Of a stretch of DNA of 64,000 nucleotides, positions 1-64,000 are shown piece after piece. The notes beneath the pieces were generated by a model. It saw nothing but the letters and a program-made list of their open reading frames with translations, had not been told where the DNA came from and did not search any database. Positions within the stretch are counted from its first letter, which is position 1; the number at the start of each line of letters is the position of its first letter. Origin of the DNA: Lycocorax pyrrhopterus obiensis (taxonomy: Eukaryota; Chordata; Aves; Passeriformes; Paradisaeidae); NCBI GenBank assembly GCA_014706295.1, contig JACSVZ010000007.1:53520975-53584974 (forward strand), written 5' to 3'. The position numbers were made by a program, and so were the translations under genes.

Positions 1-1499
1 CTTTCACAGACCCTCTAAAGCTTTTCTTCCAGGATATCTGGGTATTATTTCTTCCTGACATTACTTTTCATTTCTTTATTTATCTGCAAAACACACATAG
101 CAGAGGCAGAAATTCCGTGACTTCTCTGTATTTCACGTTGACAATGCTCAGCTCTCAGAGAAGAGCTACAGGAAAAAAGGACAAATCAATCTTCACTGGT
201 GATTCAAACATTGCCAACAAAATCACTGGTTGGTGCTTTCTGACATTGGCCAGCCTGCAATGTAAACTGTATTTTTGGGGACTGGACACAAATGTTTAAT
301 TCATGAAATACAGTGTTATGATCTGACATTACACATTATTTTGTCAGTAGCAGTGTGAATTGGAATTAAACTCATGAGTCAGAAGCAAAAGGATCCATAA
401 CTCAACATAAGCCCCTGAGTAAGATCTTTCAAGTGTTGTAATGTCTGAACTGTTCGCATGATGTTTTCAAAATAACAGCATTCATTGCATAGTTACATCT
501 GACCCTTAGTGGTGCACCACTTATAGTACTAACAGTTCTTATTGACACATTAAAAATAGTTACTACCTCATTCAAGAGAATTGTTTCTTGACTAGTTATT
601 GTTCCATGGCTACAAATACATTGTCACAAATTTGTTGTTTTCGTGTTGCTGTTTACCACTGCATTTTGTATGATTATAGCAAACACTGCTCGAGACCATT
701 GTGGAACAAAGGCAACAAGACGATGACTTCTCTCCGTGCACATGAGCTGTCCAAATCAAGTATTTCCTTTGGTCCAAGTACAGACCTCAGAGAAAAAAAA
801 AAAAAGCAGTGCAAAAATTTTGCAATATAAATTCACTGCTGAGGAAAAGAATACTGCATTTCTATGTTCTTGTTTTTGCTTATTTTTTAAGGACAATTCA
901 CATGGAAATTAAGAAAATATTTACCTTGAATTCTTTGTACAGAACTGAAAAACAACTTGGCACAATAGGAACAAATACACCTGTGAATTAAAAAATCAGT
1001 TTATAAAAAACAAGTAAGTTTTATGAATGATATCATGTATATCAATGCCAGTAGAAGCCCTTTAGTATGCAGTGTTTACATTTTATGGGGCATTAAATGG
1101 TGACATTTAACAGGTATAATGCCCCTCCTAAAACATGTCTGCTAGATATGGGTATGGAGAAGAAAAATGAAAGCATTGTTAAGCCAGGTATGGGGTCCTG
1201 TAACTGGACCTGATACACAGGTGAGCTGGCTGTGTGTCAAATCATCTTTGAAAGCAAAATCAGAACAGTGGAAACATCAACATGTTCATTCCCATCTGTT
1301 CTGCTCCTCACTTGCAGTAATCGCTCCATACCAAAAGCTAAAGTTGTGTCTTTAACTGGGTCTTCTCTGCTTCCTGCTTTCACTTGGCCTTGGATTTATG
1401 TGGGGCATGCATGAATGGGAAGTATCAAAACCTCTTTAGTCCCAAAATACCCTATGAAATATTTAGATAAAATTTCCACAAAATGTGTCAGAATACTTA

Positions 1500-1594
1500 A
1501 AAAAAAAAACAAAAAAAAAACAAAAAAACAAACCAGCACAAACACACATACACAAAAAAACCCCACAGCAACCAAAAAACCCACCAAAAAAAAA
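1500..1594. repeat. A-rich low-complexity tract
   Basis: Runs of A broken by single C or CC (AAAAAC-type units, then CACACA). The open frames on both strands here (poly-Lys/Thr on +, poly-Phe/Val on -) are artefacts of the composition. Confidence 0.8.
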
Positions 1595-2065
1595 TGACAT
1601 AAGATTTTTAACATAGATAAATTTCCAAACTTCCAGAGAAGGAACACTTTTAGAGGATAAGTGAAAAATAATTTAATTTTTTGTACTTTCTATACTTACA
1701 GTAAGCAAATACACTTTCAGTCTAGACCAGCCCTTTTAGTGGGTAAGTTTAAAAACTTATGCATTGAAGTCTCAGAGTTTGTTCTCTTACACCAAATTTT
1801 TCCTTTCCTTGTTTTTCCTTAAGCCATAATGCTGGACTTTTGAAATTTCCAACCCAAAAAAAAGAAATTAAGAATATTTTATGTGCTTGTGGACAACAAT
1901 ATCTAGAGACACTCTCACCATGAGAGTTAGATTTTAATAGCAGAGTTCAAGAGGAGACTAAAAACCAGCTGGTGGTCAACCATGTTAAACACGATACCTA
2001 TGAAAAAGCGACCATAGCAGAATACACTTACATAAGTTCAACAGCCTGGAAAATCACAAGAAATC

Positions 2066-2092
2066 ATATATATATATCATATATATATATAT
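2066..2092. repeat. (AT)n microsatellite
   Basis: Alternating AT, interrupted once by a CAT. It is a simple repeat with no other content. Confidence 0.85.
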
Positions 2093-5000
2093 GTTCTGAT
2101 CGTCACATAAAATATATGTAGTGTGGCTGATGCTAGTGGTTGGAGCACTTATTATCATCACATCGTATGCAGCGTTCAGTTAATTGCTCCTTGCTGTGTT
2201 ATGCAAATCAAAACTCTGAATTTATGGATAAAAGCTATCATACACGATCTTTTCAACACACGTAAACCAGTTCCCACTGATGTAGCTGGAGCCTTGTGTT
2301 AACACTTTCTGCCACTAGAGGATAGTGTTGTCATATGACTATGCACACACATTAAGCACGAGAAGTACATGAACTTACTGTAAAGTTCAAGTTGATTGTT
2401 TTCTAAAGCCAGAAAAAAAAAAATCATATTTCAATAATGGAATTTTTTTTACCTGAAAAATCCTGAAGCTTTTTTTTTTTCATAAAAATTAGAGAGCAAA
2501 ATCACATGGCATAATTGTTTATTAGTTTATACTTAGTAAATTTAATATGTAATCTTAGTAATCTTTAATATGTTATTTGTTTTCAAGTAAATGAGATTAA
2601 TGCACCTCAGGCTGAGTGTGCTACCTGGGAATCTCTTGGAAGGACGTGGCCATGGTGCAAGGGTCTGACATAAAGCAGGTAACTGAATTTTTTTGTAGTG
2701 GTACTAGATATTTGTGACAGTTACAGGTATCAGGCTTGAAAATTGACTGACAGTGTTCTGAGGACTAGGAACCAGATCAGGCCAAGCTCAGGAACACTCA
2801 CTTATGGTAGTAACAGGGAATCAGAAATTCACTCCTGTAATACATTACTTACACCTTCACTTCAGCAAAGCAGAGAGAAATCAGCTGCAGATTTCAATTA
2901 AAACATGCAGACCACACTTAGGAAAAAAACCTGTGCAAGTTTCAGGAATAGGCTGTATCAAATAAAAAGCCATAATGAATTGCTGTCATCAGGAATAAGA
3001 AGGGAAAGGAGGAGATACTGTCTCAGTCATCCCCCGCAGCTCTACCTGACACACTACATCTCTAAGTTTCTCCATGTTCAAAATAAGAATTCTAATCTCT
3101 GGGAGAAAAAAATTAAAATCTGACTTTAGTCTGGTGATGATGTGGAGAGTATTCTTCTATGGAGAGGTCCAGGATACATTTTACATACTTGTTTCCAGCA
3201 ATGGGAATCTACAGTGGAACATAGTCAACTCATTTAGACCTGTCATGACCTTACGATGTTATTTCACACACTGAACACCACACTCTTCAGAACCAGAGAG
3301 CATTTGTTCTTGATGTTTAATAAGTGCTCACAATTTACATTACTAACATGACAATACCTAAAGTAAGGTGTGTATTTAATGAGTTATTTTGTATTGCTTA
3401 AATTTAAAAAGTCCATAGGGTTAGCAATTGTTAGTATTTAGAGAAGAAAAATAACAGTGGCTTAGAAAATGCAACCTATGAGAGAGATGAAGAATCTGAG
3501 AGTGCAGAACTTTAATTCTCTTTATACATGAAAAAGTTTGTTATAAAAAGATGATCATTTATTGCTCAATGAATTCACTAGAAGGAGGACTGGAAGAAGC
3601 ACAGGAAATATTAATTAAATAGTACATTGAGAAGAATTAAAATATATATTGTGATCATTCTGCCAAGCAGTAGACCCACCAAGAAGGCTGTAAAACCTTC
3701 TTTACCGAAGGTTTTTTGGTAAATTTAAAGGTGCTTGTCATTGATTATTTAGGAGAAAAAAACTGACAAGAGCAATAGGTTATCATGGATTATCTCTTCA
3801 GGCATATTTCACCTTTCCTATGTATTTATAATTCTGGTATGATCCTAAACTGTTGTGAGACAAAAATCGCTAGTCATTTGCAATCTTACTAAAATCAATA
3901 TAAACTGGGAAAACGGTTTTGCGTCTGACAGGTCCACTCGTGTTATTAGCAACAGTAATATGACATTTTTAGGAAAAAGGATCTGAACTAGGTATATACA
4001 AAAGCTATTAATAATTAAGAAAAATCCATCCCAATTCTTGATGGAGTTCTTTCAGTTGTAAACACATACTTAGCACACTTTTTCTATGCTCTTGTGCAAA
4101 AATGACCATGTAAATAATTCTCTCCTCTTTTCTTAGCTATCAGTTCATCAGTAATATTGAGCAACCTCCAATCTTGGAAATTCTACTAATAATTTCTGGA
4201 AGTTTTTTCACAGTACTGAAACCAGTTACTAGAAAAAGTAAATAGTAGTTACTAAAAACAAAAGAACCCAAATGCTTCAGCTTTGTCACTACACAACTGA
4301 AGCATTCTTCTTTCAAATAGAGTTATTTAAATTCAGTTAGGATTATAATTTTATTAGGTCGTCTTAATTTAAAATGAAACAAATTTGAGTAATTTTGAAC
4401 CCAGCAAACTCCAAAAACATTTAACAGGGATTTTTCCTGTAAACTTCTTTATGCATTATATTTCTACAGCTAAAATCATCTTACTGTGGTTGTTTTCATA
4501 AACACATTTTACTCCTATTTTAGTAAACTTTTGTATTAACATATGTTAATAATCAAGCTTTACCCTTTACTGTTTGCAGATGATATTTAAGCAATAAAAT
4601 TCCGTGTGTGATCTCTGCATTCTAAAGAAATCCATCAAATCTATCAGATCTTCTATAGTATGAACTGCTCCATTCAGATAAGAGTTTGGGTTTTTTGGCT
4701 ATGACTGCTGAAACTTGTTTTAAGTTGCAGTTCTCATTTTCTAACAAATTAATTTCATTTTCCTTGAAACATTTGCAACAGCTATTTAACTGCGTATAAT
4801 GTCAGAACATGTGTCCTGGGTTGCTCAATTAAATCATTGTTGTTACTGTTACATAATATTATTATATCTGCACTAACAAGATATTTGGCTGCAGGTATAA
4901 GAGTTCAGGCACATTCAGTTTTGTTTTTAAATGTACGTGATTAAGCAACTGTGAGTAGATAACTGCTGGCAAACGATCTTTACAGAAATGGCCAACAGCT

Positions 5001-8000
5001 TTCATAAAAAAGACATACAAATTCGTTGTCAACAGAGATACTAAACTCTGATCTATGAAATATTTTGATCAGCATTAAGTGGGGTTTTTTGGGCAAGGAG
5101 ACCTGAAACTGAATTTCAGGTTCTGGATCATGACCACTCACACATTATCCAGGGACATCAGCATAATTTTTCTTAAAATTTAATCAGCAAGTTGCAGAGA
5201 AATTAAGAAGTTATTTTCTCTCATGTTTCCCCATTCAGTCTCTTGGCTTTTGTGATACTGCTATGAAATGTTCTCCAGTTGCCAGTGACTGTGGAGGACC
5301 TGGATTTTTAATGTCAGAGTTGCAACTGGCTTTTCTAATTCAGACACTTTTTGTATAACCTAAATAATAAAAACAAGAATGAGTCATATCCCACCTTAAT
5401 ACCCATCTCATCTTTAATATAAGAGCTATATCTGAAGCTGAGTTTGACTTCAGGAATTTACTCAAACCACTAAGTCAACCAAGGTTGTGAAAAATAGCCT
5501 GCTGAATGAGCTAGTTATAGTGGTCAAAGCGGTACAGTAGGTGTAGCAATGCTGACACTAGCAAAAACAAGACACAATTTGTCCCACTTGAGGAATAATA
5601 ATAAATATGACTGCAAGAAAATCCCCATCTAAACCAGTTTAAGAACCATTTGTACCTGTTTATCTACATAACCTCTTTAGAGTTTCTTACAGAAAGATGA
5701 ATACCAGAAACAGAAAAGGCCTTGATGCTGGTCCTTGTCCTGAAGCTCAAAACCAAATTGAGCAGTCAGACCAGCAGGGAGACCAGTCTGCAGCAAATCC
5801 TTAGAGACGCCGTAATTCATGCTGTCAGTTACCTACCAGGCACTGGTTGCCATAGCTATAGCTCCTCCATCCCTGTGTACTGCAGTAATACAATCTTGAA
5901 GCCACAAAAGGGTGAAACCTACAGAGATCTGTAGCAGAGGTAAACAGCCAAGCCTTGTGGTGGTTTTGGCCAGTCATAATATCTGATACTAAAATTAATT
6001 TTAAAAAGTAACAGGCTAAAAGAACTTTTATTTTGCAAATGTCTTGGATCAAGGATGAAACCTGGGTGCCATTTTCTCCCAGGCACATAATTATTTTCTA
6101 AGTGTATACAAATCACCCTTTCTAAAGAAAAACAGATCAATAGTTAGAAAAAAGCAAGACTTTCAGAGACATTAAAAACTTAACAGCTAATACAATCTTG
6201 TTTTGGCTGCAGGCTTTAATCTGATGACTTTTCAGATCATATTGTTCAGCAACTTAAAAACAAAACAACTCCTCCAAATGATAAGACTGTAAATTATGGG
6301 TTTGAATGGCTTAAGTTCTAATCCAATAATTTTATTGTGCCAGTGAAACTCTTAATTAAAAATGTTAAAACATTGTTCAAAACAAACAAAATTCTCTAGA
6401 TATTTCTGGCTATTTTTCTAGCACTGACTTTGACAGAGCTGCACCAATCTATGTCAGCATTCAGCTTCTTAAGTCCAAAGCATTACATTACTTGTTTCAT
6501 AGCATTAAGTGATTTATATTATCAAGTACTAGATTAGTTGTTTTAGTTACAATAAACTATTATACAAGTTACTCTTCTTTGCTCAGACTCTCTCTTTTGG
6601 AAAGCTATTTTGAAACAGTGATAAAACTTATTAATGTAGTATACATTCCTATGAAAACTGTAAGCAAACTCATACTCATGGATCAATTCTAATTTCACGT
6701 CATATGCTTTAATTTCTTTTATCCCCTAAAACAGAAAATACAAAAAAACCTGCTGTGGCTACTAAGGAGATGCTGGAGCTCAGAAGCTAAATAATGCTGA
6801 TATATCTCATGCTGGAAGAACTAATAGCAACAAAAAAGCCAGAGCACAATCCACAAATACATTATTAATTATGTTTTCTTCTCCAATCAGCAGATGGCCA
6901 CTGAACAGCTCAAGTGACTGGTAATAGGATACACAGCTTTTCATCTCCAAGTAACTGCATCACGTCTACCTTGTGTGGGTTGTAACTGAAAGGTACTATT
7001 TGACAGGCATTCAATAGCAAATATGTAATAGCCAGTCTCAGTCTAGAGACTCTGCTTTTCCTGTGCAATCTGCTTAACAAAGCTGGCATGTTATTTTCAA
7101 ACTCAGGGTTGAGTAGGCTGGGAGACTTGATTATCCTTTTAGGTCTAAAGGGTCAGCCCATCAAAACAATTTTGAAACCCAGGTGCAAGTGGGACAATGG
7201 ACTCAGTGGTCAGTCCATCAGGTGGTTTTTTCCAATTACTAGATAAACTTTTAAACACACAAACAAACAAATAAAAAGACAACAAGAACAAAAAAACAAC
7301 CTGAGATGAAAAGGAAAAAAATTAGTGTAATGAGACAGACTATTTACTGCTTTCACAAAGTTTTGCATGAAGAACACAATGTGTTCTTCTTTTGCATACT
7401 CAAGGCACAAAAATGTTCAGTATGGATACAAACATACAGTACGGATGCAAAACATCTGTACTGTCAAAAAAAGATTTAGTAAATTGATAAAATCAAGTGA
7501 TTGTAACTCCCTTCTGCAGGAAGCCTGGTATCGTCTGTTCTCAACAAAACTCACCATGTTCAGTTCTCTCCATGAACTTTGAATTTATTAGAGGTTATTT
7601 TCATGTTTACTGAACAGAACCACACTTATGTTTTCAGGGAATTCAACTGAAATTCAGAGGATTTCAATACAGACTCAAAGGCTGCCTTCATCACCTGGTA
7701 TCTGATAGGAAAATTAGTCCTAATGTAGAAGCACTCTTCTTGTGAAAAGAAAATTACCATCAGGGTATATTTAGAGAAAGCCCAGCAATAGGCATCTCAA
7801 ACATAATTAATCAGTCAATTTCAAACATAAGGTCAGTATCATATGAAAGGTTTTTTAATGAGAATATTTTTGAAAATATATGAGGAATGAAAGGGAATTA
7901 CACATGTAAAAGTGTTGCAGACATGTAGCAGTAGGTCATAGAGTTGTTGAGTCAGAAGCGTTAAAAACACGACCTTATTTACCTCCTTGACATCCATGGA

Positions 8001-8603
8001 CAATATCTTCAAGGTTTATCTGCTTTCAGCTCAGTACAGAGCATGAAGACAGATGTTAAAGACTGCTCTCTGACATGGTTAAATCCCTTAGGTTAAAGAT
8101 GGCTGAACACATAATTTAAATCTGTATCTCTGTATACATATAAAAACCTATTACAACCTTACCTCAATAGAAAAACTGAAACTCGGTTTGCATTTAAAGC
8201 TACTTGTTATCACTGTTATTAGGATCACGGTCCAGATTGCCTCCTTTATTATTTAGGCACTGGAGAGACAAATTGCTATAAAGATAGACAAGAGAGATAA
8301 AAGATGTGAAAAAGAAACAGAAACAGAGAGACTAACTTGCCAAAATCCCACTGCAAATTAATGGTCAAATTAAGAATAGAATCCAGATCATTCAAATCCC
8401 AGTTTTTTGCTGAGCTCACAGAGTATTCCCTCAGGCTTTTTCTAAGACATTTTTATTAGCCATCAGTGTTTACTGGTGGTAATTAATGTTAGCCCATAAA
8501 AAGACCTTTTAAACACAAAGCATCTGAATTCACCATCTATCAAAATTCCACTTCCTCTGTAACACTTACAGAATAATCAAGAAGTTGGCTAGGAGGCTCC
8601 TGA

Positions 8604-9085
8604 ATGTACACGCTGCACCATATGTATTCAAGGTTCACTCAAGCCTACACGAGCCTCTCAGGCCAGCTGATGCCAGACCACCTTCTGCGGCCAACAGCAC
8701 GCGCAGGAGTGCAAGGGGCAGCATCAGGTGACGAGCTTTATTTTTTCAGGCCTAGCAATGCTGACCTAGACACAGCTAAGCAGCCTGGAAAAGCACCATC
8801 AGAGCTTGAGCATTCCTGTGAGTGACTAGCAATCCTTTGCATCCCTTAACTAACGTGTGTGCTGGAGCTCGCAGTCTTCTGATCCTTGGATTATAATTTC
8901 TCAGCACAGAGCTCCAGCACACGCAGGAACCAGGAACAACCACCTCCTCCCTTCTGGCTCCTCCCAGGGCTTGATTTATAGGGCTAATGCCCGCCCTGCA
9001 GCCACAGCTGTTTGTGGGAGGTTAATGAGCCAATAATTGGATCCTGGTGTGTGGATCCTGGTCTTGAGTGAGAGTTTGGCTAGTG
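8604..9085 (-). mobile_element. Possible solo LTR or LTR relic, minus strand
   Basis: This block is clearly more GC-rich than its surroundings. Read on the minus strand it has an LTR-like order: a TATAAA box (8975-8980 complement), then about 240 bases downstream an AATAAA signal (8737-8742 complement), with a GC-rich segment between. It also holds a perfect 14-bp inverted repeat (8857-8870 and 8909-8922) around a 38-base loop, and a GGATCCTGG repeated near 9040-9060. I could not find clean TG...CA ends or a target duplication and do not recognise the family. It could instead be a conserved regulatory block. Confidence 0.35.
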
Positions 9086-10799
9086 CATACCATCAGGGTT
9101 TAAATACATTATACAACAAACGTGTACTTAATAAATTTTACTTTTTAGTTGCTCAGCTTTTGGTCACTTTCCTCTCATTCTGGCTTCATGGCCACAACTT
9201 ATGCATATAGCTAATTTAGCATTAGTTAAATAACACTATATATGAAGCAAACTGTTTGGGAAGTAAATAGCAAAACCAAATCTTTCTGTGAAAAGTACAT
9301 TTCCCTACTAGTATTTCATGTAAGTGCTATAATACTTCAGCCTTGAATTAAAACTTCTGGTTGGTTCCATAATACAAGTAAATTAAAATAAAAATCTTTA
9401 AAAATTAGGCATTAGTTCATCTAGTTTCTGATATTCTAGATAAATATTAAAATGCCTTAACATATTTAGCAGAACTAAAATTCAAATCCAAGTTGGTAGA
9501 GCCAGAAAAAGACCTAATTAACTTGGGGTGATGAGTAGGATTTTTATATAAATGTATGTAAAGAAACCTTTATTTATATATCTTACACATCTTATCTCGT
9601 TTCTGTATACATTTTATTTACCTTATTACCATTATCCTCTTTACATATATGAAAGAAGCTTTAAATGTAAAGTGCCATGGGAATTATGAACAGGCACTTA
9701 CCAATCTGCTTCTTTTCTCTGCTAACAACAGGGATTTTTCATTTCAATTTATAGTAAAAAACAGATAGCTTTAGTTCAAATGCCTGTTAATTCTTTCTTT
9801 GAAACAAAAATAAAGGAGTACATAAAGAAATTAGAAATGGGCATTTAGTCTATAAATTACAGAACACAAGACAGGCAAAGGGCTGCCCATAAAATTACCT
9901 TGGTAGCCCCAGCGAAAGGAAGAGAAGAACAGCTTTCACAATTGGTTCTTGAATCATCTTCTTACATGTATATGGAATACTTCTCTGAAAAGCCAAGAAA
10001 TGTATGAACCAAGAATCTTCAGATAAAGTTGAAATTAAATAGGTGAGAATAGCAATAAAAGTAAAAGCAGAGAACATACAGCATGCTGGGGACCAGACCT
10101 GGTTTGGGAAATTAAACTCTTCTAGGAGAAGAGTTGTGATTAATCAGCTGTGCTGACATCAATACATGCCATTTTCACAGACAGCAAAAAACTGTGGACA
10201 GCAAAAAAGGAGTATAAAGTTAAAACAAAAATGAACCTCTGTGAAGGTAACGCATCAAGTATAAAGATTATGTGTCATGGTTCTGTGGAATGCATGCAGG
10301 CAAAAAATCTGTGTCAAAGGCCTTGTTTTATGACTTCTTAGTAATTGTCTACCCAATACTTCTAATCAACTTCCTGGTGTTCAAAAGAAATTCTAGCATG
10401 CCTAAGAAATGATGATAAAATGTAAATACAACTCATATCTACGCAAAATTTTTGAAATAAATACTGAACACAAGATGCAAATAAATTTAATGTTGGGGCA
10501 AAGTCTGCACAGGCATACCAGATAGTCAGTACACAGCCTGATATAAGTACAGATGGAAGAGAAATCTGCAGTTAAGTTGGTCTAACACTTCCTATTGTAA
10601 GATTCTGGTTTGAAATGCTTATAAGCTTTGATAATGTTTAATTGTTCTGTCTAAATTCTTTCAGAGTATCTGATTTTTTTAAACCTTTAGTAAAAATGGA
10701 GCTGACGCCTTCTAAAATGTGACTAAGCAAAAACATTCCGGTTTGATGAAGTCAATTAATACTTAGTAACTCTTATATTGAAAAACTGAATTTAGAATT
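9086..10799. other. AT-rich intergenic DNA
   Basis: No recognisable gene or repeat. Only short, composition-driven open frames are present. Confidence 0.55.
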
Positions 10800-11298
10800 A
10801 TGAATTCCTCAGTACAAGACAGACATGGAGCTCCTGAAGTGGGTCCAGTTGGAGGGCTACAAAGGTGATTAAGGGACTGGAGTGTCTCTCTTATGAGGAA
10901 AGGGCTGAGGTAGCTGGGCCTATTCAGCCTGGGGAAAAGACAACTGAGAGGGGGCCTCATCAATGTCTACATGTATCTGAACGGAGGCGGCAAGAGGATG
11001 CAGCCAAGCTCTTCTCAGTGGTGCTGAGCAATAGGACAAGAGGCAACAGGCAGAAACTGATGTCCAGCAAGTTCCACCTGAACATGAGGAAGAACTTCTT
11101 TACTGTGCAGTGACCATGCATTGGAACAGATTGTCCAGAGAAGCTGTGGAGTCTCTCTCACTGGAGATACCCAAGAACCATCTGGATGCAGCTCTGTGCA
11201 ATGTGCTCTAGGATGACCCTGCTTGAGCAGGGAGGTTGGACAAGATGACCCACTGTGGTTCCTTCCAACCCAACCCATTCTATGATTCTGTGACTCAG
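10800..11298 (+). mobile_element. CR1 LINE 3' fragment, + orientation
   Basis: It contains the standard avian CR1 3' blocks in order. First comes a segment reading like 'pulled CTGAGGTAGCTGGGCC-TATTCAGCCTGG'. Next is the AGGAAGAACTTCTTTACTG block, then GGTTGGACAAGATGACCC. It ends with the CR1 tail CCCATTCTATGATTCTGTGA. It is 5'-truncated, as most CR1 copies are, and all reading frames are broken. The short frames on both strands here are leftovers of the repeat, not genes. Confidence 0.92.
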
Positions 11299-11645
11299 GA
11301 TTTTTACCAGCCAGTAGAATCTCCAGCTGAATTAGAGGCCAAGGTTTCCATCATAACACATAAGGAGATTTTGAGTGCACCTGCACTATCAGTTTGAATT
11401 ACTGCCTGTTTTGTTCCAAGGTCCTCTTCATTAGCATTCACTCTGTGCACATGTTTGATTATTCCTGGAATACTCAATGAATAGATAGCTCTAGGAAATG
11501 GTTTGAGTACAATATCTCTCTACACTTGGTCCAGTCCTCCAACATCATCTTTGCAAGCCTTTGCCTGGCATGACCCCATAACATGTCTCTGACAACATGG
11601 TATAGTAGCAGATAAGTGGTGCGCCACAAGCATTTCTCCTTTTAT
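11299..11645. other. Intergenic DNA between CR1 and provirus
   Basis: Unremarkable sequence; nothing recognised. It ends at the target duplication of the provirus. Confidence 0.5.
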
Positions 11646-11650
11646 CTTGG
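11646..11650. repeat. Target-site duplication CTTGG, left copy
   Basis: The 5 bases before the 5' LTR (CTTGG) are identical to the 5 bases after the 3' LTR (18123-18127). A 5-bp duplication is usual for ERVL-type (class III) integration. The exact match shows that both ends belong to a single insertion. Confidence 0.9.
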
Positions 11651-12300
11651 TGTCTTGGGGTGACTCTATCATGTGTATCCCCTATCATGCTCTATGCCCA
11701 AAAAGTAATTTTGTGCCTTTTCTGTGCCTTTAAACTGAGCTTAAAAAAAAAAAAAAAAAACCAAATGAACTTTTCAAAACAGTTTCTCAAGGACAGGGAG
11801 ATTACACTCCTCTGCGTTCTCTGGCTGCAGGAGCAGGACGGAGCACCCTGCTTGCTTGCTTCAGCCAGCGGTTTCGGGTTTTTTTTTCCCTTCTTTTCCT
11901 GGCGTGAGACGGAAAGCTGAACTTTGTTTCCTGGGACTTTGGTGTTTTTTCCCTTCTTCTTTTCTGGACTGTTCAACAACATCAGAACACATCGGGAGAA
12001 TTTTTCCCCGAGGCCCGGGGGTTGGGCCCTCGCCGACCAGCTCCGAGGAGGAGAGAGACCACACCTACAAAAAGACTCTGAAATCTTCCCAGGTTTCTCC
12101 CTATAGCGAGAGATTTCATTTCATTATTTAGCATTATTATCCTTTTCCCGTGTGTTTGTTAAATAAATAGTTCTTATCTCATTCACTTTCCTTCGAGGAA
12201 AATATTTTTTTTTCCCGAACCCTGTGGAGGGGGGGAAGGGTGGTTGTAACCCGGTTTCCTCTCAGAGGATATATTGCTAGGTTTTGGCCAAACCGGCACA
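11651..12300 (+). repeat. 5' LTR of the ERVL-like provirus
   Basis: The LTR is 650 bp, TGTCTTGG...GGCACA. It contains an A18 run near 11743-11760, a long pyrimidine-rich middle, and a polyadenylation signal AATAAA at 12162-12167. It matches the 3' LTR except for one 2-bp indel next to the A-run and four G/A differences in the last ~75 bases. The frames of 60-96 codons seen on both strands recur in the other LTR and are not genes. Confidence 0.95.
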
Positions 12301-12309
12301 AATACAAAT

Positions 12310-12327
12310 TGGCGTAGTCGGCAGGAT
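12310..12327 (+). other. Primer binding site, tRNA-Ser
   Basis: TGGCGTAGTCGGCAGGAT lies 9 bases after the LTR end. It is the complement of the 3' end of vertebrate tRNA-Ser of the UCN class (AGA anticodon: ...ATCCTGCCGACTACG plus CCA), and the match continues to 12332. The tRNA sequence is recalled from general knowledge. Serine priming is less common among ERVs than Pro, Lys, Trp or Leu priming. Confidence 0.85.
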
Positions 12328-12450
12328 TCGAAGGAAAGTGAAAAAAAAAAACTGTACTAATTACATCTTGGTCTAATCCTGTGGCTGATAAAACACTTTT
12401 ACAGAGCAGGGGCACAAATCCGGATTTCTATTTTGCTTTGCTCGGTGATA

Positions 12451-14131
12451 ATGATTTATAAAAAGTTAACAGAGGTACAGGCAGTTGTTCAAAGTGTGTA
12501 TGATACGTCGTTTCTCCATCCTAACCCCAGTCCTAGTTTCAGTAGCCTGTTTTAGGAGTTCATTGGTAATTGCACTCAGTTTGTTAGAAGAGGAGGAGAT
12601 GCGGTTTCCCAGCCTTTCATCTCCCTCCCCTTTAAATTTAATACATTATCTTTTAAGAAGGTTCAGTTTCCCCTGGATGTTAAAGAGACCACCCTCCTGG
12701 TATTTAATCTGGTAGTCTTTCTCTATATGGTTTGCAGCCTGTCTAGAATAAGAGCTCAGATTTCCAGGGTGACTGAGAAAACACCTGTCCCAGAGGTGGA
12801 AAATCCTGAGTGGGGTAGAGAATGGGAAGATATGGGCCAAATCCTGAAGAAATTCTCTGACCCGATAATTTGCAATTACCCCCCTGAACTAATTCAGAAA
12901 CCAGCTGAGGTATACAATGACAATTCCAATGAGAAACAGCTCATCGCAATATGCTGGGCCTTAGCATATGCCTATCGCAGTGCTAAGTACTGTAGAGCAG
13001 CAGATAAAAGCAGAGGGGCAAGAAGATAAACCAGCAGACACCCCAGTCACTCAGGCTGCAGCCAAACCAGAGGGAGACACTAAACCATTGACAGTTGCTC
13101 CTGTCACGAGGAAAAAGCACACAACCAAAACTGATCGCCCAGTGAAAGATGATGATGATGCAGGGGAAGGAACCTCAAAACCACCAGCTGATTCAGGCAC
13201 AGAAACCATTACTGAGTCCCTGTCCATAAAAGACCTTCACAGCCTAAGAAAGGACTACACCCGACGGCCCAATGAATCCATAATAAGTTAGATAGTCCGT
13301 ATTTAGGATGCTGCAAGTAATGATGTAATGCTAGACGGCGCTGAAGCGAGGCATTTGGGATCCCTGTCACGTGATCCAGCTGTTGACCAAAGGATGATAA
13401 GGGGGGCTGACTCTGCCAGCGTCTGGAGACGGCTCTTGAGTGGTGTGAGGGAGAGATATCTGTGTGCAGATGATCTCTATATGCAGCAAACCCAGTGGAA
13501 GACCATTGAACAAGGGATTCAATGCCTGAGAGAACTAGGGGTGGTAGAGGTTGTCTTCACAGATGACCCAGGATTGAAGAGTCCAGACCGGGCCAGAGTT
13601 GGTCCTTTCATGTGGCGAAAGCTCATACAGCTTGGGCCATCAGAATATAAGTCTGCTTTAGCACTAATGAAACCAGATTACGGTGCAAATAAGACCGTGC
13701 AGGATATGGCAACAAAGCTCCGAGCATATGCAGACTCTGTGCATGGCCCAACACATGCGAAAATCGCAGCTGTGGAAACACGTGTGCAGAATTTAAAAGA
13801 TAAGATGGAGAAGAATTACCAAGACCTCAAGAAGGAGATCAAAGAGGGCTTTCTTCAAATCTCGGCAGTACAGATCCAAAATTCTGATACCCAACGAGGA
13901 CGTTCCCTAGAGAGAAGGTACATCCCACGAAGTGAGCTGTGGAAATTCCTGTGTGACAGTGAGAAAGACACAAAGAAGTGGGGTGGACAGCCCACTTCTG
14001 CTCTGGCAGCACGAGTGCATGAATTAAAGGAGCGCAAGTCTCAAAAAAGAAATTTTACTAAAAAGAAAGTAGCTCCAGTTGCCCGTAGCCAATCTGCTGG
14101 AAATAATAGACAGGAAGATAACCAGAATTAG
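12451..14131 (+). pseudogene. gag: ERVL-like gag, broken
   Basis: The gag frame appears to begin at the ATG at 12451 (reads MIYKKLTEVQ), about 120 bases after the primer site. It runs in one frame to about 13000, then shifts by one frame (overlap zone 12968-13029) into the frame later used by protease and RT. Premature stops are TAG at 12553, 13289 and 13304, with a further TAG at 14129 closing the last open stretch. That stretch, 13328-14131 (267 codons), includes a charged, probably coiled-coil part around 13755-13860. It ends in a Lys/Arg-rich, Gln/Asn-rich tail that may serve nucleic-acid binding. I see no CCHC zinc knuckle. The 14129 TAG could be the natural gag end with read-through to pol, because the frame is the same. 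Gag packages the RNA in a functional element; this copy cannot. Confidence 0.82.
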
Positions 14132-14440
14132 AGGGGCCCTGCCTCTAACCAGGTAGAGGCTAGGGAAAACCGTATTTTTTAGACTGTGTGGATTCGTTGG
14201 CCTGGTACATCAGAACCACAAAGATATGATGCTTTAGTTGACACTGGTGCGCAGTGTACAATAATCCCATCGCAACATGTAGGGGTAGAATCTGTTTCTA
14301 TTACTGGTGTAACAGGTGGGTCACAAAATTTGACCCTAGTAGAAGCTGAAGTGAGCCTGACTAGAAATGAGTGAAAGAAACATTTCATTGTGACTGGCCC
14401 AGAGGCCCCGTGCATTTTGGGCATAGACTTCCTCCAAGAG
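14132..14440 (+). pseudogene. pro: ERVL-like aspartic protease, broken
   Basis: In the same frame as the end of gag, the sequence reads ALVDTGAQCTIIPS. This holds the retroviral aspartic protease active site DTGA, with the Asp codon at 14240-14242. The segment ends in a GIDFL-like motif just past 14410 that leads into RT. It is interrupted by TAG at 14180-14182 and by TGA at 14372-14374. The protease would cut the Gag-Pol precursor. The active-site Asp is intact but the chain is not. Confidence 0.82.
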
Positions 14441-15364
14441 GGGCATTTCAGAGACCCAAAGGGACTCAAGTGGGCTTTTAGAATAGCTGCTGTGGAGACA
14501 GAGGGCATCAGGCAATTGAATACCTTGCCTGGACTATCAGAGAACCCATCTGCAGTAGGCCTTCTGAAGGAGGAGGAACAAAGAGTACCAATTGCTACCT
14601 CGACAGTGCATCGCCGACAGTACCGGACAACTCGAGATGCTGTGATTCCCATCCACAAGATGATCCGTGACTTGGAGAGCCAAGAGGTGATCAGCAAAAC
14701 CCACTCACCCTTCAACAGCCCCATCTGGCCTGTGCGCAAATCTGAAGGAGAATGGAGATTGACTGTGGACTATCGTGCCTTGAATGAAGTGACCCCACCA
14801 CTGAGCGCTGCCGTGCCGGACATGTTGGAGCTTCAGTACGAGCTGGAGTCCAAGGCAGCGAAGTGGTACGCCACCATCGACATTGCCAACGCCTTCTTCT
14901 CCATTCCTTTGGCCCCAGAGTGCAGGCCTCAGTTTGCCTTCACCTGGAGGGGCGTGCAGTACACCTGGAACCGACTGCCCCAGGGGTGGAAGCACAGTCC
15001 CACCATCTGCCATGGACTAATCCAGACTGCACTGGAAAAGGGTGAAGCTCCAGAGCATCTGCAGTACATTGATGACATCATTGTGTGGGGGAACACCGCA
15101 GAAGAAGTGTTCGAGAAAGGAGAGAAAATCATCCAGATTCTCCTAAAAGCTGGTTTTGCCATCAAGAAGAGCAAAGTCAAGGGACCTGCTCGAGAGATCC
15201 AATTCCTGGGAGTAAAATGGCAAGATGGACGGCGTCAGATTCCCACTGAGGTCATCAACAAGATCACATCAATGTCTCCACCAACTAACAAAAAGGAAAC
15301 ACAAGCTTTCCTAGGTGTCATAGGCTTTTGGAAATGCATATTCCTGAATATAGCCAGATTGTGA
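14390..15364 (+). pseudogene. pol: ERVL-like reverse transcriptase, largely intact core
   Basis: A 324-codon open stretch covers the RT fingers, palm and thumb. Visible motifs are SPIWPVRK, WRLTVDYRALNEVT, ATIDIANAFFSIPL (first catalytic Asp), NRLPQGWKHSP, and the YIDD box at 15065-15076 (the two other Asp). The stretch ends FLGVKW...FLGVIGFW. The reading frame is then lost by a single-base change near 15331-15337, and the polymerase connection continues in another frame from 15328. No stop falls inside the RT core, and its TGG tryptophan codons are preserved, in sharp contrast to the RNase H and integrase parts. The enzyme would copy the viral RNA. This copy could at most make a truncated product. 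Confidence 0.93.
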
Positions 15365-16437
15365 GTCCTCTCTACGTGGTTACCCGCAAGAAGAACAATT
15401 TCCACTGGGGCCCTGAACAGCAACAAGCCTTTGCCCAGATCAAGCAAGAAATCGCTCACGCGGTAGCCCTTGGCCCAGTCCGGACAGGACCAGGAGTAAA
15501 GAACGTGCTCTACTCTGCAGCCGGGAGCCATGGCCTGTCCTGAAGCCTTTGGCAAAAGGTGTCTGGTGAGACTCGAGGTCGACCACTGGGATTCTAGAGC
15601 CGAAGCTACAGAGGATCTGAAGCCAACCACACCCCAACAGAGAAGGAAATCTTGGCAGCCTATGAAGGAATCCAAGCTGCCTCAGAGGTAATTGGCACTG
15701 AAGCGCAGCTCCTCCTGGCACCCCGGCTACCAGTGCTGGGGTGGATGTTCAAAGCAGAGGTTCCCTCTACCCACCATGCCACCAATGCCACATGGAGCAA
15801 ATGGATTGCTCTCATCACACAGCGCGCCCGTATCGGAAAACTGAATCGCCCTGGGATTTTAGAAATAATCACAAATTGGCCCGAAGGTGAAAGCTTTGGT
15901 CTCAGTGACGATGAAGAACAAGAGCAAGTGACACGTGCTGAAGAAGCTCCACCGTACAACCAACTGTCAGCAGAAGACACATGCTACGCTCTTTTCACCG
16001 ATGGTTCTTGTCGCATTGTAGGGATGAAACGAAAGTAAAAAGCAGCCGCATGGAGTCCCACACGACGGGTTGCAGAAGCTATTGAAGGAGAAGGTGGATC
16101 AAGCCAATTTGCCGAACTCAAAGCTGTTCAGCTAGCCCTAGACATTGCTAAAAAAAAGAAGTGGCCCAAGCTCTACCTCTACACTGATTCGTGAATGGTA
16201 GCCAATGCTCTGTAGGGATGGCTGAAAAAGTAGGAGAAGGCCAATTAGCAGCGTAGGGGAAAACCCATCTGAGCTGCTGAAGAGTAGAAAAACATTGCTG
16301 CCCGAGTGAAAAAGCTGCTTGTAAAAGTCCGCCATGTAGATGCTCATGTCCCCAAGAGTAGGGCTAATGAAGAACACCAAAACAATGAACAGGTAGATCA
16401 GGCTGCAAAAATAGAAGTGTCACAGATAGACTTAAAT
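15365..16437 (+). pseudogene. pol: ERVL-like connection and RNase H, many stops
   Basis: The segment continues in the frame that starts at 15328 (SPLYVVTRKKNNFHWG...). Stops are TGA 15541, TAG 15595, TAA 16036, TGA 16192, TAG 16213, TAG 16231, TAG 16246, TGA 16270 and TAG 16285. The RNase H acidic residues can still be read: Asp of TDGS at 16000, Glu of FAELKA at 16114, Asp of YTDS at 16186 and Asp of HVDAHV at 16339. Most stops stand where a Trp codon fits the context. RNase H would remove the RNA template after copying. The clustering of TAG/TGA is the main clue to hypermutation. Confidence 0.85.
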
Positions 16438-17313
16438 TAGAAACACAAGGGAGAGTTGTTCCTAGCTCGATGGGCCCATGATGCCTCAGGTCATCAAGGC
16501 AAAGATGCCACCTATAAGTGAGCACGAGACCGAGGGGTAGATCTAACCATAGACAGTATCTCCCAAGTGATCCATAACTGTGAGACATGCGCTGCGATCA
16601 AGCAAGCCAAGCGAGTAAAACCCCTATGGTACGGTGAGCAATAGTCCAAATACAAGTATAGGTAGGCCTGGCAGATTGATTACATCACACTGCCTCAAAC
16701 ACGCCAAGGCAAGCGCTATGTGCTCACAATGGTAGAAGCCACCACTGGATGGCTGGAGACCTACCCTGTGCCTCATACTACTGCCCGAAACACCATCCTG
16801 GGCCTTGAAAAGCAAGTCCTTTGGAGGCATGGTACCCCTGAGAGAATTAAATCTAACAATGGGACTCACTTCAAGAACAGCCTTATAAACACCTGGGCTA
16901 GGGAACACGGCATTAAGTGGGTGTACCATATCCCTTACCATGCACCAGCAGCTGGAAAAGTGAAGCAATGCAATGGATTGTTGAAAACCACCTTGAAGGC
17001 CCTAGGTGGGGGAACTTTCAAAAATTGAGAACAGCATCTAGCAAAGGCCACCTAGTTAGTCAACACTCGGAGTTCCACCAATAGAGCTGGTCCAGCCCAA
17101 TCTGAATCCCTGCACACAGTAAATGGAGATAAGGTTCCAGTAGTGCATGCCAGGAGACTGTTAGGAAAGACTGTTTAGGTTACCTCTGCCTCGAGTACAG
17201 ACAAACCCATCCGTGGGGTTGTCTTTGCTCAGAGACCTAGTTGCACATGGTAGGTAATGCAGAGAGACAGAACAACACGTTGTGTACCGCAGAGAGATCT
17301 AATTGTTGGGTAA
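16438..17313 (+). pseudogene. pol: ERVL-like integrase, broken, catalytic residues changed
   Basis: The zinc-binding HHCC signature is readable: His 16477, His 16492, Cys 16579 and Cys 16588. The catalytic core follows. The first Asp is at 16678 (WQIDYI). The position of the second Asp at 16855 reads Asn, and the Glu position at 16963 reads Lys; the spacing of 35 residues between these two is the DD35E spacing. Stops are TAG 16438, TGA 16519, TAG 16642, TAG 16663, TGA 17026, TAG 17053, TAG 17176 and TAG 17251. The frame finally ends at TAA 17311-17313. Integrase would insert the cDNA. This copy has lost both chain continuity and two of three catalytic residues, each by a change compatible with G to A. 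Confidence 0.88.
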
Positions 17314-17459
17314 AAACCACATGTAATGTAAAATGCCTGTACCTCTGCTTGCTGAGTGTCACTGTCACTGTTTGTACATAGCTGTATATATGTATTAATG
17401 TGTGTGTGTGTGTAGAGTTAAAATATATTAATTTAGGCATGAAGCCGATGATATGTGAT
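17314..17459 (+). other. Provirus 3' untranslated segment, no env
   Basis: About 150 bases between the end of pol and the purine tract, including a short (GT)n run at about 17399-17414. There is no room for env, in line with ERVL elements. Confidence 0.75.
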
Positions 17460-17470
17460 AAGGGGTGGAA
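17460..17470 (+). other. Polypurine tract
   Basis: AAGGGGTGGAA directly before the 3' LTR, broken by a single T. It is the expected plus-strand primer site. Confidence 0.75.
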
Positions 17471-18122
17471 TGTCTTGGGGTGACTCTATCATGTGTATCC
17501 CCTATCATGCTCTATGCCCAAAAAGTAATTTTGTGCCTTTTCTGTGCCTTTAAACTGAGCTTGGAAAAAAAAAAAAAAAAAACCAAATGAACTTTTCAAA
17601 ACAGTTTCTCAAGGACAGGGAGATTACACTCCTCTGCGTTCTCTGGCTGCAGGAGCAGGACGGAGCACCCTGCTTGCTTGCTTCAGCCAGCGGTTTCGGG
17701 TTTTTTTTTCCCTTCTTTTCCTGGCGTGAGACGGAAAGCTGAACTTTGTTTCCTGGGACTTTGGTGTTTTTTCCCTTCTTCTTTTCTGGACTGTTCAACA
17801 ACATCAGAACACATCGGGAGAATTTTTCCCCGAGGCCCGGGGGTTGGGCCCTCGCCGACCAGCTCCGAGGAGGAGAGAGACCACACCTACAAAAAGACTC
17901 TGAAATCTTCCCAGGTTTCTCCCTATAGCGAGAGATTTCATTTCATTATTTAGCATTATTATCCTTTTCCCGTGTGTTTGTTAAATAAATAGTTCTTATC
18001 TCATTCACTTTCCTTCGAGGAAAATATTTTTTTTTCCCGAACCCTGTAGAGGGGGGGAAGGGTGGTTGTAACCCAGTTTCCTCTCAGAAGATATATTGCT
18101 AGGTTTTGGCCAAACCAGCACA
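17471..18122 (+). repeat. 3' LTR of the ERVL-like provirus
   Basis: The LTR is 652 bp, TGTCTTGG...CAGCACA, with AATAAA at 17984-17989. Compared with the 5' LTR it has GG added before the A18 run. It has A instead of G at four sites within the last ~75 bases (GTAGAG, CCCAGTT, CAGAAGA, ACCAGCA). Everything else reads the same by eye. Confidence 0.95.
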
Positions 18123-18127
18123 CTTGG
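18123..18127. repeat. Target-site duplication CTTGG, right copy
   Basis: Identical to 11646-11650. Confidence 0.9.
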
Positions 18128-19756
18128 GCAAACAAAAAAGCATTTTGTTATTAAAGAACCTTTCAAAACTGTTCAGATGTCTCATATGCAAAGATAGACT
18201 TTAAAGTGCCAAGAGGGAATCAGTCTGGCAGAGGCCTCTAGACTATCACAGCTTTTGAAGATAGGGAACCCTGACTGCGGGAATCACCCTGACTACCAAA
18301 ACAGACCTGGTAAGGCTGCATGACGCTGAGGGGTGCCGGTGTAGACCAGGCAATGATATTTAAATCCAAATTTTATCCTTAAAGTACACAGTAAGAACTG
18401 GCCTGATCCCAGGATGTGAGCACAGCAGAGGAGCGATATCTGTGCAGTGCACGCAGAGAGGCTGTGGAAGGCCTGCAGAACCCTGTAAGATCCCTGCAGA
18501 GCCTGCTCGGCGCAGCGGCAGGCAGCCTGCCCTAGGGGGAGCAAGCCAAAAGCTCTGCTGGTGGAAGCTACTCCTCGCATTCTGACAAGGAGGCACGGAT
18601 TGCTCCTGAAAATCAGAAATCCAGCGTATGCATCATCTCAGAAGACGGACACTTCTGAGCATACGCAGACACGGACCCTCATGAGTCCACAAACTCATGG
18701 TACTTGCAGGGTTAAGTCCTGAGTATGCCTTCTGAATATGTCTTTCAACTCTTCCCACACTGAGATAAAAATATACAGCTATATTAGCTATGACAAATCC
18801 TAAAAAAGGCGGAAAAAAAGTATGAAGTGTTGAAGGAGAAAATCTTGTATGGCATCAACAGGAGGTACAATTAATTGGATCTCTTCGTTCATTCTATAAA
18901 TACCAACTTAAATATGATAAAAATGAAAATGTAGGAGTTTTAACTGCAGTCACCTTTCTGTTACTAGTCTCACTCATCTGATACAAAATTAATCTTTCTT
19001 TTGATATCATGTGGGAAGAAGGAATGCTGGTACATGTATGGGAACATTGTACTTACTGCAGCAAAAACCGGGAATGAACAAAGACTGCTAAAAATTGCAC
19101 CAAAACACACCATAAAAATACTCAATTTGGACATGAAAAAGAGATGAACTATCAAAAATAAATATGTCCATCCTACCTCCTAAATGCTAGGCATGGACAA
19201 TAAATTTTAAACAGATTATTATATCATATTTTCAAGTAACTCTTAATTCATTATAAAGACAAAAAATAAACCCACAAAAATAGTGGAAATGTGAAAGCAG
19301 ACATTCTAATTTATATATGTCACAGACAGTTGCACCTCTTTGAGGTTTTTTCCCTGAAAAGATTCAACTACATGACATACAGCAAAGTCTTGCTTTTAAG
19401 ATCTTTTTATTTGCTTCACTGAGGCAGAAGAACATCAAGCGATTTGTACAAAGTGTTTTAATGTTACTATTTTTGTAATTCCCATCTCTCTGGAATTTGG
19501 GTATCAGCACACAAATGCAGGCACTTCTCATAGGAATTGGCATTCTGGATAAGACAAATGGTTCATCCGGCTTAATAGCCTGTGTGTTACTTTGATCATC
19601 ATCTGAATTCCCCCATGTAGGTCATTTTAATACTTAATAACCACTGTGGTAACTGTGGCCACAAGCAGATAAAAATGCTTTAACTATCATTAGGTATTAT
19701 TAGATATTTTTGTGATATATTTGTCAAGAATATTTCTGAATCTCTGTATAGTTGCC
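18128..19756. other. Intergenic DNA with a GC-richer block
   Basis: No gene recognised. The block from about 18380 to 18690 is more GC-rich and contains an interrupted hairpin at 18624-18666. It may be an old repeat I do not recognise. The rest is AT-rich. Confidence 0.5.
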
Positions 19757-20316
19757 TGTCATAGTTTAATCCCAGTAGGCAGCTCAGCATCACACAGCTG
19801 CTTGCTCACTTACCCCCAGTGGAATAGTGGTGAGAATCAAACAGGTAAAAGTGGGAAACTTCATAGGTGGAGAAAAAGACAGTTTAATAGTAATTAAGAG
19901 AAAAAACACAAAGAAGAAAATAAGAGAAGATAAAAAAAATCCCAAAACAATTGCTCACCACCAGCCAACTGATGCCCAGCCAGTCCCCAAGTAGTGCCAG
20001 CCCCAGCCAACCTCTGCACACCTCCATCCAGTTTTACTGCTGAGCAAGTCATCATACAGTACGGAATATCACATGGGTCAGCTGGGGTCACTGTCCCCGT
20101 TGTGTCCCCTCCCAGCCTCTTGTGTACTCCCAGCCTCCTCATTGGTAGGCCGGTGTGAGGAGGAGAAAAGTCCTTGAGGTTGTGTAATCACTATTCAGCA
20201 ATAACAAAAACATCCTTATGTTATCAGCACTGTTTCCATCACAAATCCAAAGCATATCTAGCCCCATAGAAGCTACTATGAAGAAATGTAACTCTGTCCC
20301 AGTTAAAACCAGTACA
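19757..20316 (+). mobile_element. Solo LTR, avian ERV type
   Basis: A 560-bp block starts TGTCATAGTTTAATCCC and ends AAAACCAGTACA, with TG...CA ends. The internal blocks match an LTR type I recall as widespread in birds: ACAGTTTAATAGTAATTAAG, TGTGTCCCCTCCCAGCCTC, AAAACATCC-TTATGTTATCAGCACTGTTT and GAAGAAATGTAACTCTGTCCC. The flanking pentamers TTGCC (19752-19756) and GTGCC (20317-20321) agree at 4 of 5 positions and may be a slightly decayed target duplication. No internal viral sequence follows, so it is a recombined solo LTR. I cannot name the family without a repeat library. Confidence 0.8.
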
Positions 20317-23300
20317 GTGCCTTAGTAACATTCTGCATGAGTCTTCCATTCTCATTATTTATGTTTTTCATGTGCATTTTAAAATTAAGTTGGCCCAAAC
20401 AGAAATCCAGAATCCACGTGTTAATTAATACGGACAATGGCTACTGACAACATCTAATACCAGGTGTGTTACCAGCCATATGTGACAGCATTTCCAAGTG
20501 GTCCAGAAGCTCTATTTAAATTCTGGCCTGGGCACCCAAACCTGGCCCACTTTGTCAGAGCTATATTTGTATCTGGCCATGTCTCCTTCGAACATGATTT
20601 ATTAATTGAACTTCTTAGGTGGACCTCAGGCTTACATTGCAGGTTCACCATTCTCTCTGGCCCTGGTCTCCTGGATGAACTTTAACCCTATGTCATAAGT
20701 AGTCTTCTGTCCAGCCTTGCCTCCTTGGCTCCAATCTGTGTTACAGGAAGTCTTGTCTTCACTCTGGTCTTTGGCCCTTTCTCCTGTCACTTCTGAGGGG
20801 ATTTTTTGGGTGGATCCCTGAATTCTTGCTTTGCCTTGTCTCAGACTGTTACTATCACCATCCTGACCCCACTGGGTCAATACCCTGGTAAGAGAGGCCT
20901 GCCTTTGCTGCAGCCATGCTCTGCTCCCAGCTCTTTCTCTCTCATGGAGCATCTCCTGCTGCTCCCCAATACAAGACAAGCAAGCTGACTTCTGGTTTTG
21001 CCAATAAGACTTTGGGAGCTTACTGAAAAGAGTGTTAACAGGAGTTTCACTACTTACCTGAAGGAGAGTCCTGAATTTTTTTTTTAAAGGGAAAAATCTC
21101 CTGACAAGCATTTCCTATAATGCTATAATTGTTTAAATAAACAATAATATTATCCACTACACTCAAATAAAGCCTTATCAATTTTTTTTTTAAACTCAGA
21201 GGCAAGGAAGAGAGTGAAAAGGATTTAGAGCAGACAAAACTTAAAGAAATCTGTATTTCAATGCAATAGTTCCACAGTCACTGAAAATTCTTAAAGCTAA
21301 GATTTAGATAGCATAATTAATCATACATGAACATTTTTTTCATTTTTTACTAGTCCAAATCTTACAAAAATACAGAGTAATATTACAGATAGAAGGCATC
21401 CAATACTGACATTACCACACATACATATGATTAATTATGATTCTGAACGTGCATCTCTGGTTCTGTGTTAAGTGATGCCAATAATTGCCATTTGTAACTA
21501 CGTGGTCACATATAGGGCTAAAATATCATGTTGTTTACATTCATGAAGTTCCAGGTTTGACCTGTTACTAATTACCTCAAAAGAGCCTGACTTTTTTACA
21601 GCTGTGAATAAATTGTTTTTCAACTTTTACAACGCTGCAGATTGTAACAGCAGGGTACCCAACACTAATGGATTTTAAAATAATTGAGGAGAATTAAAGC
21701 CTTACAATTTAGATTGAGAACAGCACACGAATTATTTAATATGATTCAAGGTAAGCAGAATGAATCCACGCTTGTAGACAAAGTTCCTGAAAGATGTTTA
21801 AGCTCTTTTGTGAAGTTGAGTATACTGGTTTTGCAGCTTTTGATGTTAGATTGCAAAGAAGCAGAATCTATTGCAGGTGCTGATTACATAGTTTGCTCCC
21901 TCAGTTCCTTCAGACATAATCTGGCAGTTTCACTATTCTTGCCAGGAAAGTTACCTGAAGTAGTATTTTGGACTGTACAAGCATGAGAAAAAATCTATTT
22001 CTATTTCAACCCATCTATTCTAGCCTCTTTACTGCCACTGGTGCTTCAGGTTTCAGTTCTCTCTTTACAGCTGACACAATGCACCAGACAACAAAAATCT
22101 GCGTCAGTCAATGAAGAGATGTTTTGAGAACCAGCCTGACAATGTTTGATAATTATGTATAATGATGACATTTCACTGGCTGCTAAAACCTTGTCCACAA
22201 GTTGCATAGTTTCAGCTGAGCCAAATTAACAGCTTCCTGGCAAAAGGCCTCATTGTCTCCTGTCGCCACTGCTCAGTCAGTTTTCTGCCATTTTAACAAG
22301 CTGAACTGGCGTACCACCCAATTAAACCAGAGAGAGTGCATGGGGAGCAATAAAGTCATACAACTGGGGATGGAAGATGTTATCCCTATCACAGTGACAG
22401 TTATCTGTTCAGTAAACTCAGGCCAGAGCACGACTGCTCAACCACTGTAAAGGGATTAAAAAACAAGCAACAAAAACAAATGAAAAGCAATCAAACAGAA
22501 GAGAATATCCAATACAGCTGGAAAGGACTAACTGTGTAAATATTCCCCTTTCACACAGGACATTTGGCCCAGTTTCAAGCTATTAAATATTATCCAGGCA
22601 TTTTACACAATACTTGACATTATTTGGTGACTTAACTCTTGCAAATTTAGAGAATTTGATCAGTACAGTAAAAAATGCAAATTGCAAACTATGCTACACA
22701 CATTCGTTTTTTACTTTTTTTAATTATAGAGATAATCTAATCAGTGTGAATGTTCTAGTTTTCGAAAACACCTAGTTTGCATAAAATGTTCAGAAGTTAA
22801 TGCAAATGTTAATATAGTCATACTCATGCTCAAATTACATCACCTTATTTACATAGTTATTCCTACTCTGTAGCAGAATAATTAGTCCCATAGTGACATA
22901 CCGTTGTAGTAAAAGTAAGAATTCATCATGTAAGTCACTTATCTTAGTCTCATGTTTTATGAGGACACTAGAGCATACAGATGGAACTATTTTTCTTGTA
23001 AACCTCCTCCACCCACTGATTATTTCATATATTAGAGCAGGCCCTGAAAAACACAATTGCTTTCTGTTACTGGTGAATTAGACGCTGCAGAAAAGTGAGG
23101 TGAGGGGGAGTCAAGTTTTCACAAGAGTTTCTACATCTGTGTTCACAAAGAAAACCTCATAAATGTTAACTGAGTCAGTGCCATCTTTTAAACCTGTATT
23201 CAGTTCAACATATTGATTCAAGGTTTCCCAGCTAACTGCAAAATAAGGAGAGAATTTTTGCTGCTCCTATTCAGAAGTACTTGGGTAAGAACGAAACTGA

Positions 23301-24600
23301 CAGAATTTTTCCATTATTTGGAAAAACTACGAGCACTAGCAGCACAAAAGAGGCCAAGAGCCAATGAGAAACTCATTAAGCTGCTTAAACTGATCTAAAT
23401 CTGGGCTGCTGAGGTCACATCCCGCCCCCGCCACATATTTCCACCCCCTTCCTTCAGCCAATGTTAGTGTTTACAGAAGCAGGTGGTGGTGTGCCAGTTC
23501 AAGGCAAAAAAAAAAACCCCAAACAACAAACTCCAAACCAAAATCGAACCAATACATCACTTTGGGAGGACAGTTTTCAACCTGATCAGTTCTACAAACA
23601 GGTTTAAGCTTCACAGCACCAGCATCAGTGCAGGGGAGGGAGATAGGAGCACAACAGCTGGGAATTAAGAGTAGTTTAAGCTTCTACGAAACTGAAACCT
23701 AACAAAGAAGTGGAAGCTCTTGAGTTTATCCTTAGCTATACAAACCAAAATTCATGTTATTCTGTTGGTCAGAAATGTCATTTATCAGTAGCAACTCATT
23801 CATGACCAGCTCTTAGCAGAGGCACAGTAGTGATAACTGCGCCTCATTTCTAAACCCTCAAACCAGAGAAGATGAGAGAAAGAATAAGAGGCAGACATAA
23901 TTTGTTTCCTAGCACTTAAGAAACAGGAAAGGAAGGGGACTGAAGTCAGAGGAACAGCTCTCCACAGTCAGTAAATTTCTTTGCAGTTCCTGGGAAAGGG
24001 AAAGTTTCTTCGTCCTTTTAGCCACAGCAAAAGCAGTGTTCAAATATAATGGATACAAGCTGATACAAATATCTAACATTAGATACTATCCCATCAGACA
24101 GAAGTGTTTATTCGAATCCCATTTCATAAAAACAAGAGCATATCTGCTTGTTCATGCTAGATTCGATACTCACACGCTGGGTAAGGAATGAGATAAATTT
24201 CACTTTTATGCTGTATTTATTAAGTTGTAATTTTTCTGTCCTTTAGCAGTACAACACAATTAGAATTTAACAAGTTTGTCCTATCTAAATTTAAAATACT
24301 TTATGTCTTGATGCTATTATGAGTGCTAATGTCCACTGCACTTTTTCCTCATCTAACAGTAATTTGTGGCTTAATCTGACCATGCGAGAAATACAGTTTG
24401 TAAATTTTCCAGATGGAGCATTTGCACATTTCTTCTTTTGTCTAAGATTGTCCTAATTTTTGCATTCTGGTTTTGTGAGATTAAAAAGCGATTTGTTTGG
24501 AAAAAATTATCTCTGGTACAGGTGGGCATAACGAACACACACAACCGGACTCAGGCTTTTAAAAGCAACCAAGATATCGTTACAAAACCAGGCTGCAACT
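20317..24600. other. Intergenic DNA upstream of the distal PPP2R5C promoter
   Basis: No gene assigned. A GC-richer part at about 20460-21000 has a 159-codon open frame on the minus strand (20632-21111) that I do not recognise and doubt is coding. The rest is AT-rich with short frames only. Confidence 0.5.
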
Positions 24601-24656
24601 TCGCAAAGCTCACCTTCCTCATCCACATACTGCAAGCGCATATTGAAGAGCTCAAA

Positions 24657-24704
24657 ATGATGATGGACACACTGGATTCCTACGAGAGGGCCAGCGAACT
24701 TCAG
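24657..24704 (+). CDS. Candidate small exon upstream of PPP2R5C (uncertain)
   Basis: A 16-codon open piece from ATG 24657 (MMMDTLDSYERASELQ) ends exactly at a good donor, CAG|GTATGC. It looks like a helical, acidic coding piece rather than random AT-rich DNA. A pyrimidine-rich stretch ending in AG (about 24611-24636) could serve as an acceptor if the exon starts earlier (HIEELK...). The donor phase is 0, so it would join in frame with PPP2R5C exon 2 at 26875. I do not recognise it in any protein. The minus strand of the same piece is also open and has a donor-like GTGAGC, so strand and reality are both unproven. Confidence 0.25.
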
Positions 24705-24779
24705 GTATGCCGTATATTGTTTTATCTCCTTTTTTTTTTTTCCTTCCCCTTAACGTTTCCGCTCCCCAGTGACGGGCAC

Positions 24780-25900
24780 CCGGACGCCCACGGCCGGAGC
24801 CCGCGCCCCTCGCTCAAGAGCGGCTGAGGGAGAGAGTGCAGGGACTCCTCGCTTCCCACCGGCTGCCACCGGCTGAGAAAGAGCCTGACGGAGGCTCGGG
24901 GCCCTGAGGACACCTCAGCCCGCCCCGCTGCCCCCGCTCAGCCTGCGGGGGCATCCCGAGGCGTGGCCGGAGCCTCGGAGGAGCGGGGGAGCGGCCGGGG
25001 GAGCCCCAGGCCCATCTGAAAACCACCGATCCCGCCGGGAGAGCCCCGGAACCGCCGGGGGAGCCGCTGGGGGGCGGGGGCGACGCCAGCCCCGCCCGCG
25101 CGGTGACGCGCCGCGAGCCTTGGCCCACGTGACGCGCGCAGCCAATGGGCGGGCAGGGTCCGCTCCTCGCGGGCGGGGGAGGAAGGGGGGGTGCCGAGGC
25201 CGCCGCGGAGCGGGGGAGCGGCAGCGCGGGGCGGGCGCAGCGCGGAGCGAAGCGGGGCCGGCGGGGGCTGCGCCTCCGCGGCCATGCCGAATAAAAACAA
25301 GAAGGAGAAAGTGAGTCGGGAGGATCGGGGGAGGCCGAGCCCCGCGGGGAAGCTGTGGGATGCAGGCCCCGCGGGGAGGAGGGGCCTGGGGTGGGGGGCG
25401 GCAGCGGCGAGCGGAGCCCGGCGCCCGTTCCCCGGCGCTGGGAGAGCCGCGCGAGGGGCAGCCCCGGGTGAGGGGTAGCTCCCTCCCTCAGTGCTGTGTG
25501 CCGGCCTCCGCCTCTCCGCGGGTGCCGGGGATGGGGCAGCTCCCGGCGGGGCCTAGTCCGGGGGTGCCGAGGCGGGGTCCTGGTATCGTCTCGCCGGCGG
25601 CCGTCGGAGGGAGGGAGTTGGTGGAGGGCGGCCGTGGGTTTGGCGTGCGGGGGAGTGCTGGAGGGAGGGGATGGGAAACGTGTCCTCAGCCGGGGCTGGC
25701 TGAGGCGGAGCGGGGAGGGGGGGTCTCGCTCAGGGCTGGCCCGGGGGTGTTGGGGAGGGGGAAGGGGTAATTTCTACGGCAAGGTGGGGGGGGTCCGTCT
25801 CCACGGCTGCTTGCCCGGGCCCCGTCCTGGGAAGTTTCGCTGCTGCGTAGCTCTGGCTGCAGTGGGAGTTGCGCTTGGGGGATCTCCATAAGTATTCAAG
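24780..25900 (+). promoter_or_regulatory. PPP2R5C: CpG island and distal promoter of PPP2R5C
   Basis: This is an abrupt GC- and CpG-rich island in AT-rich surroundings, covering the first coding exon. Just upstream of the ATG it has an E-box CACGTG (25126-25131, in CACGTGACGC), a CCAAT box (25142-25146) and GC boxes such as GGGCGGGGG (about 25171). There is no TATA box. Start sites are probably dispersed around 25180-25260. Open frames of 60-136 codons throughout the island on both strands come from the GC composition and lack stops by chance. Confidence 0.85.
25284..25310 (+). CDS. PPP2R5C: PPP2R5C distal isoform, coding exon 1
   Basis: ATG at 25284 in a good context (GCGGCCATGC) opens MPNKNKKEK and ends at the donor AAA|GTGAGT (25311), phase 0. 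MPNKNKKEK is the N-terminus I know from the long alternative form of vertebrate B56-gamma. The paralogue B56-delta starts MPYKLKKEK. B56 subunits form the third chain of the PP2A trimer and direct the phosphatase to substrates carrying LxxIxE motifs. This N-terminal extension lies outside the HEAT-like repeat fold and is basic. The start is fixed by the CpG-island position, the Kozak context and the family N-terminus. Confidence 0.93.
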
Positions 25901-26874
25901 GAGCACTAATCGCCCCTCGGAGTCTTTCAGCTCCTTTTCCTGACAATAGGAGTGAACCTAGCTTTGGCCTCGCTTTGCCTCAGGCTCCAGGGAGTGATTT
26001 GTCTGGCGGCTACGAAAGGGGCTTGCAGAAGTAATGATCGCAGAAAACTTGTAAATGCGGCAGGAAGTTAGCTGGATTGCACGTTATTTTGTGTGATAGG
26101 CAATTAGCCATATGAGTGGAAGTCAGAAACAGTGAAGTGTGCTGTCTGCCTCAACCAGCTGCTGTCCCTCTCGACTGCTTCTGTTTGGCTTTTAGTTTGT
26201 CAACGTCATTTTAAAATTAGATGTAGGGAGGTGGGGTGTTGTAGTTTGTGGGGGGTTGTTTGCTTTAACATTTTCCCAATATCCTTGGCACTTTTGATGT
26301 TAAAAACATTGAAACTTTTCTTCACTTTTTTGAGAGTAACAAATCTCAAAAATGGGTGAAGGATTCAAGGTAAGTACAATGCTGTGAGGGAGGAAATTGA
26401 GTTAAGGGCCTACTTCTAATACTAGACTTTCTAGCCCCTAGAACAGACAAAATAATAAAGTGTAAAACGTCTACTATACTGATGCTAGTTTCAAGGCTAA
26501 CCTAATTATAAATATTTCTGAACCAAAAAACCAAAGCCAGCAAGGTAGTAAAACTAAGTAATTTCTTAGACATAGTTCAGATCACTTGCATTCTTTGTCC
26601 ACTCCTGCTTACCTATGTGAAAGTTTATCTTTATAGGTGAATTTTGGGGCATAAATAAAATTCCAGAGTCTTTCTACAGATAAAAAATGTTTAAAGTGTC
26701 TTTGTAGAGACTGATAGGTCAATATTATCATCTTCCAGTAAAATAGTATCATTTTTATTCTGTCAATTTTATTACTTTTAGCGAGTGTCTAAAAAAGCCT
26801 GATTCCTTGACTTGAAAATCTATCTAGACCTCCATTTTTAAAAAAAACCTGAGACTGCAAACTTTTTTTTTAAG
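25311..26874 (+). other. PPP2R5C: PPP2R5C intron 1 (distal form)
   Basis: It begins GTGAGT and ends with the pyrimidine-rich acceptor CTTTTTTTTTAAG. The first ~600 bases are the 3' half of the CpG island; the rest is ordinary. Confidence 0.9.
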
Positions 26875-26940
26875 GAACCTGCAAAATCAGTCAAGAGTGG
26901 AAAAAGTGGAAAAGATGGACAAGATAACCAAGAACATGAG
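26875..26940 (+). CDS. PPP2R5C: PPP2R5C distal isoform, coding exon 2
   Basis: This is a 66-bp exon of 22 codons, from acceptor TTTTTTTAAG|GAACC to donor GAG|GTAAGT, phase 0 at both ends. It reads EPAKSVKSGKSGKDGQDNQE and then HE, a low-complexity Lys/Ser/Gly piece. It corresponds to the 'KSGKSSKEGQD'-like part of the human B56-gamma long form as I remember it. The piece is likely disordered. Because both ends are phase 0, skipping or replacing this exon would keep the frame. Confidence 0.92.
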
Positions 26941-28940
26941 GTAAGTATTACTAAAAAACATAGTATTTTTCACATTAATTTGTAATAACGTCTAAAAAGT
27001 GTTTTGAGTTTTTCTACGTTGTAATTTTGACATGACAGGTAGTTTTGAGGGAAAATGGTTGTGGAACTACTGCCCTGGTATTTGACAAGATAAGAGACTA
27101 TGCTTTTAAGGAAGTCAGTTTTATTTAGAGTAAATAAATGTTTGCTTGCTACCCTCTTAAATACTCATCTATTCCCTTTTTTGGTTATGAGCTGTATATC
27201 TGTCTTATTTTCTAGTCTTATTGTGAGTTTTTGGGCTTCTCTTGTTGCTCATTGTCGTTTTTAGCATTCTCTGTAATTCCCAGAGGTCTCTTCTCTCAAA
27301 CTGTCGATGCTGGCATGTCAGTTAAGTGTCAGTAGCCTGGTTTATTGTCAGGAGACCTTAGGCTTAATCAAAGGCTGCCAGCTGTTGTGTTTTGTGGTTT
27401 CTTTTTAGAGGTATAAGTGTGCCATTTTTGACTAATTATTCTGTTGATTTTTTTTCTTTCTGCATTTCTCTCTGTTTTGCCCACCAGCAAGGCACAGCAA
27501 CTTGAAAGGGGTCGATTAAATCATTATTCACCCCCTTTCCCACATTAATCCAGAAACTCAGAATTAGTACTTTTGTTTCATTTGGAAATCCACTGTTCAG
27601 GTGGATTTCCTGAAATTTCCTTTAAAATATTCATAGTAGCTTGAATGTAAAATGGTATACTGCAAAGTTATGTATTTCAGCCTCTAAACAACAAATCTTG
27701 ATTCTGAAGGATAATGTTTGAGAACAAAATACTCATCCAGCTTTACCCTTTTTTCCTGCTCTGAAATGTCTGTTAGGGATAGGTGGGTTGGACTATTTAT
27801 TATGTGCACTTCAATGAGTTCTTATTTGTCTGTTGTGCAGAGCGATTTGCTCTACTGTCATAAATGAAGATCATTAAAACTTGTAAATTACGTGTAAAAG
27901 TATTTTGGCAAATTTCTGTAGGAGTGATTGAGTTTTGATGGAGGGAACCTAGCTACTAGAATGGATCTCATCTACTAGGGGAGCTTGTAGAATGAAATGG
28001 GAAATGTGTCAGTGTAGATGTTTATAGTGGTGTAAATAGATGTACTTCATTGTGATGTGTTCTGTCTTTGTATTGCTATGATACTAAAAAGAGTGTCACT
28101 TGGCCGTAATTTTAACTCCTGTGCAGTTGTAAGGCTTGTCATTATCACCATCTTTGCAGAACATTTGTTGAATACTTATTTTCTCAAGCTTCTGAATGAC
28201 GAGTTGCTGAGACCAAGACTTATTTTCTTATTCCCTCTTGGTATTTCAAGATCGAGTGTAAAGCTCCCCTAGATAGTAAGTGAAGAGCTTTGTATGCTAG
28301 CCAAAAATGTATATGCAGGTTTCTTTGTCATTTCTTTCTGTGTTTGTAGGTCTAGATTTTTGGGTTTAAAACTTGAAATGTGAGAGACATGAATCTCAAT
28401 TGGAGAATATGTTTTACTGTTCATACACTGTTTCTTTTGTCCATCCAGGTAGAATTCCCAATGAAAAATACTGTTCATGGTCTATGATACTTGATCATAT
28501 GTGAGCAGGGCAGAAGAGGAAAGGAACTGGGAATGGGACTGGCACATACAGTACGGTTGTCATTCCCAGGGGGCATTATTTAGGCTCTGTACAATTTTGA
28601 ACACCTCAGTGCTTGACTCATTATCTTAATTAATAGACTAATTGCACACAAATAGTAACGTAGACTTTGCATTCTAACATGCCTGGCTGTCATCATGCTG
28701 TATGTTAGCTGGTGCTTATAGGAGCAGAAAGGAGGCTATTTATTAACATAGTGAAGATTGGTAAATACAGAAATATTCTGGAGCACACTGTTAATACATT
28801 TCTAGGTTTCCTTTCTCTTCAAAAATGGTTGTCGTCATATGTCCTACATATGTTTTAACATGGCTTCTAAAAAATCCTCTTCCAGACTATGAGTAGGTTT
28901 GGAAATTTGCTGGTTCATTCGGCTTTTTGTTTCTCAAAAT

Positions 28941-28985
28941 GCATTTAATGCATATGCATTTAATGCAAATGAGTTTAATGCAAAT
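28941..28985 (+). repeat. 15-bp x3 tandem repeat carrying octamer motifs
   Basis: Three 15-bp units, GCATTTAATGCATAT, GCATTTAATGCAAAT and GAGTTTAATGCAAAT, lie end to end. The last two each contain the perfect POU octamer ATGCAAAT (28963-28970 and 28978-28985). It lies in intron 2, about 3.7 kb downstream of the distal promoter. The binding role is inferred from the motif only. Confidence 0.8.
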
Positions 28986-31900
28986 GGCAGATTGTAAAGA
29001 CTAGGAACTGTCTGCTATTCAAAGAACAGGGACAACACAAGCAGCAGCATCCCACAAATACTTTATTTATAGACACTTTTATAGCACTTAACTAAATCCA
29101 TGATTCCTTGAACTTCTATAGATAAAAAAGTACAACAGATCTTAATATTTACAAAAATGAGCACGTGTTTTTCCTGTCTTGCAGTCAGGAAAATGAGGTT
29201 TCAGTTGATGGAAGCTGTACAGCAAGTTTGAAAAGGGATTGAAATGATTCCTGGTATACCAGGTCCAGAATGCCCATGCTAAAAGAGGGTGAAAATTACT
29301 TAAGGTGATCGCTCTTGCATTAACTGTGCTTGGTTACTCAATGTAATACTAAAAAAGGCTTGCTACTTGTGAAGTAACATGGACCTCTCTTCTTATTTGC
29401 TGTGTGGTCAGCTGCTGATGTTCAAGGAGAGAGAATCAGAAACAGTATGTGGATATGTATGGTCTTCCATCCTGGTATACTTTTCTTTAAGCCAGTATGT
29501 GGTTTAGAAAGTTGTTTAAATGGAAGTTGTGGGGAATTGTTTTAAAAATATTAATTATGAAATTTACATTTTTATGTTGGGGTTTTTTAATGTATATTTT
29601 ATATTTAGATATTTTTTTCCCTCAAAACCCTGCTTAATGACCCCTAGGTGGGAGGAGTCCTATTACTTTGATTGCCCTTCTCTTATTTCCATCTACTAGT
29701 TCTCCTTTCTGTGACAGAGATACCAGAAAGCAGAGTCTGTATGAGGTGAGGGCACCTTGTCTTTCTGTACCCGGTGCCATTTCTCCAGTTTCCAGTTGTG
29801 CATGTTGTTCATTTATTGAACAAAAGCTTATATGATTAAGCTTCTATCTAAGCTTAGTTTGTAACCTGTTAGTAAATGTTAATAAATTAGACTAAATAGT
29901 TGCCAGAACAGCTGAATCTATTCCTTCAAGTATAACCTCTTATTTCAGCAGTTAGTCCAGCTTATTAGTGTCTTCAGGTTGTAAACAAAGACTTAATCTG
30001 TTATGTATTGGTTTTCCTCTCTACGGGAGTAGTGTCTTTACTCTGGTAAATTCTTGTGGCCTTTGTTCAACAGTGCCCAAAAACTATACTTGCACCAAAA
30101 TCTAATAATGAAAATTAAATCCCTTGGGTGTGATGATTGGCTATTCCAACACTTGGTAACATATGGTTGTGGACATATACCCTGTGATCTAACTGGCTTT
30201 CGAAGAAGTTATTTGTCTCCTGGATAAGCTTTGTTGTAGAGTTCTGTTTTGTCACAGGGGTGTGGAGGTCTCCTTTTGAGTCAAGGCAGTGGTAATTTAT
30301 GGACAGTCTAATTTTTTTAGAAAAGGTGACTTGGTAATAGTTAATGACTGTTGGGAAACATGACCTTTTTCTGTCTCTAGAAGAACCTAACCTAAAATAA
30401 TTCAAGTGCAGTACTTCAGCAGTGGTTTTCAAATACTACCACAGGGGAAGGAAGTTAAAATTTTAACCCTATATATGCTTTATTTCTGACTTTTTTTGTC
30501 TGTGGGAGAGTACGTGCTAAAACTTGCTCTTTTCACCAGTCACTGGAACAGTCCAGGACGATTAATTCACTACTGTGGTTCACCTGGGGGATGGAAGGGT
30601 CAGAAGTAGCTGGTAGCCTTTCATACAAGACAATAATCTGGTATAAAACTGGGTGACTGGGAGTAATAGCTGCTTCTAGGTCTAGCTGGACTGGCCTAAG
30701 ATGGCAGGAAACTTTTAAATTTAATTTGTATTAGTTTTCAATCCAGATGCTGAGTGGTCTGTAGAAGGCAAAGACTATTTTTGTTGTTTGAGTAAGTATT
30801 GGCTTGATGACTATCAGCAAATGAGAACAGAAATTATAACTCATTCTTCTGCCATGCAGAAAAGCAAACAGAAGACTAATGTGGTTTTGAGGAGCATGTG
30901 TGTGTTTGTGTATTATCTTCTTGTTTCTATGTGCTGTCCTGGTTGGTTCTTTCTGCTTTAAAGGTATTTTGATGTGGTTTTTCTTTTTAATAGACACAAA
31001 TCAAAATGTAATAAAATGCAAATTGTATTAGCCATTTTTCTTGCTATGCAAGAAATGGATTTATTGACAGCATGTGTTGCTGATGTTGGACTATAATCAC
31101 TGCTGAAACCAATTTTAAAAAGAATTTTAAATCTTTTAAGTGCTGATCCATGCTTCTATCCTGCCACTGTCTCACAGCCATCACTTTTCAGTAGGTTTAT
31201 TACTGGTAATGGCTTCCAGTGCAGAAATTTTGTAAGGTTTTGTTTTTAGAAGTTTTTCTTCCATGCTTTTTGAGGCCTTTTTAATTTAAAAGTTAATTTC
31301 TTAAGCTGCTCAGCATAGTGGTAATACTTTTCAGTAAATGCAGTTGCTGAAAAATTACAGAAATCTCTGTTTAATGGGCCACCTTCAAAACACTTCATCA
31401 GAAGTTAAGGATTTTCATCCCTCTGAAAGAACCTCAAGAGGTGGCTATCCAGTTTTCCATGATCACCTTTCCTATATTGGCCAGCACATGGTGGGAAAAG
31501 ATGGTCAGTATTCTCACTACTACTTTTACAGATTCCTGATTATGTGAACACATGTGATTGTCACTTCCATTAAAAGTAAGAAATTACAAAAGGAATGTGT
31601 AGTAGAAGCAGTGTCGATGGTTTTGCATGGCTTTTTTAGCTGAGATCTTGTGTGGAAGTATCCTAACCTTTAAAGGAAAGCAAGGAATAGACAAAAGCAA
31701 TAAATCCAGTGTTACTTTGTGTTAACAGGTTTCTGTGATCAGCTGCAGAAGTTATTTAGAAAGTTGACTGGATATTTTCTATATCTGTTGTTTATTTTTC
31801 TCATGTTTACTGTTTGTGATTTTCATTGTGGTGCTATTTACCCTGAGAAACAAACACACCTGATCTGGAAGATGGTGCATTGGGACTGTTACACAGTGTC

Positions 31901-32188
31901 CAGTTTGAGACTAGAATTTTCTACTTCAGAATTTTTTAAAGTTATACTTGAAAGTCTTGGCACAAGTAAGTACTAATTTGGCAGTTCCTTTAGGCACCAC
32001 AGCAGAGGAGGTTGAGGTGTGGGGACTGGGGAGGGGAGAAAGTTCTGGGGTTTTCTCCTCCTTGTTAACATGTATTAGGACTACTCCTAAATAATTTCTG
32101 GAAATACCTTCTTGTCACAGGTACATATTTATTCATTTATATAAAGCATCCATCATTTAGGTCTTTTCCATTATTGTTGTTCAGTTGT

Positions 32189-33095
32189 AGAATCACAGAA
32201 CAATTTGGGTTGGAAGGGACCTTAAAGACCATCTACTCCCAATTCTTCTGCCATGGGCAGGAACACCTTCCACTAGACCAGGTTGCTCAGAACTCCATCC
32301 AGCCTGGCCTTGAACACTTCCGAGAATGGAGCATCCACAACTTCTCAGGGCAAACTGTTCCAGTGCCTTACCACTCTCACAGTAAAGAATTTCTTCCTGA
32401 TATTTAATCTAAACCTACTCTGTTTAACGTCATTCCCCATTGTTCTTCCCCTAGGTGCCCTTGTAAAAAATGTCTGTGTCTTTCTTGTAGGCGCCCTTCA
32501 GGTACTGGAAGGCTGCAATTAGGTCACCCCAAAGCCTTTTCTTCTCCAGGTTGAACAAACCCAATCCTCTCAGCCTTTTTTCATAGCAGAGGTGCTCCAT
32601 CCCTCTAATCATCTTTGTGGCCCTCCTCTGGACTTGCTCCAATGGGTCCATGTCCTTCCTGTGCTGAGGACTCCACAGCTGGATGCAGTGTTCTGGGTGG
32701 GGTCTCACCAGAGCAGAGCAGAGGGACAGAATCCCCTCCCTGCCCTGCTGCCCACGGTGCTTTGGATGCAGCCCAGGACATGGGTGGTTTCTGGGCTGTG
32801 AGTGCACATTGCTGGGTCATGTCCAGCTTCTCATCCAGCAGCACCCCCAAGTCCTTGTGGGCAGGGCTGCTCTACATCTGTTCATCCCCAGCCTGGGTTG
32901 ATACCAGAGTTGCCTGGACCCTGGTGCAGCACCAGCACCTGGTCTTGTGAAACCACATGAGATTCACATGGGCCCATTTCTCAAGCTTGTCCAGGCCCCT
33001 CTGGGTGGCATCCCATCCTTCAGGTGTGTCAACCTCACACCAGTTGGGCAGGCTCTGTAACTCAGTAGCACTGCATTTTTGGATACGTTGCATTC
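32189..33095 (-). mobile_element. CR1 LINE 3' fragment, minus orientation
   Basis: It starts on + with the complement of the CR1 tail (AGAATCACAGAACAATTTGGGTTGGAAGGGACC). It extends about 900 bases into the CR1 3' region and the end of ORF2. On the minus strand, remnants such as [20 protein letters not shown] (CR1 reverse transcriptase C-terminal part) can be read with frameshifts. It is the longest CR1 piece in the window. The 60-118-codon frames on both strands here belong to it. Confidence 0.93.
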
Positions 33096-34907
33096 ATCAT
33101 CTTTGAGGTGTAAGATTGTTCTTTGCCTGTTCTTCATAGAAGCTGGTGTCCTTTACAAAGAGATACATTTAGCACTGGTAGGCATCTTCATCACATAACA
33201 ACCCTAGCTGGGCCCTGGCTCTTCTCTTCAGTATGTGCTCAGTTGTGTGCCCCATCTGGACAGGCAGAGTAGCCAGTGCTTTCATGAGTCAGTCCCATGC
33301 AGTAGTAGATAAAAGTGGTCTTAAAACTGGTAGTCTTGCATTTACAAGAAGAAGAGATATATTGTGAAATAAAATTGAAATTTCAAACAACTTGTCCTCT
33401 CAAGTTTGAACCATGGAAAGACTATAAATAGATGGCATTAGACCCATTATGTAGCTTTCTAGAGCTATTAGTTTGGGATTTTACTTGTAACATTAGCAAA
33501 ACAGGATTTTAAACGAAAACTCTATATGAAGTTGGGATGGATTTTTGCTTGCATCAGTTATAACTGATAAAAAATAAAGTCTGTGGGCTTTGGAGTGGGT
33601 TTGTTTGGTTTTAAACTGGTGTGCCAACTTCTTTAAAAAATTAATTCGAAAACTAATTTTTGATCATGGCTTGCAGTTCTGATTTTCTTTCTTAGAGACA
33701 TTATTTTAGTGGCTTGATATAGCCATTAAAAAATACTTACGTGTATACACCCTTAGTACTAAATGAGGAACTGTTTGCTGAGTAGAGAGATGCCATATGT
33801 GTTACTCTTAGAGCATCTACGCAACTTTTTGTTTGTCTTTCTGTAATTTTCCTGTTTCCAGTTCTTATTGACGTCTTGGCTTTTTGGTTTTGGGAACGGG
33901 AATTTCCTTCTGTGGTCCAAGCAAAGGCACCTTAATACTGAATAGTGGAGGAGTTACCTTAACGGTGTTTGTTATGTAACTTTAATATTATGCTTTTGAA
34001 ACTAATGGAATTAAAGTGTACCAAGCACTGTTTATACAAGTATTTTATTACCTAAAAGGGGATGCTTCTGAAAACAGGATCTTATGCCCTTCTACTTCTT
34101 ACACAAGGCTGACAACTACTTGTGTAACATATGAGGTGTGAGAACTGTGTGTGGTTTGGTTGGGTACTTGCTATCCTCTGCTTCTTAATCATGTTTTTAA
34201 GCGCTCTGAATCCTTCCTGAAGCAGCACAGCAATGAAGGTAAAAGCTGTTCTAATCAAAAGGAGCAAAGTGACTTTCAAAAATGGATACCAGCATTTTGT
34301 AAACTGAAAACATCCTTTTCATCCTTTGTTTCAAATTGCTTCTCTTAAATTTTTTCATAAGAGTTAAGGCCTACCACTTAGAGAGTACTCAAATGTCCAT
34401 TAACACATGTAATACAGAATTATTAATGTAGTTATCTCTTGGAGAATACAAACACTAAGAAAAAATAGGTAGCTGTCGAATCTACCCATATGTTCACAGA
34501 CTTGAAAAACATATCTTGTATGCACTTTTTTCCCCCCCTCAATTTCATTTGAAACCAGAATAAATTTGTAGTTCTGGAAGTGAGATGGTAGACTTTGGGG
34601 TTCTTTGTTTTTGTGTAGTTCCCCTGCAACAGGCTTAGAGGGCCATTTACAAAAACCAACCAACCAAAAGCTAGGAAAAAATCCTGGCCTATTCCTGAAT
34701 ATGCTTCTTAAAAGATGACTGCCAAATATTATAATTTGCTACACATTTATAGTGACTTTTATATACTTCCTCATCACTTCTCAATTTAGCAGTCTGAAAT
34801 ACTGACAAGTGAGCTTCTCCAGAGACATGTAAAATAAAAGCGTGATGAGAGCCAAAGATGAAATGATTTGGTGTAACAGTTCTGTAGAAGCAGTTAAGGT
34901 TATTATT

Positions 34908-35009
34908 CATAGAATCATAGAATGGTCTGGGTTGGAAGAGACCCATAAGATCATCCAGTTCCACCCCACGTGCCATGGGGAGAGACACCTTCCACTAGAC
35001 CAGATTACT
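34908..35009 (-). mobile_element. Short CR1 tail fragment, minus orientation
   Basis: TCATAGAATCATAGAATGGT followed by GGGTTGGAAGAGACCC...CACCTTCCACTAGACCAG. About 100 bases of CR1 3' end. Confidence 0.92.
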
Positions 35010-38000
35010 TATCATGGACTATAACTCTCTCAGATAGCATCCAATACAAATACCAAATTGGTGGGCAGGAGGCAAAGTAAAAAAAGATTTCAATACGAGT
35101 GTGTGAGGTGAGAAGCTTCTATGAATAGATCAGGGAACACAAAAGTGCAGACCTCAGTGATAAAACCACATGTGCGGTTGCTTTAGCTCATCAGTAGCTG
35201 TATATAATTAAAATTTACAGTAGAGTGTATGAGTTGGTGCCTAAAGCAAATGAGTTAGTGTGTGATTTCCTTCAAATGCAGGAATCTTACATTTATATGA
35301 GTGCATGTGTGTATGTACATATATATCTATCTAAAAAGCACAAAGGTAGCTTTTGTTGTTTTGGGGTTTTTTTTAAGTAAAAGGATGCTTCAGGCTCATC
35401 GGAGAGAAATTATAAATGAAAATCAAGAACTAAAGTAATTTAAACCAGGGCATCTTTTATGCAGATTCTTCATCCCTATATTTATATAAATGTTTTAAAA
35501 TAATACTTAGGACATTATCTGGTTTAAATATTCTTTAATCAGCTAACTGGTAGTTGCAGGTAACATTTTTTTTTTCTAACGGCATTTGTTGAAGTTTTTT
35601 GATAGAAGATACATAGGAAACAAATGTTGCTTTGCTGCTTCTGTGAAGTACCAGGTGCTCTCTGATGGTGGTGTTTCAGCAAACACAAAGCAGCGTGAAT
35701 CCACTTAAAGTCTGAGCCTGGGCATCCTCTCATCTTTGCCAGTATTCCGCAACCTCGGGCTGCAGGTCTGAGCTCTGACTGAAAGGAATCAAATATCAGC
35801 TTGTTCCTGGAGTTAAACTAGTTATAGCAAAATTAAGTTTACAAGAAGCAACTGGAAAACAAGCCTTATGCTACTGATATTTAATTGTGAATGTAAAATT
35901 ATAGTGTATTAATGTCAAGGATGGAGCACACTGAGCTGTGAGACATCAGATTGGTTTGGTGTGTTGCAATTCAAGTCTGTTACACAAAGCTGTGATGATA
36001 CAGTTCTCTAGAAGGTAAAATTTGAGCCCTGTCTGTAAGCAACTAACAGGAAATACAAGCAATGCTTTGTGTTGTGAAAAATAAACAGCAGCAAGAAAGA
36101 CGGAAGAGGTTCAGCAAGTTGTGGATCCGTCTTCTAAAGTGATTTGTGGCTGTAAAGTTTGTTGTGGGCACCCCTCCACAGCGAAGAGGTCCAGATGGCC
36201 TTGACTGCTTGTAGGAAACATCCCAGTCACTGATGCAATTCAACAGACTCCATGCTGTCTCTGGCAAAACACTAATGGAACTCCATAGTTAGACATTGAG
36301 AATAGCCAGCAGTAGCACTGCTGCATGTAAATGCAAAATCGTGGTTGTTAAACGAGTACTGCAACATCAATCCATGGGTGCTAAAATATATAAACTTGCC
36401 TTTTTGCTTAGCATTATAACAGCATGGGTCCTCAAAGCTTTAGGATGCAGCTCTTGCTATAATAAAAACATAGTAAGTTATGCTGAGATACACTGGACAG
36501 TAATCTCTACTACTGAGGCTCTTTAACAATAATAAGCATATTTGCTAGAAAGGCAGATGCAAAGATCATTCTAGCAGCTAATCCAAATATCATTCTGGCA
36601 AATGATTTTCTTGAGGAAAAACAATAGGCATCTAAATGGCCGTCTGTGTGAAACCACCCAAAGCCTTCAGCACCGTAAGCTGCTTCTCCAGAGACTCCTC
36701 CGTAAGTTGTCTGTCCAAACTGGCTTGTGGTAGTAAAACTCGTGAACAATAATGGCATAGTAGCAAGAATCTTCAATAAAGAACTTCTGAAACATCTGCT
36801 GTCCAAAATGGTACCCAGCAAACATGTTGTTTCCCTGCTGTTTTTAACTGTGTTGTTTATGGATCAGTGCTTCCTTTTGTGTATCCAGTGGATTCCTTAT
36901 CAAGCTTTGTGTACGGATTCTCTGTAGATTGAAAATATTGATGTTAAAAATCATAGCTACTTGCTCCATAATAAACTGTTTGCCAGTGATTGGGCACTGC
37001 TTGCATGGACTAAAATTACTGCAGGCTGTCTGGATAGCTCTGTCAGGCCTTATCTTTAATACCATTAATAAAAAGAGTTTATTCTGTTGTTATCCGCTTG
37101 GAAGGTATGTTGAATTGCTGCTGTTAACAACACAGAATTGAAATCAGCTGACAAATACTGCTCTCCTGGTAGTATGTTGTCTTGAACAACTTGCCTTGGT
37201 CCCAGCTGCTGATGTCACATCACCTGCCCACTTCCTGTAGGTATGGTGTGGATATATTTGCCAGGTTGATGGCAGCTGGGCCGTATGCCAGAAACGATCT
37301 GTCCTTGTTCCCACCCCCAAACCAGTAAATGAAGATCTGCAAAAGAGAGAGCTCTGTGGTAGTGTTCAAGATTCCTGGAGTGTTCAGAGATTTTCACACT
37401 ACTTTGAAGTTACTGCAGAGGGGAAAAAATTACATGGAAGGCTCTTTAACTGCTCTCCACCCATTTTGACTCCTTGATCTTTGATTTCAGTTCTCATCTC
37501 AAGAGATTAAATTAAATTCAGTTTCTCAGCCTAATTACATTGATTATGTAAAAAGCCTTAACCTGTTAGCCAGATTATTTTGGTTACATACTGGGCCCTC
37601 ATACAGTTTTGAAAATAAAGTTGTTAATGTCCCTTTCATGTTTTGTGATGATCTTTGTTTAGTTTCAGTAACTTGTATTTCAATTTCATGTAAGTATGTT
37701 TTAGATGTAATCCAAAATGCTTTCATAGCATTCTGAGGCTGCCTTGGCAGGAAACAAGCTCTTCTGGGTGCTGTAGATCAGACCTCTGTTCATCTTAGTG
37801 AAAAATAAGTCCACAAAGGCTACTTATTATACCAAAAGGAAAAGAGGGAAGGGATTAATTCTGCATTAAAATAAGTATTTCCCTCTGTTTCAGATTCAGA
37901 CTGATGATTCTTGTAAAGTGTTCTGTGATTTTTGCTCTGTGTACTTGTCTTTCATGGGGAACCTTAATCATGGGTGAATTGGTACAGGGTTCACCTATCC

Positions 38001-41000
38001 AGATTTCAGAGTTTTTTCTCAAGGTTTTGCTGCTGCCATCATGGAATAGTGTGCACACTGATATAAACTTGAATTCAGTGGTGATACTTACTGGAAGGCA
38101 GAAATTTGCAGATTAGTGTTAGACTGATGTGTGTCAAGAAACACCATATAGGGTGCTGCCCAGCACAGTGTTTCTTCGGGCAGAGAATCTCCATTGCCTT
38201 GTGCTTAGGAGATCTGATTTTTGTCACTAGTAAGCCATCCAGTTTTTTAAATCTTTTAATGACAGATGCATCAAGGTGATTTTACTGTCATTTTCAAATC
38301 CTCACTCTTCTCTTCTCAGTTTATCTTAGCAGTATGCAACTTTGCTGCATCATTACAGAGTTGACACCACTTCAGGCTTGGTTTGGTTTGGCTTTTGATT
38401 TTGTGGATCAGAGGGCTTTGTGTCCTTTGGTCTAACTCAGTTACTAGTGAGTGCGCTTGGAAAGGTAAGGTCAGACAGTTCTTCTGGTTGCCCTTGTTTG
38501 TCAAGGGAGCTTGAATAGCGTTTTTGGGAGACTGTCAGAATGGAAGGAATAGGGTCTTCTGAAAGACTTATTGATGTACATGGGATGTAGGGTGGATCCT
38601 CCTTCCAGGTCCCACTATGCTCTCTCTTATGTGTTAGTTGTCCAAAAGTAAAAGTTGCATTGTGGGATGCTTGATGATGATCAGTTTAATTTAAAAAGAA
38701 AAATCGGCTGTAGCTGTAGATGTGCTTGGCCTACTCATATCTTTCTTTCCCTGGCTGCAAACTTAGTGTTGTGTTCTAATCTATACCTGCCTGTGTAATG
38801 TCAGAGGGGTGAAAGATCCAACTTTTTTCGAAAGAGTGATGTTAAGACAAGGAATGTATCACATCCCGCTTGATGCAGGACTCGAGGGATGAAGGGATGC
38901 AAGGACTATCTACCTTGAACTGTTGTGACTGGCAAGAAACCTTCTCTCCTCCTCACCTTTACTCTTGAATTAATTTTAAGCTTAGTCAAGAGTACTGAGG
39001 AACATAAACTGTGTACTTTCAATTGTTAAAATCAGAATTTAAAAGTTGAAATCACACTTTAGCTGATTGTCTTAATGTTCATTGAAATATGTAAAGCTCT
39101 AGCTTTTCAGAAATAAATTGATCAGAAAACCTGAGGGTTGTGTTTTAATTACGATTTGAAGAAACACATTCTCAATGTGACATTTTTCAGAGCAGTTTGT
39201 GCACATTTTTAGATATTTATCAGCACTTTTGGAATTGAATGTGCCTATCTGTATAAACATTTTGGGTAGGAGAGAGCCATTTGTCAGAACAAGGGGAAGA
39301 ATAGGTATTTCTTATTCTAGTCATAGGAAGAGAACTGATAAAAAGGTATCTGTAGTTTGACTGTTCTGGTATCAAGTACATTGAACTGTTCACTGATGTA
39401 GCAGAATGTCCATCACTTACTCTTGGGAGCTGTGGTGTCTGTGGTAGTTTGGTTTGTTCCTGGGAGGAAGAAACTGAGCTTGGCTCTTCGATATGAACTA
39501 GCAAGCACTGTACTTTCATAGAAAGTGTGTTACCTTGAAATCTTTAGCATATGGATACACAGAATTGTTAGTCTGAATTTGTTTGCCTTTTTTAAAGAGA
39601 TGTGGTTAAAATTGCTGAGCTTTGTGGCTTAAGTTAACTCACTTTCTCCAGGTGTCCTTCTATCTGATGTTGTCTGCAAGCTCTGGAGGCCAGCTCTTTT
39701 GTGGTAGCACCATAGTGCCACTTGTAGAGGTCATTGGGTACGGCTGCATGGCACTGAAATAATGTTTTAGAACTTATTCTGTCAGCTTTCTGGTATGTAC
39801 TGGCTGACTGGAGCATGACTGAAAAGCAGGGGTGATCATGCTTGATGGTAGGAAGGAGGAAAAAATCTGTTGGATAAATGGTCCGGTGATTCAGGGCTAG
39901 AATTACTCTGGAGTCATCACTTCTAGATGGGAAGTTGCCATAGCAACAAAAAATGCTTTCTTTCAACATTTCTAATTAGAAATGTTACCCATCCTCTTAA
40001 ATAACCACTTTTCGCTAATTTTAGAATTTTTCTGCGATTTCAAATACTTGCTTCCCTGAGGTGTTTGTGGTTCCTTAGGGTACTGTAGTCTGTGCATGTA
40101 TGCAGACACATGAGAGCACCTGTTAATTTGAAATGGAGAATTTGTTTGGGAATAGAGGAAACAGGAAAATGGCTTTTCCTGTTCCAAGTAATGAAAAAAT
40201 ACAGGTGGCAGTGGAAAGCAGCCAATTCAGAAAAACAGGCTCAAGAACAATATTGAAAGTACAGAATCCTGTGCAGTAATAATGTTTATAATGCATCTTA
40301 ATTAGCATTTATTGCTTAATACACGGTAAGTCATTGCTTCCTAATTCTTAGTGCTGTTTTTCTTTTAGCTTAGTCTATGAATAGTTTTGTTTGTAATGCT
40401 TTTTAAAATTTCAATTAATGCATAGAAAGTACCTTGCAAGTCACTTGTATTTCAGCATAAACATTTTTAAGCATTTAGTGTTTGAGATTAAAAAGTGAAA
40501 TAGTCTGAAAAATGCAATGTAACAGGTATTACTTGCACATAAACGCTTTCAACTTGCTGATGTATTCCATTTTTACTGGAACAGGTTCTAGAGTGGTTTT
40601 GGTAACTGAGGCTTCTAATATTCATTGTACTGCCTCCCCTTATTTGTTCTGTAAGTTTGTATAAGGGGTTTTGCTTTTATAATATTAAATTTGCAAAATG
40701 GTCATCTTAAATGTGTTAAATGAAAACTAAATGTTGCTTTCAGTCATCTTTGGCATATTAAGTACTGTGTGTATAATATAATACAATTGTTAATCTATTC
40801 TTGAAGCATATACTCTTTCCCAGTTATGCTACTAGAACAAAATTTGAATGAAATTACTGTCTTGGAGACTCAAAAGGTAGATATTTAGGTATGGTAACAT
40901 TTCCATGTGCACTGAATGTATACACTACAAGACTATGCAAATTTTTCCCAGTTTTCTGGGAATACTTTTCAGAACATGAAGAAAATTGGTTTCTCCTGTT

Positions 41001-42252
41001 TTAGCAATAGCTCTGTGAAAATGCCGCTGATGTTATTTCATGCAGGAATGAAGCTGCTTTCATACCTACTATACTTAACAAAATTCTAATTAAATCAAGT
41101 CAAACTGCCAAAGTACCAGTGTTACAACTTGATTTCCATCATGAATCCCATTCTCATCTGATTTTTTTCCCTGTTTCTTATCTTGTGGGCACCTTCTGAG
41201 AAGAATATGGTCTTTCCTGTAAGGAAAAAGTGCCAAGGTGTATTTTGAGATGTGTGTGCTTGTAGTTTGCAAATTTGAGAGACTTCTACAGCAAATTAAG
41301 GGCCTGCAAAATGAATTACAGTATTGCAGCAAGAGGTCCTTGTCAGCTGTTTCTATATTTTTAGTGTAGATCACTCCTAGATGTTTTATCATTCTTGTAA
41401 TGAATATCATGAAATTATTCATATTTTAAAAGTTAACTGTTGCCTCCTTTAAACCTGCTTTTCCTCCTTCAAAAAAAAAGGGAATGAGAAAGGCAGCACC
41501 ACAAGTTCTGACAGGCTTTTGTTAAGGATGCGTTTTATTCGGCTTGAGAGAGAGCACTGTCAAAAGTAGTCAGGGAAAAAACAGCCAACTGGAAACCTAT
41601 AGTGGGAACCATTTTTCTTGGTTTATGTTATAAACTTCATACAGAGGTACAGTGATAGTCTGATAAGGATTATTACAGTAAAAACAACTTGCTTTGAGTA
41701 GGCAGTAAACCACTACAAATCTTAAGGTATGTTTTAGAAGCTGTTAAAGCTGCTACAATAGTAAGACTCACTCCTTTAACTTTATATCAAAGCCTGAATG
41801 TCCTGGCCAAGCTTAGGACTCTGGCAGCAAGGCACAGGACGAATAGGCAGTGAAAGGTTCACCTGCTGTAAATAGACAAGTTTCTCTGATCCCTTTGAAG
41901 ATGTACTTAAATACCTTGGAGACCTGGACTTCTCAGAGGGGAAAAGGTGAGAGTAGCTGAGGAACTACATTATTTGAATTTTTTTTTTCAGTTGTCTGGT
42001 AACTTCAAATAAATGGGCTACTGCATGTACCAAGGTGATCCATTCCTATCTGCATGAGGGCTGTGGTACAGAAATGAATGCTGAAAAGATGAGCAGAACA
42101 ATAGGTGGCAATACATTCAGAGGATGATGGATACAATAGTTTAATTAAAAGCATATTCGTTTTCAGTTATTTCTGTGACTAAAATGGCTTTTTAGAAGAT
42201 TTTTCTCACTAAGTTCAGCTCCAATTAACTGCTTTAATTTCTTTTCAAACAG

Positions 42253-42412
42253 GTGTCAAACAAAAAATCAAATAGCACTCCTCCCCCAGCACAACTATCT
42301 AAAATCAAAGTACCAGCACCACAGACAGTAGTGAAGAAGGAAAAGCGTCAGAGTTCTTCAAGGTTTAATGTTAGCAATAACAGGGAGCTTCAAAAACTGC
42401 CAGCTTTAAAAG
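42253..42412 (+). CDS. PPP2R5C: PPP2R5C distal isoform, coding exon 3
   Basis: This 160-bp exon runs from acceptor CAAACAG|GTGTC to donor AAAG|GTACGT, entering at phase 0 and leaving one base into the next codon. It reads [20 protein letters not shown]..., passes a basic, Ser-rich stretch ([12 protein letters not shown]), and ends [22 protein letters not shown] directly precedes the start of the conserved B56 core in the gamma and delta paralogues. The KKEKR cluster could act as a nuclear-import signal and the Ser run as kinase targets (inference). The ending G fits the Asp codon that opens the shared core exon. The frame that reads on past the donor into the intron is not part of the protein. 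Confidence 0.93.
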
Positions 42413-45400
42413 GTACGTCTTTCCTAAGTAAAATTACTCTTACGGGGAAATTTGAGCATGAGACCAAGAAGCAGCTCAGCTATCATACTTCTAATAACTG
42501 GACAGCATACATAATATATCGACTGTGCACATAGGCAAACTGCATATACTTGCGCTGGGTGTTTTTTCTTTTGCTTAATCAGTATTTGAGGACTTCCAGT
42601 ATGTTGCCTTATTGGCAATCACTATAGGCAATGTCTGTGTGACAGCATATTCACTCATCTCGCATAAAAGCAGAATTCGGGCTCTCTGCAAAATATTAGG
42701 CATCTGTCCTCAGTGCAGTGTGCTCACACCATGCTTTGTTTGTACTAAAATTTCTCTTGACATTGTTAGAAGACCTGGTCTGTCACTATTTATGGGTCTG
42801 TTTTTCCTGAGCACGGGTCAAGCAGAGTGGTGTCTTTTTAGTGCATATGAATTTTTCCTTTGTTGATTTTAAGGCTTTGTTATCTTTTAGATTTATATTT
42901 ACTGCCATCTGTGACAAAAAGATGATGATAACTGATGCGTCTTCTCTTACTAACCCAGCTTTTATCATCTTTATTTGCTCTGAAGGCTTATTTAGAGGAA
43001 ACAAAAAAAAAGCAGTTTTGAAGTGCTGTGTGTACTGCTTTCCAGTGTTCAAGATTGGCAGTGAAAGGCTAATGGATCACTGAAATGTTGAGTACTGGTG
43101 TAGGCAATGTGAAATTATTGGGGAAATTATTGGATTCTTTCCTCCAGTCATCATTTTCTTAACATAATGTATTAGTGTTTCTTGAAAATAAACTCTGCTT
43201 CTCAGCCTATCTGAATTACACTGCATTTCATACAGATCAAATTAGATTGCGAGATTCTTCTCTTCACACAGATACTGTTTTTACAAAAAGAATCTGAAAT
43301 ACTGTCCATTATGTTAGTATAGCAGCCTATATACAAGATGCTGTTTAAAATATTTCAAGACTAAACTACTGCTTACTTAGTTAATTTCAATCTACTTATT
43401 ACATTTTTTAATAAGAATATTTAGCACCACAGGTTATGAATAATATATTCTGTCTTTTAAACTGACATAGAAGGTTCATGCACAAGCTGTGACATCCAGG
43501 GCATGAATGACATAAGCAAAAGACACTGAATTAAAGTAGTGATTTTTTATAAGAAGTTATGCATACAGCCACATTGACTGGCATAACCTTTTGTTCAAAG
43601 ACTCAGCCACAAAGAAAAAGATTTATTTCTTGGTCCTATTTTAAATACAGTGGTTCTGGTAGTGCCTGGGACTGCAGCTCAGGGATACCAGAACTGAGCA
43701 TGCAATTAGAAGCAGCATGGACAGAGAGCTGGAAATGGGAATAATGAGTGCAGATGGGAGAGGGGAGAATGAATCCGTCTTACAGTGGTGAAGTTTAAGA
43801 TCTGTTTCCACCTTGGCTGTGTTGCAGTTTAAACCAGTAGGCCGATGAAGGGCAGAAGAATGCTTGCTTGTATTTGGAAGACGAAGGAGTAAAAAAAAAT
43901 CTTAAAAACTGAGGTATTTTCACAGAACATTCTAGCACTTTTTGACACAGTGTACCTTGATGTGAAGAAATGGTAGGAATATTGTGCACTATAATTACCT
44001 TGAGTCTGCAATCATTCCCCCCACCCTCAGGTGGAAGGAAGGAAAAGATCTTGAGCTTCTCCCTGGTGGATGCCTGATGCTGTGTGTACGTCCCCCGGCT
44101 GTCAAGGGCTGAACTTTGTTATGGAACACACTGGTGCACATGTTGATCTAGTGAGGGGTAGTAATTGCCACCTTTTATTAGTAAAGGTAGTAATAGCTTT
44201 AGTATCAAGCTGTACCCAGTCTCATGGATCATTATCAGGTGTCTGCGTAATGGCTGTGCTCACTGCATGTGCTTACTCCTGATGTAATTCCAACCTGTTA
44301 GGGTTGCTGAGAGTACTATTGGCCAGTCATGCTGTTCCTCTAAAAGATATAGAGATACTTGATTTAACGCGCATTTAGTGGGTCAAGTGAATCTGGGAAG
44401 CTTTCCTTTTGGACATATTTAAGTGTATTGTTTAATATCTGTGTCTGGACAGGAGTTAAATTGGACTGGTAGGCTGTAATTTAAAGGACTGAAATGATTA
44501 AGACAGGTTTGACGTCTATAAAGTGCTGGGAAGAGCATAGTATTCCTTCAGGTTAGCTGTGCTTAACCAGCTTTCAAACTCCTGTTACTCATAACAGGTG
44601 GCTGTATTTCTATGGCTACAGTACCAGGGGAACCTTTCTTTTGTCTGTAGTAGAGGAGGAGTTGTGTATTTTCTTACAAATGTTGCATTGACTACTGTGT
44701 GGTGTGATATACTTTACATGAGACTGTATTTTAAGCACAAAATATAGAATGGGGTTGTCTTTGCATACTTAAAGGTCCATATTAGAAATGTGAAAGCTTG
44801 TAACTGGTAAGTTCAAAATGACCTGTGGTATTGGTGATATAACCACCTTTCTTCTGCACTGTGGGTCTGGAGATGAGGTCAGCAGATCACTTGAAATAGT
44901 GGGAGGGAAAGGAGGAGCTGCCAAGGTGGTTTTTCATCAAGATTTCTTATTTAAGAAATACTTCTTTGATCTTCAGGCATGCTGCAAACTTTCTCTTGGG
45001 TGTTGCACAAAAGTGCTGATGATAAGCTTCTGGAAATAACCAGCATATTTGCCCTGGTGACTGGTATTAGTGTGGTATGATTTGTGTTCATTGGAGCAAC
45101 TTATGATTAGTGTTACGCACCCTCAGATTATCCAGGAAATGGAGGAGCAGGATAGCTCAGATAATGCACAAAGAAAAGGAAATAGATTATGAATTAAGAG
45201 GCTCTAAGAATAGAGCTGAACGTAGAAAAGAGAAGTCTCTGATGTAATTTGTTTGTCAAGATCTTGTTGCATCAAGATCTGCATATTAGCAAAGCTGCAA
45301 GCTAGTGAAGCTCCCTGCAGCACAGTGCAATGCAGCCTGGTTTAGTTGGGTAGAACAGGTAGCTTGTCTACCCACAGATAACCCGTAAGTATCTCTGGAG

Positions 45401-47643
45401 AAGTGCCTTCAGAACAGTGTCACACATATTGAAAAGACCTTACCTATTTTCACCAAAAAAAGAAAAATTCTGTGCCAACAAACTTGTGCTGTGTTGATTT
45501 CTGCTTATGCAGTTCCCCTTGTTAGCTAACATTAGTAGTACAGGTACCTAAGTTACAGAAAATTGATTTTTCCTCTAAGTTGTTTATTGGGGAAAAATTA
45601 CTTACTGTACTTAAAGGTTGTTTTATTTTATTGTGGTTTGAAAGCTTGCAGATTAGTGCTTTGATTATATCAAATATAAATGGCAAAGGATGCTTCAGCC
45701 TTCAGAAACTTACCAGTTTCTACATTTTTGGTTTCTTAAGAAAGCAGTTTGCAATTTAGCATATGTTAAAACTAGTATATTAAATATAAAATATTACAAT
45801 TATATAAACTGTTAAAATTGTTCAAAACTTTAAAAATATGTTCTGTATGAAATAAACCACTTAAGTGTTCAGTAGTATTATGTAAATATACTTAAAATGT
45901 AGCATATCCAAACTTGTGCATACCTGACCACTGACACACTGAAGGAGTCTGTTCTTTGCAGCTGCTCACTTCAGCTTTATGCCAGAAGCTTGAATTCATT
46001 GTTACACTATGAGTAATTTTTTCATGGTAAATGAGATTTTTGACTGTGCGAACAGGTGAATGTACTTGTATTTGTCCATGTTATTTTGCAAGAATGTGCT
46101 GATTTTAGTAAACAGTAAATGTAGTAAACTGTAAAATAGAGATAACTTTGTACAAAGTGGTGAGATTTTTAAGGATGTGGTCTGGATCTTTACAATATGT
46201 AAGAAAATGCCTCAATGAGAATTTTTAAAAACAGTATTAAAACACCCTAACTAGGATAAAATGTTTTATGCTCTGTCAAATACAGTTGTATCACAAATCT
46301 AACTTTAACCTTCAAGTAATACTCATTAAAAGAACGTTCTCTGTCAGTTCTAGAATAACAAATTTGAAAAAATAAGTCAGTACTACTTAAGATTCTGAAA
46401 TGTTGCAAATTTTCCCAATGAACATATGTTAGTCATGCATTTGTAAATTTGGGCACGATTCAAAACTACACTTTTTTGTAGCATTTCTGTATATACGTTT
46501 TAAAAGCTGGATGAAATCCTTTTATTGCCATATAAAGGCCTCTTGGATGAAGTGTCGTGATTTAGTTTGTGGGTTTGGGATTGGATTTTTTTGCTGGTTT
46601 TATTTGGGGTTTTTTTCAGATAAAAGTGAACATTGTTTAATATGGTCGTAGAGATTGGACATCAGCTTTTACTTTCAAACACAGTTCTGAATTTATTTTA
46701 GAAGTTACTATTTACCTCCTGGAGTTGGACTTTTGATCTCAAAAATGTGGATGCAATATTCTTACAAAGGTTTTTATCAAGGTAGGAAGAAATGAGCTAC
46801 ATTGACAGCTGTGGACATACGTACTGACTTTTAGTGCTGAGAAGTATAGAATTGTTTTTTTAATATAGAATATCTGCATGTGATAGGATTAAACAGATTT
46901 TGGTATTTTGTTGTTGAAGATCTTGCCACACATTTTGATCAGTCCTGGTTTTGATCTTCTGGTGATGTCAGTTTCTGCTTTAGCATGGTTTCAACATTAA
47001 AGGTACTATTAGTCATACCTATTTGAAAAACCCAAAAACAACCAAAAAAGCCTCACCCAATAAAAGTGGAGGGGTGGAAAATAAATGAACATGACAGGTC
47101 ATTTTTCTGAGCACATTTCATGCAGAGAGCATGGGTCTTGTTTTATTCAAGCAGAGGCTTCAGAGCTCTGCCAGATTCTGACTCTGTTCTGTGTAAAAGA
47201 ACATCAGGGTGGTGTCTCAACTTGTCTGCCTCTGATACAGGACTCTGATAGGGAGGCAAGCATTATTAAAGCTTTCCTAATGTTTTTAAGTTGTAAATGG
47301 CTGCCTAGGAGATAGCTCTGTTTTCGTTGTCTGTACAACATTAAAGTCTGATGAATCAAAATTGCAGAAGAGGTGATTAAAGTTTGAGTCTGATGCCTAA
47401 AAAAACAATTGTACCAAATTTTGATTGGTAAAACTGTTGAAACCATGAGAAAGGAGGAAAAAGTGAGAATTTCTCAAGAAGTCAGAAATGTAAACTTATT
47501 GTGTGTTTCTCTCAACTGCAGAGTACAGATAAGTAAGCAAAACTGATAGCAAGTAAATGAGAAAGCAAGTCAAGTTTTGTTCCCGGTACTGCAGAGAAAT
47601 TCAACCATGCATGTTGATAATTTCTACAAACTCTTATTGGAAT

Positions 47644-47663
47644 ACTTAAGTTTAAACTTAAGT
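47644..47663. repeat. Perfect 20-bp palindrome
   Basis: ACTTAAGTTTAAACTTAAGT equals its own reverse complement. It contains CTTAAG twice around GTTTAAAC. No loop and no known role. Confidence 0.9.
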
Positions 47664-48605
47664 GTGTTACCTGTTCATTTAAAACTAGCATCTATTTTTG
47701 TGATACAAAAGAGACTGACTGGACATGTGCAATGTAATTGAATTTATGAGAATTGTGGTGCTAATGGACTGCTTTGAGGTTTTGAGGAGCATTTTTCTTA
47801 TAAGCTGCTGAAATTTGAGATCTCAGTGTTTAAAATCACTTTCATTGCAGAAACCTACTTCTGCCACTTGTAATTTATGTAGAGAACGAATATGCAGTAC
47901 TTTGGCCTTTCCAGTTTAATTGTACTTCTTATGTGCATGCATGGCGATTAAGGAATTGTGTCCGGCTGCAAGGTGGTAGCATCGCTGTTTAGCTAAAAAT
48001 ATGTTATGCAAAGTAAGATGGTAGATGAAACAAGATAATGCTGCTATAAAATATAATTTGCCCTAATACATAATTCATTTAAAAGGCAAAACACTGAGAC
48101 AAAACAAATTAAATCTCATGTAAAACATCAATGAATGCAGTTCTGTGAAACAGATAATTCTCTTCTCCCTTGTATGTGACTTACAGTGGAGTAAGTGAGT
48201 ATGCTAAATGCTGTCCTTCTGGTCCTGACTGTGTTCATGCTTTTATAGGTTTTTGTGGCAGCCCAATGTTGTATTTAATTTATTGAAACAAAAAGTCCAT
48301 CATGGAAAATACTGCAGAGGCTTGTTCTTTCCTATATCAGTGTGGTTGTGTCAGTGAATGTATGTATTGTATTTTGTGAAGGAACTGTGGAAGCTCTTTG
48401 TCCTGTTCCTTTAGCAACTTGTCCTTGAACTTTGATCTTAAAAGCATTATCAGTATTGCGTAAACAGACACTTTCCTGTACTGATTTTTTCTTTTAAATG
48501 TTTAAAATAATTATTAAAATGTGTGTGCTAAGCATATACACTTCTTAAACCAAAAACTAGCAATTGTTTGGTGTTCCTACAGGAAAATATGATCTATCAA
48601 ATGAG

Positions 48606-48655
48606 TAAATATTTTAATATTAATGGTTATAAAATAATTAATATTAAGATATTTA
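48606..48655. repeat. 19-bp inverted repeat, hairpin-capable
   Basis: Arms 48606-48624 and 48637-48655 pair at 18 of 19 positions around a 12-base loop (GGTTATAAAATA). The composition is almost pure AT. Confidence 0.85.
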
Positions 48656-50981
48656 GAAATTATCCAGTCTGAATTGCTATGTAGCATTTTAAAGATTAAG
48701 AAACGTGATAGTGAATGAAGAACTACCAAAAAAAAAGGTAGTAGAAAAAAATGCTTTGCTTGAGTGTGTGAATTTTTTTCCTTCAGCTAGTTTTACATTA
48801 AATCATAGGCTTGGATTAATGAGCCATTTTTCATTTCAACTGCCCTATCAAACACCTACTCATTAGTCAGCAGCTGAAAGTGTTAGAAGAATGCAATACA
48901 TCTGTCACTGGCAGCATTTCCTACCAAACTTGTTTCTACTGAAGCTTGGATAGAATCCATAAAAATAGAATTTAAACTGTGGTATTATCTTATTTTCTAG
49001 ATTCTAACCTGTCTCTGAATTCAATTTAGATCTCTCTTAAAATGTCTTTTATTATGCCCTCATTTACAAAAGGAACATTTTGTTCCATTGCATAGATCCT
49101 CATTATAATCAGACCTACATATTTTTGCTGCTGCACTGAACTTCTTTCAACACCTTGACAGATCAAACATTGAATTTACACACATAAATATCAATCAGTG
49201 TTTGTTGGATAACTAGCATGGTCTCAAATTTTTACTCTTAAATGTAATTTTTACACTTCGTTTCTTAAAAGTGATATGTGTGACCTGTGTAATAGGGCCA
49301 CAGACAGCACTGAGTTTGGTGTTATTTTGGTGGATTTTGCACAGGGCTTGATTAAAATAGTGTGCCAGTATTTGAAATGAGTTTCTGCAATCTGGCCTAG
49401 GAGTTTTGTTTTGGTACCAGATGCTATTTTTAAAATAGATTTCTTTTAAGGTAATGGTTTTGTGTTGTACAGCTTTCTGAGCTCAGCCAATATCTACTGG
49501 TTTTTCTCCCTACCCCCACTTACAAAACTACTTGGGTATACAAGATTGGTTGAAGGAAAACTTGGCACTGTTGAACCTGTGTGCTACAGTGACCATGCAA
49601 ATATTAGGAAATCCAGATAGAGACAGGAAATCCAGTCAGAAGCAGACGTTTACCAATTTCTCTTTTAACCAATTTATGCTGTACTAGAAGGAGTAAATAT
49701 TAACAATTTTTCAATGGGGAATTGTCTTTTGCCATGCTTCAGTCTTGGGAATTTTTTAAGGAAGCTGCATGATAGTTAATATCCCTTTCATTTATCCAGG
49801 TATGGATTTTTTTCTTATCTTTGTATTTCTTTTGATAACTAGGTATTAACATGGTGTTCACGGCCTGTGTTTCCTTGAAGAATTTCCTCTTGGGTGTCCT
49901 TTGGAATTGAGTCAGAACCTAGTAGGAGAAGCCCATATCCTTCCTACTGCTATGGTTTCTCCTCCAGAATGTGTAGTATCCAGTACCTTTCCTTCTCTAA
50001 AACAAAGTTATTGTCTTTGAGTAACTCATTGTTCAGGATTGTGATGAGACCTACATTTTCTTTGACATCATTTATGAGAACAGTAAGTTTTGTGTAGGCT
50101 ATAATTGGAGGGGGGGAAAAGTAAACTACATTGCTCCTACCAGAAAAAGCAAGTCATGTTTATTCCTGTCCCTTTTTTGGGTGTCTGTCTGGTGGGCCAG
50201 ATAATGGAATCAACATGGCTCAAACTCACCCTTTTCTCATTTTAACTCTGCTCAGTTTCCTAATCTGGTTCAGCCATGCAGCTGCACAAACCCCTGTACA
50301 GCAATTTCAGACAGTTGGGCACCTGTGCCTCAGAAGAGAGGGGATTGCAGCAGTAGCTCCTATAGGTTTAGCTCAGCTTAGACTGCCATAGAGCACAGTC
50401 TAAGTTAGCAGAAAACTAACCTGACAATAAAGTGGCTTTCTGTCACTTAGGGGACTACACCAACTCAGCTGTGGGTCTCATGACCACTGAAGCAGATGAG
50501 AGCAAAATATTTTCAAATGTAAAGCAGAGAGGAGTGCAGGAAGGGGCCTGAAGCAGTCTGCAGCAAGGCTGGCTTAGGTTGATGAGGAATAGCAATTTCA
50601 GCAGTTGGGGAATTATGCCTTTAGTAACCTTAGAGCTCAGACTAAATACACTCTCTTCCTCTCTCAATCAAAAAATGAAAACTCATATAGTCTGAGAGGT
50701 AACCAACCGAAGTGTCTTCATGTCAATAGAAGTTTGTGCAATTTTAATTATCTTGTGTTGTTGATTCTGTCACTATCAGTTAGAATAGTAGGTCGTCTAG
50801 AATGGAAATAAAGGCAACCTTTGGGCAGGTGAATTTGCTGTGTGTGTTGTGGGGGGGTGAGAAGCAGGGTGGGTGGTTGTTTTTAAAATCAGTAACCCAA
50901 ATGGAGGGTTTGTTTTTGAAAAAGTGGTACATCGCTTCCAAGTGTAAAGAGTATTCATCAGCTATAGTGCTGGATCCTAAC

Positions 50982-51030
50982 TAAATGACCTTTAAGGTCA
51001 CTTCCAACCAAAACCATTCTATAATTCTAA
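50982..51030 (+). mobile_element. CR1 tail remnant, + orientation
   Basis: TAAATGACCTTTAAGGTCAC followed by TTCCAACCAAAACCATTCTA and TAATTCTA is the last ~50 bases of a CR1 copy. Confidence 0.85.
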
Positions 51031-52373
51031 AAAGTTACACAGTTATATCCTGGAGAACTTTATAGGATTTTTCCTTCATTCCCATCATTGGAAAGTTAGA
51101 ACTGATGAGCAGAGTTCAGAGGAAACCTGTAATAGCTACAGTTTCACTACACTGTCAATATGTTTTTTTATTCATTTAATTCTAAAAATGAATAGCTGAA
51201 GTTAATACTATTTTTCATTTTCTTGCAACAGAAATGTCTTCATAAATTTGTTAAAGTAAGCTGTTCTTCCTCCCATTGATATTCATTAGCTCTGTTCCAC
51301 TTGCACTAATATTCTTTCCCTTCCATTAGGAAGTCAATTCCTAACTCAATTTTCTTTGCAATTTTTTTCCCAGATGAAGTTGCTCAAAATAATTCAACTT
51401 AAGTAGATATTTTCCTTTGGTGGCAAATCAAATATTTTAAGACAGAAGCAAAGAGAGGGTATACAAACCTCCTGAGTAGAATGTACTTTCAATCTGTGCA
51501 ATGGTGAGAAGACTGCAGATGTTGTTAAAAAGCAGAAGGTCTTATGAAGATCAAAGTACTTCAGCTGCACTAGTGCCCTGTCAGAATTACACCAGAAATA
51601 CACTGAATTATGGCTGTTTTAACCAGTTTCTCAGTGGTTTACTAAGTACTGGACTCAGACCTAACAGAGTCCAGCAAAGAGGAAGAAATGAGAACAGGGT
51701 ATGTGTTTTCTGCAAGAGAAAACTTACTGAATGTGACTGAGTGTTCTGCCAATAGAACTGCTAGCGCTGTGAATGTCACATTTACTCTCTCTAATGAAGA
51801 ACTTTCTAGGGGGCTTGACTCTTAAAGCATTACCTAAAATTTGCTAATGAACCTTCAACTATGAAATCCATGCTTATGTATAAATTGGGAAATGGTGCTG
51901 TAACTAAAGTAATGTTCCCTTTTTGCTCTGTTGTTAAATTGTGTCCCTGGGGACCAGCAGCCTTCCTGGCCATTTAATCTTTGCAAGGAGTTCCAGAGAG
52001 AAAGAAGCAGCAGCTGACCATTAAAGAAAGCAAAGACATGAGTAGAGAGGAGGAGTGATAGTTCTTAAATGTATGGTTACCAGATAAACTGGAATTTTAA
52101 ACCTAATTTTTGCTGCTTCATACTGTGGTTTATTACTATAAAATAATCTAATTCTGCTTTAAGATGGGGAAAACCCCCAGAATTTGCTACAAGATCCTGC
52201 ATGGGAAAATATTTTTTAAAATTACCCAAGTTGTTTAGTTTTTTCCTTCATCCATCAAAATCTTGTAGAAAACCTTGTTTGAAGTCAGTCTTGGTTTTAT
52301 TTTTCAGTCTAGGTTTTTTTAAAGGCATATCTCTATGGTAGCTTTTTGTTTTATAAGGCTAAAACTCACATTG

Positions 52374-52421
52374 AACTTGGTGATTTTAAGTGTCTCTTCC
52401 AACCTTGGTGATTCTATGATT
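52374..52421 (+). mobile_element. CR1 tail remnant, + orientation
   Basis: GTGATTTTAAGTGTCTCTTC, CAACCTTGGTGATTCTATGA then TTG is a CR1 3' end of about 50 bases. Confidence 0.85.
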
Positions 52422-53220
52422 GTACGGTATACTCCAGGGATATATAGATAAAAACCATAAAGTTTTTGAGGATACACCTTCCCTGGTTTTGCCTAGATTG
52501 TAAGGACAAAGGATTTGAATCTCTGTAGTCTTAGAGAAAAGGTTTAAAAAGTTCATGTGGTTCATTTTGGTGTTGTCGAAAGCAGGATCAACTACATTTA
52601 TGTCACACATTATGTTGGTGATTTTTCAAACTATTAGAAAGCTTTCAGTCTTTTATTTTGTTTCAGCGTGCTTATTGTGAGAGGATTTCATTTGATTTCT
52701 AGCCTATTCTTCCTTGAGGTAGGATGCATTTACTGTTTGTAGTGAATGTAGAATAATTAATTCCTTCCACCTCCATAATTATTCTTTAAAGTACTTGGAT
52801 ATTCTCAGTCAAGTCCCTTCTATTTAAAAAACAAACACACCAACAACAAACGATCCACACCACATCAAACAGAGGAGCTTTATTTATTTTTTTTTTTAAC
52901 CAAGTAATATTTTACAGATTTGTTGTCTTTGGGCTTTCTCATCAGGTTTATATCCAGGATGTACTACTTTAAATTTGGCCTTGTCAGCAATCACTAAATC
53001 CAATTGATTTCTTATGGATGATATTCTTCTTTTTTATATCCCAGTTAGTCTTTTGCCTTCACCAATTGAGTAATACTCATTACAGCATTAACTCACCTTT
53101 AACAGTGTATTATTGTAGTGTGATGTAATTTTTCTAACTAGGTACACATGTGTCCTATAATTTTTTTATTTCAAATTTTCATCAGCAAATTACCTAATGG
53201 AAAAGTCTCTTCCGATGTGC

Positions 53221-53257
53221 ACTTTTTTTTTCTTTTTTTCTTTTTTTTTCTTTTTTG
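53221..53257. repeat. T-rich low-complexity tract
   Basis: Runs of T broken by single C. Could be the poly-A of an old minus-strand insertion, but nothing next to it is recognisable. Confidence 0.75.
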
Positions 53258-54130
53258 AGTAGATATAAGTTAGGACAGTGTCATAGATTAAGTAATCTAC
53301 ATACTTATTTGTACTATATGTGACATACAGTATTTGGGGAGAAGGACAGATATGGAGAGTAACAAGTAACAGTGCCAGTTTCTCTGAACTGTGCCAGTAG
53401 ACAAAAGGGTCTTTCAAATAGCTCGTTGTAAAAATAAGTGTGCAAGTCTCACATGATGAATAAAAGGCTGCTCATGGGGTTTTTTTGTAAATACCTTAAA
53501 TAATCAAACTAATAAGTTCAGAAATTGTTATACTGTGCTTTTTTTTTAATTATACTTCTGAGATTATGCAGCAAAACTGTTTTCATATGCCTATATATTG
53601 CTTCTTAGTCCTTTTCTTTACTTTTCAGTAATAGTTTAAAAAGTTTTTTATAATTTCTGATCTTTTTAGAAAGGAAAATCAGTATTTTGCAATATCCAAA
53701 TTTAGCAACATTAACCTAAACTGAAGGCAGATCCATTTCTAGATTTTAAAAGAAGTATTCTGGTCCATTTCGAGGCTGAAAGAAATATTCAGCATGAAAT
53801 ACGAGGTTTGCATCTCCTGCTTGTCATATGTATGTATATTTATTCATAATGTACATACTAGCAAGCAGTGATAAAGCAGTTCATGGAATGCTTATGAGGT
53901 TTTATATTTCTAAATCACTATAATAATCCAAGGACCTGTATCTTATTGTGAGCTAACTACCTTTTGTTATGGCCCTTGGAAGCTAAAGTTGTAAATGTTG
54001 CCCTCAATGCTGTGTTTTTCCACGGTTAAATTGAACATCGGTTTGGTAATCCTGGGAAACCTTACTGAAGGAAAGGCTAAGGGAAGAGGAAAAATAAAAA
54101 TGCATGCGCTCTTTCTAGCAGGTGCTACTG

Positions 54131-54508
54131 AATATTATTGAGGGGGCGGGGGTACAACAGCAGCAATGAGATCATCCTGGTAATAATAAGAAACCCAAAC
54201 CCAAAAGCAGCAGACCCGTCATCTCCGCAGCCGCTCCGCCCCTGCCGCGGGCGGCGCGGGGCCGGGGCCGGTGCGGGCGCGGGCTCGGGCGCGGGGGGAG
54301 CCCCGCACCGGCCGCGCTCATTCGCGGCCTCCTCGGTGTCATTTGAAGTTGCTGCCGTCGGCCAATAGGGCTCCTCCCGCCCGCTGACATCACTCCCCAG
54401 CCAGTTCCCTCCAGCTGCAGAACGCTTCAGTTTCTGTCTTTTTTTAAACTAAAATGGAGGCTGGTTTCTTGCCTTAAGGAATACTGTGCTGTGCCTGCTG
54501 GAGCCTAG
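54131..54508 (+). promoter_or_regulatory. PPP2R5C: Proximal (canonical) promoter and 5' leader of PPP2R5C
   Basis: This is a second, smaller GC-rich island (about 54140-54420) in AT-rich intron. It has runs of GGGGCCGGGG and GCGCGGG, a CCAAT box (54362-54366), a CTCCCGCCC GC-box-like element, and a CRE-like TGACATCACT (about 54385). Transcription probably starts between about 54400 and 54430, leaving a leader of about 80-110 bases before the ATG at 54509. The leader holds a short upstream ORF. Confidence 0.82.
54454..54477 (+). CDS. Upstream ORF in proximal PPP2R5C leader
   Basis: ATG at 54454 in a strong context (AAAATGG) reads MEAGFLP and stops at TAA 54475-54477, 31 bases before the main start. 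If the mRNA includes it, it should lower or regulate translation of the gamma start. It is too short to have a predicted product. Confidence 0.5.
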   Translation: MEAGFLP

Positions 54509-54602
54509 ATGTTGACATGTAACAGAGCTGGCAGCAGGATGGTGGTTGACGCAGCCAATTCCAATGGGCCGTTCCAGCCCGTGGCCCTTTTGCATATTAG
54601 AG
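54509..54602 (+). CDS. PPP2R5C: PPP2R5C proximal isoform, coding exon 1
   Basis: ATG at 54509 follows an in-frame TAG directly (TAGATG), so the frame cannot start earlier. It reads [20 protein letters not shown] and continues [11 protein letters not shown], essentially the N-terminus of canonical vertebrate B56-gamma. A second ATG at 54539 (MVVDAANSN) could also be used. The exon ends AGA-G|GTGAGT, one base into the next codon, the same phase as distal exon 3. This places both on one gene with a common core starting beyond this window. The product directs PP2A to its substrates. This leader is short and neutral and lacks the basic tail of the distal form. Confidence 0.95.
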
Positions 54603-57246
54603 GTGAGTTATTGTGCGTGGGAGAGTGAATCGCGACCCTCTGACGAGCGAATAAATGGCTATTGTGGAGCTCGGAGAAAGGGAGCAGGAAGTCCTTTGTA
54701 GCTCAGTCCCTCTCGGTTTGTTACAGCCGCAGTAAAAACAGCGGAGAGCAAAACCCATTTTCTATTAAATGTGTTTGGGGAAGATTTAAGAATTCGTGAA
54801 GGCATTGCATACATAGTTAAAAGCAGGTTTTACAGCTTTCTGCCGTAACTCTCCCATCCCCCTTCCAAGCTGTGCTGATGTCAAAGGATGTGAAGTCACT
54901 ACCCCAGAAAGGTACTGATGGGGGAGGGAAGAGCTAAGTTATCCCTATACCGTTTCTATAGAATAAGGGCAAACCTTTGGTGTGCTTCAAAGCCTTCTTT
55001 TGTTTGAATTTTTCAGATAGAACTCCCTTAAAGTGCACTGCAGCTTGTAAAAGAATTGGAAGTGTAGTGGAAGGGGGGGGAAGAGATGTGACACTTACTA
55101 TGAAAATATCCTTTATGTGTTTAGAAGGCATTTCCTAGAAGAGATGTGGTTTGACTTTAACAAGGAAGCTTTTATGTGCCTGCCGTGTTGTGCAGTTCTG
55201 AGTGTTCAGTTTCTTCACATAATACGTTCTTTTTGGTTTATAGAATTAGTGCACTGCAAATTACATTTTATATCATTTGAAAATACATATTGGTATGACA
55301 CTTTGTATAATATTGAGTGTGTATGTCTTGTTCTGTATTTTTTTACTTAGTAAAATTTTGCATTATGATGGTGTTTTTTGGTGTATTTTTTTAGCTGGTT
55401 CTTAACCAACCAGTGCCTTTTTTTTTAATATCTTCCTTAGGGTGGTTCTGGTTTAGAACTTTATGAAGGCAGAACATGTATTAGCTGGGATGAGCACACC
55501 TTGAACAATGGTATTTATATGCAAGAAACATAGCTAATACCATTCTTAATTACCTTCGCATCTCAGCTTTCACTGGCATAGGCTAGATGTTAGTACTGGA
55601 AGGATTTTTTTTTTCATTAATACTCCATACATTAAAAAAATTTTGCTTTGGAAGTTTATAAAACCCCACCTGTTCAGAAGTCTGTTCCTTTAAGTAGGAG
55701 CATGGGTGTTCAGTTATTTAAAAATCACGATTTCTCTTTACCTTTTAAAAGAGCCATATCCTTCTCTGTGACTGAAGTGGCAATAGATGAATTCTAGAAA
55801 ACTAATTTTGACCTGTGACTGGGGAGGAAATGCAATAAAATTCCCTTGATTTTGAATAGGGACTATGCTTGTTGTCAAGGGAATATAAATGGAACTGCTT
55901 GACCTGCGGACAAGCCTTTGGTTTTCACTCTGCACAAATCATCTTAATTTTCAGTTAGATGCTGCCTTTTGGAAGGGGAAAAGCACCATCTTTTAAAGGT
56001 GCAAGTTAGGAGAACAAACCAAGATTGGAATCAGAATGATGAAATATTGCAATGATTGTCCTTAATCCTTTGTCTCAATATGATAACAAGGTTCTTGTCA
56101 TTGAACTTCCTATCCTGCCTTTGCTCCAATTAAATACATAATAGTAGAAACAATGAATTTTGAGAAACTGTTCTGAAATTTGCTTTCCCAAGACCTACAT
56201 TTTTGGTGCACTGAATAATACAGTAGTAAAGAAGAGGTTAAAGGGTTTTGTGGTTTAGGGCTTTTTTTGGGTGGTATGTTTTTTTTTCTGTTTGGTTGGT
56301 TTCAGTTTTTTAATGGCTTATGAGAGTAGACTTTCTTGTAAGCAATTAAAGAATAACTGGGTGATTGATTGTTTTTCATTTTTCATGTGGCAGGGAATAA
56401 AATGGGTCTCTGGTATTACAGCCCAGAGGAGTTTCTTGACACTGGGAGAGCAAAGCATCTCTTCCATACATACATACACGTGTGTAGAAGCTCCTTTGGG
56501 TTTTTTGTGTGTACCTCATGTCACCAGCTGTGCTGATGCTACCAGTACTGATGCTTCCAAAATGAAGCCTATCAGAACAATACATGCAACATTAATGGCA
56601 GTAAAAATTAACTGGTAATTCTGAAGGCTAATGACATGTTATTACTGTTTGTCCCAATGCACACTGCTTTTGCAGTTGTCCTTTTGCATCAGCTGTTGTA
56701 ATATAGGATTAAATTTCTAGTAGAAGTGCTCCTCTTGGCAACTGTAAGAGCTAAAACTTCAAGGTCAGGGGCGGGGGGTAGGGCCATAAGCCCCTTGGGT
56801 GTTTGTCATAGATATAGTTTGTTGAAATAGAAAAAATATTTCTTAAGCACCAGTTTCATAAAATCTTTAAAATTTTGAGATGATGTAGCTACCATATTTG
56901 AACTCAGTCCTGCTTCTAAAAAAATATGTGAAGCCTTATGGACTACACTGTTAGTACTGCTTTGAAAATAAAAATTGCAATCTTACTTTCATATTAAATT
57001 CCAAAGCACTTTCTGTACCTGTAATGTTTGCAGAGTGAAATGTTTCAGAATAAAAAGGAAATTTTCAGCTAGCTCTGATGTCATGCCAGATCAGAAACTT
57101 TCTCCTGTGCATCCTGAACTGTAGGCAGCTTTGTTGTCTGGGTTGCTTACAGCTCTGCCGAAACAACACAATTGGAGAAACAGATGCAGGTGGTTTTTAA
57201 AAATTATGTTAAAGTCTTGTGAATAAGAAATAAGAATGTCAGAATT

Positions 57247-58200
57247 TTATTGACTGCCATTGCTGACACTGGTATCTGCAGCATCACCAAAAGAAGGAAT
57301 AGTAGGTACTTGTAGAATAGGAGGTGTCACAGCCACAAGTTCCCCATGCTCCAGCAGTTCATTTGGCTGCCGGTGCTCAGTCATCATGGATGTGGTGCAG
57401 CCATGTAATCCTGACTCAGACTGCTGTGGAAAGAGCTGTGAGTCTTGTTGGAGTTCCCCTTTGATTAAGGAGCTGTCTTTAAGCTCAGGCCCGTGGTCTC
57501 GGTAGTTGCCTCAGCTGAGCTGCAGCCATGTGGTTGTCCTGTCATGTGCCTCACTGATCTGGATCCTGGTGTGTTGGCTACCCAGCTTGGTGTGTCCCTC
57601 TTCACTGTGCACTTGTTCAGCAACCACGGGACTGTGCTGACCCTGCTCGGTGTTCAGTATAGCTGCTCTCCTTCCTTCATTTAGGTACTGCGAGACTATG
57701 CCCTTTGTCACAACTGTAGACTGTTGGCAGTTGTTCAAGAGCAGTGTGTAGAAATCAGAAATGCAGAAGGTGACTTTTGACCCGTTGTTGGAAAATAACA
57801 AGCACCAAAAGAGCCTAATCCACACTAAATGCAAGTGGTGTGGCACCATTGCTGTACATTGGTTGCTTGTGCTGAAAACACTGGCTCAGTGACAGTGATT
57901 GGCCTGCTCGGGTAGTGAGTCTTTGGTTGTTCCGTCTGCAACAGGCTTTCCTGGGGGTCCAAGTTATGCTACTGCTGCTTTGGTCTTTCTAGAATACGAA
58001 GGTAGCTGAACGTTATGCACTGAGTTGATTGTCACTGATTATCATCATGAACTGAAAACTGAGTTGTATTGGAAAGATGTAAACCTTCCAGGGAAATTAC
58101 AGTTTCAGTTCGAGCAGCTGTTACAGCCATGGAGTAACCACTGTGGTTTGTGATCTTGGATGAAGACTTGACCTTGTGAAACCAATGTAGCTAAAGGAAC
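57247..58200 (-). pseudogene. Broken coding-like segment, likely retropseudogene, source unknown
   Basis: The block is GC-richer than its surroundings and reads as protein on the minus strand only in pieces. The last piece ends at a TAA (57247-57249) and includes EHGELVAVTPPILQVPTIPS. A frame change near 57508 leads to the previous piece (57511-57849), with TVVTKGIVSQYLNEGRRAAI. Farther upstream there are pieces in other frames, such as PITVTEPVFSAQATNVQQ near 57870, with stops between. The Gln/Ser/Thr/Pro-rich style resembles activation regions of transcription factors, but I do not recognise the parent. No clear poly-A tract or target duplication was found, so a retrocopy is inferred from the lack of introns and the many breaks. 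Confidence 0.45.
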
Positions 58201-59664
58201 TCATTATGGGATATCTGCATGGAGAGCTCCTTTAGGATCTTTATACATCAACAGGCCACTAGCAATCAAGATGACGTTGAGACAGCACAGAGGGTTAATA
58301 GGCATTATGAATTTAGCATTTTTACAGCAAGGAGGGAAGAAGGGTTTTCAGGATGCGTCCCTCCTTATGAAGCCCTTCTGGCAGCTAAACCCCTAGGGTG
58401 ATGGAAGTGCATTCAAGGCCCTGACAGGAGGAGCCACATAAACAAGGTGAGGCTTGGGGAAAGGAAACATTTTGATTTTCATCTCAGCACTTCAAGCAGA
58501 GGAAGTAGCTGTAAAAGCAGCATGGATTAGGACAAACAGTAAACATTTGTCACTAGACTTCAGAGTTACCAGTTCGTATTTACGGTTGAGTGTTGTCCTG
58601 CTCAAAACCATAACTGTAGTACAGAGTGCAGTAACAGGTAGAAAATAATAGTAATTCTGTAGGCAGAATATGAATATTCAGGGAGGAGCAGATGTTTTTC
58701 ATTAGGAATACAGTTCAGTATTGATAAGAAAAATCTCTTAATACTGTTTTATCAGAGCATAGAAGTAGCCCAGATGCCAATGTTTTCATGAACTCAAGAC
58801 AAATATTTGAACAAAATACATATAAAACTCTGTCCTGATCTGCAATGGCAGAATTCGCAGAATGTAAAGGTTACTTTAATGGCTTAGTTGCTGACTGGCT
58901 AGAACTGGTAATATCTGTTCATGCTTTTCAAAAATTATTTTCAAGATGTTTTGCAAGACATACTGAAAGCTGTGTGGGAAGAAGGGTGAGAGCACCCTGA
59001 TACTATGTTAACTCACACTGGTGCTTCCTGTAGGCCATAACCTGTTTCAAATAACTCATTGTCCATGCTTCTCCTCTGCCTTCCAGAGCAGCAAATGTTT
59101 TTTAACAGATTTGACTTGTCATTTTTTAAGTTACTTTAGATTTTGTGGGAGATGCTTTGACTTTTTTTCAAAGGTGATGTGATGTTAACTTTGTACATTT
59201 TTTCTGTGTTCCTTGTATGTATTCATCTTGAGTGAGGGATCATGGAAGGTAGTTCAGATTCCATCTTTACATAGTGTTCTCCAGGGCAAAAAATGTCAGT
59301 GGTAGTGTTGTTGTGATGTAAATATCTGAGTATTTAGGTAGAAATTTGCGTGTTCCTCAAAGGTGGTGAAAGATCGTTGCTTAGTTGGGCAATTTATATC
59401 TTAAAGGAAAAAGTCTTTCATTTTAGAAAGAGTCCATCATGCGTTTCTTTGTCTTGAAAAATAATTGACCTGAAGTTACTTCTGTCTAACCACACTTGCT
59501 AAAAACTGTTGCTAGACTGTTGCTTTGCAGGAATTGTATCTGAGCTAAAATAAGAATAAAAAAATATCCATTTTTAATTAAATGGGAAGCAAAGCCCAAA
59601 GCTCACACTTCAGAAGTAGTACAGACCAAACTCAGCATGAAGAACAGTAACCATTTACCTCATG

Positions 59665-60032
59665 ATGTACAAAGGAGGCTGAAAGAACTGGATTTGTTTG
59701 GCCTGAAGGAAGGAAGGTTAAGGGGAGATTTGATCTTTGACTAACTGATGGGAGGGTGTAGAGCACAGAGCCAGGCTCTTCTCAGACTAAATGAATGAGA
59801 AGTAACCAATATGAGTTGCAAACACTGAAGATTGCAATTGTACACAAGGTGAAAATATTTTCACCATAACATTGGTTAAAAGCTGGAACAAGATTCCAAA
59901 AGGGGCTGTGAAATCTCTGTACTTGGAGGTAGTTTGACTGGACAATGCTGAGAGCAACTGGGTTTATGTAGTGGGGGATTAGACTAGCAGAAGATCTGGT
60001 GAAGATTATTCTATGGTTCTGTCATTCTTTGA
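59665..60032 (+). mobile_element. Old CR1 LINE 3' fragment, + orientation
   Basis: GAGGCTGAAAGAACTGGATT, TGTTTGGCCTGAAGGAAGG, AGCACAGAGCCAGGCTCTTC and the end TTATTCTATGGTTCTGTCAT follow the CR1 3' order. It is diverged well beyond the copy at 10.8 kb, so it is older. Confidence 0.82.
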
Positions 60033-62684
60033 TGCTTGTGGGACCAAAAAATGACTGGCCTTGCTGTAACTTAAAATATTACAATATCAATTTTAATGTA
60101 CTTTTTTTTTAAGTTCAAAGAGCAGTGTTCTTACTGTAAGCTCTCTCTTTTCCCCTTGTCTTTTCTCTGTAGTTACTAAGGCAGACTTTAATATGTTTGG
60201 TGCTAGCATGCCTATTAGTAGTACTTTTACCTCTGTTAACTCTCAGTTTTTGGTGTTAATGGTGTTTTAAATTATTCTTACCATTTTTTAGCAAACTGTT
60301 AAAGATGGGTGACTGGAACTACATGCAGTATTAAAAATATTGGCATGCTAAAAGGATGCTTTGTTTATTTCTAAATCTTCAGTTAGGAGCTCAGCAGCAG
60401 TCCATAACTCTTCTGAGTAAGCTAGAATTAATAAATGTATGCAGGCAGCTATTTCACCCACATTTCTTTACATTTATCAGCTTTTGGAAAGATCTAATCG
60501 ATTGCATTAATTTGCTCAGTATCGTGAGATTTTTCTCTAGCTTTTTTTAACAAGTTTGAACTGACAGTGAGTACAGCTTTTAACAAACTGTGTGACCTTG
60601 CTATTCATCTTCGGTGGTGTTTATGAAAATGTTGAACAGTGTCATTTCTAACACGTCCTTACAACATGTTTGTAGTAGTCTTCCTGCATTATAACAACAT
60701 TATGTTAAAAATATAAAAATCTCAGGATAATTGTCACTTACCAACTTTCTAATACTTTCGAAGAACTTGATACATTTCAAGCATAATTTCCTTTACCTGT
60801 GCTGAGTTTGCCTTTTTGGGGGTATTAATGTTTTATTACACTCTGAAACTGGCCTATGCTGGTTGTAAAAGCATACCCAAAAATCTCAAAGTCACCTTTC
60901 ATGGTACTGTTTTTTTCCTCTTAGTATATTCTGCAGCAGAAAATGAATTTGGTTTATTCCTTCTGTATTTTCTGTGTAACTGTAATATTCACCTGCGCAT
61001 GCATCCTGCACCTTCCACATAAGTAGGTATTTTTAGGATGATGAACTTATTTGGTCTGAGGATGTATGTTTATTTAAATCTTAATTTTCTTTATTTCTTT
61101 AGCATATTTAAATTCAGTAAACATTTAAGGTACAATCGCTCTTTGTTGAGTGAAGTGAGCAAAGTCTTCCTGGGAGGAAAGGTACATAGAGGACACATCT
61201 TAATTTCTTCAGAGATGCTTCCATAGTAGTGATGAATTGTGTTAATTCTCTTTGAGTGAATTTAAATTTTAAAATGGAAGGCTTGTTTGTACCTTTGTGG
61301 AAATATTTCCATACAAAAGACCTTCAAAACATTTTTAGCCCTGCTAATCCAATAAATGGGATTTCCCATGGTCAGCACACATCTTCTGTCCTGCTTTGTG
61401 TGTCATATTTGTTGTTGGGTTTGGATCTAATAGCTCATATAACTTGGATAAACCTCAGTTGAGATTTAAAGGAGATGAAAATACTTGTTCTTCCCTTTTC
61501 TCCCCTATTAGCCAATTATAATTTTGATAACCTGAAGGGATGAGAACAGGTATCACCCTTGTGTTTGGGCTGTTACCTTCCTACCAAGCCACCTGGACTC
61601 CATTGGTACATGGCCTGACTCCTGGAGTTCATAGTCATCCATCTTGCCAAAAGTTTCTGATTTCTCATAGAAAATTCTCAGCCACTGCTGCTCTTTAACA
61701 TTGCTTTATGACTTGTACACTTAATTGTTAGCTTTGAAACCCATCCACTGTTTCTTTCTAAAAATGTTGCCTCAAAAAGGAGAAGCAAGACCGCCTTCCT
61801 CAAGGACAAGCAGCAGTTCTATTCTTAATGAACTTAGGCCTCTTGTATATATAAAATTATGAAAAGTTTCATCTGTTATTATTAGATAATCACCTGAATT
61901 ATCAAGGGACTGATATTGGTACAAATGGCTCTGTTATTGTATTACTTCTTGTATTGTTTTGCTAGATCTTTTGGAAGGACATTCAGACATTGCAAGACAT
62001 AGACTGATGGGTTTTTAATGTATCTACCAAAGAAACTCATGGGGGAGTGTTTTTAATACTTGACCAAGAACAGATTTAAAGGAGGTTGCTTAATTATTGT
62101 TCCTGCTGCCTTTAACATGATGACATGCTTACTAACTTTTACCATGCATCACTTTCTATCAGAGTGTATTTTACCTTGCTACTGCTTTTACTCGTTGTTC
62201 TCTGTCACTCCTCCTTTCTTGACTTTGTTGGGTTGTTTCTACCTTCGTATAGACCCCTTGCCCATATGAAGAGTGCATGTATAGGTTCTTCTGCTGGAAA
62301 CAACGAGAATGTTAAGTGTTCACACTGCATGTAAAATATCTAAGGGCATGACTGTAAAATGTCTCTAGAGGGGACTTTTTGTTGGGCTAAAAATACCAGG
62401 AAATTATAGGAAGGTAGTCAGCTGGAATTTTTACATTACATTTACTGACTCATGGAGTAATGTACATGCCCTTTCAAGGAAGCACGAATGTATGCCCTCA
62501 AATTTTTATTCATGCTGGTTTGTAATGGTTGCTGTGAAATGCATTTTAAGGTTAAAGTTAAGTATCATCTGTTTCTGTGGAAAACTTCTTTTTCAATTTC
62601 TCTTTGAAGCTTCTAATAATTAATTGAGACTTCTGTAAAGTCAGCTAATTCATTGAACTGATGCCTTGAAGTGGCTACCTGAAA

Positions 62685-62880
62685 ACAGAGGCTAGACAAG
62701 ATTAAGAGAATAAAAGCAGGTATTTATTTGAAGGGCCTTCAAAGGTACACCTTGGGCAGTCAAAAGCCTCCATCCAAGATGGACGCTGGGTCATGGGTTT
62801 TTCACACTTTTATAAGTTTGGTCCATTTGCGTATCAGGGTTAATTCTCCAAACCTAAGGCGTCACCATGTGCTATCAAAT
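62685..62880. mobile_element. Possible ERV LTR fragment
   Basis: The blocks AGACAAGATTAAGAGAATAA, GGTATTTATTTGAAGGGCCT, GGTACACCTTGGGCAGTCAA and GATGGACGCTGGGTCATGGG resemble an LTR type I recall from other bird genomes. Ends, orientation and family are uncertain without a repeat library. Confidence 0.35.
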
Positions 62881-64000
62881 ACTGTTAGCTACTGAAACTG
62901 CACTGTAAACCACATAGATTAAGTGAGCACCAGAAATATTTGATAGATACAGGATTACTTGCATCATATGCAGATAATTCATCTGGGGGAGGTGGCTTTT
63001 ATGCTCTAACCTGTATGCTGAAGGTGGACACCTCGTACCAGTGAAAGCAGAGTCTCAGCAGCCTCACGGAGCCAGTGCCTGCCCTCTGTGTGCACCATCC
63101 TGTCTCAAGTGATAAAACTGAGATAAATGGCATGTTGAGTGCATGATGTTTTAAAGCCACATCTGCACATCCTCTAATCAATTCCACTTAATGCACATAC
63201 AAATCATGTGGTACCATTTCTGCTATAACTTGCCAATTAAGCTTTCTTTTATAAAAGTATGGTTAAACTTCGGGGTGGGGTCTGAGTCTGGGTTGTTATC
63301 AGTAGTGGAAGTGACAGTTTTGTGTCAATTTTCTTAATTGCTCTTGTTACGAAGAGTGATATGAATTTTATAAAGTAAATATTTTCTTTATAAGTTACAC
63401 AAAGAAAAAATTATATATGAAATGTAAAATTTAAAAACTAATTTTAAAATTGTTCATTTGTGACTTTTCTAGTTGTTTGTAGAAATCTATTAATTTGAAG
63501 CACTTTTTCATTTTAGGGATTTTTATGGAAGGTTTTTAATTTGCGTTTTGGATTAAAGCTACCAGCTGTGTGGCTTCATACAGCCTCTAGGACCAAATTC
63601 TGTTATTACTTTTATATTTAAAGTGAATGCATAACAATGTCAGTGGTGTTTCAAAGGTATCCTGTGTTCATTCAAGTCATGTTGGAAAGAAAACTTGAAC
63701 AAAGTTATGAAAGCCTGCGAAAAAAATGTGGTGTCTATTCTTTGGGTGCAGTAAGCTTTTCTTCAAAAAAATTTTCCAAACAAACTAGTCTTAACACTAG
63801 AATCTTTCTTCTGACCTATTCCCAGAATATTTTTGTATCTTTTACTCCTATTACATCTAATCTTCTATATAAACTGTCTTAAAATCCAAAAATTGGTGCA
63901 CAGAGTTTTTTTGAGGACTGTCTTAGAGTTATTTGCATGCTATAAAAACTGAGTTGTTCTTGTTCCAGTACAGAATTAAGATTTTACTGGCTTTTGGATC

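Follow-up and report, generated by a model that had tools for sequence, protein, structure and literature searches.

An endogenous retrovirus copy in the window, the stretch of 64,000 nucleotides from Lycocorax pyrrhopterus obiensis analysed here, was almost certainly hypermutated by a deaminase of the AID/APOBEC family, a confidence that covers deaminase hypermutation and not the identity of the enzyme. The changes run from G to A on the plus strand, in a fixed dinucleotide context; they increase towards the 3' end, favour the 3' LTR over the 5' LTR, and recur in separate insertions of the same family. On the proposed account, a host cytidine deaminase that acts on single-stranded DNA and prefers T(C/T)C would convert cytidines of the nascent minus strand to uracils while reverse transcription was under way. 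In the plus strand, G at G(G/A) sites would then be replaced by A, and edits of this kind would destroy 20 tryptophan codons. An earlier note on this DNA had claimed a G-to-A hypermutated provirus, and spectrum, strand and GR context (G followed by A or G) support that claim. The region it gave, 12451-17313, is edited, and the edits extend further, into the 3' LTR.

The element and its sibling copies

The whole element occupies positions 11651-18122 on the plus strand and is flanked on both sides by a matching 5-bp target-site duplication (left copy 11646-11650, right copy 18123-18127). Repeat and sequence delimit a 5' LTR of 650 bp with TG...CA ends (11651-12300) and a 3' LTR of 652 bp (17471-18122). 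The region just inside the 5' LTR (12310-12334) is, from this position, a putative primer binding site, and the purine-rich sequence adjoining the 3' LTR (17460-17470) is the likely plus-strand primer site. Within the gag-pol coding region (12451-17313), open stretches contain an RVT_1 reverse transcriptase domain (14375-15364, E = 8.6e-28) and an rve integrase core (16666-17028, E = 1.1e-15). The best solved relatives of the reverse transcriptase were 7kse, 7ksf, 7o0h, 7o0g and 7o24, which we take to be foamy virus proteins; closeness to foamy viruses, as judged by these solved relatives, is one mark of ERVL (class III) elements. The absence of env is another: the last pol stop (17311-17313) lies 157 bases from the 3' LTR (17471), which leaves no space for env. 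A dUTPase and a tRNA-Leu primer site are further ERVL features. Taken by its sequence, the element fits a young, ERVL-like, env-less endogenous retrovirus copy. Scans of the window for tandem repeats (score ≥80), Rfam families (gathering score) and tRNAs gave no matches, and the open frames at 24375-25891 had no Pfam match. Repeats at 32188 and 34910 resemble the avian CR1 tail.

Sibling copies were sought by a DNA search of the bird's own genome (1.104 Gb, 1120 contigs) with one gag piece; 40 of 566 candidate places were scored and all 40 matched. The sibling set consists of the best 20 matches to this piece after the window's own and is not a random sample. All siblings were aligned piecewise to window coordinates. 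Sibling L011, the nearest to the window copy by non-A/G differences (3 in 5105), served as the main reference, and 19 siblings were tested for editing against it. Identical 5-bp flanks were found in 14 of the 18 two-LTR copies, and since all 14 flank sets differ from one another, these are separate insertions. L014 and L017 each carry numerous mixed changes between their own 5' and 3' LTRs.

Spectrum, stops and probable traces of reverse transcription

From L011 to the window copy, the internal region showed 103 G>A, 0 A>G, 0 C>T, 1 T>C and 2 transversions. Plus-strand G>A was thus far above C>T (binomial p = 9.9e-32), the latter being found at 0 of 1166 sites. Edits fell at GG (55/380) and GA (47/436), with GC at 1/294 and GT at 0/267, so that 102 of the 103 lay in GR context (GR 102/816 vs. 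GY 1/561, Fisher p = 1.9e-23), the fixed dinucleotide context expected of hypermutation. A comparison of G>A with C>T, with context and against siblings, was the check that the earlier note had proposed, and its prediction held. When six other siblings were used as reference, the spectrum was alike (G>A 108-124, C>T 6-16), and the result is therefore independent of the choice of reference. Editing density in the internal region was about 20 G>A per kb in the window copy and about 60 per kb in sibling L024.

Counted over three frame segments spanning 12451-17313, the window gag-pol contains 24 in-frame stops (16 TAG, 6 TGA, and 2 TAA). The earlier note had listed 23 premature stops (16 TAG, 6 TGA, and 1 TAA); one further TAA was found, and not all of the stops are premature. 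Its seven examples (12553, 13289, 13304, 16192, 16213, 16231, and 16246) are all stops, and its placing of stops at tryptophan positions agrees with 20 of the 24 being TGG codons in L011 (13 TAG, 6 TGA, and 1 TAA). L011 has 56 in-frame TGG codons in gag-pol, and 20 of these 56 were lost in the window copy. Because the stops at 14129 and 17311 are common to 19/19 and 18/18 readable siblings, respectively, we regard them as natural stops that end gag and pol. A third stop is common with L011 and is a stop in 7 of 18 siblings, and one stop, away from TGG, is private to the window copy. Among siblings, counted with frame shifts ignored and with L020, L025, and L026 partial, the little-edited copies (L011, L013-L016, L018, L025, and L027) had 2-4 stops each, and the heavily edited ones had up to 35 (L021 and L024).

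Editing per GR site in the window copy was 50/583 in 12301-16060 and 52/232 in 16061-17470 (bins summed), the latter being the most densely edited internal part. This 5' to 3' rise reached significance in nine of the ten edited copies, with p between 1.7e-51 and 0.009; the truncated copy L026 showed no rise (p = 0.44). In retroviruses, conversion to double-stranded DNA comes last in the part upstream of the 3' purine tract.

The two LTRs were compared in eight copies, six strongly edited (the window copy, L009, L019, L021, L022, and L023) and two weakly edited (L010 and L012). L017 (unmatched flanks), L028 (older, with mixed changes), and L020, L024, and L026 (one LTR in the stretch) were left out of this count. 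At GR sites, A was found in the 3' LTR alone 64 times and in the 5' LTR alone 4 times (p = 5.9e-15), and A restricted to the 3' LTR was concentrated in the final 100 LTR bases (27/155 vs. 37/536 in the rest). Compared with the 5' LTR of the same copy, the 3' LTR of the window copy carries four G>A changes, each of them at GG and in its final 75 bases. Apart from the length of an A run, the two window LTRs differ by A/G changes only; because of this, dating by LTR divergence fails for such edited copies.

Sibling L021 showed the mirror image. Its 5' LTR has 10 derived C>T changes, all at CC or TC, and 8 of them occur in no other LTR; the raw count was YC 11/96 vs. RC 0/54 (p = 0.006), one of the 11 differences being a T>C in the 3' LTR. 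In this one copy, we attribute the C>T changes to the same enzyme acting on the plus strand while it was single-stranded. Both the gradient and the LTR asymmetry track single-strand exposure in reverse transcription. Given the 3' gradient, the 3' LTR bias, and the mirror image in L021, the edits look as if they were made during reverse transcription. The earlier note had placed the editing at or before integration, and the LTR asymmetry and gradient bear this out.

Recurrence among siblings and rival explanations

Among the 19 siblings tested, editing was strong in 9 (Fisher p<1e-7: L009, L017, L019, L021, L022, L023, L024, L026, and L028), weak in 2 (L010 and L012), and absent in 8. The count for L024 was 307 G>A over some 5.1 kb. 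A further 17 short stretches were compared with the region: 5 did not match it and 12 did, one of them across no more than 124 bases. Editing at p<1e-5 was seen in 3 of the 12; L011 is a distant reference for these stretches.

The same stops and edited sites recur between copies, which is what would be expected if one edited parent had been amplified and the stops were inherited rather than made in the window copy. All 20 TGG-derived stops recur as stops among the siblings, each in 1-8 of them, and at 96 of the 103 sites edited in the window copy one or more siblings also have A. Edits shared with the window copy number 22 in L009, 54 in L017, 29 in L019, 58 in L021, 19 in L022, 41 in L023, and 61 in L024. 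When overlap was tested on context only, z reached 7.4 between siblings and 5.7 for pairs that include the window copy, values that would have suggested descent; with flanks and position added to the model, z was at most 2.7 (eight copies). Under this model 14-51 shared edits were expected between the window copy and the seven siblings (z 1.2-2.7), and the overlap was above the modelled expectation, slightly, in 27 of 28 pairs of the eight copies (z -0.4 to 2.7). Against inheritance, the shared edits made up a flat 21-28% of each of the seven siblings' own edits, no pair of edit sets was nested, and a non-A/G change sets the window copy apart from the little-edited L011 at only 3 of 5105 positions. 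Furthermore, 21 bases are absent in the window copy, L009, and L023 and present in the other 18 siblings, yet L009 and L023 are no closer to the window copy in edits (z 1.8 each) than L017 (2.7) and L021 (2.0). An amplified edited parent is therefore largely refuted and is, in our judgement, very improbable. The earlier note had named sibling copies sharing the stops by descent as evidence that would count against it; the sharing itself is complete, at 20 of 20, and its extent is close to that given by independent editing at hotspots. Edits were clustered in single copies and independent between copies, with an overlap near the hotspot expectation and slightly above it. From these comparisons, the shared sites fit common hotspots better than descent; the residual common overlap could be explained by unmodelled hotspots or some recombination, and a minor share of the edits may have come by descent or recombination.

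Three other processes were weighed against deaminase hypermutation of the minus strand by an APOBEC-type enzyme. Ordinary CpG decay or neutral ageing can be seen in the family, in that the older siblings L027 and L028 show mixed transitions, but it acts equally on both strands. The strand asymmetry of the window copy, with no C>T at all, and its LTRs, which differ only by A/G and the length of an A run, refute it as the source of the edits, and we give it next to no weight. A/G differences alone give no direction, and the same data could in principle reflect ADAR A-to-G RNA editing of the unedited-looking copies, the window copy then being ancestral. The outgroup states refute this: the diverged, little-edited L027 carries G at 101 of the 103 edited sites, from which it follows that the ancestral state was G and the direction G>A, and L013, L014, L015, L016, and L018 carry G at 101-102 of them. 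The tryptophan state is also G, and the edited copies carry many private A, leaving ADAR with a vanishingly small probability. AID as the editor, in place of an APOBEC1-type enzyme, has in its favour that the AID gene is present in this genome, and we consider it very unlikely. AID prefers WRC, which would give plus-strand GY, the context in which the window copy is edited at a single site of 561, as opposed to 102 of 816 for GR.

Candidate enzymes and related systems

Site preference on the plus strand was pooled from 10 edited copies. The preference at +2 was for A (0.288 vs. 0.128-0.185), at +1 for G (0.234) over A (0.160), and at -1 for T (0.240 vs. 0.148-0.202), and on the minus strand the preference is therefore T(C/T)C. 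As a sequence preference, this fits APOBEC-type editing and not AID. The GG:GA ratio did not differ significantly among the 10 edited copies, near the line (chi-square p = 0.074). A mixture of two enzymes, one for GG and one for GA, was considered and rejected, as on the same test one enzyme is enough.

The inventory of deaminases comes from one Pfam scan of the genome by exon (PF08210), which may miss genes. Its seven matches were AID (three exons at C1085:88743522-88744633), two APOBEC1-like exons, APOBEC2, and APOBEC4. None of these seven matches was an APOBEC3, so that APOBEC3 editing in the strict sense has no host gene behind it among them; as far as a single scan of this kind is sensitive, the genome is in line with the view of the earlier note that birds have no APOBEC3. 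That note did not mention the two APOBEC1-like genes. The best solved relative of the first (L048, C1085:88754038-88754400) was APOBEC-1 (6x91, 3e-32). The second (L049, C1085:88766062-88766409) matched APOBEC3G (6wma, 4.7e-21) and APOBEC-1 (6x91, 3e-18), and its best Pfam model was SNAD4, not APOBEC1. The H-x-E...P-C-x-x-C catalytic motif is present in both, and downstream of each there is additional coding sequence for the C-terminal part. Among the matches listed, their named relatives were bird APOBEC-1, and some others were hypothetical or unnamed. We infer that the writer was probably an APOBEC1-type enzyme rather than AID or an unseen APOBEC3-like gene. The location of two candidates makes the identity of the bird writer a testable matter.

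Hypermutation of songbird LTR elements is itself already in print. Knisbacher and Levanon 2016, as cited in PMC6523648 and PMC6497032, described LTR elements with strong G>A editing in zebra finch and other oscines, and a table in PMC12548423 gives 392 G>A, or 71.5 per kb, for zebra finch TguERVl1_I-int. Those cases and the window copy share a passerine host and strong G>A, ERVL included, at 71.5 per kb in TguERVl1_I-int compared with about 20 in the window copy and about 60 in L024. Relative to the oscine work as presented in these sources, LTR asymmetry and host enzymes were examined here; the added value lies in that asymmetry in a bird and in the APOBEC1 candidates. The footprints of editing are unusually clear in this retrovirus family, and APOBEC-type editing in a bird outside the finches is now quantified. 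In mouse mammary tumor viruses, four proviruses had G>A in the 3' LTR and none in the 5' LTR, one mouse APOBEC3 allele prefers T(T/C)C, gradients vary among mouse proviruses, and the account given for the 3' LTR edits is that the minus-strand LTR, once displaced, is single-stranded at a late stage (PMC12548423). The endogenous mouse viruses thus resemble the present family in both 3'-LTR G>A and preference, whereas their host is a mammal with APOBEC3 and no APOBEC3 was detected in this bird genome. According to the same article (PMC12548423, 2025), 3'-LTR-specific G>A had been unreported for other retroviruses before the cases that it adds from mouse mammary tumor virus and from murine leukemia virus. 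In titles and the starts of abstracts, within open-licence literature, we found no bird case. In lizards, APOBEC1 is a DNA mutator and LINE-1 is G>A-edited (PMC3880073); like this bird, the lizard combines a non-mammalian APOBEC1 with G>A-edited retroelements, but there the host is a reptile and the signal lies in LINE-1, not in LTR elements.

An unrooted APOBEC1 tree was built from 23 bird genera, chosen for presence in both lists of relatives, plus the host. The two APOBEC1-like kinds formed two groups (96/84, 100% of bootstrap trees). Both groups contain passerines, pigeon, heron, and shorebirds, and the duplication is therefore old. The long rows of AID and APOBEC2 fell on different sides of the tree, which, being unrooted, does not show the paralogs as each other's closest kin. 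Bird APOBEC1 paralogs may well have been described in the literature already. The host L048 and L049 each paired with a protein of the jay Aphelocoma (support 100/98 and 99/92, respectively), and within the genera sampled this points to a host that is probably a crow-like songbird. Tentatively, and with more doubt than for the enzyme type, we suggest that birds may have filled the APOBEC3 role with duplicated APOBEC1, the faster L049 type ('b') possibly being the T(C/T)C retroelement editor that hits the displaced minus-strand LTR and sometimes the plus-strand 5' LTR. L049 was less like its counterpart than L048 in 23 of 23 genera, with identities of 72% vs. 85% in Aphelocoma and 70.0% vs. 71.1% in Grantiella; faster change of this kind, read from protein sequences, would suit an arms race, without proving one.

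Sibling copies of the element

The ten derived C>T changes found in the sibling copy L021 were confined to its 5' LTR (locus 1092-1736), and all 10 lay at CC or TC. Within the piece of the element at 12551-13450, 21 bases were missing from the window copy and from siblings L009 and L023, and were present in the other 18 siblings. Siblings L013 and L014 lie about 66 kb apart on host contig C1104 (83.83-83.91 Mb), and neither has a matching flank pair of its own, the 5-bp target-site duplication; ACAAA is the right flank of L013 and the left flank of L014. This flank pattern looks as if recombination had occurred between two copies.

APOBEC1-like genes of the host

Two APOBEC1-like genes adjoin the deaminase gene AID on host contig C1085 (88754038-88766409), at 9042-9455 of genome stretch L053 and at 1082-1486 of stretch L055. 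In all 23 bird genera compared, which were picked because both APOBEC1-like kinds occur in each, the kind of host protein L049 was the less conserved of the two.

Other features of the window

A GC-rich island at 24001-26000 (GC 0.594 vs. 0.393 and 0.359 in flanking sequence) contains long open frames, for which a Pfam search returned no match. Two related repeats, at 32188-32287 and 34910-35009, look similar to the tail of bird CR1.
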